Shown: piece after piece, positions 1 to 64,000 of the stretch
Position numbering within the stretch: position 1 is the stretch's first letter
Layout: the number at the start of each line of letters is the position of its first letter
NCBI RefSeq assembly: GCF_003730135.1
Contig: NZ_RJVO01000006.1
Coordinates: forward strand, 124,001-188,000
From: Stagnimonas aquatica
GTDB lineage: Bacteria > Pseudomonadota > Gammaproteobacteria > Nevskiales > Nevskiaceae
Direction: 5' to 3'
DNA: 64,000 nt
The notes under the pieces: model-generated
Told to the model about the DNA's origin: nothing
Seen by the model: only the letters and a program-made list of their open reading frames with translations
Database searches by the model: none
Translations under genes and position numbers: made by a program

Positions 1-1002
1 GTGCTGCGGCCGTTCTTCTCGGCGATCCTGTTCGCGGCGGTGATCGCAGTCTCCACCCGGCCGCAATACCACTGGCTGCGTCGGCGTCTGGGCGGGCGCG
101 AACGCAGCAGTGCCCTGCTCGCCTGCGCCATCGTCAGCGCGCTGGTGATGCTGCCGGCGGCGCTGATTGCCGCCTCCATCGGCGACGCCCTCGCCTGGCT
201 GCTCGGGCTCTACGACGACTGGAGCCGTGGCGGGCTGCCGGCGCTGCCGGACTGGCTGCTTGCAACGCCGCTGCTGGGGCCCTGGCTGCTCGACTACTGG
301 CAGCAGCTGGCGCGCGGGGAACTGCTGGCCAGCGGCACCGCCGACTACCTCGCCGAAACCCTGCGCGGCCTGGCCCTGAACTCCGGCCGCGCCGCCGGCA
401 ACGGCCTGTTGCAGCTCGCTCTGGCGCTGCTGGTGCTGTACTACTTCTACGTCGAGGGCGACCGTCTGGCCGAGCGTCTGCACCGGCTCGCCGGCCGCAT
501 CGGCGGCGCGCTCGGGCCAGAGCTGCTGGGGACCGCCCGCAACACCGTGGTCAGCGTCATGGTCGCCATCGCCGGTACCGCGATGGCGCAGGCGATGGTG
601 GCGGTGCTCGGCTTCAGCATCGCCGGCGTGCCGGCGCCGCTGCTGCTGGGTGCGGCCACCTTCCTGCTGTCGATGGTGCCGATCGGCCCGCCGCTGATCT
701 GGGGCGGCGCGGCGCTCTGGCTGTTCCGCCAGGGCGACACCGGCTGGGCGGTGTTCATGGTGCTCTACGGCCTGCTCTGCATCAGCACCGTCGATAACGT
801 CGTGAAGCCCTTCCTGATCAGCCGCGGCTCGCACCTGCCCTTCGTGCTCACCCTGCTGGGCGTGCTTGGCGGACTGGCCGCGTTCGGGCTGATCGGCCTG
901 TTCCTGGGGCCGGCGATCCTGGCGCTGGCGATCAACCTGAGTTCGCATTGGCTGGCGCTGATCCGTCCTGCGGGAGCCGACCACGATGCCCCGCACACCT
1001 AG
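1..1002 (+). CDS. AI-2E family transporter (PerM/YdiK-like), 5' partial
   Basis: Polytopic inner-membrane protein of the AI-2E/PerM family, which exports small molecules or ions; the substrate cannot be told from sequence. The readable 333 residues contain about seven hydrophobic segments and the family's typical late part, a run of small residues around 'SMVPIGPPLIWGGAALWL' followed by a charged 'DNVVKPFLISRG' stretch and a last pair of helices. The frame is open at base 1 and the GTG there coincides with the window edge. Family members normally have one more N-terminal helix, so the true start probably lies upstream. The 3' end overlaps the next gene by 17 bases, suggesting co-transcription and translational coupling with the CHAD protein. 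Confidence 0.85.
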   Translation: MLRPFFSAILFAAVIAVSTRPQYHWLRRRLGGRERSSALLACAIVSALVMLPAALIAASIGDALAWLLGLYDDWSRGGLPALPDWLLATPLLGPWLLDYWQQLARGELLASGTADYLAETLRGLALNSGRAAGNGLLQLALALLVLYYFYVEGDRLAERLHRLAGRIGGALGPELLGTARNTVVSVMVAIAGTAMAQAMVAVLGFSIAGVPAPLLLGAATFLLSMVPIGPPLIWGGAALWLFRQGDTGWAVFMVLYGLLCISTVDNVVKPFLISRGSHLPFVLTLLGVLGGLAAFGLIGLFLGPAILALAINLSSHWLALIRPAGADHDAPHT

Positions 1003-1840
1003 CCTGTCGACCCTGGCCGCCGCCATCGCCGAGGAGTTGCTGACGGCGATGCAGGCGACGCGCGCCAGCGGCGCCGACATCGACAGCCTGCATCGCCTGC
1101 GGGTCGCGGCACGGCGCCTGCGGGCCTTGCTCTCGCTCAGCTGCGAGCGCCTGCCGGAGACTGGGTGGCGCCCCCTGCACGCTGCCTTGCGCGCGCTGCT
1201 GCGCGCCACCGGGCCGACCCGTGACTGGCAGGTGCTGCGGACCGAAACCCTGCCGGCCCTGCTGCCTGCCGTCGAGGCCGAAGCCGGGGTCCGCTCCCGT
1301 CTGCTCGACGCGGCCGGGCGGCAGGAGAGCATCGCGCGCCGCCGGGTCGGCGTGGCCTTGCAAGGCCAACCGCTGCTGGCACTGCTGCTGGCGCTGGAAG
1401 GCTATCTGCTCGCCTGCGCGACCCTCGAAGCCGATGACGAGGCGTTTGGCCAGACCGCCACCCGCGTACTGGAGCGGCAGCACCGGCGGCTGCGACATCG
1501 CGCCCGGCATCTGCAGCGCGACGATCCCGAAGCCCTGCACCAGTTGCGGCTGCGGCTGAAGGCGCAGCGCTACCGGGTGGAGCTGCTGGCGCCCGGCTAT
1601 CCGGGCAAGGCGGTGCGGCGCTACCTGGCGCGGCTCAAACGCCTGCAGGACCAGCTCGGGCAGTTGCAGGATCTGCAGGTGGCGCAACAGCACCTGCGCG
1701 GGCTCCGGCTGCCAAACGCACCGACGCGGGCGCTGCGCCGGCAACTGTGCCAACGCTGCGCCGAGACCGCAGCAACGCGGCTGGCGAACATCAAGGGCCT
1801 GCGCCTGCGCGACGACGGCTTCCGGCGGTTCTGGGACTAG
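986..1840 (+). CDS. CHAD domain-containing protein
   Basis: A 284-residue, Arg/His-rich, all-helical protein with the two halves of a CHAD domain: the first half opens with 'HRLRVAARRLRALL' (His36) and the second carries 'LHQLRLRLKAQRYRVELL' near residues 184-201. CHAD domains bind inorganic polyphosphate through such conserved basic and histidine residues and often localise to polyphosphate or storage granules. There is no attached CYTH (triphosphatase) domain, so a binding rather than catalytic role is inferred. The ATG at 986 lies inside the end of the preceding permease gene. The 3' end overlaps the convergent acyltransferase gene by 50 bases. Confidence 0.85.
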   Translation: MPRTPSLSTLAAAIAEELLTAMQATRASGADIDSLHRLRVAARRLRALLSLSCERLPETGWRPLHAALRALLRATGPTRDWQVLRTETLPALLPAVEAEAGVRSRLLDAAGRQESIARRRVGVALQGQPLLALLLALEGYLLACATLEADDEAFGQTATRVLERQHRRLRHRARHLQRDDPEALHQLRLRLKAQRYRVELLAPGYPGKAVRRYLARLKRLQDQLGQLQDLQVAQQHLRGLRLPNAPTRALRRQLCQRCAETAATRLANIKGLRLRDDGFRRFWD

Positions 1841-3284
1841 CGGCGGCCCGGCGCCCGACACGGCGTGACTTGGCCTCGCCCTTGACCTCGCTCTTGACCG
1901 CCGCCGGCTTGCGCGATGGCCGCCCCAGCAGGGCCTGCAATTCCTCCTGGAACAGCGCCAGCCAGCGCGCCGGGTCGGCCAGCAGGGCTCGGTCGGCGGA
2001 GATGCCGACGCTGACCCGCCGCCGGTAGCTGAACAAGCTGACGCCGATGCCGACGCCGCCGGCCTGCGGCGGCCAGAACACCAGCTCGCGCAGGCACACG
2101 CCGGCGATGCGCAGCGGCCGCTCCGGCCCGCGCAGGTTCGACACCACCGCCACCGACTTGCCGGCGACGCCCGCGACCAGCCGCTTTTCCAGCGGCACCG
2201 GCAGATGGCCGGCGGCCGCCAGCGCCAGCAGCACGCTGCGCGCGGTCGGCGAATGCTTCAGCTCGGCCATGCGCTCGGCGACCAGCTTCAGGCGCTTGCG
2301 CCGGTCGCCCTGCCCGAGCGGCAGATCGACCAGCACCAGGCCGAAGCAGTTGCCGAGATCGTCGGTCGTCGGCGGCCGCAGGTTCACCGGCACCGACACC
2401 CGCAGGTTCTGGCGCGCCGACACCGGCACGCCCTGCTCGTCCAGATAGCGCGCGAAGGCGGCAGTCACCGCCGCCAGGAACAGGTCGTTGACCTTCACGC
2501 CCTCGACGCGCGCGCGGCGGCGCACCGGCGCCAGGGCAATGCCGCTGGTCCAGGCCAGCGCGCGCTGGCCGCTGAGCGGCTGGCGCAAGGCCGGCGGATT
2601 GTCCTGCGGCAGCCGCAGCACCTGCCCGGCGCTGGCGAGCAGGCCGCGCAGCTCGCGCAGTTGCGCGGGGATGCGGCCGGGGTGGCGCAGATCCTCGCGA
2701 CCGAAGTCGATGAATCTTTCGGCGGCGCGGTTGAGCGCATCGAGGCGCGCGATCAGCCCGGCCAGCGGCCCGTGGCGACCCGGCTCCAGACGCACCGCCG
2801 GCTCCTTGCCGGCAGCCTGCTGGCCGGCATCGGTGAGCGCCATCAGCATCCGCACCAGCGCGATGCCGTCGGCGATGGCGTGATGCACGCGCACCAGCGC
2901 GGTGAGGCCACCGTCGGCACGCGGGTAGAGGAACAGCCGCCACAGCGGCAGCGCGCGGTCCAGTGGCTGGCAGACCTGGCGGGCCACGGCGGCGGCGAGA
3001 TCGCAGTCCGGCCGCCAGCGCTCGGGCGGTTCGACGTGGGCGTGGTAGTCAGCGAGCAGTTCGCCGTCCTCGACCCAGCGCGGTGGCGTGTGCGCGTCGT
3101 CGGCGCGTTGCCGGAAGCGCGGATACCGCTGCAAGCGCGCCAGCAATTCGGCGCGGAGGGCCTCGGCGTCCAGCGGCGGCGCGAAGTCGATCAGGGCATT
3201 GACCACCATGGGGTTGCCGGGACTGTCCATCTCCAGCCAGGCGCGGTCCACCGCGCTCATCGACTCGATCCTTTGCTGATCCAT
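1791..3284 (-). CDS. Wax ester synthase/diacylglycerol acyltransferase family protein
   Basis: A 497-residue member of the bifunctional WS/DGAT family, which transfers acyl groups from acyl-CoA to fatty alcohols or diacylglycerol to make neutral storage lipid. The catalytic HHxxxDG motif is present as HHAIADG at residues 134-140, preceded by the family's PLWRL segment; 'KVNDLFLAAVTAAFARYL' in the second half matches the conserved ND-containing helix. The ATG at 3284 has a GGAGGAG ribosome-binding site. The last 40 or so residues are a lysine/arginine-rich tail that extends past the usual fold into DNA shared with the convergent CHAD gene. Actual product (wax ester or triacylglycerol) is not decidable. 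Confidence 0.88.
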   Translation of the reverse strand: MDQQRIESMSAVDRAWLEMDSPGNPMVVNALIDFAPPLDAEALRAELLARLQRYPRFRQRADDAHTPPRWVEDGELLADYHAHVEPPERWRPDCDLAAAVARQVCQPLDRALPLWRLFLYPRADGGLTALVRVHHAIADGIALVRMLMALTDAGQQAAGKEPAVRLEPGRHGPLAGLIARLDALNRAAERFIDFGREDLRHPGRIPAQLRELRGLLASAGQVLRLPQDNPPALRQPLSGQRALAWTSGIALAPVRRRARVEGVKVNDLFLAAVTAAFARYLDEQGVPVSARQNLRVSVPVNLRPPTTDDLGNCFGLVLVDLPLGQGDRRKRLKLVAERMAELKHSPTARSVLLALAAAGHLPVPLEKRLVAGVAGKSVAVVSNLRGPERPLRIAGVCLRELVFWPPQAGGVGIGVSLFSYRRRVSVGISADRALLADPARWLALFQEELQALLGRPSRKPAAVKSEVKGEAKSRRVGRRAAASPRTAGSRRRAGAGP

Positions 3285-3349
3285 GCTGCCCGCTCTCCTC
3301 CGGTGCCCGGTACTCGCGCTCAGTAGGGCATGCGCGGCGCGGTCGCCGC

Positions 3350-3363
3350 TTGATCCAGGTCAA
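3350..3363. promoter_or_regulatory. FNR/ANR-like binding site
   Basis: TTGATCCAGGTCAA matches the FNR/ANR half-site consensus TTGAT-N4-ATCAA at nine of ten fixed positions. It lies in the divergent gap between the acyltransferase (start 3284) and the SDR gene (start 3441), so it could act on either. A weak -10-like GATAGT sits at 3401-3406 on the plus strand. Oxygen control is inferred from the motif only. Confidence 0.45.
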
Positions 3364-3440
3364 TGACCACCCCGGTAGCGACCCGCAGTCTGCCCAGCCA
3401 GATAGTGCGGGCACCCGGCCCCGCCGAGCGGAGAGCGACG

Positions 3441-4208
3441 ATGGACAGACTGCGGAACAAGGTGGCGATGGTGACCGGCGGGGCTGTTGGCCTCGGCCGC
3501 GCCACTGCGCTGCGCCTGTGCGAGGAAGGCGCCTCGGTGGCGGTGCTCGACGTGCTCGACAAGCCCGGAAGGCAGTTCGTCGCCGAACTGGTGGCGCGCG
3601 GCCTGCGCGCCCGCTACTGGCATTGCGACGTCGCCAGCGAGGCCGAGGTGCAGAAGGTCATACACCAGGCGACCAAGCATTTCGGCCGGCTGGACGTGCT
3701 GGTCAACAACGCCGGCATCGCCGGCATCAACAAGCCCACCCACGAGATCAGCGAAGCCGAGTGGGACCGGGTGATGGCGATCAACGTCAAGGGCGTGTTC
3801 TTCTGCACCAAGCACGCCATCCCGCATCTGCGGAACGCAGGCGGCGGCAGCATCATCAACCTGTCGTCGATCTACGGCCTGGTCAGCGCGCCCGACGTGC
3901 CGCCCTACCACGCCTCCAAGGGCGCGGTGCGGATGATGAGCAAGACCGACGCCCTGCTCTACGCGCCCGACCGCATCCGGGTGAACTCCATCCATCCCGG
4001 CTTCATCTGGACGCCGATGGTCGAGGGCTTCCTGAAAGACGCCGAAGACGCCGAAACCGCGCGCCAGGCCACCGCCGCCCTGCACCCGCTGGGCCACATG
4101 GGCGAGCCCGACGACATCGCCTGGGGCGTGGTGTACCTCGCCAGCGAGGAGGCGAAGTTCGTGACCGGCACCGAGTTGGTGATCGATGGTGGTTATACGG
4201 CGCGCTGA
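3441..4208 (+). CDS. SDR family NAD(P)-dependent oxidoreductase
   Basis: Classical short-chain dehydrogenase of 255 residues. Cofactor motif TGGAVGLG is at residues 12-19, NNAG at 89-92, catalytic Ser142/143, Tyr156 and Lys160 (YHASK). Asp37 at the end of the second beta strand suggests NAD(H) rather than NADP(H). The frame is open 26 codons further upstream, but the ATG at 3441 is preceded by GGAG and starts directly before the Rossmann fold, so it is preferred. Resembles alcohol or hydroxysteroid dehydrogenases; substrate unknown. It is the last high-GC gene before the low-GC cassette, and base composition changes within a few bases of its stop codon. Confidence 0.87.
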   Translation: MDRLRNKVAMVTGGAVGLGRATALRLCEEGASVAVLDVLDKPGRQFVAELVARGLRARYWHCDVASEAEVQKVIHQATKHFGRLDVLVNNAGIAGINKPTHEISEAEWDRVMAINVKGVFFCTKHAIPHLRNAGGGSIINLSSIYGLVSAPDVPPYHASKGAVRMMSKTDALLYAPDRIRVNSIHPGFIWTPMVEGFLKDAEDAETARQATAALHPLGHMGEPDDIAWGVVYLASEEAKFVTGTELVIDGGYTAR

Positions 4209-4366
4209 ACTGCTCGACGGTATCCACATCACATACGGATCGAAAATTGATCGCACAAAACCTCACGGGGCGTAAAGCTCACTACAGCGATGTTTTCGAA
4301 GCAATGGACTTGGACACCCCCTGAGAGCAATCTAGCCCAGCTGTAGGGACAGCACACATCGGGCAT
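4209..4366. other. Left junction of the low-GC cassette
   Basis: 158 bases with no convincing gene. Base composition falls sharply just after the SDR stop codon, with AT-rich words such as CGAAAATTGATCGCACAAAA. A TTGATC hexamer at 4247-4252 could be a -35 element but no good -10 follows at normal spacing. I saw no terminal inverted repeat. Confidence 0.4.
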
Positions 4367-5833
4367 ATGCCAACGCAAAAGTCAGGGGGAGTGACCGATA
4401 CCGAGCGGATGCTCGCAGACTACTGCGAGCGCTCATTCCTGAAACTCTGGAGCTATCCAAACCCGTACAAAGACGACGGACACGAGTTATGTGATCTCCT
4501 CGCCGTGTTTGGAAACCACGTCTTCATTCTGTTTGATCGCCACAAGCGTCTCGCCGCACAGGACGGCAAGGACCCTCAGCTTCTGTGGGAACGCTGGCGA
4601 CGAGAAGTAGTCGATAAGCAGATCGCGACGGCTCATGGCGCGGAGCGCTACATCCGCAGTGGGCGGGCGATCTTCGTTGACGGAAAGAGAACCTCACCGT
4701 TTCCAGTTCAGTTCGACCCAGCAACCATGATCGTTCACAAGATTGTGGTCGCACACGGAGCTGCTGAGGCCTGCCAATCGGCATCGGATCAGAACATTTT
4801 CGGGAGCCTCGCGATTACCTATGAGGACGACCCGGAGCCCTCGGACAATGCGTTCCATGTTCGCCTAGACCGACAGAAGCCCGTACACGTCTTCGACAGT
4901 CACAACTTACCCATCATTTTCGGCGAACTCGACACAGTCGCTGACTTGTCCAGCTACCTCGACGCCAAGCTGGAAGCGATCAAAAAGTATCAGGCTCTCG
5001 TGTACTGCGGCGAAGAAGACCTTCTCGCGCACTACCTTTTGAACTTCGACGCCAAGACGAACAGGCACATCATCGGCACATCGGGCGGCGACTTTGATAG
5101 CGTAATGATTGGCGAAGGCGAGTGGCGTGACTTCGCCAGTTCGGAGACGTATCGACGCACAAAGCTGGCAAACAATGCGTCCTATCTTTGGGATGAGCTG
5201 ATACAGAGAACCTGTCAGAACTCAATCGACGGCACGCTCGAGGGAAACGCCGACCTACTGGGACAGCGCAACGCGATTGTTGAGATGGCCAAAGAGCCAC
5301 GATACATGCGACGCGCACTCGCTGAGGACATAGTCCGCTCGATGCGAAATTTCCCCGAACATCAAGAAGGGCTGGTGCGAAACCTGAGTTTGATGCCAGC
5401 ATCCAACAAAGGGCAGGCGTATCTGTTCCTGCAAATAAAAGTTCCCGAAGACATCCGAGCTGAACCCCAGTACAGACAGGGGCGACAGCACATGCTTGAA
5501 GTTGCTTGCGCTGGTGCCAAGCTCAAGTTCTATGACCTCAAGCAGGTCGTCGGAATAGCGATAGACGCGCCCAAGTACACGCAGCAGAACTCCGAAGATT
5601 TCCTGCTTATGGATTTCGCGACGTGGACCGATGAGACCCGGCAGCAGTACGAACCCCTTGTCGCAGAATTCGGCTTCTTTCGCTCAACTTCGCTGCAAGA
5701 ATCAAGACGGACTGTCTCTGAGTTCGTTAACGCACCCAAGAAAAGCCCAGTAGGCGCGGGGCGGAAACAGGGTCGGAACGAGCCCTGCGCATGTGGATCC
5801 GGCATCAAGTACAAGCGCTGCTGCATGCCATGA
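4367..5833 (+). CDS. SEC-C motif protein of unknown function
   Basis: A 488-residue protein I cannot name beyond its C-terminal SEC-C motif. That motif is a zinc-binding CxC-x8-CC (Cys474, Cys476, Cys485, Cys486, in EPCACGSGIKYKRCC) of the kind ending SecA and many accessory or defence proteins. Near the N-terminus, Glu40, Asp43 and the D57-R-H-K60 segment surround two predicted beta strands (ELCDLLAV, HVFILFD). This pattern is reminiscent of, but not proof of, a PD-(D/E)xK nuclease fold. No signal peptide or membrane segment. Codon use and GC content differ plainly from flanking genes, indicating transfer. Its stop overlaps the next gene's start as ATGA, so the two are translationally coupled. 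Confidence 0.75.
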   Translation: MPTQKSGGVTDTERMLADYCERSFLKLWSYPNPYKDDGHELCDLLAVFGNHVFILFDRHKRLAAQDGKDPQLLWERWRREVVDKQIATAHGAERYIRSGRAIFVDGKRTSPFPVQFDPATMIVHKIVVAHGAAEACQSASDQNIFGSLAITYEDDPEPSDNAFHVRLDRQKPVHVFDSHNLPIIFGELDTVADLSSYLDAKLEAIKKYQALVYCGEEDLLAHYLLNFDAKTNRHIIGTSGGDFDSVMIGEGEWRDFASSETYRRTKLANNASYLWDELIQRTCQNSIDGTLEGNADLLGQRNAIVEMAKEPRYMRRALAEDIVRSMRNFPEHQEGLVRNLSLMPASNKGQAYLFLQIKVPEDIRAEPQYRQGRQHMLEVACAGAKLKFYDLKQVVGIAIDAPKYTQQNSEDFLLMDFATWTDETRQQYEPLVAEFGFFRSTSLQESRRTVSEFVNAPKKSPVGAGRKQGRNEPCACGSGIKYKRCCMP

Positions 5834-7164
5834 ATAGGATGGGAAACCCACAATCTGGTTCTAGCCAATATGAGTCGCTGGAAGAAGTCCTGCAGGAATC
5901 CGTAAGCCAGGCTGCGACTATCGAGCGTTTGCTGGCGTTTGTTTACCTGAAGCGCTTAAAGAAGCTTGGATTCAAGTCGGATGCAGGCGACTTTTCTCGA
6001 TTCCAGACCCGCATCAAAGCCACCGTGGCAACTGGACGGGTCGAGATACCCGTGTCGAGCCGTCGATTTCGCGCTGCCGGAATCACCAAGGTAGCGCTCA
6101 CGAAGCACTTAGAGCGAAAGGTGACAAAGGCGGAGATGGCTGCGTTCGAGCGAATCATCGCAAAGGCGACCGAAGGCACTGTCCATGCCGCAATGCAGTC
6201 CATGTCGGAGGCATATACCCGAACGATCAAGTCATCGAGCGTTGAATACCTCAGACAACGGCGGCAGGAGCAGGATCGCTTCAAGCGCGATGTCGAGCGC
6301 GAGTGGCGAAAACCGTTGGCGCATTTGCAGTTACAGCTTGATGTTGCGCGAGACCTTGGGAATGCAGTCATCGAAAAACTGGAGACTTCAGGCGACAAGA
6401 GCCGGGAGCCCAGCAAATTCGATGCTGTCCTGACCTCATTCGCGAGGGCGTGCCAGATCGTCGACGAAATCATCACCCTACTCGCGAGCGGTTTTGCAGA
6501 TGGAGCAGAGGCCCGCTGGCGGTCGTTGTACGAAATTCAGGTCGTTTTGACTCTCTTAGCTCAGGGAGATGAACTTCTTTCGGAAAGATTCCTTCATCAC
6601 CACGACATTGATCTGCTCAACGAAGCAAAGAGCATGTTAGCCGTCGCGGGCAAGAATGCCTCGAAGACGATCACTCGTAGGCACAAGGAGCTGGTTGAAG
6701 TCCGAAACGAACTGACTTCAAGGTTTGGCACTGCATTCGATGCGCCATACGGTTGGGCATCAGAACTTCTAGGTCACAGGGCATCTCGCTTCAGTGACCT
6801 GGAGATTCGAGCTGGTTCTGCCAGCTTCAATCCACACTACAAAGCTGCCAGCGCCAACATCCATGCGGCAGCTAGAGGCTCGCTTACTAGAATCGGGTCT
6901 CCGCCCGGCTTTGATGGAAGGTTAGCGGGAGCAAGCAATTACGGTTTGGCAGGGCCAGCGAACAAAACAGCGGCAGTGTTGGTGCTCGCTTCGATCTCCT
7001 TGGCGCAATACAGCGGATCGACGGAGATCATGTCGCAGGCGATGACCATGCAGAGCCTTGCAAGAAAAGTGGCGATACTTGCCGACGCTGTCGCTGACAG
7101 ACTTGATGGGCGTCCTCGAAGGAAGCGAAAGCTGCGGGTGAGGAAATCCCAGCCAATCCGCTAA
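5830..7164 (+). CDS. DUF5677 domain-containing protein
   Basis: A 444-residue hypothetical protein. The central segment around 'FADGAEARWRSLYEIQVVLTLLAQG' followed by 'SERFLHHHDIDLLNEAKSML' matches the DUF5677 family, which has no known function. The N-terminal 200 residues are charged and helical with possible coiled coil, and the last 15 residues are strongly basic (RPRRKRKLRVRKSQ). The start at 5830 gives a four-base ATGA overlap with the SEC-C gene; the frame stays open 13 codons upstream, but that start would lie inside the neighbour. Low GC like its partner. Role inferred only as half of a two-gene accessory module. Confidence 0.75.
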   Translation: MNRMGNPQSGSSQYESLEEVLQESVSQAATIERLLAFVYLKRLKKLGFKSDAGDFSRFQTRIKATVATGRVEIPVSSRRFRAAGITKVALTKHLERKVTKAEMAAFERIIAKATEGTVHAAMQSMSEAYTRTIKSSSVEYLRQRRQEQDRFKRDVEREWRKPLAHLQLQLDVARDLGNAVIEKLETSGDKSREPSKFDAVLTSFARACQIVDEIITLLASGFADGAEARWRSLYEIQVVLTLLAQGDELLSERFLHHHDIDLLNEAKSMLAVAGKNASKTITRRHKELVEVRNELTSRFGTAFDAPYGWASELLGHRASRFSDLEIRAGSASFNPHYKAASANIHAAARGSLTRIGSPPGFDGRLAGASNYGLAGPANKTAAVLVLASISLAQYSGSTEIMSQAMTMQSLARKVAILADAVADRLDGRPRRKRKLRVRKSQPIR

Positions 7165-7201
7165 CCATCTAAACGTCCGACACCTCTTGAATGGCGGTTC
7201 T

Positions 7202-7456
7202 TTATATCTGCTCGATCAGCAACACGGGAGCGGCGCCCAAAGACTCTGCCAGCCGATCAAGCACATTGAGGTTGGCAGCCAGCACGCCATGCTCGATTCC
7301 GCTGATCGAGACCTGAGTGAGTTGAGCCGCTTCCGCAAACTGCTCCTGTGACCAGCCATTCTCCTTCTGCAGGCGTCGGACGTTATGTCCTTTGGGTTCG
7401 GAGTCATCGGCGCGGAGTTCGTCGTCGAGCGCAGCCAAGCGGAGAGCAAGACGCAA
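7202..7456 (-). CDS. XRE-family helix-turn-helix protein (small)
   Basis: An 84-residue protein made almost wholly of one Cro/C1-type HTH: 'VRRLQKENGWSQEQFAEAA' is helices 1-2 and 'LTQVSISGIEHGVLAANLNVLDRLAESLGA' covers the recognition helix and helices 4-5. The start appears to be TTG at 7456; an in-frame TAA lies three codons upstream and no internal ATG or GTG precedes the domain. It runs convergent to the DUF5677 gene and in the same direction as glmS, whose stop is 63 bases upstream. Could be a regulator of the cassette or an orphan antitoxin; no toxin gene adjoins it. Confidence 0.65.
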   Translation of the reverse strand: MRLALRLAALDDELRADDSEPKGHNVRRLQKENGWSQEQFAEAAQLTQVSISGIEHGVLAANLNVLDRLAESLGAAPVLLIEQI

Positions 7457-7518
7457 TGACTTTTCTTACCGCGGAGCGGTCACAACCACGTCGTACCGCA
7501 AACCACACCCGTTGGAAA

Positions 7519-9345
7519 CTATTCCACCGTCACCGACTTGGCGAGATTGCGCGGCTGATCGACATCGGTGCCCTTGAGCACGGCGACGTGATAGGCCAGG
7601 AGCTGTAGCGGCACGGTGTAGACGATGGGATCGGTCAGTTCGTCGGCATGCGGCATGCCGATGACGGTGACGCCCGGCTCGCTCTTGAAGCCAGCCTCGC
7701 GGTCGGCGAACACATACAGCTCGCCGCCGCGCGCCTTCACTTCCTGCAAGTTGCTCTTCACCTTTTCCAGCAGGTGGCCATCGGGCGCGACCGCGATCAC
7801 CGGCATGTGCTCATCGACCAACGCCAGCGGACCGTGCTTGAGCTCGCCGGCGGCGTAGGCCTCGGCGTGGATGTAGGAGATTTCCTTGAGCTTGAGCGCG
7901 CCTTCCATCGCCACCGGCCACATCGGGCCACGGCCGAGGAACAGCGCGTGCTCCTTGGCGATCAGGCGCTCGGCCAGCCTTTGCAGCACGGCGTCTTCCT
8001 TGAGCACCTCGTCCACCTGGCGGGCGGCGGCTTCCAGGCTCTTCACGTAGCGGCGTTCCTGGTCTTCGCTCAGGCCGTTGCGGCGCGCCAGCAGCAGCAT
8101 CACCAGCGCCAGCGCCATCAACTGGGTGGTGAAGGCCTTGGTGCTGGCGACGCTGCGCTCGGGGCCGGCATGGGTCATCAGTGCGATGTCGCTCTCGCGC
8201 ACCAGGCTGGACTCCGGCGCGTTGCAGATCACCAGGCTGGCGGCGAGCTGCTTGGTCTTGGCGTGGCGCAGGGCTTCGAGCGTGTCGGCGGTCTCGCCGG
8301 ACTGGCTGATGCTGATGAACAGGGTGTCCGGCTCGATCACCGGATCGCGGTAGCGGAACTCGCTGGCCAGCTCGATGCGGCAGGGCAGCTTGGCGATCTG
8401 CTCGATCCAGTATTGCGCCACCAGGCCGGCGTGCGCGGAAGTGCCGCAGGCCACCAGGCGCACGCGCTTGACTCGCGCCAGCAACTCGGCCGCACGCGGG
8501 CCCAGGCAGGCTTCGAGCACGCGGCCACCGTTGATGCGGCCTTCCAGGGTGTTGGCGAGCGCGGTGGGCTGATCGAAGATTTCCTTGATCATGAAGTGCC
8601 GGTACTCACCCTTGTCGACGGCGCCGGCACTCAGGTTGGAGAGATGCTCCTTGCGGATCACCGCGCGGCCCTCGCGGTCGAACACCGCGTAGCCGTCGGT
8701 AGTGATCTCGCCGAGATCGCCTTCGTCGAGGTAGACGATGCGGCTGGTCACCGAGACCAGGGCGGTGGCGTCGGAGGCGGCAAAGTTTTCGCCGACACCA
8801 ATGCCGATGCACAGCGGGCTGCCGCGCCGCGCCAGCAGCATGCGCCCCGGCTCCTTGGCCGAGATCACCACCAGCGCGTAGGCGCCGGTGATGCGCTTGA
8901 CGGTGGCGAGCATGGCCTCGCGCAGATCCTTGCCGCCGTCGATGTAGTGCTGCACCAGGTGCGCGACCACTTCGGTGTCGGTTTCCGACTGAAACTGGTA
9001 GCCGAGCGCGACCAGCTCCTCGCGCAGCTCCTCGTGGTTCTCGATGATGCCGTTGTGCACCACCGCGACATCGGTGGAGACATGCGGGTGCGAATTGCGC
9101 TCGGCCGGCACGCCGTGGGTGGCCCAGCGGGTGTGGCAGATGCCGGTGGTGCCGGGCCTGGGCGTGGCCACCAGCAGGGCTTCGAGTTCCGCCACCTTGC
9201 CCACCGCGCGCGCCAGCTGCAGACGACCGTCGGCGATCACCGCCACGCCGGCGGAATCGTAACCACGGTATTCGAGGCGCTTGAGGCCCTCGATGAGGAT
9301 GGGAGTGACATTGCGCTGCGCAACCGCGCCGACGATGCCGCACAT
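7519..9345 (-). CDS. glmS: Glutamine--fructose-6-phosphate aminotransferase (isomerizing)
   Basis: First committed enzyme of UDP-GlcNAc synthesis: makes glucosamine-6-phosphate from fructose-6-phosphate and glutamine in the cytoplasm. 608 residues, near the 609 of Escherichia coli. The N-terminal Cys (after Met removal) starts the class II glutaminase domain (CGIVGAVAQRN), with RGYDSAG following. Two SIS sugar-isomerase domains occupy residues ~285-600, ending in the typical PRNLAKSVTVE. Start ATG has AAGGA seven bases upstream. The TATAAAAT on the minus strand at 9394-9387 is a plausible -10. Separated from glmU by two small membrane-protein genes, unlike the adjacent glmUS of many gammaproteobacteria. 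The 3' end would be the attTn7 recognition region. Confidence 0.97.
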   Translation of the reverse strand: MCGIVGAVAQRNVTPILIEGLKRLEYRGYDSAGVAVIADGRLQLARAVGKVAELEALLVATPRPGTTGICHTRWATHGVPAERNSHPHVSTDVAVVHNGIIENHEELREELVALGYQFQSETDTEVVAHLVQHYIDGGKDLREAMLATVKRITGAYALVVISAKEPGRMLLARRGSPLCIGIGVGENFAASDATALVSVTSRIVYLDEGDLGEITTDGYAVFDREGRAVIRKEHLSNLSAGAVDKGEYRHFMIKEIFDQPTALANTLEGRINGGRVLEACLGPRAAELLARVKRVRLVACGTSAHAGLVAQYWIEQIAKLPCRIELASEFRYRDPVIEPDTLFISISQSGETADTLEALRHAKTKQLAASLVICNAPESSLVRESDIALMTHAGPERSVASTKAFTTQLMALALVMLLLARRNGLSEDQERRYVKSLEAAARQVDEVLKEDAVLQRLAERLIAKEHALFLGRGPMWPVAMEGALKLKEISYIHAEAYAAGELKHGPLALVDEHMPVIAVAPDGHLLEKVKSNLQEVKARGGELYVFADREAGFKSEPGVTVIGMPHADELTDPIVYTVPLQLLAYHVAVLKGTDVDQPRNLAKSVTVE

Positions 9346-9386
9346 GGGTAATCCTTAGGGACGCCTGCCTGCAGGCTCAAGGCGCT

Positions 9387-9394
9387 ATTTTATA
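9387..9394 (-). promoter_or_regulatory. Candidate -10 element for glmS
   Basis: On the minus strand the sequence reads TATAAAAT, about 45 bases before the glmS start. No good -35 was seen at 16-18 bases upstream, so the call is moderate. Confidence 0.4.
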
Positions 9395-9425
9395 GGCAGC
9401 CAAACCGGGCTCTGCGGGGTCACAC

Positions 9426-9764
9426 ATGTCGCTTTGGGTAGGGATCGTCCTTTCCGCCGCCTTGCTGATGGCGGCACTGCTGCTATTCGCCCTGGTGCGC
9501 CTCAACCGCCAGCTACTGGCGCTGCGGGCGGAACTCGACGAAGCGCCTTCGATGGCCGTGGAGCCGGCCTCGGGCGCGCGCATCGCCATCGAGATTCTCA
9601 ACACCTACGAACTGGCGGCGCGGGAGTCACCCTGGGCCGGCGCGGTGGCAAAGCTGGCGCCGAAGATGATCGAGCGCATCGTCTACGCCAAGGCCGCCGA
9701 GGAAGTCGCGCGGCAACTGGAAGAACAGGGCGTGCGCGCGCAGGTGACCCACTATGTCGATTGA
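9426..9764 (+). CDS. Small membrane-anchored protein of unknown function
   Basis: 112 residues. One hydrophobic segment at residues ~4-25 (VGIVLSAALLMAALLLFALV) is followed by a short basic linker and a soluble tail with helical character (IAIEILNTYELAARES, then PKMIERIVYAKAAEEVARQL). Probably an inner-membrane anchor with a cytoplasmic tail. I do not recognise the family. Divergent from glmS with an 80-base gap, and overlaps the next gene by 11 bases, so the two form an operon. Confidence 0.65.
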   Translation: MSLWVGIVLSAALLMAALLLFALVRLNRQLLALRAELDEAPSMAVEPASGARIAIEILNTYELAARESPWAGAVAKLAPKMIERIVYAKAAEEVARQLEEQGVRAQVTHYVD

Positions 9765-10320
9765 AGGCCTGCTGTCCCTGCTGGCGATACTGGCCCTGCT
9801 ACTGGCGGCCACCGCCTACTACGCCTGGCAGTTGCGCAAGACCCTGCGTAGCCTCACCGACGCACTGCACCGCGCCGAGGCCGCCGGCCAGGAGCAGGCG
9901 GCGCGCATCGCCGCGCTGGAGCAGTTGCGCGACAGCCAGCAGTTGGCCGAGCACGCGGTGGCCACCGGCACCGCCCTGGTCCGCGAGGTGCACAAGGGCA
10001 TCGCCGACATCCCCTTCAGCGTGCTGGAGGCGATCCCCGGCGCGCGCCAGCCGGCGAAGGCGGTGCGCGGCTTGCACGACGCGATCAGCGAGGGCATCTA
10101 CGGCGCCATCGCCGGCCTCACCAAGGCGGTCGGCCGCGAGTTGCGCAAGGGCCTGCAAGCGCCCACCGATGGCAGTCCGGCCGCGTCGCCGCCGGCCCCG
10201 TCAAAGAGCGAAACGGCCGCCAGGCCAGCTCCCGAACCGGACTCCCCCGCCACACCGGAGCCGGACCCCGATCCCGAAACCAAACCGCTACCGGACAAGC
10301 CTTGGAAGAACTGGGGGTGA
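9754..10320 (+). CDS. Membrane-anchored protein with proline-rich tail, unknown function
   Basis: 188 residues: an N-terminal transmembrane helix (~6-26), a coiled-coil-like stretch (~27-60), a conserved-looking region around 'VREVHKGIADIPFSVLEAIP' and 'GLHDAISEGIYGAIAGLTKAVGREL', and a 45-residue Pro/Glu/Asp-rich disordered tail. No recognised domain. Overlaps the preceding small membrane gene by 11 bases. The shared architecture of a short anchor plus charged helix suggests that the two products act together at the membrane, which is inference. Confidence 0.65.
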   Translation: MSIEGLLSLLAILALLLAATAYYAWQLRKTLRSLTDALHRAEAAGQEQAARIAALEQLRDSQQLAEHAVATGTALVREVHKGIADIPFSVLEAIPGARQPAKAVRGLHDAISEGIYGAIAGLTKAVGRELRKGLQAPTDGSPAASPPAPSKSETAARPAPEPDSPATPEPDPDPETKPLPDKPWKNWG

Positions 10321-10660
10321 GGCCGCCGATAGCGGCGAACTCAGTGTGCGCGCCGCGCAGCAGCGCCCCGCCGCGGCCCCTCGGAATCAACGGCGCAGCC
10401 GATCAAGCACTCTGACTTCCGGCCGCCTGTAGAAGCACGCAGTGCGGCCCGTCCGAATCCACTACGCTCCCTGGCGCGGTTTTGCCGGTCTCCTTCCCCT
10501 GCTTGCGGGGGAAGGCCGGGATGGGGGCGTTGGTCTTGCACGCTCGCCCTCACCCTACCCCGCCCCTGCAAGCGGGGTGAGGGAACTGGTTCGTGCCGTG
10601 AAGACCAAGGCCCCTGCTCGAATCCAAGAAAACTACCGCCAGGCCAACAAACCAAGCCCT
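10321..10660. other. Intergenic region between convergent genes
   Basis: 340 bases with no supported gene, lying between the end of the proline-rich membrane protein and the end of glmU (convergent). It contains the inverted-repeat element listed separately. No clear poly-T terminator for glmU was found here. Confidence 0.5.
10494..10586. repeat. Imperfect inverted-repeat intergenic element
   Basis: Two GC-rich hairpins face each other. The left arm is CTTCCCCTGCTTGCGGGGGA. The right arm is CCCCGCCCCTGCAAGCGGGG. Both contain the core GCTTGC or its complement GCAAGC, flanked by C and G runs. The right arm with its flanks is close to the reverse complement of the left. This resembles the dispersed 'CCCGCTTGCGGG' type of repeat frequent between genes in many proteobacteria. 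It may serve as a bidirectional transcription stop for the two convergent genes. Confidence 0.6.
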
Positions 10661-12055
10661 CTACTTCCCGCTCTTCACCGGCTTCTTCCACCCGGCAATG
10701 CTCTTCTGCTCGCGCGCGCGGCAGATGGTGAGGCTGTCGGCCGGCACGGTCCTGGTGATGGTGGAGCCGGCAGCGACATAGGCGCCGCGTTCGATGGTGA
10801 CCGGCGCCACCAGCTGGCTGTCGGTGCCGATGAAGGCATCGGCGCCGATCACCGTGGTGTGCTTGTTGGCGCCGTCGTAGTTGCAGGTGATGACGCCTGC
10901 GGAGATGTTGACCCGCGCACCGACCATGGCGTCGCCGATGTAGGCGAGATGCCCGGCCTTGGTGCCGGAGCCCAGCTCGCCCTTCTTCACCTCGACGAAA
11001 TTGCCGATGTGCACCTCGTCGGCAAAGCGCGTCTCCGGTCGCACCCGCGAAAACGGACCGATGCGGCAGTGCTGGCCGGCGTCGAGGCCTTCCAGCACCG
11101 AGTGCGCGAGCACCTGGGTGCCGGCACCCAGGCGCACATTCTTGAGCACGCAGTAGGGGCCGATGCGGACACCGTCGGCGAACTCGCAAGCACCTTCGAT
11201 CACCACGCCAACGTCGATGCTCACATCGCGGCCGGCGCGCAGCGAGCCGCGCAGGTCGAAGCGCGCGGGATCGGCGAAGGCCACGCCCTCGCGCATCAGC
11301 GCCTCGGCCTGGCGACGCTGGTAGACGCGCTCCTGACGGGCCAGTTGCAGGCGGTCGTTGACGCCTTCCACCTCCTCGGCATCGGTGACCCGCACCGCCC
11401 GCACCGGCAGGCCGGCGGCGACCGCAAAGCCGACCACGTCGGTGAGGTAGTACTCCCCCTTGGCGTTGTCGTTACGCAGCGCCGCCAGCCAGGGCTTGAG
11501 CAGCCGCGCCGGCGCCGCCATCAGGCCAGTGTTGACCTCGCGGATGGCGCGCTGCGCCTCGCTGGCGTCGTTCTCCTCGACGATGCCGCTCACCTGCCCC
11601 TGCGAATCGCGCAGGATGCGGCCATAGCCCTTGGGCTGGGCCAGTTCGACGGTGGCGATGGCGAGGCCCTCGACCCCGGCGGCGGCCAGCGTCGCCAGCG
11701 TCTCGCTGCGGATCAGCGGCACGTCGCCGTAGGCGATCAGCACGGTGGCGGCATCCGGCACCTGCGGGATCGCCTGCGCAACCGCGTGGCCGGTGCCCAA
11801 CTGCTCTGCCTGCAAGGCCCAGCGCAGCTGGCGCTCCTGAGGATAGGCGTCGGCACACCAGGCCTGAACCTGCTCGCCGCCATGGCCGTAGACCACGTGG
11901 CAGGCTGCGGCGCCGGCGCCGTGCACCGCGTCCAGCACATGGCCGAGCATGGGCCTGCCGCCGACCGGATGCAGCACCTTGGGCAACGCACTTTTCATCC
12001 GTGTGCCCTGCCCTGCGGCGAGGACGATGCAATGCAGAGGCATGGTCTTGTTCAT
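10661..12055 (-). CDS. glmU: Bifunctional GlcNAc-1-P uridyltransferase/GlcN-1-P acetyltransferase
   Basis: Last two steps to UDP-GlcNAc, precursor of peptidoglycan and lipopolysaccharide. 464 residues: N-terminal nucleotidyltransferase with the signature LAAGQGTRM-x4-PK at residues 12-26, and a C-terminal left-handed beta-helix acetyltransferase with hexapeptide repeats ('RIGPFSRVRPETRF', 'VMVGARVNISAGVITCNYDG'). The ATG at 12055 overlaps the stop of the upstream HEPN gene as ATGA; AGGA lies about 11 bases before it. A second Met four codons in has no ribosome-binding site. The overlap means glmU translation may depend on the upstream accessory gene, which is unusual for an essential enzyme. 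Confidence 0.96.
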   Translation of the reverse strand: MNKTMPLHCIVLAAGQGTRMKSALPKVLHPVGGRPMLGHVLDAVHGAGAAACHVVYGHGGEQVQAWCADAYPQERQLRWALQAEQLGTGHAVAQAIPQVPDAATVLIAYGDVPLIRSETLATLAAAGVEGLAIATVELAQPKGYGRILRDSQGQVSGIVEENDASEAQRAIREVNTGLMAAPARLLKPWLAALRNDNAKGEYYLTDVVGFAVAAGLPVRAVRVTDAEEVEGVNDRLQLARQERVYQRRQAEALMREGVAFADPARFDLRGSLRAGRDVSIDVGVVIEGACEFADGVRIGPYCVLKNVRLGAGTQVLAHSVLEGLDAGQHCRIGPFSRVRPETRFADEVHIGNFVEVKKGELGSGTKAGHLAYIGDAMVGARVNISAGVITCNYDGANKHTTVIGADAFIGTDSQLVAPVTIERGAYVAAGSTITRTVPADSLTICRAREQKSIAGWKKPVKSGK

Positions 12056-12477
12056 GTTTGAGGGTTTCCTAATGCCGCCGAGCGGCGGGCCAGTTCTTCA
12101 GTGACCCGGATCAGCGCCGCGAGCAGCGCTTCGTCGATGTCCAGCTCACTTTCGTATTCAGCGAGATTGCGTTTGCGGTGCGCTTGGTCAAGCACCCGCC
12201 ACTGCTCTGCGGGCAGTCCCACGGTGTGCTGCAAGCACTGGAATACCAGATAGCGGTTGTCCGACCGGTAGCCATGCCAGCGCAAAGCCGCCAGCGCCCA
12301 GGCGTGGGCCGCGTTGTAAGCCAGATCGAAGCGACTCTCGAAGCTGAGGCTGGCATTGCGTGCATCGACCAGCCGCACCTGCCCGGAACGACGCAAGCCG
12401 AGGATTTCGGAGGCTGCCGCAGGCTCCAGCTTGAGCTGTCGGACGCGCACCAGATTGTCCAGCTCAGCCTGCGGCAT
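12052..12477 (-). CDS. HEPN domain protein, partner of nucleotidyltransferase
   Basis: 141-residue helical protein of the HEPN superfamily, the usual partner of MNT-type minimal nucleotidyltransferases in toxin-antitoxin-like pairs. Family features: 'FDLAYNAAHAWALAALRWHGYRS' (helix 2) and 'LDQAHRKRNLAEYE' (helix 4). The RNase motif R-x4-6-H of active HEPN toxins is not intact: Arg103 is followed by Tyr108 where His is expected. This subgroup may therefore not be an RNase, or may use a different residue set. Overlaps the upstream nucleotidyltransferase gene by 14 bases and the downstream glmU by 4. Confidence 0.8.
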   Translation of the reverse strand: MPQAELDNLVRVRQLKLEPAAASEILGLRRSGQVRLVDARNASLSFESRFDLAYNAAHAWALAALRWHGYRSDNRYLVFQCLQHTVGLPAEQWRVLDQAHRKRNLAEYESELDIDEALLAALIRVTEELARRSAALGNPQT

Positions 12478-13063
12478 CGCGGCTGCCCGACAAGGTCATC
12501 AGCTCTCCGGCCAATACCTTGGTCAAAAACGAATTGCCGGCCTGCAGACGCCGGCCGAACTCGGCACGGGTGTAGAGCGTGGGATGGATGGCGCGGCCGA
12601 TCTCCTGCTCTGGCAACGCAAGCTGTTGGAAGAGGTCTTCCAGTCGAAGCTGGTCAGAAACCACCAGCAGATCCAGATCGCTGGCCGCGCTCATCTGTCC
12701 CCTGGCGGCGGAGCCGTAGAGTGCCGCCCAGGCGATCTGCGCTTGCAGCGGGATCAATGCGACCCGCAGGCGCTCGGCGTAGCCGGCGGTCTTGACCACG
12801 ATGCCGCGCAGTTCCCGGAAGATGGGCGAATCTGGATTGGCCTGGTAGTGCTTCTGGTTGCCCTGCCGGCTCACCCGCACCAAGCCACTTCTTGCGAGCG
12901 ACTCCAGTTCTCGCTGTACCGCGCCGCTGCCAGACTCGGCCAGGCGAACCAGTTCGTTGACGTAGAAGCTGCGTTCCGGCTGGGTGAATAGCGGCGCCAG
13001 CACGCGACGACGCACTGCGGAAAACAGGGCGTCGGCAGGATCGGCGGAAGTCGCGGGATTCAT
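12464..13063 (-). CDS. Winged-HTH nucleotidyltransferase (MNT type)
   Basis: 199 residues as annotated. An N-terminal winged helix (about residues 12-80, 'SFYVNELVRLAESGSGAVQRELESLARSGLVRV') is fused to a minimal nucleotidyltransferase domain with GS-x10-DxD: Gly117-Ser118 and Asp129/Asp131 in the segment starting LYGSAARG. In characterised pairs the MNT protein modifies or neutralises its HEPN partner. The fused DNA-binding domain suggests that it also represses its own operon. ATGs at 13063, 13069 and 13084 are all possible, none with a good ribosome-binding site. I chose 13063 because related proteins begin here and the palindromes then lie upstream of the start. Confidence 0.8.
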   Translation of the reverse strand: MNPATSADPADALFSAVRRRVLAPLFTQPERSFYVNELVRLAESGSGAVQRELESLARSGLVRVSRQGNQKHYQANPDSPIFRELRGIVVKTAGYAERLRVALIPLQAQIAWAALYGSAARGQMSAASDLDLLVVSDQLRLEDLFQQLALPEQEIGRAIHPTLYTRAEFGRRLQAGNSFLTKVLAGELMTLSGSRDAAG

Positions 13064-13097
13064 ACCCATAATGGGATCAATCATACCCAGAATGGGA
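13061..13097. promoter_or_regulatory. Tandem palindromic operator, 21-bp period
   Basis: Two copies of CATACCCAKAATGGGA start at 13061 and 13082, exactly 21 bases (two helical turns) apart. The first contains the perfect palindrome CCCATAATGGG; the second has one mismatch. They sit at the start of the winged-HTH nucleotidyltransferase gene, downstream of a weak minus-strand -10 (TAAATA, 13121-13116). This is the arrangement expected of a dimeric autorepressor binding one face of the helix. Confidence 0.65.
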
Positions 13098-13138
13098 ATG
13101 AATCCCCAGCTTCGCTATTTACAGCACGGGGCCGGCGC

Positions 13139-14515
13139 TTAGCTCAGGAAGCCGAGATCGGGCGTGCCGAAGCGGCCGATGTTGGGGAACACCGCCGCCA
13201 TCTCGCTGGCCGGGATGCCGAACCAGCGCAGCAGCGTGGAGCCGTACTCGTCCACCGAGGTGCTGGGCGCGAAGCGGCCGCCGGTGTAGTCGCGGCTACC
13301 GCCCGGCACCAGGTCGGGCATCTGGCCGTGGAAGCGCCCACCGCGCACCGCGCCGCCGACGATCAGTTGATGGCTGCCCCAGCCGTGATCGGTGCCGTCG
13401 CCGTTGACGCTCAGGCTGCGGCCGAAGTCGGAGGCGGTGAACGTGGTGACATTGCCGGCCAGGCCCAGGGCCTCGGTGGCGCGGTAGAAGGCGTCCAGGT
13501 TCTGGCTCAGCGAGCGCAGCAGCTTCTCGTGCCGGGCCAGTTGATCGGAATGGGTGTCGAAGCCGCCCAGGCTGACGAAGAAAATCTGCCGCTGCACGCC
13601 CAGCCTGGCACGCACCGAGATCAGCTTGGCAACCGCCGCCAGTTGCTGGCCCAGACGGTCGCCGGGAAAGCTCACCATCGAGGCCGGCGCAGCGGCCAGC
13701 GCGCTGGCGATCAGGGCGTTGTAGCTGAGTCCGCGCTGCTGCCCGCTGGCGTACTCCCGGGCGAACAGATGTTCTTGCCCCGCCGCCAGCATCTCGGCAT
13801 AGAGCGGGCGCAGGGCCGGATTCTGGCGCAGGAAATTGGCCTCGACGGCGCCGCCGGTGCCCAGCGCGAAACCCACCTGCGAACGGCCCACCTGCAAGAG
13901 GTTGGCGCCGGAATAGCTGATGCCGATGGGCAACTCCTGCCTGGACAGGGTCGGTGCCAGCAGGTCGGCGGCACGGCCGGCCCAGCCCACCGACTCCAGG
14001 CCGGCGGCAGAAGCCTTCTGCCACTGGTCGGACTGGTCGTTGTGCGAGAAAAGGCGCGGCGGCCGCAGGCTGCTGGCGCTGCGCACCTGACCGTCGGCGA
14101 TCGGCGCCACCAGCGGCCCGACATTGGCCAGCACGGTCGCACGGCCGCGCGCGTACAGACTCTGGAACTCGCTCATCGCCGGATGTGCCGCGAACGGCAC
14201 GCCGTTGTCGGCGGCGCCGAGCGCGAGCAAGCGCGACTGCGGCAGGGCCAGGTCGAGTCGGGCCTTGGCGTAGTCGCTGTAGGCGCTGCCGGAGGCCGGC
14301 AGGATCATGTTGTAGGCGTCGTTGCCGCCGAACAGGAAGATCGCCACCAGCGCCTTGTAACCCTCGGGCGTGGGCGGCACCGGATCAGTCGGCGTCGGCG
14401 GCGTCGGATCCGAGGCGGCACCGCCAGCGCCGCCCCCGCAGGCGATCAGCCCGGCGCCGGCGGCGAAGGTCGGGAGTGTGTGGAGCAGGAAATCGCGACG
14501 GGTCTGCTGGCTCAT
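13139..14515 (-). CDS. DUF1501 domain-containing protein (Tat substrate)
   Basis: 458 residues with a twin-arginine signal (TRRDFLLHTLPTF) and then a Gly/Pro-rich linker. The rest matches the DUF1501 family, which is related to sulfatase/alkaline-phosphatase-like proteins: 'FLFGGNDAYNMILP' near the start, 'FSHNDQSDQWQ', and C-terminal 'TDHGWGSHQLIVGGAVRGG'. Exported to the periplasm after folding. Function unknown. It follows the DUF1800 gene by eight bases; these two families are almost always found together, so the pair is one functional unit. Confidence 0.88.
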   Translation of the reverse strand: MSQQTRRDFLLHTLPTFAAGAGLIACGGGAGGAASDPTPPTPTDPVPPTPEGYKALVAIFLFGGNDAYNMILPASGSAYSDYAKARLDLALPQSRLLALGAADNGVPFAAHPAMSEFQSLYARGRATVLANVGPLVAPIADGQVRSASSLRPPRLFSHNDQSDQWQKASAAGLESVGWAGRAADLLAPTLSRQELPIGISYSGANLLQVGRSQVGFALGTGGAVEANFLRQNPALRPLYAEMLAAGQEHLFAREYASGQQRGLSYNALIASALAAAPASMVSFPGDRLGQQLAAVAKLISVRARLGVQRQIFFVSLGGFDTHSDQLARHEKLLRSLSQNLDAFYRATEALGLAGNVTTFTASDFGRSLSVNGDGTDHGWGSHQLIVGGAVRGGRFHGQMPDLVPGGSRDYTGGRFAPSTSVDEYGSTLLRWFGIPASEMAAVFPNIGRFGTPDLGFLS

Positions 14516-14523
14516 ACGGATTC

Positions 14524-16149
14524 CTAGCGCTGCACGGCGTATTCGGGAGAAACCGCGATCACCGTCACCGCGATCTGCGCGCGCTTCATTCGCGAGGCCT
14601 CGTCCCCGGCGTCGGGCATCAGCGCGATGGCGCGGCTGGCGATGTCACGCAGCGAGGCGCTCATGCTGCCGCCCAGCATCAGCACATTGAGATCGTCGAG
14701 CAGGGCAGCGCTGTCCGCCGCCTCGGCGACGAGGCTGCCGAGATCCAGCACCGGGTCGTTGTCGCCGGCCGTCGCGGTGGTGAGGGCGATGCGCTTGCCG
14801 AGGTTGTCGACGATCAGCACGCCCTGCGTCTCGGTCTGCAACTGGAACTCCGGCGAGTAGTAGCCGGCATTCTTGATCGGTCCTGGCTGCTGGAACTGCG
14901 GGCTGAAGAAGTTGAAGACGCTGTTGGCGCCCAGTGGCGCCTGTGCATAGGCCGCCTGGGTGCGGCCGACGCCGTAGACGCCGCTGCGGCTGCGGGCCTC
15001 GAACGCGCGCAGCAACTGGCTCAGCCGCAGCAGGGGTTCCTTGAGCTTGCCGTACACGGTCTGGTCGGACAGGAAACCCAGACGTGCCTCGGGGTCGAGA
15101 AAGATCGCGGTCACCACCGCGCCCAGATCGCCGCGCACCCCCAGGCCGTTGTTCTCGAACACCCGTGCGATGCGCTCGATGAAGGCCGGCGAGGGATTGC
15201 TGGTGATCAGCTTGATGATCAACTGGCGTGCGATGAAGGGCGGCACGTTGGCGTGCTTGAACAGGCTGTCCAGCGCCGCCTTCAGATCCTGCTCCGGAGT
15301 CTGCCCGGCCGGCAGCACGCTGCCGTCGATCAGTACCTTGCTGTCGCTGTCGTGGTGATCCGGAAACGCCTTCATCGGCGCCTCTGTCTCATCAGCCTGG
15401 TTCGAGCCCCGGCCCCAGCTCGTGCGATGCGCCCAGGTCCAGCCGGTGTAGATGCGCGCGTAGTTCTCGATCACCGCCAGGTCATAGGTCGGGATCTGCT
15501 CGCCCTTGGCATCCAGAATCGGACTGCCGTCGCGGTTGAGCTGCCAGAGACCGATGCTGAACAACTGCATGGCCTCGCGGGCGAAGTTCTCGTCCGGCCG
15601 GCGGCCGCTGACCGGGTCCGGCTTGTCGTTGCCGAGATGGCTCAGGAACAACCCCATCGCTGGCGACAGCGCGATCTGCTCCAGCAGCGTCCGGAAGTTG
15701 CCGAAGGCATTGCGGACCAGCAGGTCGTAGTAGGCGGTCAACTGCATCGGCCGGTCGTTCAGCGCGGTATCGGCATCGGAGACGACGAAGATCTCCGACA
15801 GCGCGAAGGCCACGCGCTGGCGCAACTGGTCGGGCGCGGTGAGCGCGATCTCCCACCAGGCGGCATAGCGGGCGTCGGTGGCGCTGGCGCTCTGCGCCAG
15901 CAGCGCCTGGTAGCGCGGCAGATGCAGGGTGGCTGTCTTGCCGAGCTGCTCCAGCAGCCAGAGATCGCGACCGATCAGCGCGACGCGGTCGATCTCGGCG
16001 CGCGTCGGGCCGAACGTGGTCTGGGTCAGGAAGCGCGCGGAGGCGCCGCGATCCAGCAGGGTGCCGCCCAGCAGTTTGCTGTTGTCGGTCGCGGCGGAAG
16101 CACTCGCCACCGCCGTCGAGAGAGTTGTCGCCGCTACCGTCCGCCGCAT
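14524..16149 (-). CDS. DUF1800 family protein
   Basis: 541 residues. Features of DUF1800: 'ARFLTQTTFGPTRAEIDRV' at the N-terminal side, 'NFAREAMQLFSIGLW' in the centre, and 'LLRAFEARS...SVFNFFSPQFQQPG' towards the end. The frame is open to a GTG at 16224, but the ATG at 16149 has GGGGAG six bases upstream and opens a credible signal peptide (MRRTVAATTLSTAVASASA), so it is preferred. Exported protein of unknown function, partner of the DUF1501 gene. It lies immediately downstream of the atp operon terminator. Confidence 0.87.
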   Translation of the reverse strand: MRRTVAATTLSTAVASASAATDNSKLLGGTLLDRGASARFLTQTTFGPTRAEIDRVALIGRDLWLLEQLGKTATLHLPRYQALLAQSASATDARYAAWWEIALTAPDQLRQRVAFALSEIFVVSDADTALNDRPMQLTAYYDLLVRNAFGNFRTLLEQIALSPAMGLFLSHLGNDKPDPVSGRRPDENFAREAMQLFSIGLWQLNRDGSPILDAKGEQIPTYDLAVIENYARIYTGWTWAHRTSWGRGSNQADETEAPMKAFPDHHDSDSKVLIDGSVLPAGQTPEQDLKAALDSLFKHANVPPFIARQLIIKLITSNPSPAFIERIARVFENNGLGVRGDLGAVVTAIFLDPEARLGFLSDQTVYGKLKEPLLRLSQLLRAFEARSRSGVYGVGRTQAAYAQAPLGANSVFNFFSPQFQQPGPIKNAGYYSPEFQLQTETQGVLIVDNLGKRIALTTATAGDNDPVLDLGSLVAEAADSAALLDDLNVLMLGGSMSASLRDIASRAIALMPDAGDEASRMKRAQIAVTVIAVSPEYAVQR

Positions 16150-16264
16150 CGCCGGCTCCCCGGAATCATCCTTCACCTTGAAGGCGACCTTACGTGGCGA
16201 CGGGCGACTCGCCGTGTCCGGCACGATGGGCGGCGCCGGCCAAGGGATTCAGTGGGACGCACAA

Positions 16265-16292
16265 TAAAAAAGCCGCGCGACGCGCGGCTTTC
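16265..16292 (-). terminator. Rho-independent terminator of the atp operon
   Basis: Read on the minus strand, GCCGCGCG-TC-GCGCGGC forms an almost perfect stem followed by TTTTTTATT. It lies 18 bases after the atpC stop codon and before the DUF1800 gene. Confidence 0.9.
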
Positions 16293-16309
16293 TGAAGCTC
16301 TCCCGCCGA

Positions 16310-16726
16310 TCAGCGCGAGGTCTTCTTGAGATCCTGCACGAACTTCAGGCGGGCCGCCGCCTCGACCAACTCCGCCTGCACGCGGGCGATGTCGATGTCG
16401 GTCTTGGCACCGGCCAGACGCTCCTCGGCGGAGGTCTTGGCGGCCTGCGCGGCGGCTTCGTCGGCATCCTTGGCGCGCAGCGCGGTGTCGGCCATCACCG
16501 TCACCAGATGCGGCTGCACTTCCAGAATGCCGCCGCCGACGAAGAACGGCAGTTCCTCGGTGGCGGTCTTCACCCGCACGGTGCCGGGCTTGATGCGGGT
16601 GATCAGCGGAGCGTGGCGGGGGGCGATGCCCACCTCGCCCATCTCCGCCGGCGCGAACACCATGGTCGCTTCGCCGGAGTAGATGTTGCCTTCGGCGGAG
16701 ACGATGTCGACGTGGATGTTGGACAT
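16310..16726 (-). CDS. atpC: ATP synthase F1 subunit epsilon
   Basis: Central-stalk subunit of F1 that couples rotation and inhibits hydrolysis. 138 residues: N-terminal beta sandwich (VDIVSAEGNIYSGEATMVFAPAEMGEVGI, PRHAPLITRI) and a C-terminal two-helix hairpin rich in Ala, Glu and Lys. Last gene of the atpIBEFHAGDC operon and followed at once by the terminator. Confidence 0.95.
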   Translation of the reverse strand: MSNIHVDIVSAEGNIYSGEATMVFAPAEMGEVGIAPRHAPLITRIKPGTVRVKTATEELPFFVGGGILEVQPHLVTVMADTALRAKDADEAAAQAAKTSAEERLAGAKTDIDIARVQAELVEAAARLKFVQDLKKTSR

Positions 16727-16747
16727 GGCGGGAATGCGGCTGAGACC

Positions 16748-18193
<1,446 letters not shown>

Positions 18194-19054
18194 TTAAACC
18201 GCCGCCGCGCCGCCGACGATCTCCGAGATTTCCTTGGTGATCGCGGCCTGCCGCGCCTTGTTGTAGGCCAACTGCAGGCTGTTGATGATCTTGCCAGCGT
18301 TGTCGGTGGCCGCCTTCATGGCCACCATGCGCGAGGCCTGTTCGGAAGCGCAGTTCTCGATCACGCCCTGGTACACCTGCGACTCGACGTAACGGGTCAG
18401 CACGTATTCCATCAGGCCTTCGGCGCTGGGCTCGTAGATGTAGTCCCAGCTATCCAGCAGACCGTCGCTCTTGTTCGCTTCCAGCGGCAGCAACTGGGTC
18501 AGCGTCGGCTTCTGGCTCATCGTGTTGACGAACAGGTTGGTGGCGAGGATCACGCGATCCACCTCACCGGCCTGATAGGCGTCGAGCAGCACCTTGATGG
18601 TGCCGACCAGCTGCGCGAGGTGCGGCGTCTCGCCGAGCTTGCTGGTTTCCGCCAGCACTTCGCCACCGACACGCTTGAAGAAAGCAATGCCCTTGGCGCC
18701 GACCACCGCGTAGCTGACCGCCGCGCCCTTGTCCTTCCACTCCTTGGTGGCGCGGACGACCGAGCGGAACAGGTTGATGTTGAGACCACCGCAAAGGCCA
18801 CGGTCGGTGGACACCACCAGGATCGCGACCTTCTTCACCGGGCGCTCGACCATGAACGGATGCTTGTAGTCCGTGTTGGCGAGAGCCAGGTGACCGATGG
18901 TGCGACGCAGCTTTTCGGCGTAGGGGCGAGCGGCGTCCATGCGGTTCTGCGCCTTGCGCATCTTGCTGGTCGCCACCTTCTCCATCGCCCGCGTGATCTT
19001 CTGCGTGCTCTTGACGCTTTTGATCTTGGTGCGGATTTCTTTTAAGCCGGCCAC
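18194..19054 (-). CDS. atpG: ATP synthase F1 subunit gamma
   Basis: Rotating central shaft of F1. 286 residues; the N-terminal helix '[30 protein letters not shown]' and the C-terminal helix '[25 protein letters not shown]' are the characteristic coiled coil, and the middle holds the Rossmann-like domain with [11 protein letters not shown]. Confidence 0.97.
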
Positions 19055-19076
19055 GGGGTCTTAGTCCTGGTAGGCC

Positions 19077-20615
19077 TTAGGCGAAGGTCTTCTTGAAGGC
19101 GGTGATCGCGGCCTTGACGCCGGCTTCGATCTCGTCGTTGAAGTCGCCCTTCTCGTTGATCTTGTCGAGCAGCGCCTTGTGGTTGGCGGCGACGTACTGA
19201 TGCAGGCCGGACTCGAAGGCACCGATCTTGGCGACCGGAACGTCGTCGAGGAAACCCTTTTCGGCCGCGTACAGCGAGAAGCCCATTTCCGCCACCGACA
19301 GCGGCGAGTACTGCTTCTGCTTCATCAGCTCCATCACGCGGGTGCCGCGCTCGAGCTGCTTGCGGGTGGCTTCGTCGAGGTCGGAGGCGAACTGGGCGAA
19401 GGCCGCGAGCTCGCGGTACTGCGCCAGCGCCAGACGGACACCACCACCGAGCTTCTTGATGATCTTGGTCTGGGCGGCACCGCCGACGCGCGACACCGAG
19501 ATACCGGCGTTGATCGCGGGACGCATACCGGCGTTGAACAGGTCGGTTTCCAGGAAGATCTGGCCGTCGGTGATCGAGATCACGTTGGTCGGCACGAAGG
19601 CAGAAACGTCACCGCCCTGGGTTTCGATGATCGGCAGCGCGGTGAGCGAGCCGGTCTTCCCCTTGACCGCGCCGTTGGTGTACTTCTCGACGTACTCGGC
19701 GTTGACGCGCGCGGCGCGCTCCAGCAGACGGCTGTGGAGATAGAACACGTCGCCGGGATAGGCTTCGCGGCCCGGAGGACGCTTCAGCAGCAGCGACACC
19801 TGGCGGTAGGCCACAGCCTGCTTGGACAGATCGTCATAGACGATCAGCGCGTCCATGCCGTTGTCGCGGAAGTACTCGCCCATCGAGCAGCCGGAGTACG
19901 GCGCGATGAACTGCAGCGCGGCGGCTTCCGAAGCCGAGGCGGCGACCACGATGGTGTGCTCCATGGCGCCGTACTCTTCGAGCTTGCGCACGACGTTGGC
20001 GATGGAGCTGGCCTTCTGGCCGATGGCGACGTAGACGCAGTAAACGCCAGTGCCCTTCTGGTTGATGATCGCGTCGATGGCGACGGCGGTCTTGCCGGTC
20101 TGGCGGTCACCGATGATCAGCTCGCGCTGGCCACGGCCGACCGGGATCATCGAGTCCACCGACTTCAGGCCGGTCTGCACCGGCTGATCCACCGACTTGC
20201 GCCAGATCACGCCCGGCGCGACCTTCTCGATCGGCGAGGTTTCGGTGGCGTTGATCGGACCCTTGCCGTCGATGGGACGGCCGAGCGCGTCGACGACGCG
20301 GCCGACCAGCGCCTTGCCGACCGGCACTTCGAGAATGCGGCCGGTGGTCTTGACGGTATCGCCTTCGGCGAGGTGCTTGTAGTCACCCAGGATCACCGCG
20401 CCCACCGAGTCACGCTCGAGGTTCAGCGCGAGGCCGAAGGTGTTGCCGGGGAACTCCAGCATTTCGCCCTGCATGGCGTCGGACAGGCCGTGCACGCGCA
20501 CGATGCCGTCCTGCAGCGAGACGATCGTGCCGGTGTTGCGGGCCTCGGCATTCGCATCGTAATTCTGGATGCGGGCCTTGATGAGGTCGCTGATTTCGGA
20601 GGGGTTCAGTTGCAT
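19077..20615 (-). CDS. atpA: ATP synthase F1 subunit alpha
   Basis: Non-catalytic nucleotide-binding subunit of F1. 512 residues, with the P-loop GDRQTGKT at 169-176 and the arginine-finger region '[18 protein letters not shown]'. Start ATG at 20615 begins [16 protein letters not shown] as in proteobacterial homologues. Sits between atpH and atpG as usual. Confidence 0.98.
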
Positions 20616-20664
20616 GGGATTCTTCTCGTCAACAAGACAACACGACGGATCAGACAGGAATTAG

Positions 20665-21204
20665 TCAGGGGCGCGACAACTGGGTGGACAGACGCTCAAG
20701 CTCGCCGCGGGCGGAACCGTCGATGACCAGATCGCCAGCGCGGATCAAGGCGCCAGCGATCAGCGACTCATCGGTGTCCCAGGTGATCTCGACCGCACGC
20801 TGCAGGCGCTTGGCAACCGCCTGCGCCAGCACCTGCTGCTGGGCCTCGGCCACTGGCACCGCCGTGGTGATGGCCACCGCAGCACGGCTTTCGCACTCGG
20901 CACGCAGTTGCTCGAACTGCAAGCGCAGTTCCGGCAACGCCGCCAACTTGCCGTTGTCGGCGAGCAAGCGGACCAGGGCAACGCCCTGGGCGTCGAGCGC
21001 GCTGCCGGCGACAGCGGACACCAGATCGGCCAGCGCGGCGCGGGTCAGCGCCGGGTGCCCGAGCACCGCCGCGACCTGCGGCTGGGCGACCGCCTCGGCC
21101 AGGGCCGAAAGCTGCCGGGACCAGGCGGCGAAGGCATTGCCGTCGCGCGCCATCTCGAACACGGCCTTGGCGTAGGGGCGGGCCAGCGTGCTGAGTTCAG
21201 CCAT
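20665..21204 (-). CDS. atpH: ATP synthase F1 subunit delta
   Basis: Peripheral-stalk subunit joining F1 to the b subunits. 179 residues: N-terminal helical bundle beginning ELSTLARPYAKAVFEMARDG, and a C-terminal domain ending 'DESLIAGALIRAGDLVIDGSARGELERLS', the conserved end of the family. Confidence 0.96.
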   Translation of the reverse strand: MAELSTLARPYAKAVFEMARDGNAFAAWSRQLSALAEAVAQPQVAAVLGHPALTRAALADLVSAVAGSALDAQGVALVRLLADNGKLAALPELRLQFEQLRAECESRAAVAITTAVPVAEAQQQVLAQAVAKRLQRAVEITWDTDESLIAGALIRAGDLVIDGSARGELERLSTQLSRP

Positions 21205-21219
21205 GGCTCTAGCCTGTCC

Positions 21220-21693
21220 TTAAACGCGGGCGGCGAGGTCGCCGAGCACTTCGGCGTGAGCCTTGGTGTCGATCTCGCGCTTGAGGATCTTGGCGGCACC
21301 GAGCACGGCCAGTTCGCCGACCTGCTTGCGCAGCGCTTCCTTGGCCTGACTCACCTGACGCTCGACATCGGCGGCGGCGTTGGCCTTGATGCGGTCCGCT
21401 TCGGCGGTGGCCGCAGCCTTGGCCTGCTCGATCAGCTGCGTGGCCTGCTTGTTCGCCGTGCTCAGGATGTCCTGAGCCTGGGTCCGCGCGGCCTTCAGCT
21501 CGTCGTCAGCCTTGGAAGACGCGGCCTTGAGGGCCTGCGCGCCCTTCTCGGCGGCGGCAAGGCCGTCGGCGATCTTGGCGCGGCGTTCTTCCATCGCCTT
21601 GGTGATCGGCGGCCAAACGAACTTCATCGTGAACCAGACGAAGATCGCGAACACGATCATCTGGCCGACAATGGACGGAATGCTCGCCTGCAT
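21220..21693 (-). CDS. atpF: ATP synthase F0 subunit b
   Basis: Peripheral-stalk membrane subunit. 157 residues: one N-terminal transmembrane helix ([23 protein letters not shown]) followed by a long Ala/Lys/Glu coiled coil with [18 protein letters not shown], the typical start of the stalk. Confidence 0.96.
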
Positions 21694-21720
21694 GGCGTGG
21701 GCTCCGGGAGGCTAAGAGGC

Positions 21721-22023
<303 letters not shown>

Positions 22024-22066
22024 CTAGTGACGAATGGGGTGTAGCAAGGACAGCGGTACGGCTAAA

Positions 22067-23222
<1,156 letters not shown>

Positions 23223-23270
23223 TTCAGCGTCCTGCGCGGCACATCTTGGTGCACTGCATAAAGCCGAAAA

Positions 23271-23300
23271 AGTATAGCGGGTTCGCCCGCCTGCCAGCAA
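23271..23300 (-). promoter_or_regulatory. Promoter of the atp operon
   Basis: On the minus strand, -35 TTGCTG (23300-23295) and -10 TATACT (23276-23271) are separated by 18 bases and lie 49 bases before the atpI start codon. A good sigma-70-type match. Confidence 0.65.
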
Positions 23301-23378
23301 CGTAAACTTTCGGTGAAGACTGAAATTTTGTCGGCAAGCCGCTGTTGACAAAGGCTTTCGGCCCGATACCTCAGGGAA

Positions 23379-24158
23379 TCAGCGATTCATCACCAGGCCC
23401 GAAGCCAGGGCCACCCAGCGGCGCGGCAACAGGCGCGGAACCGCGCTGAGCAGCTTGTTGGCCCCTCCAGGCACCACCACGGGGCGCCCGGCAGCCAGCG
23501 CCGCCAGAGCCTGGGCGGCGACGGTTTCCGCCGCCATCATCAAGCCCTTGGGCACCGCCTTGCGCAACTGCGGCGAACCGGTGGCCTCGAAGAACGGAGT
23601 ATCGACCGGGCCCGGGCAGAGCGCGGTCACCTGCACGCCGCGACCGCGCGTTTCCACCCACAGCGCCTCGCTGAACGACAGCACGAAGGCCTTGGTGGCG
23701 GCATAGATCGCCATCTGCGGCATCGGCTGGAAGCCGGCCACCGAGGCGACGTTGACAATGCCACCGTGCCCGCGCTCCAGCATCCCGGGCAGAAAGGCGT
23801 GGGCAAGATCGACCACCGCCGCGACGTTGAGCTGGATCATCTCGGCGTCACGCACCGGGTCCTGCGTGGCGAAGGCGCCAGCCGCTCCGAAGCCGGCATT
23901 GTTGATGAGCAGATCCACGCTCAGGCCCTGCCCCGCCACTTCGGCGGCCAGACGCCGACCGCATTCCGGCAGACCAAGATCGGCCGGGATCACGCTCACC
24001 GTCGCCCCCTGCTCGGCACGCAGGCTGGCGGCCAGGGCCTCCAGCTTGTCCTTGGAGCGGGCAACCAGGATGAGATGGTCGCCACGGCGCGCCAGGGCAC
24101 GGGCGAAAGCGGCACCGATGCCGGACGAGGCACCGGTGATGAGCGCGGTCTGAGTCAT
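23379..24158 (-). CDS. SDR family oxidoreductase
   Basis: Short-chain dehydrogenase of 259 residues: TGASSGIG at 8-15, NNAG, and the YxxxK catalytic pair in AIYAATK. Arg after the glycine-rich motif strand (LVARSKDKLEAL) suggests NADP(H). Substrate unknown; similar to DltE/YqjQ-like SDRs. It sits between parB and atpI, where most relatives have no gene, and follows parB by 21 bases on the same strand, so it is probably read from the rsmG-par transcript. Confidence 0.88.
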   Translation of the reverse strand: MTQTALITGASSGIGAAFARALARRGDHLILVARSKDKLEALAASLRAEQGATVSVIPADLGLPECGRRLAAEVAGQGLSVDLLINNAGFGAAGAFATQDPVRDAEMIQLNVAAVVDLAHAFLPGMLERGHGGIVNVASVAGFQPMPQMAIYAATKAFVLSFSEALWVETRGRGVQVTALCPGPVDTPFFEATGSPQLRKAVPKGLMMAAETVAAQALAALAAGRPVVVPGGANKLLSAVPRLLPRRWVALASGLVMNR

Positions 24159-24179
24159 GGCGACTTCCAGTGAATGCAG

Positions 24180-25040
24180 TTAGCGCAGGACAGCGAGCAG
24201 ACGTTCCAGCTCGGCCGCCGTCTTGAAGGCGATGGTGAGTTTGCCGCGCCCCTTCGCGCTCTGCTGCAACTTCACGCCCGAGCCCCATTTCCGGGCCAGC
24301 TCGGCCTCCAGCGGCAGGGCGGCCGGCGTCGCCTTGCGGGCGGCGGCAGGCCTGGGCTCTTCGTGCACCAGCGCCTCGGTCTGGCGCACCGACAACTGCT
24401 TCTCCACCACCTGCTTGGCGAGCTGCGCCTGGCGGCTGCCGGACAAGGCCAGCAGCACCTTGGCGTGCCCGAAACTGAGATTGCCGGCCCGCAGCAGCGC
24501 CTGCACCTCCGGCTCCAGCTCCATCAGCCGCAGCAGATTGCTGACTGCGGTGCGCGACTTGCCCACCGCCTCGGCGCAGGCCTCGTGGGTCAGGCCGCAT
24601 TCCTGGATCAGCCGGTGCAGAGCCTCGGCCTCTTCCAGAGCGTTGAGGTCGGCACGCTGGATGTTCTCGACCAGGGCGATGGCCATCGCCGCGCGCTCGT
24701 CCAATGCCCGCACCACCACCGGGATCAGGCTCAGGCCGGCGCGCTGCGCCGCCCGCCAGCGACGTTCACCGGCGACGATCTCGTAGCGATCAGCCCCCAA
24801 GGGACGCACCACGATGGGCTGTACCACGCCCTGGGCGCGGATCGACTCGGTGAGTTCGGACAAGGCCGCCTCGTCGAAGTACCGGCGCGGCTGGTGCTTG
24901 CCGGGCGTGAGCTGGTGCAGCGGCAGTTCGCGCAGGGCCTCGCCCTCGAGCTGCTCCGGCGCGACCGCCACCCCGGCGGTGTTCATGGTGCCCAGCAGGG
25001 CATCGAGACCGCGACCCAATCCGCGTTTCTTGACCGACAT
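24180..25040 (-). CDS. parB: Chromosome-partitioning protein ParB
   Basis: CTP-dependent DNA clamp that loads at parS sites and organises the origin region with ParA. 286 residues: basic N-terminus (KKRGLGRGLDALLG, the ParA-activating region), ParB box with 'ANERRWRAAQRAGL'-type segment (here VAGERRWRAAQRAG), HTH 'CAEAVGKSRTAVSNLLRLMELEP', and a C-terminal dimer domain. The open frame extends 135 codons upstream, but the start at 25040 fits the family and clears parA. No parS was noticed by eye. Confidence 0.95.
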   Translation of the reverse strand: MSVKKRGLGRGLDALLGTMNTAGVAVAPEQLEGEALRELPLHQLTPGKHQPRRYFDEAALSELTESIRAQGVVQPIVVRPLGADRYEIVAGERRWRAAQRAGLSLIPVVVRALDERAAMAIALVENIQRADLNALEEAEALHRLIQECGLTHEACAEAVGKSRTAVSNLLRLMELEPEVQALLRAGNLSFGHAKVLLALSGSRQAQLAKQVVEKQLSVRQTEALVHEEPRPAAARKATPAALPLEAELARKWGSGVKLQQSAKGRGKLTIAFKTAAELERLLAVLR

Positions 25041-25102
25041 CGGTTGCAATTTCCCGGTTGCGAAGGCCGCCAGTATGCCGCGCGGCCGCTTTGAAGACTT
25101 TT

Positions 25103-25891
25103 CTAGGCCGGCAGCCGTAGCTGGCCGCCGTCGTGGCGGCGCAGCACTTCGCCCGCCAAGGCCAGATACGCCTTGGCGCCGGCCGACTGCGGGTCGTAGG
25201 CGATGATCGGCAGTCCATGGCTGGGCGCTTCCGCCAGCCGCACATTGCGCGGGATCACCGTCCGGTAGACCTTGTCGCCGTAGTGCTGGGTGAGCTGCGC
25301 CGAAACGTCGTTGGCGAGGTTGTTGCGCGGGTCGAACATGGTGCGCAGCAGGCCGTCGATATCGAGCTTGGGATTGATCACCTTGCGGATCTTGCCCACC
25401 GTATCGGTCAGCGCCGCCAGGCCCTCCAGCGCGTAGTACTCGCACTGCATGGGAATCAGCACGCCGTCGGCCGCCACCAGGGCATTGACGGTGAGCTTGG
25501 ACAGGGCCGGCGGGCAGTCGAGCAGGATGTAGTCGTACTGGTCGGCGATCTCGGCAAGCGCGCCCTTGAGCGCGAAATCGCCCACCGGCTGCTCGCGCAG
25601 CTTGATCTCCGCCTCGGTCATGTCGAGATTGGCCGGCAGCACCCAGAGATTGAGCGCCGGCAGATGCTGGATCGCCTCGGCCGGCTTCGCCGCGTCGAGC
25701 AGCACGTCACGGGCGGTCAGCTCGATATTGTTCTTGTCGATGCCGACGCCCATCGTGGCATTGCCCTGGGAGTCGAGATCGACCAGCAGCACCCGCCGCT
25801 TGGCGGCCGCCAGGCTGGCGGCGAGATTGACCGAGGTGGTGGTCTTGCCCACCCCGCCCTTCTGATTAGCAACCGCAATAATTCGAGTCAT
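25103..25891 (-). CDS. parA: Chromosome-partitioning ATPase ParA (Soj)
   Basis: Deviant Walker ATPase of 262 residues with the signature KGGVGKTTTSVNLA near residues 11-24 and DCPPALSKLTVNAL for the switch II region. Moves origin regions together with ParB. Its ATG overlaps the rsmG stop as ATGA. Confidence 0.96.
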   Translation of the reverse strand: MTRIIAVANQKGGVGKTTTSVNLAASLAAAKRRVLLVDLDSQGNATMGVGIDKNNIELTARDVLLDAAKPAEAIQHLPALNLWVLPANLDMTEAEIKLREQPVGDFALKGALAEIADQYDYILLDCPPALSKLTVNALVAADGVLIPMQCEYYALEGLAALTDTVGKIRKVINPKLDIDGLLRTMFDPRNNLANDVSAQLTQHYGDKVYRTVIPRNVRLAEAPSHGLPIIAYDPQSAGAKAYLALAGEVLRRHDGGQLRLPA

Positions 25892-26565
25892 TTCTTCTTC
25901 GGTTTCGCGATCACCGCGTGTCGCTCTTCGTGGAGGCCGGGCACGCGCAAGGGGCGTGTTTCAAGAATGGCGACGCCAGCCGGCACCGCTGCCAGTTCGC
26001 CGGCTTCTAGTTTGCCTTTCATCGCAAGCCAGATGCCATCGTCGGCCAGCAGGCCGGCGGTCAGCTGGAAGAAGTCCTCCAGGCTGGCGAACGCGCGGCT
26101 GGTGATGAAGTCGTAGCCCTCGCCCGTCGGCACCGCCTCGACGCGCCCCTCGATCACCGAGAAGTTGTCCAGCCCCAGGCTGCGCTGGACATGGCGCATG
26201 AAGCGCGCCTTCTTGCCATTGCTGTCCAGGCCGGTCAGCGCCCAGTCCGGGCGGGCGATGGCCAGCGGGATGCAGGGCAGGCCGGCACCGGCGCCGACAT
26301 CGAGGATGCGCGGAGCCCCGTCCGGGCGCGCGGCGCACAGCGCATCCAGCAATGGCAGCAGCGACAGCGAATCCAGCAGATGCCGGACCAGCATCTCCTC
26401 CGGGTCACGCACCGCCGTGAGGTTGTAGGCCAGGTTCCACTTCTGCAGCTCGGCCTGGTAGGCCAGCAGGCGCGCGGGGGCATCCGGCGGCAGGCTCAGG
26501 CCGAGCCGGGCGATCCCGTCGGTGAGGCGCTGCAGCGGCGGGGGCTGGATGTGGGGCTGGGCCAT
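25888..26565 (-). CDS. rsmG: 16S rRNA (guanine-N7)-methyltransferase
   Basis: Methylates G527 of 16S rRNA (E. coli numbering). 225 residues with the SAM-binding motif ILDVGAGAGLPCIPLAI and 'LTGLDSNGKKARFMRHVQRSLGL'. The frame stays open upstream to 26871 but the ATG at 26565 (MAQPHIQPPPL) fits family length. First gene of the rsmG-parA-parB unit, with a four-base overlap into parA. Confidence 0.95.
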   Translation of the reverse strand: MAQPHIQPPPLQRLTDGIARLGLSLPPDAPARLLAYQAELQKWNLAYNLTAVRDPEEMLVRHLLDSLSLLPLLDALCAARPDGAPRILDVGAGAGLPCIPLAIARPDWALTGLDSNGKKARFMRHVQRSLGLDNFSVIEGRVEAVPTGEGYDFITSRAFASLEDFFQLTAGLLADDGIWLAMKGKLEAGELAAVPAGVAILETRPLRVPGLHEERHAVIAKPKKK

Positions 26566-26621
26566 GGGAGCGGGATTATAGGGGCCGGGCGCCGCCAAGC
26601 CGGGACGGCGGCTCGCGAGCA

Positions 26622-26656
26622 AGAAAAAGCCCCGCCGGGGGCGGGGCTTCTTGCCA
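26622..26656 (-). terminator. Rho-independent terminator after the Bax-inhibitor gene
   Basis: Minus strand: AAGCCCCGCC, short loop, GGCGGGGCTTTTTC. A strong GC stem with a T-tract 17 bases after the stop of the upstream gene, ahead of rsmG. Confidence 0.85.
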
Positions 26657-26671
26657 CGAACACCCGCCGAC

Positions 26672-27376
26672 TCAGTCGTCGTTGCTGGCAAAGCCCAGCA
26701 GGTGCAACAGGCTGGTGAAGATGTTGTAGATGTCCAGATAGAGAGCGACGGTGGCCATGATGTAGTTGGTCTCACCGCCGTTGATGATGCGGCTGGTGTC
26801 GTACAGCAGCAGACCCGAGAACAAGAGCATCGACACCGCCGACAGCGCCAGGAACACGCCGCTGACGGCAACCCCGAAGAAGCTGGCCACCAGCGCGCCC
26901 AGGCTGCACAGCAGCAGCACCATCACGCCGGTCATCAGGAAACCGCCCATGAAGGAGAAATCCTTCTTGGTGGTCAGCACGTAGCCGGACAGCGCAGCGA
27001 AGATCAGGCCGGTGCCGCCGAGCGCGGTCATGATCAGCTGGCCGCCGTTGGGCAGGGCCTTGAGGTACATGTTGAGCACCGGGCCCAGGCCGAAACCGAG
27101 CAGGCCGGTGACCGCGAACACCACGTAGATGCCCTTTTCGGTGTTGGCGGTGCGCGGCAGCACGAACCAGATCAGGCCCATCGACAACAGCGAGGCGACC
27201 AGGCTGAGTCCGTAGGGCGCCTGCACGGCCATCGACACGCCGGCCATGGCGGCGCTGAACAGCAGCGTCATCGACAGCAGCAGGTAGGTGTTGCGCAGGA
27301 CCTTGTGGGTGGCCAGCAGCGAGCCCTGATTGGCGGCGTAACCGCCGACGCGGACCGGGGAGGGTTCAAAAGCCAT
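26672..27376 (-). CDS. Bax inhibitor-1/YccA family protein
   Basis: Seven-helix membrane protein of the BI-1/TMBIM family, 234 residues. Conserved C-terminal features: 'GLLLYDTSRIINGGETNYIMATVALYLDIYNIF', with the two aspartates of the family's proton/calcium gate (YDTSRI and LDIYN), followed by LLHLLGFASNDD. In bacteria such proteins interact with FtsH or act as calcium leak channels. Monocistronic with its own terminator. Confidence 0.93.
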   Translation of the reverse strand: MAFEPSPVRVGGYAANQGSLLATHKVLRNTYLLLSMTLLFSAAMAGVSMAVQAPYGLSLVASLLSMGLIWFVLPRTANTEKGIYVVFAVTGLLGFGLGPVLNMYLKALPNGGQLIMTALGGTGLIFAALSGYVLTTKKDFSFMGGFLMTGVMVLLLCSLGALVASFFGVAVSGVFLALSAVSMLLFSGLLLYDTSRIINGGETNYIMATVALYLDIYNIFTSLLHLLGFASNDD

Positions 27377-27454
27377 GTCGAATTTCCGTCAATGGATTGG
27401 TGAGAGGCACCTTAACGACCACGGCGGACTTGCTCAAGTTCCGCCGCCGTCGGA

Positions 27455-28267
27455 TCACCAGCGATACCCCAGCATCAGGCTCAGGCTGTACTGCTGATCG
27501 GAGCGGCTCAGCGGGCTGTCGGCGGCGCTCCCGAGCAGGGTTTGCAGACCGCCGGTGCCATTCAGGAACCAGTTCTCACGGAAGAACCAGGTGGCGCTGA
27601 CCCCGAGGCCGGCACTGCGCAGGCCACCCGCCGCCTCGAAGGCCGGCAGCGCCGAACGCGCCGCCTGCTGCGGACTGATCCCGAAGCTGCGCGCCATGGC
27701 CGCGCCGTCGGAGAAGCTCACCGATGGCCCCAGGAACACGAAGTAGCGCTCGCTGCCGACCACCGGCAGGTAGGCGGCCAGGTCAGCGCTCCAGCCGCCG
27801 CCGGAGCCGAGATTGCGGCGCAGGTCGGCACGCAGCACCACCGGGAACAGCACGTATTCGCCGAACAACTTCAGTTCGGCGGCGGGATCGAGATCGCCCA
27901 GGCCGCGTAAGCGGGGATCGTCGTCCTCGTCACGCCCCAGATCGAAGCCTGCCGCCAGACCCGCGCGATAGCGTCGGCCGCGCAGCAGATTCACACCCAG
28001 GCCCTCGGCGGTGGAGGCGAAGGCCAGGTCGCGGTAGCGCATTTCCAGGGTGAGGCCGGGCAGCGCGCGGTAGGCGCTGCTGCCCTCGTAGCTCGGCAGC
28101 AGCGCCGGGCCGGCGCTGACCAGGCCCTGCCATTCCGGCACCGGTTGCTGGAAATAGCCTTGCAGCACCTGCCCGGCCGAGTACTGCCACTCGGCGATCG
28201 GCAGGTCGGCCCGCACCGGCGCCGACAGCCCCAGGCCAAGCAGGATCAACAAGCGTGCTGGGCGCAT
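27455..28267 (-). CDS. MipA/OmpV family outer-membrane protein
   Basis: 270 residues. Signal peptide MRPARLLILLGLGLSAPVRA then a beta-barrel pattern of alternating hydrophobic strands ending in an aromatic C-terminus (SLSLMLGYRW). The strand 'GPALLPSYEGSSAYRALPGLTLEMRYRD' is typical of MipA/OmpV, a family linked to scaffolding of murein enzymes or to porin-like roles. The ATG at 28267 has AGGAG seven bases upstream and is preferred to an ATG 13 codons earlier. Confidence 0.85.
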   Translation of the reverse strand: MRPARLLILLGLGLSAPVRADLPIAEWQYSAGQVLQGYFQQPVPEWQGLVSAGPALLPSYEGSSAYRALPGLTLEMRYRDLAFASTAEGLGVNLLRGRRYRAGLAAGFDLGRDEDDDPRLRGLGDLDPAAELKLFGEYVLFPVVLRADLRRNLGSGGGWSADLAAYLPVVGSERYFVFLGPSVSFSDGAAMARSFGISPQQAARSALPAFEAAGGLRSAGLGVSATWFFRENWFLNGTGGLQTLLGSAADSPLSRSDQQYSLSLMLGYRW

Positions 28268-28311
28268 CGGATTCTCCTGGCGGTCATCGCTGTGATTCTT
28301 GGTCACTCATC

Positions 28312-28345
28312 GGGGCTTCAGGCTGGGCGCCGCGCCTGAAGCCCC
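28312..28345. repeat. 12-bp perfect inverted repeat
   Basis: GGGGCTTCAGGC and GCCTGAAGCCCC are separated by 10 bases, between the end of the glutamate dehydrogenase gene and the MipA gene. No T-tract on either strand. Probably an RNA hairpin between two same-strand genes or a dispersed palindromic repeat. Confidence 0.6.
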
Positions 28346-28356
28346 ACTGAAGATGG

Positions 28357-31300
28357 CTACAGGCTCCTCAGACGCCGCAACTCCCGCACCGCCACCACCA
28401 GGCCCTCGAAGTCGTTGACGCCGGCGGCACGCAGTTCGGCGATCCGGGTTTCCGCGAAACCGATCCTCTCCCGGTGCCGCTCTACCCATTGCTCCAGACG
28501 CTCGTCGGCGCTCTTACCGGCCATCCGCAGCACCCGACCGGCCAGCAAGCGGTGGATGCGGTAGAGGTCGTCCCGCAGATTGCTGCGCGCCAGCGCATGC
28601 CATTTGCCGCGCACCTGCAGGCCGTTGATGGCGGCGTAGAGACTGAGCAGGCGGAAGCGCTCGCCGACCGCGAAGTAGGCGGCGGCGGCTTCCCGCAGGG
28701 TGACATTGGCGTCCAGCGCCAGTTCGGTGATGTCCGGGGCATTGCCCAGCACCCGGGTGGCAGCCAGACGCAGCGCCAGCGCTTCCGGCACACCCTCCGC
28801 CTGCAACTGGCTCAGGGTGCGCTGCCAGTCTTCGCGATACGCCGGTGGCAGCGCTTCCGGCAGCAGGCTTTCGATCTCGCCGATGGCGGCGCTGAACCGG
28901 TCCACCGCCTGCAGCACCGGTCGCCGCGCATAGCCGGCCATCACCAGCCAGGCGGTGGCGTGCTTGAGCAGACCGCTGGTCAGGCCCATCAGGCGGGTCT
29001 GCAAAGCCGCTGGCACCCGGTTGTCGAGCGCCTCGATGGCGTTCCAGTACCCATCCGCCTCGTAGATCTCGTGGGCGATGGCATAGGCCTTGAGCACCTC
29101 GCCACGGGCGTGGCCGTGATCGTCGGCCAGCCGGTGCGCGAAGCTCACCCCCATGCGGTTGGCCACCGCATTGCTGAGGATGGTGGCGATGATCTCGCGG
29201 CGCAGCTGGTGCTTGCGCAGCGCCTCGCCGTGGCGCTCGACCAGGGCCGGCGGGAAGTAGGCCAGAAGGTCGCGGACGAAGAAGGGATCGTCCGGCATCT
29301 CGCTGGCCAGCGTCGCGGTGTACAGCGACATCTTGGCGTAGGCGAGCAGCACCGACAGCTCCGGCCGGGTCAGGCCCAGGCCCTGGCGCTGGCGCTCCTT
29401 GAGCGCCTCGTCGTCGGGCAGGAACTCCACCGCCCGGTTGAGCAGGCCCTCGCGTTCCAGCGTGCGGATCAGCTCGCGATGCTCGTCCAGGCGCGCCGCC
29501 GACTGTGCCTCCAGCAGCGAGACCGCGCCCGATTGCACGGTGTTGTCGCGCAGCACCGCCCGGGCCAGATCCTCGGTCATCGACATCAGCAAGGGATCGC
29601 GGCTGGCGCGGTCGAGCTTGCCCTCGGCCATCAGCTGGTTGAGCGGGATCTTGATGTTGACCTCGCGGTCGGAGCTGTGCACGCCGCCGGCGTTGTCGAT
29701 GGCGTCGGTGTTGAGCCTGACCCCGTTCAGCGCTGCCTCGATGCGACCCGGCTGGGTGAAGCCGAGATTGCCGCCCTCGCCCACCACCTTGCAGCGCAGC
29801 TCGCGGCCGTTGACGCGCAGGCCGTCGTTGGCACGGTCGCCCACCTCCGGGTGCGCCTGCATCGAGGCCTTCACATAGGTGCCGATACCGCCGTTCCAGA
29901 GCAGGTCAACCGGCGCCTTGAGGACGGCGTTCATCAGCTCATTCGGCGTCAGCCGCCGCGCCTCGATGGCCAGCACCCGGCGCACTTCCTCCGACAGCTC
30001 GATGGACTTGGCACTGCGCGGATACACGCCGCCGCCCTTGGAGATCAGCGTCTTGTCGTAATCGTCCCAGGACGAACGCGGCAGCGCGAACAGCCGTGCG
30101 CGCTCGGCAAAGCTGGCGCTGGCGTCCGGCTGCGGGTCCAGAAAGATATGGCGGTGGTCGAACGCGGCGAGCAGATGAATGTGCGGCGACAGCAGCATGC
30201 CGTTGCCGAACACGTCGCCGGACATGTCGCCGATGCCGACCACCGTGAAGGCTTCGCTCTGGATGTCCTTGCCCGCGCGGACCACGCCGGTGTCGTCCGT
30301 CCATTGGATTTCGCGGAAGTGGCGCTTGACGCTCTCCCAGGCGCCCTTGGCGGTGATGCCCATCTTCTTGTGGTCGTAGCCCACCGAGCCGCCGGAGGCA
30401 AAGGCATCACCCAGCCAGTGGCCGTAGTCGGCGGAGATGCCGTTGGCGATGTCGCTGAAGGTGGCCGTGCCCTTGTCGGCGGCGACCACCAGGTAGGGAT
30501 CGTCCTCGTCGTAGCGCACCACATCCTTGGGCGCAATCACCTTGGCACCCTGGCGGTTGTCGGTGATGTCGAGCAGGCCGCGCAGGAAGGTCCTGTAGCC
30601 CTCCACACCCAGCTTCGCCCAGCTCTCCCGGTCTGCGGGATTGCCGGTTTTCAGCACGAAGCCGCCCTTGGCGCCGACCGGGACGATCACCGTGTTCTTC
30701 ACCATCTGCGCCTTCATCAGGCCCAGCACCTCAGTGCGGAAATCCTGGCGGCGGTCGGACCAGCGCAGGCCGCCACGCGCCACCTTGCCGCCGCGCAGGT
30801 GCACACCCTCGACCTCCGGCGCGTAGACCCAGATCTCGAACATCGGCCTGGGTAGCGGCAGGTCCGGCACCTTGGCCGGGTCGAGCTTGAGGCTGACGTA
30901 ATGCTTGTGGCCGCCGTCCGGCAGGGTCTGGAAGTAGTTGCTGCGCAGGCCAGCGCGCACCACATTGACCGCCGCACGCAGGATGCGGTCGGCATCGAGG
31001 CTGGCGACCTTGTCGAGCGCATCGTCGAGCGACTGGCCGATCTCCAGCTGCCGGTCGCGGCGCTGGCTCTCGCTCAGTTGCGGATCGAAGCGCGCCTCGA
31101 ACAGGCGCACGATCTGCGCGCAGATCACCGGATGCGCCGCCAGCGTGCTCTGGATGTAGACCGGGCCATAGGGCAGCGCGGTCTGCACCAGATAGGTGGC
31201 GAGCGTGCGCAGTGCGGTGACCTGCCGCGCCGACAGGCCGGCGGCCAGCACCAGCCGGTTGAGGCCGTCGTTCTCGGCCTCGCCGCGCCAGGTGGCGAGA

Positions 31301-33207
31301 AAGGCCTGCTCGAACAGGCGGCGCAAAGCCTCCGGAGTGAGGTCGCCACTGACCTGCGCCTGCAATATGAAGCTCTGCACCCAGAGGCTGTCGCCGGTCG
31401 CCGGCCGCAGCTCCAGGGGGTCCTGGTTGACCACCCGCAGACCGAAGTTCTCCAGCACCGGCAGCGCGTCCGACAGCGCTACCGGGCCACCCTCGCGGTA
31501 GAGCTTCAGGCCCGCCACCTGCTGGTGCGCATCGAGCAGCAAGCGCACTGCCAGCGGCTGCTCGGCGCTCAGTGCGGCCAGCTGAGCGATGTCGGCGGCG
31601 GCCTCCTGCGGAGTGGTCGCCTCCTGCGCGGACAGCGGCCAGGCATCGAGGAAGCGGGCGCCGAGTCGGCCATCGGCATCGCCAGCCAGCAGCAGGGCTT
31701 CGCGCAACTGGTCGCGCCAGGAGCGGGTCACCGCCACCAGCCGTGCCTCGATCTCGTCGGCGCTGTAGCCGCTGCGGGTGCCTGGCGGGGTGCGGACGAT
31801 GAAGTGCAGGCGGGTGAAGCCGCCACGCAGGAAGTCGACATTGCGCTCCACCGCGTAGCCACCGAACAGGCCCAGCAGCTCGCGCGCCAGCTGCTCGCGC
31901 AACTCGCGCGCATAGCGTTCACGCGGCACGAACACCAGGCAGGAATAGAAGCGGCCGTAGCGGTCTCGGCGCATCAGGAAGCGCAGCTGATGACGGTCGC
32001 GCAGCGCCCGCACGCTCATCGCCGCCGCGAACAGCTCGTCCTCGCCGCTCTGGAACAGCTCGTCGCGCGGCCAGGCCTGGAGGATCTCGCGCAGGTTCTT
32101 GGCCGAGTGCGAGTCGGGCGGCAGCTGCGCGCGCGCCATCACCTCGGCCACCTTGTGGCGCACCACCGGAATCTCGCTGGGCCGGGCGGCATAGGCATCG
32201 CTGGTGAACAGGCCGATCAGGCGCACGGTGCCGGCAACGCTGCCGTCGGCGGCGAAGCGCTTCACCGAGATCACGTCGAGATATTCGGCGTGGTGCACGC
32301 TGGAGCGGACATTGGCCTTGGTGATCACCAGCAGGCGCGCCGAACCGGCGTATTTGTCGAGTTCTTCCTGCGGCGCGATCAGCTCGTCGGAGGTCGCCAG
32401 CCGGGCGCCTGCGCGCAGCAGGCCGAGGCCGGCCTCGTGCAGGGTGCGCAGACTGGGGCGGCCGTCGGGCCCGGCCTCGCTGCGGCTCTCGGCAACGCCC
32501 AGGAAGGTGAAATGGCGCTCGTCCAGCCAGTCGAGAAAGGCACGCGCCTCCTCGAACTCGGCAGCGCTGGCGGCCGCCGGCGGCTGGCTCAGCTCGGTCT
32601 GCAAGCGCGCCAGCCGCTCGCGCATCGCCGGGTAGTCGGCGACCGCCGTGCGAACCTCGGCCAGGGTGGTGCGCAGGCGGTCTTCGAGCTGGGCATAGGC
32701 GGCCGCGTCGGCCAGCGGCTCGAACTCGATGTGTATCAAGGATTCCGCCGGGCCCTGGTGCGCCGCCAGCGAAGCGGGAACGTCCAGCCGCCCATCGGCG
32801 TCGCGCACCAGATACAGGATGGGATGCACCGCCCAGTCGATGACGCCGCCGGCCTCGCGCACGCAGAGCATCACGCTGTCGACCAGAAACGGCATGTCCT
32901 CGATCACCGTCTGCACCCAGGCCAGGCCGCGACCCTCGCCGGGCGGCTGTACCCGGACGTCGATCTCGCCCGGCGCGCGCTGCGCGGCCAGCCGCCAGTG
33001 GCTGCTGGCGAGCGCGTACAAGGCCTCGGGCGTGCGGGCGCGCAGGGCGTCGCCGGAGGCGGTGTCGAAGTAGCGGCGCAGGAAGCTCAGCGGTGGCGCG
33101 GCGGCGCCATCGGTGGCGGCCAGGGACTCCAGTGCCTCGGTCCAGGCAGGGCCGGCCTGCGGCCTGGGCTCGGAGGTCGGGGTCCGACCGTCGGTGTTGC
33201 TGGTCAT
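28357..33207 (-). CDS. NAD-specific glutamate dehydrogenase, large (180-kDa) class
   Basis: Very large glutamate dehydrogenase (1616 residues) converting glutamate to 2-oxoglutarate and ammonia with NAD+, used for glutamate catabolism. The long N-terminal half carries ACT-like regulatory segments (e.g. 'MPFLVDSVMLCVREAGGVIDWAVHPILYLVRDADG'). The catalytic core lies in the second half: 'VPVGAKGGFVLK' near residue 845 with the catalytic lysine region, and DKGTATFSDIANGIS near 909-923. GGAG ribosome-binding site seven bases before the ATG. Monocistronic. A 34-base inverted repeat follows. Confidence 0.95.
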   Translation of the reverse strand: MTSNTDGRTPTSEPRPQAGPAWTEALESLAATDGAAAPPLSFLRRYFDTASGDALRARTPEALYALASSHWRLAAQRAPGEIDVRVQPPGEGRGLAWVQTVIEDMPFLVDSVMLCVREAGGVIDWAVHPILYLVRDADGRLDVPASLAAHQGPAESLIHIEFEPLADAAAYAQLEDRLRTTLAEVRTAVADYPAMRERLARLQTELSQPPAAASAAEFEEARAFLDWLDERHFTFLGVAESRSEAGPDGRPSLRTLHEAGLGLLRAGARLATSDELIAPQEELDKYAGSARLLVITKANVRSSVHHAEYLDVISVKRFAADGSVAGTVRLIGLFTSDAYAARPSEIPVVRHKVAEVMARAQLPPDSHSAKNLREILQAWPRDELFQSGEDELFAAAMSVRALRDRHQLRFLMRRDRYGRFYSCLVFVPRERYARELREQLARELLGLFGGYAVERNVDFLRGGFTRLHFIVRTPPGTRSGYSADEIEARLVAVTRSWRDQLREALLLAGDADGRLGARFLDAWPLSAQEATTPQEAAADIAQLAALSAEQPLAVRLLLDAHQQVAGLKLYREGGPVALSDALPVLENFGLRVVNQDPLELRPATGDSLWVQSFILQAQVSGDLTPEALRRLFEQAFLATWRGEAENDGLNRLVLAAGLSARQVTALRTLATYLVQTALPYGPVYIQSTLAAHPVICAQIVRLFEARFDPQLSESQRRDRQLEIGQSLDDALDKVASLDADRILRAAVNVVRAGLRSNYFQTLPDGGHKHYVSLKLDPAKVPDLPLPRPMFEIWVYAPEVEGVHLRGGKVARGGLRWSDRRQDFRTEVLGLMKAQMVKNTVIVPVGAKGGFVLKTGNPADRESWAKLGVEGYRTFLRGLLDITDNRQGAKVIAPKDVVRYDEDDPYLVVAADKGTATFSDIANGISADYGHWLGDAFASGGSVGYDHKKMGITAKGAWESVKRHFREIQWTDDTGVVRAGKDIQSEAFTVVGIGDMSGDVFGNGMLLSPHIHLLAAFDHRHIFLDPQPDASASFAERARLFALPRSSWDDYDKTLISKGGGVYPRSAKSIELSEEVRRVLAIEARRLTPNELMNAVLKAPVDLLWNGGIGTYVKASMQAHPEVGDRANDGLRVNGRELRCKVVGEGGNLGFTQPGRIEAALNGVRLNTDAIDNAGGVHSSDREVNIKIPLNQLMAEGKLDRASRDPLLMSMTEDLARAVLRDNTVQSGAVSLLEAQSAARLDEHRELIRTLEREGLLNRAVEFLPDDEALKERQRQGLGLTRPELSVLLAYAKMSLYTATLASEMPDDPFFVRDLLAYFPPALVERHGEALRKHQLRREIIATILSNAVANRMGVSFAHRLADDHGHARGEVLKAYAIAHEIYEADGYWNAIEALDNRVPAALQTRLMGLTSGLLKHATAWLVMAGYARRPVLQAVDRFSAAIGEIESLLPEALPPAYREDWQRTLSQLQAEGVPEALALRLAATRVLGNAPDITELALDANVTLREAAAAYFAVGERFRLLSLYAAINGLQVRGKWHALARSNLRDDLYRIHRLLAGRVLRMAGKSADERLEQWVERHRERIGFAETRIAELRAAGVNDFEGLVVAVRELRRLRSL

Positions 33208-33290
33208 GTCTCACTCCAGGTGCCCGTGGTGGGCATTCTTGTCGATAGGGCCAGTATGCCAGCGCCTCCGGGCGCGCCATTCCCGCTGGC

Positions 33291-33296
33291 TATAAT
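33291..33296 (+). promoter_or_regulatory. -10 element TATAAT
   Basis: A perfect TATAAT 32 bases before the ATG of the small membrane protein at 33328. The expected -35 position holds no good match, so it may need an activator. Confidence 0.45.
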
Positions 33297-33327
33297 CGCC
33301 ATAACCTCCTCGGCAACCCCCACGCTC

Positions 33328-33831
33328 ATGACCGAACGCCGCAGCACACCGCCGAGCCGCCTGAGTCCCCGGCGCATCTACTGGCTGTGCGTACTGGTTT
33401 GGGGTTTCGCCTCGCTGGTACTGGGCGACCGGCTGTCGGAGAGCATGAAATTCCGCATCAACGACCTGTCGCGCATCCCCGGCGCGGGCATGGTGATGCG
33501 CGATACCGAGGGCGTCTTCTACCACGTCAATGCCGATGGCCGGGCACGGGCCATCTACCCGGAACTGGCACCGCCGGAGTACCGCGACAGCTGCCTGGAT
33601 TGCGTGCTGGTCACCGGCGAGCAGCTGTCGCAGACCAACGACTTCTGCGCCGCCGGCGTCAGCAGCCAGCTACCGAAGCTGGACTTCGAACTGCCCTGCC
33701 GCTCCTGGGCGGTGCTGGGCGACGGCCCCAAGGTGGTATCGGTGACGCTGTTCCTGATCCCGGTGCTGCTCTGGCCGATGCTGCGCGCCATCGGCCGTGC
33801 GCTGTCCGGCGCCAAACCGCGCATCAACTGA
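33328..33831 (+). CDS. Membrane protein of unknown function, two transmembrane segments
   Basis: 167 residues. Helix 1 at ~17-36 (IYWLCVLVWGFASLVLGDRL) and helix 2 near 138-158 (VVSVTLFLIPVLLWPMLRAI) flank a ~100-residue domain with four cysteines (DSCLDCVL, NDFCAAG, ELPCRSW), which would be periplasmic and probably disulfide-bonded. No family recognised. The ATG at 33328 lacks a clear ribosome-binding site. Divergent from glutamate dehydrogenase. Confidence 0.7.
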   Translation: MTERRSTPPSRLSPRRIYWLCVLVWGFASLVLGDRLSESMKFRINDLSRIPGAGMVMRDTEGVFYHVNADGRARAIYPELAPPEYRDSCLDCVLVTGEQLSQTNDFCAAGVSSQLPKLDFELPCRSWAVLGDGPKVVSVTLFLIPVLLWPMLRAIGRALSGAKPRIN

Positions 33832-33861
33832 GCTCAAGGCCGCGCGGGCCCACCTGCCGGT

Positions 33862-34331
33862 CTAAAGGCGTTCCAGCAGTCCGACCAAGGCTGCCTCGGC
33901 GGCCTGTTCGCGCACCGCCTCGCGGTCGCCAGGGAAGTTGAATTCGCGGGCTTCGGCGCCACTGGCGCTGGCCCAGGCGATCCAGACCAGGCCCACCGGC
34001 TTGCCGACACTGCCGCCGCCCGGCCCGGCGATGCCGGACACCGCGATGGCCCGCTGCACCGGCGCCTTGCTCAGCAAGCCGCTGGCCATCGCCAGCACCG
34101 TCTCGCGGCTGACCGCCCCATGGGCGTCGAGCACCGACAACGGCACGCCCAGCAGCTCCTGCTTGGCACGGTTGCTGTAGCTCACCAGACCGCGCTCGAA
34201 CCAGGCCGAGCTACCGGCGAGATCGGTGCAGCGCTTGGCGATCAGCCCGCCGGTGCAGGACTCGGCGGTCGCCAGCCATTCACCACGCACCAGCAGACGC
34301 GCGGCGATCTGTTCAACCAGACCGGTGCCGC

Positions 34332-34335
<4 letters not shown>
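33862..34335 (-). CDS. pncC: Nicotinamide-nucleotide amidohydrolase (CinA C-terminal type)
   Basis: 157-residue CinA family protein consisting of the amidohydrolase domain only, which deamidates NMN to NaMN in pyridine-nucleotide recycling. Motifs: '[23 protein letters not shown]' and '[23 protein letters not shown]'. GTG start overlaps the stop of the upstream dehydrogenase as GTGA, so the two are co-translated. Pairing NAD recycling with an NAD-dependent dehydrogenase is suggestive but not proof of a link. Confidence 0.92.
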
Positions 34336-35381
<1,046 letters not shown>

Positions 35382-35506
35382 GGGGAGCCTGGGAAATCGG
35401 GATTGCCGGCCATTTTACGCGCCTGCGCCCGACGACTCCCGGCTCTCTGCATGGACCGGTTGCCCGCCCCTGCCGCCACGCCGAAAGGCGTGGCGGCCGC
35501 TGACGC

Positions 35507-36142
35507 TCAGCCTTTGGGAACCGCCACGGTGCGCAGGTAGGGCTTGATGGTCTTGTAGCCCTGCGGGAACAGCTTCTTGGCGTCTTCGTCCTTGACGCTG
35601 GGGACGATGATCGCGTCGTCGCCCGGCTTCCAGTTCACCGGCGTCGCCAGCTTGTGCTGATCGGTGAGTTGCAGGCTGTCGATCACCCGCAGGATCTCCT
35701 CGAAGTTGCGGCCGGTGGAGGCGGGATAGGTGAGCGTCAGGCGGATCTTCTTGTTGGGGTCGATCACGAACACGCTGCGCACCGTGAAGGTGTCGGAGGC
35801 GTTCGGGTGGATCAGGTCGTAGAGCGTCGAGATGCTGCGATCCGGGTCGGCGATGATCGGGAAGTTCACCGCCGTGCCCTGGGTCTCCTCGATGTCCTTG
35901 CTCCAGCCGTGGTGGTCGGCGAGCGGGTCCACCGACAGGGCGATGGCCTTGACGTTGCGCTTGGCGAATTCGCCCTTGAGCTTGGCGGTGTAGCCGAGTT
36001 CGGTGGTGCACACCGGCGTGTAGTCGCGCGGGTGGCTGAAGAACACCACCCAGCTTCCCTGGGCCCAGTCGTGGAACTGGATGGTGCCCTCGGTGGTTTC
36101 GGCAGTGAAGTCGGGGGCGAGATCGCCCAGTCGCAGTGTCAT
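35507..36142 (-). CDS. 1-Cys peroxiredoxin (Prx6 type)
   Basis: Thiol peroxidase of 211 residues reducing hydroperoxides. The peroxidatic Cys45 is in PRDYTPVCTTE; there is no other cysteine in the protein, so it works by the 1-Cys mechanism. C-terminal extension with 'TPVNWKPGDDAIIVPSV' typical of the Prx6 subfamily. The ATG at 36142 has AAGGAG six bases upstream and replaces a longer open frame to 36205. Confidence 0.95.
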   Translation of the reverse strand: MTLRLGDLAPDFTAETTEGTIQFHDWAQGSWVVFFSHPRDYTPVCTTELGYTAKLKGEFAKRNVKAIALSVDPLADHHGWSKDIEETQGTAVNFPIIADPDRSISTLYDLIHPNASDTFTVRSVFVIDPNKKIRLTLTYPASTGRNFEEILRVIDSLQLTDQHKLATPVNWKPGDDAIIVPSVKDEDAKKLFPQGYKTIKPYLRTVAVPKG

Positions 36143-36209
36143 GGCTTGCTCCTTGTGTGCAGCTTCAGGGGCAGGCAGGTTGCGCCCGCGCCCCCGCCGA
36201 AACAAGGGA

Positions 36210-37625
36210 TTAGCTCAGAGTTTTTCGACCATAACGGAACCCGCCCGCGAGCAGCATCGGCAGCAGCAGCAGCGCCCCCGGCGCCCCGCCGCCGCCCTGA
36301 CCGCTGCCCGGCGCATCGGCGACCGTGGAGCCACCGGAACCGCCGCTGGCGCTACCGCCGGTGCCGCTCTTGGCGGGGATCTGGCGCCCGAGGTTGGCAG
36401 GGTCCAGCCAGGGACGCAGCGAGCCACCGTTGCTGCCGTCGCCGGTCCAGGCCGGAGCTAGGCGCGAGTAGTAGAGGCTGGGCAGCGGATAGGCGTCGCA
36501 GTTGCTGGAGGCGCTGAGCACGCCCACCACCTTGCCGTCGCCCACGAACAGCGCCGAGCCGGAGGAGCCGGCCGCCGCCGCGCCGAGTTCCGAGAGCATC
36601 TTCCACACCGGCAGATCGCCGATCGACAGGCCGAGGATGGTGAGCGTTGGCGGACTGGAGCCCCAGACGATCTGCCGCGCCAGCCGGCCGCCGTGGTGGA
36701 TGCCGGTCAGCTCGCCGCTGGCCGGCTGGTCGCTGGCGTCAATGCCGGCCCAGTAGGGCTTGGCGCCGGCAGGCGGCGGGTTCTTGAGTTCCAGCAGCCA
36801 GACATCGCTGGACTCGGCGCGGTGGTAGGCGCCGCTGCTGGTCTCCTGCGCCGCGCTGCTGGCCGCCGCCAGATCGCTGCCGCAGGGGCTGACCGCGTTC
36901 CAGTACACCTGCACCGAGGCCGCCGCCGCCTGCGGATCGCCGCGCACGCCGTTGAGCTGCCGGCAGTGGCTGGCGGTGAGCAGATAGGGACGGCCGTCCT
37001 GCTGGCTGTTGTTGACCAGGGTGGCGGTGCAGCCGATGGCGTTGAGCACCGTGATCGCCACCACCGACTGCCCCCAATCCAGCGCCTGGTTGCGCGCCGA
37101 ACAGCTGAAATTGATGGCGCAGACGCTGCCCGCCTTGGCGCTGAGCGCCGCCGGTGCGGGCGCCTGGGGATCGCGGAAGCCGGCCTGCAACTGGTCGATG
37201 CGCAGGGTGTAGCCGGCGGCGGCCAGCAGCGGCATGCGCGCCTCCAAGCGCAGCTGGTCGCCGGTTTGCGGCCGGCTCCAGTAGTCGCCGTCGCCAGCCT
37301 CGGCGGCGGTCAGCCGCTGCGCACCGACGCTCAGGCTGGCCTGGGCCGGCAGTTGCAGCTGGCTGGCGTGGAAGGCGAGGCTCAGGGCCCCGGGCACCGA
37401 CAGTTCCATGGTCCAGACCGCCTGCTCGCCGTCGCGGCTCCAGCGGCCGTCGCGGGCGGCGTCGATGCTCACCGGCCGGGCGATGGCATAGCGCTCCGGC
37501 TCGGCGGCGGCCTTGGCCAGCGCCTGATCCCAGTCCAGGGCATAGGTCTCGGCGCGCGCGCTCAGTGCCAGCGTCGCCAGCAGCAGACCCAGGGCCCAGT
37601 GGCTGCGGTGGTTGCGGATGTTCAT
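36210..37625 (-). CDS. Trypsin-like serine protease with GlyGly-CTERM sorting signal
   Basis: 471 residues. Signal peptide (1-25, ending LSARA), N-terminal domain, then a chymotrypsin-fold domain resembling lysyl endopeptidases: His220 in LLTASHC, Asp274 in SSDVWLLEL, Ser355 in GSSGSALF. Paired cysteines support an exported, disulfide-bonded enzyme. After a Gly/Ser linker the C-terminus shows the GlyGly-CTERM pattern: GQGGGGAPG (about 442-450), hydrophobic helix LLLLPMLLAGG, then basic RYGRK. Such proteins are cleaved by rhombosortase and released or surface-anchored, commonly via type II secretion. Strong GGGGAGG ribosome-binding site. Confidence 0.88.
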   Translation of the reverse strand: MNIRNHRSHWALGLLLATLALSARAETYALDWDQALAKAAAEPERYAIARPVSIDAARDGRWSRDGEQAVWTMELSVPGALSLAFHASQLQLPAQASLSVGAQRLTAAEAGDGDYWSRPQTGDQLRLEARMPLLAAAGYTLRIDQLQAGFRDPQAPAPAALSAKAGSVCAINFSCSARNQALDWGQSVVAITVLNAIGCTATLVNNSQQDGRPYLLTASHCRQLNGVRGDPQAAAASVQVYWNAVSPCGSDLAAASSAAQETSSGAYHRAESSDVWLLELKNPPPAGAKPYWAGIDASDQPASGELTGIHHGGRLARQIVWGSSPPTLTILGLSIGDLPVWKMLSELGAAAAGSSGSALFVGDGKVVGVLSASSNCDAYPLPSLYYSRLAPAWTGDGSNGGSLRPWLDPANLGRQIPAKSGTGGSASGGSGGSTVADAPGSGQGGGGAPGALLLLPMLLAGGFRYGRKTLS

Positions 37626-37716
37626 GTCGGCCTCCCCGGCCGTCGATCACGGCTTTATGGAGTGCAGACTGAAGGACTGAACCAGCCCGCAGCGGCGGCG
37701 GCCGATCAGCGTCGGG

Positions 37717-39075
37717 CTACTGCGGAAGAACGGCCGTCGGCGCGCGACTGTGGCGGCGGAAGCGCAGGCTCAGTCCCAACGCCGCCGCGCCCAGGCCGGC
37801 GGTCAGCCCCCACCAGAGGCCGTCGGCACCCAGGCCGAGCCCGAAGGCTAGGCCCCAGGCCACCGGCAGCCCCAGCAGCCAGTAGGCGGCGAGCGTGATC
37901 AGCATGGGGATACGGGTGTCCTTGAGGCCGCGCAGGGCGCCGTTGGCGGTGACCTGCAGGCCGTCGAAGAACTGGAAGGCGCCGGCCAGGGCCAGGAAGC
38001 CGGCGGCCTGGGCGGCAATCGCCGGATCGCGGCTGTAGGCGGCGGCGATCAGGCCGCCGGCCAGCCACATCAGGCTGGCATTGAAGGCGGCATTGCCCAC
38101 GCCCAGCACCATGCCGGTGTAGCCGGCCAGGCGCGCCGCGACGGCATCGCCAGCGCCCTGGAAATAGCCGACCCGCACGGTGGTGGCAAAGCCGATGCCC
38201 ATCGGGATCATGAAGGTCACCGAGGCGAAGTTGATCGCCACCTGGTAGGCGGCGATGGTCTGCTCGCCGATGCGCGCCATCAGCACCGACACCGCCACGA
38301 ACAGCCCGGCCTCGGCAAGCAGGATGGCGCCAATCGGCAGCCCCAGCCGCAGCAGCTCGCGGCGGGCGCCGGGCTCGCCGCCCCGGCCGGCGAACAGCCG
38401 CAAGGGCCGCAGCCGGGCATCGCGGCCGTAGAGCCAGGCCAGGGTCGCGGCCATCACCAGACAGGCCAGGGTGGTGGCGATGCCGGAACCGACCACGCCC
38501 AGCGCCGGGATCGGCCCGGCGCCGTAGATCAGCAGCCAGTTCAGCAGCGCATTGGCGATCAGGCCCGCCAGACCGGCCAGCATCACCGGCCGCGAGGCCT
38601 CCTGGCCCTCGGCCAGGAAGCGCAGCGCGAAGAACAGGCAGAGCCCGAACGCCGAGCCGGCATAGGTGCGCAGATAGGCGATGGCCAGCGCGGTGGTCTG
38701 CGGATCCAGGCCCAGCCGCTGTAGCAATGGCGCCGCCAGCAACTGCACCAGGCCGAACCAGAACAGCGCCACCAGCAGTGCCAGCCGCAGCAGGCTGCGG
38801 CCGAAGCGGCCCAGCGATTCCGGGTCGCCGCCGGCGCCGCGACGCTGCGAGGCAATCGCCGAGGCGGCCATGAACAGGCCCATGAACAGCACGAAGGGCA
38901 CGACGTTGAGATTGGTGCTCACCGCCACCGCCGCCAGCTCGCGGGCGCCGAGGCGGCCGGCCATCACCGTGTCGGTGGCGCCCATGCCCACGCCGGCCAG
39001 CTGCGCGGCGATCAGCGGCAGGGCGAGCTTGAGATTGGCGCGCATTTCGGCGCGGACGGCGGGGGACGGCAGCAC
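37717..39075 (-). CDS. MATE family efflux transporter
   Basis: Twelve-helix multidrug/cation antiporter of the NorM/MdtK type, 452 residues. Typical elements: 'LALPLIAAQLAGVGMGATDTVMAGRLG' at the N-terminus and 'INFASVTFMIPMGIGFATTVRVG' in the middle, 'GALRGLKDTRIPM' in the C-terminal half. The frame opens at an ATG at 39102, but that codon lies inside a -10-like TAGAAT. The GTG at 39075 has GGAG seven bases upstream and I prefer it; an ATG at 39045 is the other option. Confidence 0.9.
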   Translation of the reverse strand: MLPSPAVRAEMRANLKLALPLIAAQLAGVGMGATDTVMAGRLGARELAAVAVSTNLNVVPFVLFMGLFMAASAIASQRRGAGGDPESLGRFGRSLLRLALLVALFWFGLVQLLAAPLLQRLGLDPQTTALAIAYLRTYAGSAFGLCLFFALRFLAEGQEASRPVMLAGLAGLIANALLNWLLIYGAGPIPALGVVGSGIATTLACLVMAATLAWLYGRDARLRPLRLFAGRGGEPGARRELLRLGLPIGAILLAEAGLFVAVSVLMARIGEQTIAAYQVAINFASVTFMIPMGIGFATTVRVGYFQGAGDAVAARLAGYTGMVLGVGNAAFNASLMWLAGGLIAAAYSRDPAIAAQAAGFLALAGAFQFFDGLQVTANGALRGLKDTRIPMLITLAAYWLLGLPVAWGLAFGLGLGADGLWWGLTAGLGAAALGLSLRFRRHSRAPTAVLPQ

Positions 39076-39100
39076 GGCTGGGCTCCGGCAAAGGGCGCGC

Positions 39101-39129
39101 ATTCTATCGGCCGCCGCCGGGGCTATAGT
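39101..39129. promoter_or_regulatory. Divergent -10 elements for MATE and Panacea genes
   Basis: Minus strand TAGAAT (39106-39101) points to the MATE gene. Plus strand TATAGT (39124-39129) points to the Panacea-domain gene, 33 bases before its ATG. Neither has an obvious -35. Confidence 0.4.
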
Positions 39130-39161
39130 CTTGATCCGTCCCGCTTCCGTCGCCGCCCGGC

Positions 39162-39809
39162 ATGCACTCCGCCCTCGCCGTCGCCAACCACCTGTTCGAA
39201 CGCGCCCAGCAGGCGCGGTTGTCGCTCACCGGCGGGCAATTGCAGTGCCTGTGCTATTTCGCCCACGGTCTGCGTCTGGCCCTGGTCAACCTGCCGCTGC
39301 TCGACGAGACCGTGCATGCCGACCGCGACGGCATCAGCATCGCCAGCATCACCCGCCTGGGCCTGCACGGCAGCCGACCGGTGCCGCAGTTGCTGACCGA
39401 AGTCCGGCCTACCGCCGCCGGTCTGCTCGACGAGCTGGCGCCGGTGCTCGACCCGCAGGAGCCGGCGCTGAGCACCGTGGATCTGGTCTGGAGCCGTTTC
39501 GGCCGCTTCAGCGCCTACGACCTCGGCGTGTTCGTGCGCAGCGCCGGCGGCCCCTGGGACGAAACCTGGAACCACCCCGACCGCGTCGATGGCCAGCTGC
39601 ACAGCGTCGCCAGCCAGCCGCTGGCCGCCGACGGTCGGGCGCTGCCGATCGCCAATTCGCTGATCCGCCGCTGGTTCCGCGAGCTGACCATCCAGGAGAA
39701 CCGCGACCAGGCCAGCGCCGACGGTCTGGCGCCAACGGTGATGGCCCGCCATGCGCGGCCCGAGGAGACCCTCAGCCTGGCGGCGGTGAAGAAGCTGCGC
39801 GCGCCCTGA
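39162..39809 (+). CDS. Panacea (DUF4065)-like domain protein
   Basis: 215 residues. 'VANHLFERAQQARLSLTGGQLQCLCYFAHGLRLAL' followed by 'GSRPVPQLLTEV' and 'FSAYDLGVFVRSAGGPWDETW' reproduces the Panacea fold order: helix, LQxLxYFAHG motif, PV-x-LL segment, and gPW motif. Panacea is the shared antitoxin domain of many toxin-antitoxin pairs and of SocA. The usual AWxxGPVxxxLY motif is only partly kept, and about 50 residues extend the C-terminus. No toxin-like gene adjoins it on the same strand, so it is an orphan or a diverged, re-purposed member. Confidence 0.7.
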   Translation: MHSALAVANHLFERAQQARLSLTGGQLQCLCYFAHGLRLALVNLPLLDETVHADRDGISIASITRLGLHGSRPVPQLLTEVRPTAAGLLDELAPVLDPQEPALSTVDLVWSRFGRFSAYDLGVFVRSAGGPWDETWNHPDRVDGQLHSVASQPLAADGRALPIANSLIRRWFRELTIQENRDQASADGLAPTVMARHARPEETLSLAAVKKLRAP

Positions 39810-39830
39810 AACCGCTGCGCGGCTCGGGCC

Positions 39831-41972
39831 CTAGCCGCGCCGCCAGTCGTGGTAGCGCGCCACCAGCTTGAGCAGACCTTCGGGCTTGTGCGCCTGCTTC
39901 CAGACGCCGGCGCTGTACTTCGCCGCCTCCGACCAGGTCGGGTAAACGTGGATGGTGCCGAGCAGCTTGTTCATGCCCAGGCCGTGGCGCATCGCCAGGG
40001 TGAACTCGGCGAGCAGTTCGCCGGCGTGGGCGCCGACCACGGTGGCGCCGAGGATGCGGTCCTTGCCGGGCACGGTCAGCACCTTCACCCAGCCCTCGGC
40101 CTCGCCGTCGGCGATGGCGCGGTCGAGATCGTCGAGGCCGTAGCGCGCGACCTCGTAGGCGATGCCCTGCTCGCGCGCCTCGGTTTCGTTGAGGCCGACC
40201 CGCGCCACTTCCGGCGCGGTGAAAGTCACCCAGGGCAGCACCGAGTAGTCGATGCGGAAGCGCCCGCCGCGCAACCACAGCAGCGGCCCGAACAGTGCAT
40301 TGACCGCCGCGTACCAGGCGGTGTGGGCGGCGGTGTGGGTGAACTGGTAAGGCCCGCTGGCGTCGCCGCAGGCGTAGATGTTGGGGAAGCTGGTGCGGCC
40401 GTAGTCGTCGACCTCGATGGTCTTGCCCAGGCGCAGGCCCAGCTCGCGCAGGCCGGTGCCGTCCAGGCGCGCGGCGCGGCCGACCGCGACCAGAATCTGG
40501 TCGAAGCCGATGCGCTCTTCACGGCCTTCGCGCTCGCAGATCAGCAGCTTCTCGCCGTCCTCGACGACCACTTCCTTGGCGCGGGTAGCCAGCCGCAGGT
40601 CGATGCCTTCGGCGGCGAAGCGCGCCTGCACCAGCGCCGAGACTTCCGGGTCTTCGCGGATCAGCAGGCGCGGCAGCATTTCCACCTGGGTCACCTGTGA
40701 GCCGAGACGGGCAAAGGCCTGCGCCAGCTCGCAGCCGATTGGTCCGCCGCCCAGTACCAGCAAGCGAGCTGGCAGCGCCTGAATATTCCAGAGCGTGTCG
40801 GAGCTGAGATAGCCGGCCTCGGCCAGGCCAGGGATGGGCGGCACGAACGGCGCGGCGCCGGTGGCGAGCACGATGTTGGGCGCGGTGAGGCGCTCGCCGC
40901 TATCGAGCTCCACCGTCCAGGGATCGACCAGCCGGGCGCTGGCCTGCCGGCAGTCGACGCCCAGGCCCTGGTAGCGCGCCACCGAATCGTGCGGCGCGAT
41001 CTCCGCCACGGTCCGGCGCACGCGTGCCATCAGCGCCGGAAAATCCACCGTCGGCGCCGCGAGCTGCACACCGAAATCGGCCGCGCGACGGGCCTCGCTG
41101 GCGCTCCTGGCGGCGCGGATCAGGGCCTTGCTGGGCACGCAGCCGGTGTTCAGGCAATCGCCGCCCATCTCGCCTTTTTCGATCAGCGTCACCTTGGCGC
41201 GCACGGCGGCGGCGATGTAGCTGCTGACCAGGCCGGCGGCACCGGCGCCGATCACGATCAGATTGCGGTCGTAGCGCCGTGGCCGCCGGTAGCCGCGATA
41301 GGCCTGGCGCGCCTTCAGCGCCTCGATCAGCCGGCGCGCCAGCAGCGGCAGCAGGCCGAGCAGCGCGAAGGCGCCGATCAGGCCGGGCGAGAGGATGCCG
41401 CGCAGGCTGCTGAGCTGCGACAGCTCGGTGCCGGCGTTCACATAGGCGGCGGTGCCCAGCAGCATGCCGAGCTGGCTGACCCAGACATAGGTCCAGGTGC
41501 GGATCGGCGTCAGCCCCATCACCAGATTGACCAGGAAGAACGGGAACACCGGAACCAGCCGCAGGGTGAACAGATAAAACGCCCCTTCGCGGGCCACGCC
41601 GGCATTAATCGCCTTCAGCCGCTCGCCGTAGCGCGTCTGCAGGCTGTCGCGCAGCAGGTAGCGGGCGGCGAGAAAGGCCAGGGTCGCGCCGGCGGTGCTG
41701 GCGAAACTCACCAGCAGGCTGCCCCAGCCCAGGCCGAACAGCGCACCGGCCGCCAGGGTCAGCACCGCCGCGCCGGGGAAGCTCAGCGCGGTGACCAGAA
41801 CATAGACCGCGAAGAAGCCGAGGGTGAACGCCAGTGGCCGCGCCTGTTGCAGGGCTTCCAGGGCGCCGCGCTGGGCTTTCAACGCGTCGAGGCTCAGATA
41901 CCGGCCGAGGTCGAAGTGCAGCGCCAGGCTGAGAACGGCGGCGACTAGGAGCAGCAAGAGCAGCTTGCGCAT
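39831..41972 (-). CDS. TVP38/TMEM64 membrane domain fused to FAD-dependent disulfide oxidoreductase
   Basis: 713-residue fusion. Residues 1-215 are a TVP38/TMEM64 (DedA-superfamily) membrane domain with 'ALSFPGAAVLTLAAGALFG' and 'LRLVPVFPFFLVNLVMGL'. Residues ~235-713 are a pyridine nucleotide-disulfide oxidoreductase similar to mercuric reductase/dihydrolipoamide dehydrogenase: FAD motif IGAGAAG (241-247), redox-active Cys273 and Cys278 in GGDCLNTGCVPSK, second GxGxxG in LVLGGGPIGCELA, and dimerisation domain with 'FTAPEVARVGLNE'. No heavy-metal-associated domain. Suggests membrane-linked electron transfer; substrate unknown. The fusion itself is known in proteobacteria. Confidence 0.92.
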   Translation of the reverse strand: MRKLLLLLLVAAVLSLALHFDLGRYLSLDALKAQRGALEALQQARPLAFTLGFFAVYVLVTALSFPGAAVLTLAAGALFGLGWGSLLVSFASTAGATLAFLAARYLLRDSLQTRYGERLKAINAGVAREGAFYLFTLRLVPVFPFFLVNLVMGLTPIRTWTYVWVSQLGMLLGTAAYVNAGTELSQLSSLRGILSPGLIGAFALLGLLPLLARRLIEALKARQAYRGYRRPRRYDRNLIVIGAGAAGLVSSYIAAAVRAKVTLIEKGEMGGDCLNTGCVPSKALIRAARSASEARRAADFGVQLAAPTVDFPALMARVRRTVAEIAPHDSVARYQGLGVDCRQASARLVDPWTVELDSGERLTAPNIVLATGAAPFVPPIPGLAEAGYLSSDTLWNIQALPARLLVLGGGPIGCELAQAFARLGSQVTQVEMLPRLLIREDPEVSALVQARFAAEGIDLRLATRAKEVVVEDGEKLLICEREGREERIGFDQILVAVGRAARLDGTGLRELGLRLGKTIEVDDYGRTSFPNIYACGDASGPYQFTHTAAHTAWYAAVNALFGPLLWLRGGRFRIDYSVLPWVTFTAPEVARVGLNETEAREQGIAYEVARYGLDDLDRAIADGEAEGWVKVLTVPGKDRILGATVVGAHAGELLAEFTLAMRHGLGMNKLLGTIHVYPTWSEAAKYSAGVWKQAHKPEGLLKLVARYHDWRRG

Positions 41973-42079
41973 GGCGCGATCTCAAGGGCTGGGAGGGAGG
42001 CCGGCTGCCAGCTTACGGCCTGTTGCTCCACCCGGATGCGCCGCGAACGCCGGCGATCATGCTCCGGCGTCCAGACGTT

Positions 42080-43093
42080 CTACTCCTCGTGCGGCCGCTT
42101 GCCCTCGTGCGGACGCGGCCCCGGCATGGGTGGCTCCGGAAGCTGGCCTTGCAGGCTGAGCGTCGCGCCCTGGCGGACGACCACCAGGCTGAGCTGGGCC
42201 TTGGGCTCCAGGTTGAAGAACTGGTCCAGGAGATCCACCGGACTACGCACCGGCTGGCCGTTGATGCTCTGGATCACGTCGCCGCTCTTGAGCGCGGGCG
42301 CTCCCTCGATGACCGGTGGCGCCTTCACCACCAGCACGCCCTCGCGGGTCTTGAAGTAGCCGGCGAGATCCTCGTCAAGGCGCGCCAATTGGAAGCCAGG
42401 ACCGCCGAGCGGGCCGGCCATCAGGCGTCCGAACCGAGGCCCTGGCGGCGGCGGCAACGCGCCCGGTTCGCCCGGCATTCTCGGGAGCAGCAGGTCACCG
42501 CGAGGGCCGAAGCGCTCGATGTCGAAGTCCGGGGCGGAGGGCGCATCCTGACGCTGGGCCATCACCGAAACCGTCTTGCGCTTGCCACCCCGCTCCACCG
42601 CCAGCGACACCGTGGCCCCCGGCTCCAGTTCGCGCAGCGTCTGGCGCAGGGTGAGCCCGGGGCCGGGACGGGCGTCCTCGGCGAGTTCCAGCGATTGACC
42701 GTTGGCGCTCAGGATCAGGTCGCCGCTCTGGATGCCGGCTTTCTCGGCGCCGGAACCGGGAGTGACTGCGGTGACCAGCACACCCCGCTGCCGCCCTTTT
42801 TCCAGCGGACCGGGAGCGATGCTGACACCCAGCGTGGCACGCCTGGGGTCCGCCAGCAGGCCCATGGCCTGGGAAAACGGCGTGTCCTGACCGAACTGGC
42901 CCTGGAGCCGCGCCAGCTCGCGCGCCGATTTCAGCAACTGCTCACGGGCGGCGCGCAGGTTCTGTTCGGCCTGCTGCAGTTGCGCCCGCTGTTCGGGCGA
43001 AACGCCGGCTTCCGGCTCGGGCTTCTTGGCCTGCGCCGGCACGGCCAGGCTCAAGGCCAGCAACAGCGGGGGCAGCAAACGGACGATTCTCAT
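42080..43093 (-). CDS. Exported protein with two PDZ domains
   Basis: 337 residues. Signal peptide 1-22 (ending PAQA), coiled coil ~34-65, PDZ domain 1 at ~85-180 (GVLVTAVTPGSGAEKAGIQ, SGDLILSANG), proline-rich linker, PDZ domain 2 at ~240-315 (APALKSGDVIQSINGQPV). No protease domain, so it is not DegP/DegQ. Third gene of a sigma/anti-sigma-like operon, three bases after the anti-sigma-like gene. PDZ domains sense peptide C-termini in periplasmic stress pathways; a sensory role here is inferred. Confidence 0.85.
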   Translation of the reverse strand: MRIVRLLPPLLLALSLAVPAQAKKPEPEAGVSPEQRAQLQQAEQNLRAAREQLLKSARELARLQGQFGQDTPFSQAMGLLADPRRATLGVSIAPGPLEKGRQRGVLVTAVTPGSGAEKAGIQSGDLILSANGQSLELAEDARPGPGLTLRQTLRELEPGATVSLAVERGGKRKTVSVMAQRQDAPSAPDFDIERFGPRGDLLLPRMPGEPGALPPPPGPRFGRLMAGPLGGPGFQLARLDEDLAGYFKTREGVLVVKAPPVIEGAPALKSGDVIQSINGQPVRSPVDLLDQFFNLEPKAQLSLVVVRQGATLSLQGQLPEPPMPGPRPHEGKRPHEE

Positions 43094-43096
43094 GAT

Positions 43097-43642
43097 TCAA
43101 AGCTCCAGAACTTCGGCCTCGCTGGCATCGCTGCCCAGGCCGGCGGTGGTGGTGGTCAGTGTCGGCGCCGCGTGCGCCGACACCAGTTGCTCGAGCAGGC
43201 GCACCCGGTGCCGCCAGAGCGTCTGGGCAGCGGCCTGGTCGGCCTGCGGCTCGAAAGCGAGATCGCTGAGCTGGAGGTCGAGCAGGGCGACATCACGCTG
43301 CAGGCTGGCGGCATTGCTGGCCAGGGCGCCGTTCCAGACGCCAGTTTCCGATTTCAGCGTGGCCAGCTCTTGCTCCAGCGCCTGCGATTGCTGCATCAGA
43401 CTCGCCACCACCGCGCTGCGCGCGGGGGCGCGGCTCGGCGCCGGGTCGCTGGCGGAGGGACGCAGCAGCGGCAGTTGCGGCAGCGCCAGCAGCAGCGAGG
43501 CCGCCAGTGCCAGGCCGCCGGCCCAGCGCGCCCGACGGCGGCGGCCCTGGCGGGCGTCCAGGCGCTGACTCAGCCGCGCCCAACCGCCGGCCGGCGGGCT
43601 CAGCTCGGGCAGTTCGCGCAGGGAGCGGGACAGATCGTTCAT
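43097..43642 (-). CDS. Anti-sigma factor-like single-pass membrane protein
   Basis: 181 residues: short cytoplasmic N-terminus, a basic stop (RQGRRRRARW), one transmembrane helix at ~39-60, and a periplasmic Ala/Gln-rich coiled coil (about 75-165). This is the layout of membrane anti-sigma factors, but no zinc-binding (ZAS) motif is present. The ATG at 43642 lies one base after the sigma factor's stop, which implies tight coupling. Assignment rests on architecture and position. Confidence 0.65.
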   Translation of the reverse strand: MNDLSRSLRELPELSPPAGGWARLSQRLDARQGRRRRARWAGGLALAASLLLALPQLPLLRPSASDPAPSRAPARSAVVASLMQQSQALEQELATLKSETGVWNGALASNAASLQRDVALLDLQLSDLAFEPQADQAAAQTLWRHRVRLLEQLVSAHAAPTLTTTTAGLGSDASEAEVLEL

Positions 43643-43643
43643 C

Positions 43644-44273
43644 TCAATACTCGGTGGCGACCGCCATGGCGGCCGGCGGCGGGGAAGCCGGGGTGTGCGG
43701 CGTGGCACGGGTCGCCGGGGACGGCTCGCCGACGCCCAGCAGTTCGCGCAGTTTCTGATGCGCGCGGGCCAGTTGCGACTTCGAGAAGCTCTCGGTCTTG
43801 CCGTTCATGGCAGCGATCTCGGCATGGGTATAGCCCTCGACGTGGTAGAGCCAGAGCACCGCGCGCGGCAGCGGCGGCAGCACCGCCAGCGCCCGTTCGA
43901 GGTCGAGCTGGTGCACGTCGAAGCTGGGCACCCGCTCGACCTCCGCCTCCGGCGCGAACAGCTCCAGAAAGCGACGCTGGCCGCGCAGGTGCATCAGCGC
44001 CCGGCTCGCCGCCACCGCCCGCAGCCAGTAGCCGAACGGCGACTCGCCACGAAACTGGTGGATGCGCGCATAGGCGTCGAGAAAGCTGTCCTGCAACAGG
44101 TCGGCGGCGGTGTCGGCACAGTCCACCATGCGCCGCAGCAGGGTGTAGACCGCGCGCTCGTAGCGGCGGTAGATCAGGGCCTGGGCGGCGCGGTCACCGG
44201 CCCTGGCGCGGTCCAGCCACTCGGCCTCCAGGGGCTGGGCGAAACCGGTGGCGGCTTTGGAATCCTTGTCCAT
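43644..44273 (-). CDS. ECF-type RNA polymerase sigma factor
   Basis: 209 residues. Region 2: 'ADLLQDSFLDAYARIHQFRGESPFGYWLRAVAASRALMHLRGQ' (core and -10 recognition). Region 4: 'LPPLPRAVLWLYHVEGYTHAEIAAMNGKTESFSKSQLARAHQKLRELL', with the unusual KTESFSKSQ turn in place of the common SxGTVKSRL. A Pro/Ala/Thr tail of 30 residues follows. First gene of the operon with the anti-sigma-like and PDZ genes, so regulation through the membrane is likely. Confidence 0.93.
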   Translation of the reverse strand: MDKDSKAATGFAQPLEAEWLDRARAGDRAAQALIYRRYERAVYTLLRRMVDCADTAADLLQDSFLDAYARIHQFRGESPFGYWLRAVAASRALMHLRGQRRFLELFAPEAEVERVPSFDVHQLDLERALAVLPPLPRAVLWLYHVEGYTHAEIAAMNGKTESFSKSQLARAHQKLRELLGVGEPSPATRATPHTPASPPPAAMAVATEY

Positions 44274-44421
44274 ATCGGGTAGATGCGCGGCGGCTGAGAA
44301 GGGTCGCGCCCCTTGTAAGTCCGGCCGCCGCCGGCACCGCCGACATTTACCGGCCCTTTATATTTGGCCGGCGATGCCCATCCTTGAGCACCACGCCCGG
44401 TGCGCGCAGCGGAGTTGCCGA

Positions 44422-45045
44422 ATGAACCTTGATCTGGACCGCGTCAACGCCGAGCTCGGCAAGGACACCGACGGCCTGCTCGACTGGGCCCTGGGCCTGG
44501 GCAAGCGGGTGGTCACCACCAGCAATTTCGCGCCCTATGCGGCGGTGCTGCTGCACATGGTCAGCCAGCGCCGGCCCGAGACTCCGGTGCTGTGGATCGA
44601 CGCCGGCTATGCCACGCCCGCGACCTACCGGGTCGCCGACGAGATCGTCGAGCGCCTGAAGCTGAATCTGGTGGTCTACCAGCCGCGCCGTTCCAGAGCC
44701 CACCGCGAGGCGGTGGAGGGCGCGCCGCCCGGTCTCGACGAGCCCGAGCGCCTGGCGCGCTTCACCCAGGAGGTGAAGCTGGAGCCGTTCGAGCGTGCGG
44801 TACGCGAACTCCAGCCCGAGGTCTGGCTCACCGCCCTGCGCGCCGAGAGCACCGCCGAGCGTGCCGCCATGCAGCCGGTGTCGCTCGGGCGCAACGGTCT
44901 GCTGAAGGTGACGCCGCTGCTGCACTGGTCCAGCAAGCAGATGTACGAGTACCTGCAGCAGCACGGCCTGCCCAACAACTTCGACTACTACGATCCGACC
45001 AAGATCGAGGGCCACCGGGAGTGCGGTCTGCACACCGCAGTCTGA
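44422..45045 (+). CDS. Phosphoadenylylsulfate reductase-like protein (CysH family, divergent)
   Basis: 207-residue member of the PAPS reductase/adenine nucleotide alpha-hydrolase family. It ends with the catalytic-type motif ECGLH expected for (P)APS reductases, and shows 'PLLHWSSKQMYEYLQQHGLP'. The CC...CxxC iron-sulfur motif of APS reductases is absent. Several canonical motifs are altered: the usual GxRRxQS region reads ALRAEST, and D-T-G after strand 2 reads DAG. It may be a bona fide thioredoxin-dependent PAPS reductase of a Lysobacterales-type subgroup or have another substrate. Isolated from other sulfate-assimilation genes. ATG at 44422 has GGAG upstream. Confidence 0.75.
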   Translation: MNLDLDRVNAELGKDTDGLLDWALGLGKRVVTTSNFAPYAAVLLHMVSQRRPETPVLWIDAGYATPATYRVADEIVERLKLNLVVYQPRRSRAHREAVEGAPPGLDEPERLARFTQEVKLEPFERAVRELQPEVWLTALRAESTAERAAMQPVSLGRNGLLKVTPLLHWSSKQMYEYLQQHGLPNNFDYYDPTKIEGHRECGLHTAV

Positions 45046-45054
45046 GTCCGGCGT

Positions 45055-45930
45055 TCAGCCGCCCAGCCGGGTCCAGCGGCGCAGCCAGAACAGCTGCACG
45101 GCGATCATCAGCAGGGTCACCGCGAACATCGCCAGGGCGAGCGCGGCGGCGTAGCCGAAGCGCAGATACTCGAAGCCGTTCTGGTAGACGTAGAGCGGCA
45201 GCAGCAGGGTGCCGAACTGCGGCCCGCCCTTGGTGATGATCAGCGCCGGGGTGAAGCTGGTCTGGAACGACAGCGCGGCGTCACGGCAGGCCAGCAGCAG
45301 CAGCACCGGCAGCAGCATCGGCAGGGTCAGCCGCCGGAACACGGTGAAGGCGCTGGCGCCCTCCACGGCGCTCAGGTCGTACAGCTCGGCGGGGATCTCC
45401 TTGCGGGCGGCGATCAGCACCACCACCAGTTCGCCGAGCAGCCAGAGCCCGATCAGCGCCAGCACCCGGCGGGCGGCGACGGCATCGGTGAGCCAGATGT
45501 CCGGGGCGATGCCGAAGGCGCCCAGCAGCCAGGCGAAGGGGCCGTAGAGCGGGTTGAGGATCCACAGCCAGAGCAGCGCCCAGGCGATGTCCGGGGTCAG
45601 GCTGGGCGCCAGTGCGGCGGCGCGCAGCAGACCGACGCCGCGTCGCGGCCGGTGCAGCAGCAACGCCAGGCCCAGCGCCAGCAGCAGCCGCAGCGGCACC
45701 GACCAGGCCGCCACCGTCAGCGAGTTGCCGAGCGCGGTCCAGAACAGCGGATCGTTCCAGGCCTTGGCCAGATTGCCCAGGCCGACCGCGCGCGGCGGGT
45801 GCAGGCCGTCGAAGTCGCTGAACGCCAGCGGCAGCGCCATCAGCGCCGGCAGGCCCAGCAGCAGCGCCAGCAGTAGCAGGCCCGGCAGCGTCCAGTGCCA
45901 GTGGTGCAGGAAGGCGCGCAGGCGATTCAT
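45055..45930 (-). CDS. Carbohydrate ABC transporter permease (MalF/UgpA type)
   Basis: 291 residues, six transmembrane helices, with the ABC-permease coupling loop 'EIPAELYDLSAVEGASAFTVFRRLTLPMLLPV' (EAA motif form). One of two permeases of a sugar-type importer. Its ATG overlaps the ATPase stop as ATGA. Last gene of the four-gene operon, convergent with the CysH-like gene. Confidence 0.9.
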   Translation of the reverse strand: MNRLRAFLHHWHWTLPGLLLLALLLGLPALMALPLAFSDFDGLHPPRAVGLGNLAKAWNDPLFWTALGNSLTVAAWSVPLRLLLALGLALLLHRPRRGVGLLRAAALAPSLTPDIAWALLWLWILNPLYGPFAWLLGAFGIAPDIWLTDAVAARRVLALIGLWLLGELVVVLIAARKEIPAELYDLSAVEGASAFTVFRRLTLPMLLPVLLLLACRDAALSFQTSFTPALIITKGGPQFGTLLLPLYVYQNGFEYLRFGYAAALALAMFAVTLLMIAVQLFWLRRWTRLGG

Positions 45931-47033
45931 GCCGGACCGGCGTGGCGGACCGGCGACAGCGCCTCGCCGCTATCAGGGTCGAACCAGCTGGCGCGCCCGA
46001 GCGCCAGTCGCAGCGGCAGGCTCACGCCCCGCCCCACCCGCAATTCCGGCTCGGCGCGCGCCGCCAGCCGCTGGCCGCCGGCCTGCAGCCAGACGATCTG
46101 CTGCTCGCCCAGCGGTTCGACCTGCTCCACGGTCGCCTGCAGCGTCGCCTGCTGCGGGTCGTCCTGCGCCCAGCGCGAACCGGGCAGGCTCAGGTGCTCG
46201 GGCCGCAGTCCCAGCACCAGCCGCCGGCCGGCGGCGGCGGGGGCCGGGCTCAGGCGGCGGCTGAGCTGCTGATCTCCCCACCAGAGGCCGCCGTCCAGCG
46301 CCAGCTGCACCTCCAGGGTGTTCATCGCCGGCTGACCGAGGAAGCGCGCCACGAACAGATTGGCCGGCTCGGCGTAGACGGTGCGCGGCGGCGCCAGCTG
46401 CAGCAGGCGCCCCTCGTGCAGCACGCCCAGGCGGTCGGCCAGGGCCATCGCCTCCGATTGATCGTGGGTGACCAGCAACATCGCCGCGCGACTACCGGCA
46501 TGGGCCTTGAGGATCTCGGCGCGGGCGCGCACCCGCAGCTGGGTATCGAGGCTGGACAAGGGCTCATCGAGCAGCAGCGCCTTGGGCTCGCGCAGCAGGG
46601 CGCGGGTGAGGGCGACGCGCTGGCGCTCGCCCCCGGACAGTTCGCGCGGACGGCGCGCCAACAGCGGCGTCAGATCGAGCGTGTGGGCGGCGGCACGGGC
46701 GCGGTCCTCGGCATCGCGGCGCGCCATGCCGCGCGCGCGCAGGCCGAAGCAGAGGTTTTCCAGCACGCTCAGGTGTGGGAACAGCGCATAGCTCTGGAAC
46801 ATCATCGCCACGTCGCGCTGCCCGGGCGGCAGGGCCTGCACCGGCCGGCCGTCGAGGCGGATCTCGCCCGACTGCACCGGGCTGAGGCCGGCGATCGCGC
46901 GCAGCAGCGTCGACTTGCCGGAGCCGGAGGGTCCGGCGATCACCACCCGCTCGCCGGCCGCGACGCTCAGCGTCAAGCCGCGCAGTACCGGGCGGCCGTC
47001 GAGTGCGACGCCGAGGTCGTGCAACTCCAGCAT
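45927..47033 (-). CDS. Carbohydrate ABC transporter ATP-binding protein (MalK/UgpC type)
   Basis: 368 residues. Walker A GPSGSGKSTLL, signature LSGGERQRVALTRALL, Walker B ALLLDEPLSSLD, H-loop VTHDQSEAMAL, then a TOBE domain from ~residue 240. The ATG at 47033 shares one base with the stop of the lipoprotein gene (TGATG). Powers import in the cytoplasm. Confidence 0.93.
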   Translation of the reverse strand: MLELHDLGVALDGRPVLRGLTLSVAAGERVVIAGPSGSGKSTLLRAIAGLSPVQSGEIRLDGRPVQALPPGQRDVAMMFQSYALFPHLSVLENLCFGLRARGMARRDAEDRARAAAHTLDLTPLLARRPRELSGGERQRVALTRALLREPKALLLDEPLSSLDTQLRVRARAEILKAHAGSRAAMLLVTHDQSEAMALADRLGVLHEGRLLQLAPPRTVYAEPANLFVARFLGQPAMNTLEVQLALDGGLWWGDQQLSRRLSPAPAAAGRRLVLGLRPEHLSLPGSRWAQDDPQQATLQATVEQVEPLGEQQIVWLQAGGQRLAARAEPELRVGRGVSLPLRLALGRASWFDPDSGEALSPVRHAGPA

Positions 47034-48448
47034 CAGGGCGCGCCCCCGGCCGCCGGCGGCGGCGCCTTGCGCGCCTGCTCGCGGGCCAGATCCTCGGCCA
47101 GCAACGGCCGGGTGGCGTCGCGGATCTGCCGCGCCACCAGCACCGTGTCGGCGCCTTCCAGATCGGACTCGCCGGGCAGCGGCGGCTCGTAGAACCATTC
47201 CTCCAGCAGCACGTCGGCCTTGCTCTCGATCTCGTGCCAGACCGCGACATTGGGCGTGCGCCGCAGGGTCGGGATGGCGTCGAGGAAGACCTGGGCATGC
47301 GCCGGCTTCTGCGTGGGGTCGAGGAAAGCCGGCGAGTGCGCGACGGTCTTGCGCGAGGGCACAGTGCGGCCGCTCTTGGCGAGGATGCTCTGCCCGGCCT
47401 CCGACAAGGCGTAGGCGACGAACCGCTGCGCCGCCTGCGGCTGGCGGGAGGCGCGCGCCATGCAGTAGGCATCGGCATGCAGCACACCCACTTCCTGCTG
47501 GAGACGCGGCAGCGGCGCGACATCCCAGTCCAGGCCCTTGCCCTGCCCTTCCAGCTCGCGCAGGGTGGCGGTGTAGCGGCGGCTCTGGAACAGCATGCCG
47601 AGCGCGCCCCGGGCGAAGCGGGCGTCGTTGTTCTCGGCCTGGTATTCGATCAGCCGGGGCGTCACCCGGTAGCGGCTGATCAGCAGCTTCACCGCGTTGA
47701 GCCCGAGCAGCGCCGGACCACGGTCGAGGGTGAGCGTGCTGGGCGCCTGGAGGTCATCGACCAGTTCGCCGCCCATGCCCCAGATGAAGGGCGCCAGCCG
47801 GATCAGCAGCGGATCGAGCCCGACGCCGTGGATGTCGTTGCGCTTGTCGCCATCGAGATCGCGGGTGAGCAGACGCGCGGCGGGGATCAAATCCTTGAAG
47901 TAGGTCCAGCCCGGCTGCGGCTCGGGCACCCCGTACTGCTTGAACAGCGCGCGGTTGTAGTAGATCACCAGGCTGGAGACGTTCTGCGGCAGGCACATCA
48001 ACTGCTCGCGGTAGCGGAAGGCCTCCACCGCCGGCGCGTAGAACTCCTCCTCCTTGAACTGGCCGCTGGCGCTCATCGCCGGGCCCAGCGGCAGCAGCAC
48101 GTCCTTCGCAGCGAACTGGCCGAAGCGGCGGAAGTTGAGGATGAACAGATCCGGCGGGTTGCCGGCCGCGAAGGCGGTGGACAGCTTGGCCATGTGGTCG
48201 GCCTGCTTGCCCACCGGCAGCAGTTCGACCTTCTCGCCGGGATGCGCCGCTTCATAGGCGCCGATCAGCTCGCGGTAGCTCTTCAGCTCGGCGGTGTCGC
48301 CGAACACCTGGAGCTTGACCACGGTGGCCTTGCCGGTGGCGGCGGGCGCAGCGGTCTCAGCGCCGGAGGAGCCGCCGCGACCGCAGGCCGCGAGGCTCAG
48401 CGGCAGCAACAGGGCCAGCGCGGCGCGGGAAAGGCAGGAGGCGGACAC
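47033..48448 (-). CDS. Extracellular solute-binding lipoprotein (sugar type)
   Basis: 471 residues. Lipoprotein signal with lipobox LAAC (Cys22), followed by a Gly/Ser/Ala linker and a family 1 solute-binding fold: 'SYRELIGAYEAAHPGEKVELLPVG', 'PPDLFILNFRRFGQFAAKD', 'LPQNVSSLVIYYNRALFKQYGVPEPQPGWTY'. GTG start with GGAG upstream. Ligand probably a carbohydrate or polyol, not determinable from sequence. Confidence 0.9.
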   Translation of the reverse strand: MSASCLSRAALALLLPLSLAACGRGGSSGAETAAPAATGKATVVKLQVFGDTAELKSYRELIGAYEAAHPGEKVELLPVGKQADHMAKLSTAFAAGNPPDLFILNFRRFGQFAAKDVLLPLGPAMSASGQFKEEEFYAPAVEAFRYREQLMCLPQNVSSLVIYYNRALFKQYGVPEPQPGWTYFKDLIPAARLLTRDLDGDKRNDIHGVGLDPLLIRLAPFIWGMGGELVDDLQAPSTLTLDRGPALLGLNAVKLLISRYRVTPRLIEYQAENNDARFARGALGMLFQSRRYTATLRELEGQGKGLDWDVAPLPRLQQEVGVLHADAYCMARASRQPQAAQRFVAYALSEAGQSILAKSGRTVPSRKTVAHSPAFLDPTQKPAHAQVFLDAIPTLRRTPNVAVWHEIESKADVLLEEWFYEPPLPGESDLEGADTVLVARQIRDATRPLLAEDLAREQARKAPPPAAGGAP

Positions 48449-48449
48449 G

Positions 48450-49268
48450 TTAGTTCTCCGGTCGATGATCGAGACTGCGGAACAGGCCCTGCGAGGCGAG
48501 GAACGCCAGCAGCACCGGCAGGGTCAGCAGGGCAGCGCCGGCCATCAGCACCGCCCATTGGGTGGGGCCGAGCAGGTCCAGCGCGTGCAGCAGCAGCGGC
48601 GCGGTCAGCTCGCGCTCGCGTTCCAGATACAGCAGCGGCTCCAGAAAGCCGCCCCAGAACTGCATCGCGGCCAGCGTGGCCACCGCCACCGTGGTCGGCC
48701 GCAGCTGCGGCAGGGCGATGCGCCACCACTGCGCCGGCAGGCTCAGGCCATCGAGCCGGGCGGCGTCGAACTGCTCGCTACCGAGCCGGCGCATCGCCAC
48801 GAAATAGAGCAGCACGAACAGCGGGCTGGCGCCATACAGCGCGGGGGCCAGCAGCGGCAGCACGCTGCGCGACAGGCCGAGCCACTCGAACAACACGAAG
48901 CGCGGCACCCAGATCGCGGTCAGCGGGATGCTCGCCGCCACCACCAGCAGGGCCACCGCGCGCAACTGGCGCTCGGGGCTGAGCCGGGTCATGGCAAAGC
49001 CGGTGAACGAGGCACAGAGCACGCTGAGCACAACACCAGCCAGGGTCAGCGCCACCGAATTGACCAGGCCGCTGGCCATCGGCACCCATTCGAACACCCG
49101 CCGGTAGGCCTCCAGGCCCGGCGCCTGCGGCCAGGCCAGCGGCGACACCGGGATCGCCGCGCCCGGCGTGCGCAGACTGCCGATCAGCATCCACAGGAAT
49201 GGCGCCAGCAGAACCGAGCCCGCCAGCGCCGACCACATCCACCGAAAACCCCACCGAACCCGAACCAT
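48450..49268 (-). CDS. Carbohydrate ABC transporter permease (MalG/UgpE type)
   Basis: 272 residues with six transmembrane helices and the EAA-type loop 'LGSEQFDAARLDGLSLPAQWWRIALPQLRPTT'. First gene of the importer operon, which runs permease, binding protein, ATPase, permease, each overlapping or nearly touching the next. No regulator or sugar-metabolising enzyme is attached. Confidence 0.9.
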   Translation of the reverse strand: MVRVRWGFRWMWSALAGSVLLAPFLWMLIGSLRTPGAAIPVSPLAWPQAPGLEAYRRVFEWVPMASGLVNSVALTLAGVVLSVLCASFTGFAMTRLSPERQLRAVALLVVAASIPLTAIWVPRFVLFEWLGLSRSVLPLLAPALYGASPLFVLLYFVAMRRLGSEQFDAARLDGLSLPAQWWRIALPQLRPTTVAVATLAAMQFWGGFLEPLLYLERERELTAPLLLHALDLLGPTQWAVLMAGAALLTLPVLLAFLASQGLFRSLDHRPEN

Positions 49269-49356
49269 GCGTCGAGTGTAGCAACCGCGCTAGCTCAATC
49301 TGCACATCCGCTACACATAGGCTTGACCAAACGACCGGTCGCGCCGGGCGCCGGTC

Positions 49357-49375
49357 TTTATGGCTTTTTTATGCC
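49357..49375 (+). promoter_or_regulatory. Candidate KdpE-binding site upstream of kdp
   Basis: TTTATGGCTTTTTTATGCC, followed by CTCGTCGCCCG, closely resembles the T-rich KdpE box before E. coli kdpFABC (TTTATAC, T-run, then a C/G-rich flank). It is an AT-rich island in GC-rich DNA about 110 bases before the first small gene. Confidence 0.5.
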
Positions 49376-49386
49376 TCGTCGCCCGC

Positions 49387-49415
49387 CCCCCTCTCGACCC
49401 TTTATCGGGAGGGGG
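49387..49415 (+). other. Hairpin in the kdp upstream region
   Basis: CCCCCTCTCGA and TCGGGAGGGGG pair at 10 of 11 positions around a seven-base loop (CCCTTTA). It lies between the candidate KdpE box and the first small ORF. It could be a leader RNA structure; a -10-like TAATGT follows at 49420. Confidence 0.4.
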
Positions 49416-49467
49416 AGCCTAATGTCATGCCTCTGGCAAGGCCGCCGTCGCGGCCAGGAGCTTTTTT

Positions 49468-49551
49468 ATGGACGACCTGATCTTCCTGGGCCTCGGCCTC
49501 GCCGGCTTTCTGGCGATGCTGGCCTACGCCCGCTACTGCCACCGGAGCTGA
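49468..49551 (+). CDS. 27-residue membrane peptide upstream of kdpF
   Basis: A short ORF with AGGAG seven bases before its ATG. The product is [17 protein letters not shown] and then [10 protein letters not shown]: an acidic start, one hydrophobic helix, and a basic end. It stops six bases before the kdpF ATG. Placement and composition suggest a small membrane subunit or accessory peptide of the Kdp complex. Similar tiny ORFs precede kdpF in other proteobacteria. Not a shadow of any other frame. Confidence 0.6.
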
Positions 49552-49556
49552 TACCC

Positions 49557-49649
49557 ATGCCGACACTCGACCTCGTCCTCGGCGGCCTCACCGTCGCCGT
49601 CCTGCTGGCCTATCTGGGCTACGCGCTCATCAAGCCGGAAAAATTCTGA
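49557..49649 (+). CDS. kdpF: K+-transporting ATPase subunit F
   Basis: 30-residue single-helix peptide that stabilises the KdpFABC complex. Ends with the typical YALIKPEKF. First canonical gene of kdpFABC, 29 bases before kdpA. Confidence 0.88.
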
Positions 49650-49678
49650 GGGCCGCAGGCCTTCGACGCGAGACCATC

Positions 49679-51382
49679 ATGACCATCAATGGCTGGCTGC
49701 AGATCCTTGCCTACTTCCTCGCCCTGCTGCTGCTGACGCGGCCGCTGGGCGGCTTCCTGTACCGCGTCTTCGAGGGCGAAAAGACCCTGCTCTCACCGGC
49801 CCTCGGACCGCTGGAGCGCGGCATCTACCGCGTGACCGGCGTCGATGCCCGGCGCGAACAGGGCTGGCTCGGCTACACGGCGGCGATGCTGCTGTTCAAC
49901 CTGCTGGGCTTCCTGTTTTTGTACACGCTGCTGCGCCTTCAGGGCGGGCTGCCGCTGAATCCGCAGGGCCTGCCGGGCGTGTCGCCGCATCTGGCGTTCA
50001 ACACCGCCATCTCTTTCGTCACCAACACCAACTGGCAGTCCTACGGCGGCGAGAGCACCCTCTCCTACCTGAGCCAGATGCTGGGCCTGACCACCCAGAA
50101 CTTCGTTTCCGCCGCGACCGGCATCGCCGTGGCACTGGCCGTGGTGCGCGGCTTCGTGCGCCGCAAGAGCGACAGCCTGGGCAACTTCTGGGTGGACCTC
50201 ACTCGCGCCACGCTCTACGTGCTGCTGCCGCTCGCCATCCTCAGCGCCCTGGCGCTGGTGGCGCTGGGCATGCCGCAGAACTTCGCCCACTACACCGAGG
50301 CAACCACGCTGGAGGGCGCCCAGCAGCTCATCGCCCAGGGGCCGGTGGCCTCGCAGGTCGCGATCAAGCAGCTCGGCTCCAACGGCGGCGGCTTCTTCAA
50401 CGTCAATTCCGCGCACCCGTTCGAAAACCCCAACGCGCTCTCCAACTTCCTGGAATCGCTGTACCTGATCCTGATCGCCGCCGCGCTCACCAACACCTTC
50501 GGGCGCATGGTGAAGGACGAGCGCCAGGGCTGGGCGCTGTTCGGCGCCATGGCCATCCTGCTCGCCGCCGGCATCGGCATCAGCTACTGGAGCGAGTCGC
50601 AGGGCAACCCGGCGGTCGCGGCGCTGGGCGTCGAGGGTCCGAACCTGGAGGGCAAGGAGACCCGTTTCGGCGTCGCCCAGTCGGTGATCTGGAGCGCGGC
50701 CACCACCGCCGCTTCCAACGGCTCGGTCAATGCCATGCACGACAGCTACACGCCGCTCGGTGGGCTGGTGCAGATGCTCAACATCCAGCTCGGCGAAGCG
50801 ATCTTCGGCGGCGTTGGCGCCGGCCTCTACGGGATGATCGTCTACGCCATCCTGGCGGTGTTCATCGCCGGCCTGATGGTCGGCCGCACGCCGGAATACC
50901 TGGGCAAGAAGATCGAGGCGCGGGAGCTGAAGCTGACCATGCTGGCGGTGCTCTGCCTGCCGCTGGTGCTGCTCGGCTTCAGCGCCTACGCCAGCGTCTC
51001 GCCAGAAATGCTCAAGGGGCTCGCGAACGCCGGCCCGCACGGCTTCAGCGAGATCCTCTACGCCTTCAGCAGCGCCGCCGGCAACAACGGCTCCGCCTTC
51101 GCCGGCCTCAGCGCCAACGCGCCGCTGTGGAATACCTTGCTGGGCATCACCATGCTGGTCGGCCGCTTCGCGATGATCGTGCCGCTGCTGGCGGTGGCCG
51201 GCTCGCTGGCGGCGAAACCGGCGGTTGCCCCTTCGGCCGGCACCTTCCCCACCCACGGCGGCTTGTTCGTCGGCCTGCTGATCGGCGTGCTGCTGATCGT
51301 CGGCGGCCTCACCTACTTCCCGGCGCTGGCGCTGGGGCCGATTGTCGAGCAGCTGGCACTGCACGCCGGCCAGAACTACTGA
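49679..51382 (+). CDS. kdpA: K+-transporting ATPase subunit A
   Basis: Channel-like, potassium-selective subunit of the high-affinity Kdp pump in the inner membrane. 567 residues, ten helices. Selectivity-filter segments are visible as '[18 protein letters not shown]', [34 protein letters not shown] and [13 protein letters not shown], matching the four P-loops of the family. Confidence 0.97.
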
Positions 51383-51399
51383 ATCGAATCCGCGCAGCC

Positions 51400-51417
51400 G
51401 GTGGGCTGAAGCCCACC
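51400..51417. repeat. Perfect 18-bp palindrome between kdpA and kdpB
   Basis: GGTGGGCTGAAGCCCACC is a perfect inverted repeat in the 50-base kdpA-kdpB gap. The same kind of GGTGGGCT/AGCCCACC element is scattered between genes in many high-GC proteobacteria. As RNA it would form an intercistronic hairpin. Confidence 0.55.
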
Positions 51418-51432
51418 CTACGGAGACTCCCT

Positions 51433-53577
51433 ATGAAAGCGCAGAAACAATCCCTGTTCGACCGGCGGCTGCTGGCCCCCGCCATCGTCGATTCCTTCCG
51501 CAAGCTCAACCCGGCTTCGCTGGCGAAGAATCCGGTGATCTTCATCACCGCCCTGGTCGCCGCGCTCGCCACCGCGCTGCTGCTGCGCGACGCCAGCACC
51601 GGCGCACCGGCCCTGGCCTTCTCAGGCCAGGTAGTGGCCTGGCTGTGGTTCACGGTGCTGTTCGCCAACTTCGCCGAGGCGATTGCCGAGGGCCGCGGCA
51701 AGGCGCAGGCCGACTCGCTGCGCAAGACCCGCTCGCTGACCGTCGCCAAACGCCTGGCCAGCCCGGAAGCGGTGACGACAACCGAGGTCCCGGCCACCCA
51801 GCTCAAGGTCGGCGACTACGTGCGCGTCGATGCCGGTGAGGTGATTCCCGGCGACGGCAGCATCGTCACCGGCGTCGCCACCGTGGACGAGTCCGCCATC
51901 ACCGGCGAATCGGCGCCGGTGGTGCGCGAGTCCGGCGGCGACCGCAGCGCCGTCACTGGCGGCACCCGCGTGCTCTCCGACAGCCTGGTGATCCGCATCA
52001 GCGCCGCCGCCGGTTCCAGCTTTCTCGACCGCATGATCGCCCTGGTTGAAGGCGCCGCCCGCCAGAAGACCCCCAACGAGCTGGCGCTCAACGTGCTGCT
52101 GGCCGGCATGTCGCTGATCTTCGTGCTGGCGGTCGCCACGATTCCGGCTTTCGCGGCCTATGCCTCCGCCGGTTCAGCGTCATTGGCAAGTGCGCTGGGG
52201 TCGGCATCCGCGACGCTTCCCGCACCCACTTCGCTGCGCGAAGGCACCGTGTCAGCGTCGCACGCGGGTGGCCCGATCTCGCTGATCGTGCTGATCGCCC
52301 TGTTCGTGACTCTGATCCCCACCACCATCGGCGCCCTGCTGTCGGCGATCGGCATCGCCGGCATGAACCGCCTGGTCAACTTCAACGTGCTGGCGATGTC
52401 GGGCCGCGCAGTGGAGGCAGCCGGCGATGTCGATACCCTGCTGCTCGACAAGACCGGCACCATCACCCTCGGCAATCGCCAGGCGGTCGCCTTCATCGCC
52501 ATGCCCGGCGTCGAGGCCGAGGAACTGGCCGAGGCGGCACAGTTGTCCAGCCTTTCCGACGAGACGCCGGAAGGCCGCAGCATCGTCGTGCTGGCCAAGG
52601 AGCGCTACGGCCTGCGCGGTCGCGACATGGCGAGCGCTCACGCCAATTTCATCGCCTTCAGCGCCCAGACCCGCATGTCCGGCGTCGACATCGACGGCCA
52701 GGTGATCCGCAAGGGCGCGGTGGACGCGGTGGTCGAGCAGGTGCGGCTCGCCGGCCAGAGCGTGCCGCCCGAACTGCTGGCGGAAACCGAGAAGATCGCC
52801 AAGAGCGGCGGCACGCCGCTGGCGGTGGTACGCGACGGCCGGGTGCTCGGCCTGGTGCAGCTCAAGGACATCGTCAAGGGCGGCATCCGCGAGCGCTTTG
52901 CCGAGCTGCGGCAGATGGGCATCCGCACGGTGATGATTACCGGCGACAACGCCATGACCGCCGCCGCCATAGCCGCCGAGGCCGGCGTCGATGACTTTCT
53001 CGCCCAGGCCACGCCCGAGGCCAAACTCAAGCTGATCCGCGAGGAGCAGGCCAAGGGCAAGCTGGTGGCAATGTGCGGCGACGGCACCAACGATGCGCCG
53101 GCGCTGGCGCAGGCCGATGTCGGTGTGGCCATGCAGACCGGCACCCAGGCGGCGCGCGAGGCCGGCAACATGGTCGATCTCGATTCCGACCCGACCAAGC
53201 TGATCGAGGTGGTGGGCATCGGCAAGCAGATGCTGATGACCCGTGGCGCGCTGACCACCTTCAGCATCGCCAACGATGTCGCCAAGTATTTCGCGATCAT
53301 CCCGGCGCTGTTCGTCGCCATCTATCCGCAGTTGAACGCGCTCAACCTGATGGGCCTGCGTTCGCCGCAGTCGGCGATCCTGTCGGCGATCATCTTCAAC
53401 GCGCTCATCATCGTCGCGCTGATCCCGCTGGCGCTGCGCGGCGTCGCCTACCGCCCGGGCCCGGCCGCCGGCCTGCTGCGCCGCAACCTGCTGGTCTACG
53501 GGCTTGGAGGGCTGGTGGCGCCCTTCATCGGCATCAAGCTCATCGACCTCCTGGTCAACCTCGTCGGTCTGGTTTGA
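51433..53577 (+). CDS. kdpB: K+-transporting P-type ATPase subunit B
   Basis: ATP-hydrolysing subunit of Kdp. 714 residues, about 32 longer than E. coli KdpB. Features: actuator ITGESAPV, phosphorylated Asp339 in [10 protein letters not shown], and [21 protein letters not shown]. The extra residues form a Ser/Ala/Thr-rich insert at ~240-278, in the loop just before the membrane helix ending [17 protein letters not shown] (here [13 protein letters not shown]), probably on the periplasmic side. Confidence 0.97.
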
Positions 53578-53588
53578 GGATTACTCCC

Positions 53589-54164
53589 ATGCGCGAACAC
53601 CTACGCCCCGCGATCAGCCTCCTGGTCCTGTTCAGCCTGCTCTGCGGCCTCGCCTACCCGCTCGCCGTCACCGGCCTGGCGCAACTGATCTTCCCCAGCC
53701 AGGCCGCCGGCAGTCTCGCCAGCCATGACGGGCGGGTGATCGGCTCCTGGCTGATCGGCCAGAACTTCAGCCAGCCCGGCTACTTCCACGGCCGCCCTTC
53801 CGCCGCCGGCGCCCAGGGCAACGACGCCAGCGCCTCCTCCGGCTCCAACCTGGGGCCCACCAGCAAGGCCTTGCAGGAGCGCATCGCCGCGACGGTGGCG
53901 GCGCTGAAGGCCGAGAACCCGGGCGCCGCCATTCCCGCCGATCTGGTCTACGCCTCCGGCTCCGGGCTGGATCCGCAGATCTCGCCAGCGGCGGCGCGCT
54001 TCCAGGTTCCGCGCATCGCGGCGGCGCGCGGCCTCGACGCCGCCAAGCTAGACCAACTGATCGACCGCCAGACCGAGCCGCGCCTGCTCGGACTCTGGGG
54101 CGAGCCGACGGTGCATGTCCTGGTGCTCAATCTGGCGCTCGACGCGCTTGCACAAGAACCCTGA
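53589..54164 (+). CDS. kdpC: K+-transporting ATPase subunit C
   Basis: 191-residue single-pass subunit of Kdp. N-terminal helix LRPAISLLVLFSLLCGLAYPL, then 'GSWLIGQNFSQPGYFHGRPSA' and 'YASGSGLDPQISPAAARFQVPRIAAARGL', the family's hallmark segments. Eleven bases after kdpB. Confidence 0.96.
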   Translation: MREHLRPAISLLVLFSLLCGLAYPLAVTGLAQLIFPSQAAGSLASHDGRVIGSWLIGQNFSQPGYFHGRPSAAGAQGNDASASSGSNLGPTSKALQERIAATVAALKAENPGAAIPADLVYASGSGLDPQISPAAARFQVPRIAAARGLDAAKLDQLIDRQTEPRLLGLWGEPTVHVLVLNLALDALAQEP

Positions 54165-54177
54165 GGGAGCGCCGACC

Positions 54178-54209
54178 TATACTGTGCCGGCACCGATCTT
54201 GGTGCCGGC
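54178..54209 (+). promoter_or_regulatory. Possible internal promoter with 9-bp inverted repeat
   Basis: TATACT at 54178-54183 fits a -10. Directly after it GCCGGCACC (54186-54194) and GGTGCCGGC (54201-54209) make a perfect stem around GATCTT. It lies in the 56-base gap between kdpC and the CNNM-like gene, so it could end the kdpFABC message, act as an operator, or structure the leader of a separate CNNM-kdpDE transcript. Confidence 0.45.
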
Positions 54210-54220
54210 TGTGATCGGTG

Positions 54221-55540
54221 ATGGACGTTCTGGGAAATTCGCTGTTGCTGCTGTTCGCACTGTTCCTGGTCGTCCTCAACGGCTTTTTCGTCGCGGCCGA
54301 ATTCGCCATCGTCAAGCTGCGCGGAACCCGGGTCGCGGAGCTGCGCGAATCCAATGGCCTGCGCGGCCAGATGCTGGCGCGGGTGCACCGCAATCTCGAC
54401 GCCTACCTGTCGGCCTGCCAGCTCGGCATCACGCTGTCCTCGCTGGGGCTGGGCTGGGTCGGCGAACCCGCCTTCGCCAGCCTGCTGGAGCCGCTGCTCG
54501 CCAGCGTCGGCGTCACCGATCCGGAGACGGTGCACACCGTCGCCTTCCTGGCCGCCTTCTCACTCATCTCCTACCTGCACATCGTCATCGGCGAGCTGGC
54601 GCCGAAGAGCATGGCGCTGCGCCGGCCGGAAGCCACCTCGCTGTGGACGGCGCTGCCGCTGTTCCTGTTCTACTGGGGCATGTATCCGTTCATCTGGGTA
54701 CTCAACGCCAGCGCCAACCGGGTGCTGCGCTGGTTTGGCCTCGCCACCACCGGCCACGGCCACGACAGCTACTCGCAGGATGAGCTGCGGATGATCCTGC
54801 ACATGAACCGCGCCGCCGCCGACGGCCCGCACAGTGAAGTCAACCACTGGCTGTCGCACGCGCTGGAACTGCCGGAGCTGACCGTCGGCGATCTGATGCG
54901 GCCCTGGCGCGAGGTGGTGGCGCTCGCCGCCGACGACGAGCATCTCGACCTGCGCCGCACTTTTCTTCAGCACCGCTACAGCCGCTATCCACTGCTCGAC
55001 GCCGCAGGCGAACCGATTGCCGTGGTGCATATCAAGGACGTGCTGCTGATCGGCGCCAGCGACGGCTACTCGCGGCGCCTGCGCGAGGAGGCCAACGAGC
55101 TGATCCGTGTCCACGAGGACGATCCGGTGCTGCCCCTGCTGCGCGAGTTCCGCCAGGGCGCCTCGCATTTCGCGGTGGTCGATGACGGCTTCGGCAAGGT
55201 ACTGGGCTTCCTCACCCTGGAAGACATCATCGAGGCGATGCTCGGCGAGATCGTCGACGAGCACGAGCGCGAGCGCAGCAGCCAGGTGCGGCGGCGCATC
55301 CAGCGGCTGCGCGACGGCAGCCTGCTGGCGCGCGGCGATACCGCCTTGTTCCGCATCGAGCGCGCGCTCGGCCAGAGCCTGGACGGCAGCGAGGACTACA
55401 ACACCCTCAGCGGCTGGCTGATGGCCAAGCTCGACCAGATCCCCCGCGCCGGCGATCAGGTGCGCGCCGAACGCTGGCGGTTTGAGGTGCAGGCCGCCAA
55501 CGGACCGCGCGTCGAGCGGGTCCGCATCCACCCGGTGTGA
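54221..55540 (+). CDS. HlyC/CorC (CNNM/DUF21) family membrane protein
   Basis: 439 residues. DUF21 membrane domain (~1-180) with 'FFVAAEFAIVKLRGTRV' and 'SLGLGWVGEPAFASLL', then a CBS-domain pair (~200-335; 'VGDLMRPWREVVAL', 'GASHFAVVDDGFGKVLGFLTLEDIIEAMLGEIVDE'), and a C-terminal CorC/HlyC domain (~350-430). Related proteins export Mg2+ or other divalent cations, or help resistance to them. It lies between kdpC and kdpD, four bases before kdpD, so it is probably co-expressed with the sensor genes. A GTG three bases earlier is an alternative start. Confidence 0.92.
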   Translation: MDVLGNSLLLLFALFLVVLNGFFVAAEFAIVKLRGTRVAELRESNGLRGQMLARVHRNLDAYLSACQLGITLSSLGLGWVGEPAFASLLEPLLASVGVTDPETVHTVAFLAAFSLISYLHIVIGELAPKSMALRRPEATSLWTALPLFLFYWGMYPFIWVLNASANRVLRWFGLATTGHGHDSYSQDELRMILHMNRAAADGPHSEVNHWLSHALELPELTVGDLMRPWREVVALAADDEHLDLRRTFLQHRYSRYPLLDAAGEPIAVVHIKDVLLIGASDGYSRRLREEANELIRVHEDDPVLPLLREFRQGASHFAVVDDGFGKVLGFLTLEDIIEAMLGEIVDEHERERSSQVRRRIQRLRDGSLLARGDTALFRIERALGQSLDGSEDYNTLSGWLMAKLDQIPRAGDQVRAERWRFEVQAANGPRVERVRIHPV

Positions 55541-55544
55541 GCCC

Positions 55545-58241
55545 GTGAGCGAAGTCCCGCGCCCCGATCCCGATGCCCTGCTGGCCGAAGCCCAGAAGGA
55601 ATCGCGCGGCAAGCTGAAGATCTTCCTGGGCATGGCCCCGGGCGTCGGCAAGACCTACGAGATGCTCAGCGCCGGCCGCAAGAAGCAGGCCGACGGCATC
55701 GACGTGGTGGTGGGCGTGGTGGAGACCCACGGCCGCCGGGAAACCCAGGCGCTGACCGAGGGTCTGGAACTGCTGCCGCGACGCCAGCAGGCCTACCAGG
55801 GCCGGGTGCTGGAGGAGTTCGACCTCGACGCCATGCTGCGTCGCCGGCCGCAGCTCGCGCTGGTCGATGAACTCGCGCACAGCAATGCGCCGGGCTCGCG
55901 CCACCCCAAGCGCTGGCAGGATGTCGAGGAGCTGCTCGATGCCGGCATCGACGTCTACACCGCGCTCAACGTGCAGCACATCGAGAGCCTCAACGACGTG
56001 GTGGCGCAGATCACCCGCGTGCGGGTGCGTGAGACGGTGCCCGACGCGGTGCTCGACGCCGCCGACGAGATCGAGCTGATGGACCTCACCCCGGCGGCGC
56101 TGATCGAGCGTCTGCGCGAGGGCAAGGTCTACGCCGGTGACGCCGGCGAGCGGGCGCTGGCCGGCTACTTCACGCCCGCCAACCTCACCGCCCTGCGCGA
56201 GCTGTCGCTGCGCCGCACCGCCGAACGGGTCGAGGATCAGCTCCAGCAGCACCGCCTGCGCCAGGGCGTGCGCGACATCTGGGCCGCTGGCGAGAACGTG
56301 CTGGTGTGCATCAGCGAGTCGCCATTCTCGGAATCGCTGGTACGCGCCGGCCGCCGGCTGGCCGACCGCTACAACGCACCCTGGACCGTGCTCTACCTGG
56401 AAACCGAGCGCAGCCGCCGGCTCGGCGAGAAGGCCCGCGACCGGGTCGCCGCCACCCTGCGTCTTGCCGAGGAGCTGGGCGCCGAGACGCGCATCCTGCC
56501 CGGCCGCTTCGACCTCGCCGCCGACCTGCTCGCCTACGCGCGGGAGCACAACTTCACCCAGTTGATGGTCGCCAAGTCGCGGCGCTCGCGCTGGTTTGAA
56601 TGGCGGCACGGCTCGGTGGTGGACAAGCTGGTGCGCGAGGCCAGTGGACTCACCGTGCAGGTACTGACCGAGCGCGACGAGCAACCGCCACCGGAGCCGC
56701 TGATCCCGCTGCCTTTCGAGCTGGGGCCGCGCCGCGCCTACGCCTACAGCCTCAGCGCGCTGCTGGCGGTGACCGTGGTCGGCTACTTCGTCGATCAGCT
56801 GATCGACATCCCCAACATCTCGCTGGCCTACCTGCCGGTGATCCTGCTCACCGCCACCCGCTACGGCCTGACGCCGGCGCTGATCACCGCCTTCCTGTCG
56901 ACCCTGGCCTACAACTTCAGCTTCACCGAGCCGGTGTTCACCTTCCACGTGGCAACGCCGGAGAACGTGGTGGCCCTGGGCTTCTTCGGCGCCATCGCGG
57001 TGATCGCCAGCCGGCTTACCGTGCGCCTGCGCGAGCAGACCCTGCTGGCGCGAGAGCAGGCCGACGCCACCGCCTCGCTGCTGGCCTTCGCGCGGCGCAT
57101 GGCCGGCCTGCGCAAGCTCGACGAACTGCTCGGCAATACCGCCCTGCAACTGCGCAACCTGCTGCGCGTGCAGGCGGTGCTGCTGACGCCCGACGAACGC
57201 GGCCAGCTCCGGCTCAGTGCCGCCGCCCCCAGCGGCGCCAGCCTCAACGAGGCCGATATCGCCGCCGCGCAATGGGCCTATGAGAAAAACCAGGTGACCG
57301 GGCGCGGCTCCGACACCCTGCACGGCGCGCGCCGGCTGTTCGTGCCGGTCCGCACTCCCAACGGCGTGGTGGCGGTGGCCGGCGTCAGCGGCGACGACGC
57401 GGACTTCGTGCTGGCGCCGCCGCAGCGGCGGCTGCTGGAGTCGATCTGCGACCTCGCTGCCATCGGCGTCGAGCGCGTGCGCCTGGCCAAGGATGTCGAT
57501 CAGGCCAAGACCCAGGCCGAGACCGAGCGCCTGCGTTCGGCGATGCTCACCGCCGTCAGCCACGACCTGCGCACGCCGCTGGCCGGCATCCTCGGCGCGC
57601 TCTCCAGCGTGCGCGCCTACGGCGAGCAGATGCCGCCCGGCGAGCGCGAAGGCCTGCTCGCCGACGCCGAGGAGGAAACCCGGCGGCTGGCGCGCTTCGT
57701 CGGCAATCTGCTCGACCTCACCCGGCTGGATGCCGGCGCGCTGACCCCGCGTACCGAGCCGGTGCGGCTCGCCGAGGCGGTGCGCGAGGTGCTGCGGCAG
57801 ATGCAGTCGGCGCTGGCCCGCCACCGGCTGAGCGTGAAGGTGCCGGACAGCCTGCCGCCCCTGCGCCTGGACCCGTCCCTGCTCGAACACGTGCTCAGCA
57901 ACCTGCTCGACAACGCCGCCAAGTACACGCCGGAGGGCAGCGAGATCGAGCTGGTGGCCGAGCAGCACCGCTTCAGCATCAGCCTGCAGGTGCGCGACCG
58001 TGGGCCGGGCATCCCCGAGGACGAGCTGGGCAAGATCTTTGACCTGTTCCACCGCGTGCGTCAGGGCGACCGCAACCGCGCCGGCACCGGCCTGGGCCTG
58101 GCGATCAGCCGTGGCTTCGCGCAGGCGATGGGCGCCGAAGTACGCGCCCGCAACCGCGACGACGGCGGCGCGGTGTTCGAGGTGGACTTCCCCTCGCGGC
58201 TGATCGTCGAACGCGGCGCCGAGGAAGTGATCGGCCCATGA
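55545..58241 (+). CDS. kdpD: Osmosensitive K+ channel sensor histidine kinase
   Basis: 898 residues, full length. N-terminal KdpD domain with Walker A GMAPGVGKT (29-37) and 'ALVDELAHSNAPGSRHPKRWQDVEELL', universal-stress-like domain, four close transmembrane helices (~395-490), GAF-like domain, HisKA with phospho-accepting His673 in AVSHDLRTPLAG, and HATPase with NLLDNAAKYTP and GTGLGLAISRG. Senses low potassium and controls KdpE. GTG start four bases after the CNNM gene stop. Confidence 0.96.
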   Translation: MSEVPRPDPDALLAEAQKESRGKLKIFLGMAPGVGKTYEMLSAGRKKQADGIDVVVGVVETHGRRETQALTEGLELLPRRQQAYQGRVLEEFDLDAMLRRRPQLALVDELAHSNAPGSRHPKRWQDVEELLDAGIDVYTALNVQHIESLNDVVAQITRVRVRETVPDAVLDAADEIELMDLTPAALIERLREGKVYAGDAGERALAGYFTPANLTALRELSLRRTAERVEDQLQQHRLRQGVRDIWAAGENVLVCISESPFSESLVRAGRRLADRYNAPWTVLYLETERSRRLGEKARDRVAATLRLAEELGAETRILPGRFDLAADLLAYAREHNFTQLMVAKSRRSRWFEWRHGSVVDKLVREASGLTVQVLTERDEQPPPEPLIPLPFELGPRRAYAYSLSALLAVTVVGYFVDQLIDIPNISLAYLPVILLTATRYGLTPALITAFLSTLAYNFSFTEPVFTFHVATPENVVALGFFGAIAVIASRLTVRLREQTLLAREQADATASLLAFARRMAGLRKLDELLGNTALQLRNLLRVQAVLLTPDERGQLRLSAAAPSGASLNEADIAAAQWAYEKNQVTGRGSDTLHGARRLFVPVRTPNGVVAVAGVSGDDADFVLAPPQRRLLESICDLAAIGVERVRLAKDVDQAKTQAETERLRSAMLTAVSHDLRTPLAGILGALSSVRAYGEQMPPGEREGLLADAEEETRRLARFVGNLLDLTRLDAGALTPRTEPVRLAEAVREVLRQMQSALARHRLSVKVPDSLPPLRLDPSLLEHVLSNLLDNAAKYTPEGSEIELVAEQHRFSISLQVRDRGPGIPEDELGKIFDLFHRVRQGDRNRAGTGLGLAISRGFAQAMGAEVRARNRDDGGAVFEVDFPSRLIVERGAEEVIGP

Positions 58242-58257
58242 GCCGAGCGCTGGCGGC

Positions 58258-58953
58258 ATGAGCGCCCCGAGCCGGCTGGCGCTGATCGTCGAGGACGAGC
58301 CGGCGATCCGCCGCTTTCTGCGCGCCACTCTCGCCGCCAACGGCTACGAGGTACTGGAAGCCGCCACCGCCCACGCCGGCCTGACGCTGGCGCGCGGCGA
58401 AAAGCCCGATGTCCTGATCCTCGATCTCGGCCTGCCCGACCGCGACGGCCTGGAGCTGCTGCGCGAGCTGCGCAGCGAGAGCGAGGTCCCGGTACTGGTG
58501 CTCTCCGCCCGCGACAGCGAGGCCGCCAAGGTCGCAGCCCTGGACCTGGGCGCCGACGACTACGTGACCAAGCCCTTCGGCGCCGAGGAACTGATGGCGC
58601 GCCTGCGCGTCGCCCTGCGCCACCGCCTGCGCAGCGGCGGCGAGGCCCCGCGCTACGAGCACGACGGCCTGGTGGTGGACGTGCTGCGCCGGCAGGTGAG
58701 CCTGCGCGGCGAGCCGCTGCACCTCTCGCCCAAGGAATACCGCCTGCTGGAACTGCTGGCCCGTCACGCCGGCAAGGTGCTCACCCACCGCTACCTGCTG
58801 GAGCAGCTCTGGCCCGAGGGCGGCGAGGCCGACGCCCAGTACCTGCGCGTCTACGTGCGGCAACTGCGCCAGAAACTCGGCGACCCCGCCGAGACACCGC
58901 ACTGGCTGCTCACCGAAGCCGGGGTGGGCTATCGCTTGCTGGCGCCGGCTTGA
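58258..58953 (+). CDS. kdpE: KDP operon response regulator
   Basis: OmpR-type regulator of 231 residues: receiver domain with phosphorylated Asp56 (LILDLGLPDRDG) and Lys in DYVTKPFG, then a winged-helix C-terminal domain (LHLSPKEYRLLELLARHAGKVL, 'YLRVYVRQLRQKLGDP'). Partner of KdpD, 16 bases downstream of it. The T-rich site at 49357 is its probable target. Confidence 0.96.
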   Translation: MSAPSRLALIVEDEPAIRRFLRATLAANGYEVLEAATAHAGLTLARGEKPDVLILDLGLPDRDGLELLRELRSESEVPVLVLSARDSEAAKVAALDLGADDYVTKPFGAEELMARLRVALRHRLRSGGEAPRYEHDGLVVDVLRRQVSLRGEPLHLSPKEYRLLELLARHAGKVLTHRYLLEQLWPEGGEADAQYLRVYVRQLRQKLGDPAETPHWLLTEAGVGYRLLAPA

Positions 58954-59014
58954 GGGCCTGCTGGCCGCGCATTCGCGTACGGATGGCGGCAAATCCAGAT
59001 AAATCGGCACCGTT

Positions 59015-59045
59015 CGCTGGTATTGCCCACCAGCGCCCCTATAGG
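59015..59045 (+). promoter_or_regulatory. Promoter-operator of the K+/H+ antiporter gene
   Basis: CGCTGGT (59015-59021) and ACCAGCG (59029-59035) form a perfect 7-bp inverted repeat over the -35 position of a TATAGG -10 (59040-59045). Predicted transcription would begin about two bases before the ATG at 59054, where no ribosome-binding site exists, suggesting a leaderless message. Confidence 0.45.
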
Positions 59046-59053
59046 CTCAGTGC

Positions 59054-60787
59054 ATGGACACCATCAACGCCCTGATCCTCGCCATCGGCTTTCTGGGAGC
59101 CCTGGGAATCGTCGCCACCATCGTCGCGCCGCGCCTGGGGGTGCCGATCCTGTTCGTGTTCCTGGTGGTGGGCATGCTCGCCGGGGAGGACGGGCCGGGC
59201 GGCATCCATTTCAGCAACTTCTGGTTCGCCAACTTCGCCGGCTCGATGGCGCTGGCGGTGATCCTGTTCGACGGTGGACTGAAGACCGACAGCGGCGACT
59301 TTCGCATCGGCCTGAAGCCGGCCGGCCTGCTCGCCACCGTCGGCGTACTGCTGACCGCCGGCGTGGTCGCGCTGGTGGCGCACTGGCTGCTGCCGCTGAG
59401 CTGGATGGAGGCCTTCCTGCTCGGCGCGGTGGTCAGCTCCACCGACGCGGCGGCGGTGTTCGGCACCCTGCATTCGCAGCGGGTCGGCCTCAACCACCGC
59501 CTGCGCTCGGTGCTGGAGATCGAGTCCGGCGCCAACGATCCGATGGCGGTGCTGCTGACCATCGGCCTGGTCGAGGCGCTGTCCGCCGAGGGCGGCATGA
59601 GCGCCAGCCATGCCCTGATGTTCTTCGTGGTGCAGCTGGGCGGCGGCGCGCTGATCGGCTGGGGCGGCGGCCGGCTGCTGAGCTGGACGCTGGGCCGCCT
59701 GCGTCTGCCCGACCCGCTCTATCCGCTGCTGGCCTTCTTCGGCGCCCTGCTGATCTTCGGCCTGGCGGCCAGCGTCGAGGCCAGCGGCTTTCTCGCCACC
59801 TATCTGGCCGGCATCACCCTGGCGCGCCAGCGGCCACCGGCGATGCGCGACGTGCTGCGCTTTCACGACGGCATCGCCTGGATGGCGCAGGTGGGCCTGT
59901 TCCTGATCCTCGGCCTGTTGGCGACGCCGCACGAGCTGCCGGCCCTGCTCTGGCCGGCGCTGGGCGTGGGCGCGGCGCTGATCTTCCTGGCCCGGCCGCT
60001 GGCGGTGGCGCTGTGCCTGTGGCCGCTGCGCTTCCCCTGGCGCGAGCAGGCCTTCATCGCCTGGGTCGGCCTGCGTGGCGGCGTGCCGATCGTGCTCGCC
60101 ACCTATCCGCTGCTGGCGGAGCTACCGGCGGCGCGAGTGATCTTCGACGTGGCGTTCTTCCTGGTGCTGATGTCGCTGCTCTTGCAGGGCTCGACCGTGG
60201 CCTGGGCGGCGCGGCAGTTGAACCTGCTGATGCCGCAGGTACGCACCCGCGTGCATCGGGCGGAGTTCGACCTGCCCGGCCAGAGCGGCTGGGAGATCTT
60301 GAGCTACCGCGTCGCCAAGGGCAGCCAGCCGGTGGGCCGCACGGTCAAGCAACTGGGCCTGCCGGACGCCTCGCGGGTGGTCTGCGTGATCCGCGATGGC
60401 CGTCTGCTGCCCTACGCGCAATGGGGCCGGCTGAACGCCGGTGACCGCATCTCGCTGCTGGCCCGGCCGGAGGAACTGCCCGCCCTGGACGCTCTGTTCG
60501 AGCGCGCCAAGAGCGCCGATCTGAAGCTGCGCGACGCCTACCTGGGCCTGTTCCACCTCTCGCCGGAGGCCGGCACCGCCGAGGTCTTGCAGGCCTACGG
60601 CGCCCAGCCGCCGGCCGGCGTCGAGCAGGAAACGCTCAAACAGACCCTGCGCCGCCTGCTGCCGCAGCCGGTGGAAGGCGACCGGGTGCGGCTGGCCGGG
60701 GTCGAGCTGACCGTGCGGCGGCTGGAGGAAGGCCGCATCGCCGAAGTCGGCCTGCGGCTGCCGAAGGCGGAACCCGAGGAGCACTAG
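59054..60787 (+). CDS. K+/H+ antiporter, CPA1 family (NhaP2/CvrA type)
   Basis: 577 residues. Twelve or so membrane helices with the ion-binding stretch 'SSTDAAAVFGTLHSQRVGLNHRLRSVLEIESGANDPMAVLL', then a cytoplasmic RCK_C (TrkA_C) domain at ~390-480 ('VGRTVKQLGLPDASRVVCVIRDGRLLPYAQ') and a transporter-associated C-terminal domain. NhaP2 proteins expel potassium in exchange for protons. Placement directly after the Kdp uptake genes puts influx and efflux control together. Confidence 0.92.
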   Translation: MDTINALILAIGFLGALGIVATIVAPRLGVPILFVFLVVGMLAGEDGPGGIHFSNFWFANFAGSMALAVILFDGGLKTDSGDFRIGLKPAGLLATVGVLLTAGVVALVAHWLLPLSWMEAFLLGAVVSSTDAAAVFGTLHSQRVGLNHRLRSVLEIESGANDPMAVLLTIGLVEALSAEGGMSASHALMFFVVQLGGGALIGWGGGRLLSWTLGRLRLPDPLYPLLAFFGALLIFGLAASVEASGFLATYLAGITLARQRPPAMRDVLRFHDGIAWMAQVGLFLILGLLATPHELPALLWPALGVGAALIFLARPLAVALCLWPLRFPWREQAFIAWVGLRGGVPIVLATYPLLAELPAARVIFDVAFFLVLMSLLLQGSTVAWAARQLNLLMPQVRTRVHRAEFDLPGQSGWEILSYRVAKGSQPVGRTVKQLGLPDASRVVCVIRDGRLLPYAQWGRLNAGDRISLLARPEELPALDALFERAKSADLKLRDAYLGLFHLSPEAGTAEVLQAYGAQPPAGVEQETLKQTLRRLLPQPVEGDRVRLAGVELTVRRLEEGRIAEVGLRLPKAEPEEH

Positions 60788-60862
60788 CCCGAGGGCCAGC
60801 CCGGTTCGGTTCTTGCCTCACAATCGGCGCCGGAGCCGTAGACGTTCACCCACCAGACCGCC

Positions 60863-63800
60863 ATGTCCATCCACGCCGCGATCCACCACGTCACCCACTA
60901 CCGCTACGACAAGCCGGTCACCCTGTCGCCGCAGGTGATCCGCCTGCGGCCGGCACCGCATTCGCGCACGCCGGTGCTGAGCTATGCGCTGAAGATCGAC
61001 CCCGATCCGCACTTCCTCAACTGGCAGCAGGACGCCTTCGGCAACTGGCTGGCGCGGGTGGTGTTTCCGGAAACCGTGCGCGAATTCAAGGTGACCGTCG
61101 ATTGCGTCGCCGATCTCGCGGTCTACAACCCCTTCGACTTCTTCGTCGAGGACTACGCCGAGCACTATCCCTTCGTCTACAAGCCGGAGCTGCTGGACGA
61201 CCTGCGGCCCTATCTGCGCAAGGACGCGGGCGGACCGAAGTTCGCGGCACTGCTGGCGCAGATCCCGCGCGAGAAGATGCGCATGGTCGACTTCCTGGTC
61301 GCCCTCAACAGCCGCCTGCAGCACGACATCGGCTATCTGATCCGCATGGAGCCGGGCGTGCAGACGCCGGAGGAAACCCTGACCAAGGCCAGCGGCTCCT
61401 GCCGCGACTCGGCCTGGCTGCTGGTGCAGTTGCTGCGCCACCTGGGCTACGCGGCGCGCTTCGTGTCCGGCTATCTGATCCAGCTCACCCCGGACCTGAA
61501 GTCGCTGGACGGCCCCAGCGGCACCGAGGTGGACTTCACCGACCTGCACGCCTGGTGCGAGGTCTACCTGCCGGGCGCCGGCTGGATCGGCCTGGACCCG
61601 ACCTCCGGCCTGTTCGCCGGCGAGGGCCACATCCCGCTCTGCGCCACGCCCGAACCCAGCTCGGCGGCGCCGATCACCGGCACCATGAGCGCGGCCGGCA
61701 AGATCAAGGACGAGTTCCACCACGAGATGACGGTGTCGCGGCTGCGCGAGACGCCGCGCATCACCAAGCCCTACACCGAGGCGCAGTGGCGCGACATCCA
61801 GCAACTCGGCCATCTCGTCGATGCCCGGCTCAATGCCGGCGACGTGCGCCTGACCATGGGCGGCGAGCCCACCTTCATCAGCATCGACGACTTCCAGGCG
61901 GCGGAATGGAACACCGCCGCCGTCGGCCCGACCAAGCAGAAGCTGGCCAATGATCTGCTGCTGCGGCTGCGCGACAAGTTCGCGCCCGGCGCCCTGCTCA
62001 CCCACGGCCAGGGCAAGTGGTATCCCGGCGAGCAACTGCCGCGCTGGGCCTATGCCATGTACTGGCGCAAGGACCAGGAGCCGATCCTGCGCGCCGGGGT
62101 GATCGAGGGCACGGTGGCGGCCTACGAGATGCCGGCGCCGACCGCCGACACCAGCAAGACCCACGCGGACCGGGTGAAGAGCGCCGGCCGCTTGATGCGC
62201 GGCATCGCCGCGCGCATCGGCGTCAATCCCGACAACGCCCTGCCCGCCTACGAAGACGCCTTCTACTACCTGCACCGAGAGCGGCAGTTGCCGCCCAATG
62301 TCAGCACGCTCGACTCGAAGCTCAAGGACCAGGAGGAGCGTGCGCGCCTGGCGCTGGTGTTCGAGCGCGGGCTGGATGTCCCGCGCGGCTATGTGCTGCC
62401 GGTGCAGCGCTGGCAGTCGCGCGCCTGGGTCAGCGAGCAGTGGAAGCCGCGCACCGGCCGCCTGCAACTGATGCCCGGCGACTCGCCGGTGGGCTTCCGC
62501 CTGCCGCTGGAGTCGCTGCCGCACATCCCGGCGCAGGACTACCCCTACCTGCACGAGGCCGATCCCTTCGCGATCCGCAACGCCCTGCCGCGCCGCTTCA
62601 ACCAGCCCTTCCTGCAACTGCCGCAGGTGGAGCAGGAGCAGCGCCGCAGCAAGCAGCGCCTGCTCACCGACGAGCTGCTCGCGGCCAAGCGCGAGAGCGA
62701 GTACCTGGAAGGCACGGTACGCACCGCGATGGCGGTGGAGCCGCGCGGCGATCACCTCTACGTGTTCATGCCGCCCACCGCCAATGCCGACGACTATCTG
62801 GAGCTGATCGCGGTGGTCGAGGACACCGCCGCCGAGCTGCAACTGCCGGTGCGCATCGAGGGCTATCCGCCGCCCAACGACCCGCGCCTGGAAGTGCTCA
62901 AGATCACTCCCGACCCGGGCGTGATCGAGGTCAACGTGCAGCCGGCCGGCTCCTGGCGCGAGCTCAACCACATCGTCAACACCGTCTACGAGGAAGCACG
63001 GCTGGCGCGGCTCACGGCCGAGAAGTTCCTGGTCGATGGCCGCAGCGTCGGCTCCGGCGGCGGTGCCCACATCGTGGTCGGTGGCGCCACCGCCGCCGAC
63101 TCGCCCTTCCTGCGCCGGCCGGACATGCTCGGCAGCCTGGTGCGCTACTGGCAGAACCACCCGGCGCTCAGCTACTTCTTCTCGGGCCTGTTCATCGGCC
63201 CCACCTCGCAGCATCCGCGCGTCGACGAGGCGCGCGACGCCAATCTCTACGAGCTGGAGATCGCGCTGGCGCAACTGCCCAAGAAGGGCGCGCAGGTGCC
63301 GCTGTGGCTGGTGGACCGAATCCTCCGCCACCTGCTCACCGACCTCACCGGCAACACCCACCGCAGCGAGATCTGCATCGACAAGCTGTACTCGCCGGAC
63401 AGCAGCACCGGCCGGCTCGGCCTGGTCGAGTTCCGCGGCTTCGAGATGCCGCCGCACCTGCGCATGAACCTCGCCCAGCAACTGCTGCTGCGGGCCTTGA
63501 TCGCGCATTTCTGGGAGCAGCCCTACGAGGGCGAGCTGGTGCGCTGGGGCACCAGCCTGCACGACCGCTTCCTGCTGCCGCACTTCCTCTGGGCCGACCT
63601 CAAGAGCGTGCTCGCCGACCTGCGGCGCGCCGGCTTCGGCTTCGAGGATGCCTGGTTCGCGCCGCATTTCGAGTTCCGCTTCCCCAGCCACGGCACGGTG
63701 CGCTACGAGGAGGTCGAGATCGAGCTGCGCCACGCCCTGGAATGCTGGAACACGCTGGGCGAGGAGCCGGGTGGCGGCGGCACCGCGCGTTATGTCGATA

Positions 63801-64000
63801 GCTCGGTGGAACGCTTGCAGGTGAAGGTGACCGGGCTGACGCCGGGCCGGCACTTGCTCACCGTCGGTGGCCGGCGCCTGCCGCTGACCCCGACCGGCAC
63901 CCAGGGCGAATACGTCGCCGGCCTGCGCTACCGCGCCTGGCAGCCGGCGAGCTGCCTGCACCCGACCATCGGCGTGCACACGCCGCTGGTGTTCGATCTC
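60863..64000 (+). CDS. Transglutaminase-like/DUF2126 large protein, 3' partial
   Basis: Open from the ATG at 60863 to the window end (1046 residues so far). N-terminal bacterial transglutaminase-like domain ('HHVTHYRYDKPVTLSPQVIRLRP') with the Cys-His-Asp triad in ASGSCRDSAWLL, DLHAWCEVYLPGAGWIGLDPTSG. The rest is DUF2126 ('LTMGGEPTFISIDDFQ', 'GQGKWYPGEQLPRWA', 'SSNGGGAHIVVGGAT'-like segment here SGGGAHIVVGGAT). Such proteins cluster with alpha-E and ATP-grasp genes for an unknown peptide-modifying pathway; those would be expected beyond the right edge. No clear ribosome-binding site. Confidence 0.9.
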   Translation, partial: MSIHAAIHHVTHYRYDKPVTLSPQVIRLRPAPHSRTPVLSYALKIDPDPHFLNWQQDAFGNWLARVVFPETVREFKVTVDCVADLAVYNPFDFFVEDYAEHYPFVYKPELLDDLRPYLRKDAGGPKFAALLAQIPREKMRMVDFLVALNSRLQHDIGYLIRMEPGVQTPEETLTKASGSCRDSAWLLVQLLRHLGYAARFVSGYLIQLTPDLKSLDGPSGTEVDFTDLHAWCEVYLPGAGWIGLDPTSGLFAGEGHIPLCATPEPSSAAPITGTMSAAGKIKDEFHHEMTVSRLRETPRITKPYTEAQWRDIQQLGHLVDARLNAGDVRLTMGGEPTFISIDDFQAAEWNTAAVGPTKQKLANDLLLRLRDKFAPGALLTHGQGKWYPGEQLPRWAYAMYWRKDQEPILRAGVIEGTVAAYEMPAPTADTSKTHADRVKSAGRLMRGIAARIGVNPDNALPAYEDAFYYLHRERQLPPNVSTLDSKLKDQEERARLALVFERGLDVPRGYVLPVQRWQSRAWVSEQWKPRTGRLQLMPGDSPVGFRLPLESLPHIPAQDYPYLHEADPFAIRNALPRRFNQPFLQLPQVEQEQRRSKQRLLTDELLAAKRESEYLEGTVRTAMAVEPRGDHLYVFMPPTANADDYLELIAVVEDTAAELQLPVRIEGYPPPNDPRLEVLKITPDPGVIEVNVQPAGSWRELNHIVNTVYEEARLARLTAEKFLVDGRSVGSGGGAHIVVGGATAADSPFLRRPDMLGSLVRYWQNHPALSYFFSGLFIGPTSQHPRVDEARDANLYELEIALAQLPKKGAQVPLWLVDRILRHLLTDLTGNTHRSEICIDKLYSPDSSTGRLGLVEFRGFEMPPHLRMNLAQQLLLRALIAHFWEQPYEGELVRWGTSLHDRFLLPHFLWADLKSVLADLRRAGFGFEDAWFAPHFEFRFPSHGTVRYEEVEIELRHALECWNTLGEEPGGGGTARYVDSSVERLQVKVTGLTPGRHLLTVGGRRLPLTPTGTQGEYVAGLRYRAWQPASCLHPTIGVHTPLVFDL

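Follow-up and report, generated by a model that had tools for sequence, protein, structure and literature searches.

A foreign low-GC islet behind glmS of Stagnimonas aquatica carries two candidate anti-phage genes

Introduction

Tn7 inserts about 25 bp downstream of the stop codon of glmS, an essential gene, and leaves that tail of the resident site in place. The islet described here shares its position behind glmS with Tn7-like elements, but it has neither transposition genes nor Tn7 ends and its junction is different. The defence genes that come closest to those of the islet are PD-T7-1 and a DUF4238 gene of E. coli. The role of both in defence has experimental support (PMC9519451, PMC9122126), a DUF4238 protein giving resistance to T7 (PMC9122126). 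They have the same mobile lifestyle as the islet genes and are found directly downstream of homologues of one of them, but they are not themselves homologous to the islet genes.

The islet encodes a SEC-C protein and a DUF5677 protein. Full-length homologues of the former are known as PHROG 18195 and as plasmid proteins annotated as 'SEC-C metal-binding domain-containing protein'; these are mobile and their function is likewise unnamed. Most of the plasmid versions are only 27–34% identical to the protein studied here and have FSDK where it has FDRH, and several are without the SEC-C tail. Literature searches (DUF5677; SEC-C metal-binding together with phage) found no published functional study of either family, and PADLOC-DB (2023) covers neither of them apart from the SEC-C tail. 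Here we name the two protein families as candidate anti-phage genes. Conjugative plasmids of Klebsiella and its relatives carry SEC-C family members in abundance, and the proposed role, if true, would bear on phage–plasmid dynamics in clinical bacteria.

Results and discussion

A foreign islet between an SDR gene and glmS

The window, that is, the whole stretch of DNA analysed, is 64,000 nucleotides long. The islet occupies positions 4209–7518, between the stop codons of two genes of resident DNA, an SDR gene on the left (3363–4208, + strand) and glmS on the right (7519–9345, − strand). Its GC content is 0.552 compared with 0.683 for the whole window, and when the window was scanned with a step of 100 (mean 0.681, s.d. 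0.034), the lowest-GC stretch of 3310 bp was found to start at position 4201. GC3 is 0.66 in the SEC-C gene and 0.60 in the DUF5677 gene, against 0.90 in the SDR gene and 0.89 in glmS. The sharp drop in GC between the SDR gene and glmS, which the original prediction had read from the sequence, is thus real; a lack of any difference from the neighbours had been named beforehand as the result that would count against the idea, and the computed values differ clearly. Pfam also confirms the three genes placed in the cassette, those of the SEC-C, DUF5677 and small XRE proteins (PF02810, PF18928 and HTH_3, respectively). A genome search found the islet in a single copy, and no RNA families or tRNA genes were found at the site.

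In a sibling species (G004), the same flanking genes are present in the same order, glmS being 96% and the SDR gene 94% identical, and the homology stops exactly at the stop codons of the two genes (the alignment ends at window positions 4210 and 7519). The SDR–glmS interval of the sibling is 1.0 kb long, has a GC content of 0.62 and is unrelated to the islet, and other members of the genus and family have different contents behind glmS. The same genes at the same place in all relatives, which would have spoken for vertical inheritance, were therefore not what the comparison revealed. In the related genomes searched, nothing close to either the SEC-C or the DUF5677 protein was found. A full-length SEC-C relative is absent from the 60 relatives, save for one at 27% identity in G008, and in a class-wide sample of 369 genomes a DUF5677 relative was found in only two other genomes, at about 30% identity. 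The results support the view that the islet is foreign, low-GC DNA that was recently exchanged behind glmS. Since both species may have changed at the interval, either state may be the ancestral one.

The interval of the sibling (L087:1828–2841) contains an extra DUF167 gene and a gene for a Met-rich protein that looks secreted; searches of other species of the genus gave only distant matches to them.

The ends of the islet

The ORF list and Pfam gave no tns genes in positions 4209–7518, in agreement with the initial remark that neither tns genes nor Tn7-like ends were to be seen. The suggestion that the islet is nevertheless a remnant of Tn7 or of a Tn7-like element at attTn7 did not hold up as well. 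Such an origin would fit the position behind glmS, and contig C2 of the genome does carry a tnsA/tnsB/tniB/tniQ-like element, with the only TniQ match above the cut-off in the genome. At the islet, however, tns genes are missing and there is no resident tail of about 25 bp, the homology to the sibling ending at the stop codon itself (7519), and neither islet end resembles the C2 element more than would be expected by chance. We consider a Tn7 remnant highly improbable.

The C2 element itself (L197:5812–12252; G000:C2, about 141.8–148.3 kb) encodes a TnsA-like protein, a DDE transposase, an AAA protein and TniQ and is Tn7/Tn5053-like; the names tnsA, tnsB and tniB were assigned by eye, and TniQ by a profile match above the cut-off. 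Its GC content is about 0.60–0.64, that of the upstream surroundings 0.54–0.61 and that of the adjoining resident DNA about 0.70.

A candidate element end of another kind lies directly after the glmS stop codon (7471–7518, − strand). In these 48 bp, 44 of 48 aligned bases are identical in another genome (G003), where a 6-nt insertion brings the sequence to 54 bp; the glmS gene of G003 is only 63% identical to that of the window, yet the end sequence is common to both. The shared end is absent from the sibling, from other relatives and from the class-wide sample of 369 genomes, and when viral contigs, plasmids and the class-wide sample were searched for the glmS-side end, no match rose above background. 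When the two islet ends were compared, no convincing partner of the glmS-side end was found at the SDR side. The 54-bp shared end, present in just two genomes, suggests an element other than Tn7 that targets glmS, and the islet would probably be what is left of a mobile element of this kind, with its insertion point immediately behind the glmS stop codon.

A direct repeat of an att core on the SDR side was also considered and rejected, as it did not exceed chance level (rank 1651 of 4256 positions). In G003 (L090:1–1359, G003:C62), the shared end is followed by small element-like genes and the start of a transposase, IS3-like as judged by eye, and then by the end of the contig.

The SEC-C protein

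The first gene of the islet (4367–5833, + strand) encodes a protein of 488 aa with an N-terminal region, a conserved middle and a C-terminal SEC-C zinc motif. Pfam PF02810 (SEC-C) matches residues 470–488 (E = 3.8e-8, 33.5 bits, cut-off 20.4). The C-terminal C-x-C-x8-C-C/H motif is present, and C474, C476 and C485 are invariant in an alignment of 24 relatives; a second alignment comprised 12 relatives. PHROG 18195 matches the protein over its full length (E = 2.5e-44), while PADLOC-DB 2.0.0 (2023) gave only tail matches, to PDC-S12 and E2-type models.

In the AlphaFold2 model (pLDDT 79.5; weak at residues 32–36 and 454–466), the N-terminus consists of a helix (11–23), three strands (27–29, 44–48 and 51–56) and a second helix (70–97). 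This helix-strand-strand-strand-helix order would suit a PD-(D/E)xK core, the fit being judged by eye. Possible PD-(D/E)xK-like motifs are E13, E40-x2-D43 and D57-R58; E13, E40, D43 and D57 are conserved in the relatives, as is K or R at position 58, and in the subfamily of the window protein R replaces K at the position of the catalytic lysine. Foldseek searches of the PDB with the model gave no match at E ≤ 0.001, and Cas4, RecE and lambda exonuclease were among the weak matches. HHalign of the SEC-C protein against NERD gave E = 0.53, no better than a control region; in one of 12 family members, a NERD match with E = 0.15 was obtained. Nuclease activity is a guess that fits the model, and we regard it as possible rather than likely. 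If it is correct, the N-terminal PD-(D/E)xK-like domain would cut nucleic acid during infection. The C-terminal zinc motif would bind a nucleic acid or protein related to the infection.

The DUF5677 protein

The second gene follows on the same strand. In the ORF list it opens at 5791 and codes for 457 aa; because the ATG at 5830 overlaps the stop codon of the SEC-C gene as ATGA, its start is probably there and not at 5791, which gives a protein of about 444 aa (5830–7164, + strand). Pfam PF18928 (DUF5677) matches residues 212–365 (E = 1.6e-22, 80.7 bits, cut-off 27.1). The window copy keeps the conserved core of this family (PHROG 27456) with the invariant residues R242, R244, E248 and H358 (numbered in the 457-aa ORF from 5791). 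It is only 18–26% identical to its viral relatives and has about 100 extra N-terminal residues, where model confidence is low. The structure model is all helical (pLDDT 76.7); Foldseek found no match to it in the PDB at E ≤ 0.001, and no model of PADLOC-DB 2.0.0 matched the protein. It could serve as a second effector or as a sensor, acting via a pocket formed by the conserved R-x-R-x3-E and H.

Relatives of the DUF5677 protein are encoded on 23 viral contigs. In five prophages (L126, L127, L129, L130 and L138), the gene is located between or beside tail-completion-like and baseplate-like genes, which by sequence we take to be S and V of P2; on the P2 map, the S–V position is presumably the locus of fun. 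Vassallo et al. reported the second P2 defence locus, which contains fun, as a defence hotspot (PMC9519451). We also noticed that the same phage gene adjoins DUF5677 in L143 and L146 and SEC-C in L113 and L114; related prophages thus hold one or the other family in a common cargo slot, but were not seen with both.

Relatives of the SEC-C protein are mobile and accompanied by defence genes

SEC-C relatives at 46–58% identity are scattered over proteobacteria, Desulfobulbaceae-type bacteria, Chlorobiaceae and others. At identities of up to 60%, they were found in 139 plasmid records, 90 of them conjugative; they are also present on prophage-like contigs, and phage integrases make up 6 of the 104 neighbour proteins. 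Averaged over 25 loci, the GC of the SEC-C gene is 5 points below that of the surrounding DNA. In Klebsiella, SEC-C is situated between the replication and capsid modules of an element that has genes for an integrase, AlpA, a primase-like protein, capsid, portal and terminase and that, from the annotation, we read as a capsid-forming satellite.

Known defence genes recur beside these relatives. PD-T7-1 is directly downstream of the SEC-C gene in three loci (L036, L047 and L118) and a DUF4238 gene in two (L113 and L114); in L025 and L055, a type III Res gene lies upstream of SEC-C and overlaps it by 4 nt, and SIR2-pAgo (SIR2-Argonaute) and Avs2 are found near SEC-C in L032 and L053, respectively. 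At E ≤ 1e-8, 112 PADLOC families were counted among the 104 SEC-C neighbour proteins and only 6 among 98 glmS-neighbour control proteins; the counts are of redundant models and not of genes, with simple longest-ORF gene calls, the control set is not taxon-matched, and PADLOC itself was built largely from defence islands.

Being found next to defence genes is no proof of a defence function. SecA and YchJ-like proteins have SEC-C motifs as well, and the islet genes could have been transferred with another role, in element maintenance, DNA repair or the metabolism of the donor. It seems unlikely that such a role would explain the recurrent juxtaposition with known defence genes, which was not seen in the control set, or the relatives in cargo slots of phages and satellites. 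On the strength of this association, the islet genes are probably virus-defence cargo; they would be of an anti-phage type that is common on plasmids, satellites and prophages, and the islet would have retained both of them.

Two genes in one transcription unit

The SEC-C and DUF5677 genes are on the same strand and similar in GC, and the stop codon of one overlaps the start codon of the other as ATGA, all of which would suit a two-component defence system, a complex kept in balance by translational coupling. The original prediction had likewise taken the pair for one coupled system. The two genes were not found together elsewhere, however: DUF5677 was present in 0 of 44 SEC-C loci (profile search, with the window locus as positive control) and SEC-C in 0 of 30 DUF5677 loci (tblastn); some of these loci are short, so that a partner farther away might have escaped detection, though not one coupled to the gene. 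In addition, a 4-nt overlap couples SEC-C to unrelated genes: in five loci the partner encodes a 746-aa P-loop protein, and in two it is type III Res. As there is no co-occurrence in either set of loci, two independent genes, stacked here, are favoured, and a single two-component system is rather unlikely.

The SEC-C and DUF5677 genes would most likely each be an independent defence gene sufficient by itself; they would share a transcription unit and be translated together by way of the ATGA overlap, without forming an obligatory two-component system. An undescribed defence-like system had been proposed for this site; the mobility of the genes and the defence-gene neighbourhood of their relatives speak for that proposal, while coupling into one system and the link to Tn7 found no support. 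The full account, a non-Tn7 relic with two independent defence genes, of which SEC-C would be a nuclease and DUF5677 an effector or sensor, has in our judgement an even chance of being right. A broader reading is more doubtful, namely that SEC-C might be a widespread single-gene defence, as yet undescribed, which is repeatedly docked, often with a 4-nt overlap, onto operons of unrelated defences, those of type III restriction, PD-T7-1, DUF4238, Avs2 and the 746-aa P-loop protein. In this islet it would be docked onto DUF5677, likewise an undescribed defence gene of prophage hotspots, and a non-Tn7, glmS-targeting element would carry the pair.

The XRE gene

A small XRE-family HTH protein is encoded convergently to DUF5677 (7202–7456, − strand; Pfam HTH_3, E = 1.5e-9), for which a TTG start is needed. 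Its membership of the module is uncertain. The protein has weak similarity to HipB-type antitoxins and its gene adjoins the pair, as could be expected of a toxin–antitoxin or selfish maintenance module in which the XRE protein controls DUF5677 or SEC-C as the toxin. This is very unlikely, as the XRE gene is convergent and not co-operonic, and no conserved XRE neighbour recurs in the clusters of SEC-C neighbours.

Other neighbours of SEC-C genes

The 746-aa P-loop protein, which has no Pfam or PADLOC match, is encoded by a gene coupled to SEC-C by a 4-nt overlap in L030 (7761–9998), L034, L039, L040 and L048, and L028 and L056 contain remnants of it; the protein is possibly a partner of SEC-C that has yet to be described. 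Similarly, a 1069-aa protein for which no Pfam or PADLOC match was found adjoins divergent SEC-C homologues in L038 (6716–9922) and L151 (6450–9575), the two copies being 43% identical. The SEC-C homologue of the latter locus (L151:9878–11359), on a Sphingobium plasmid, is located near a pair of DUF1837 and DEAD/DEAH helicase genes that is Hachiman-like by annotation.
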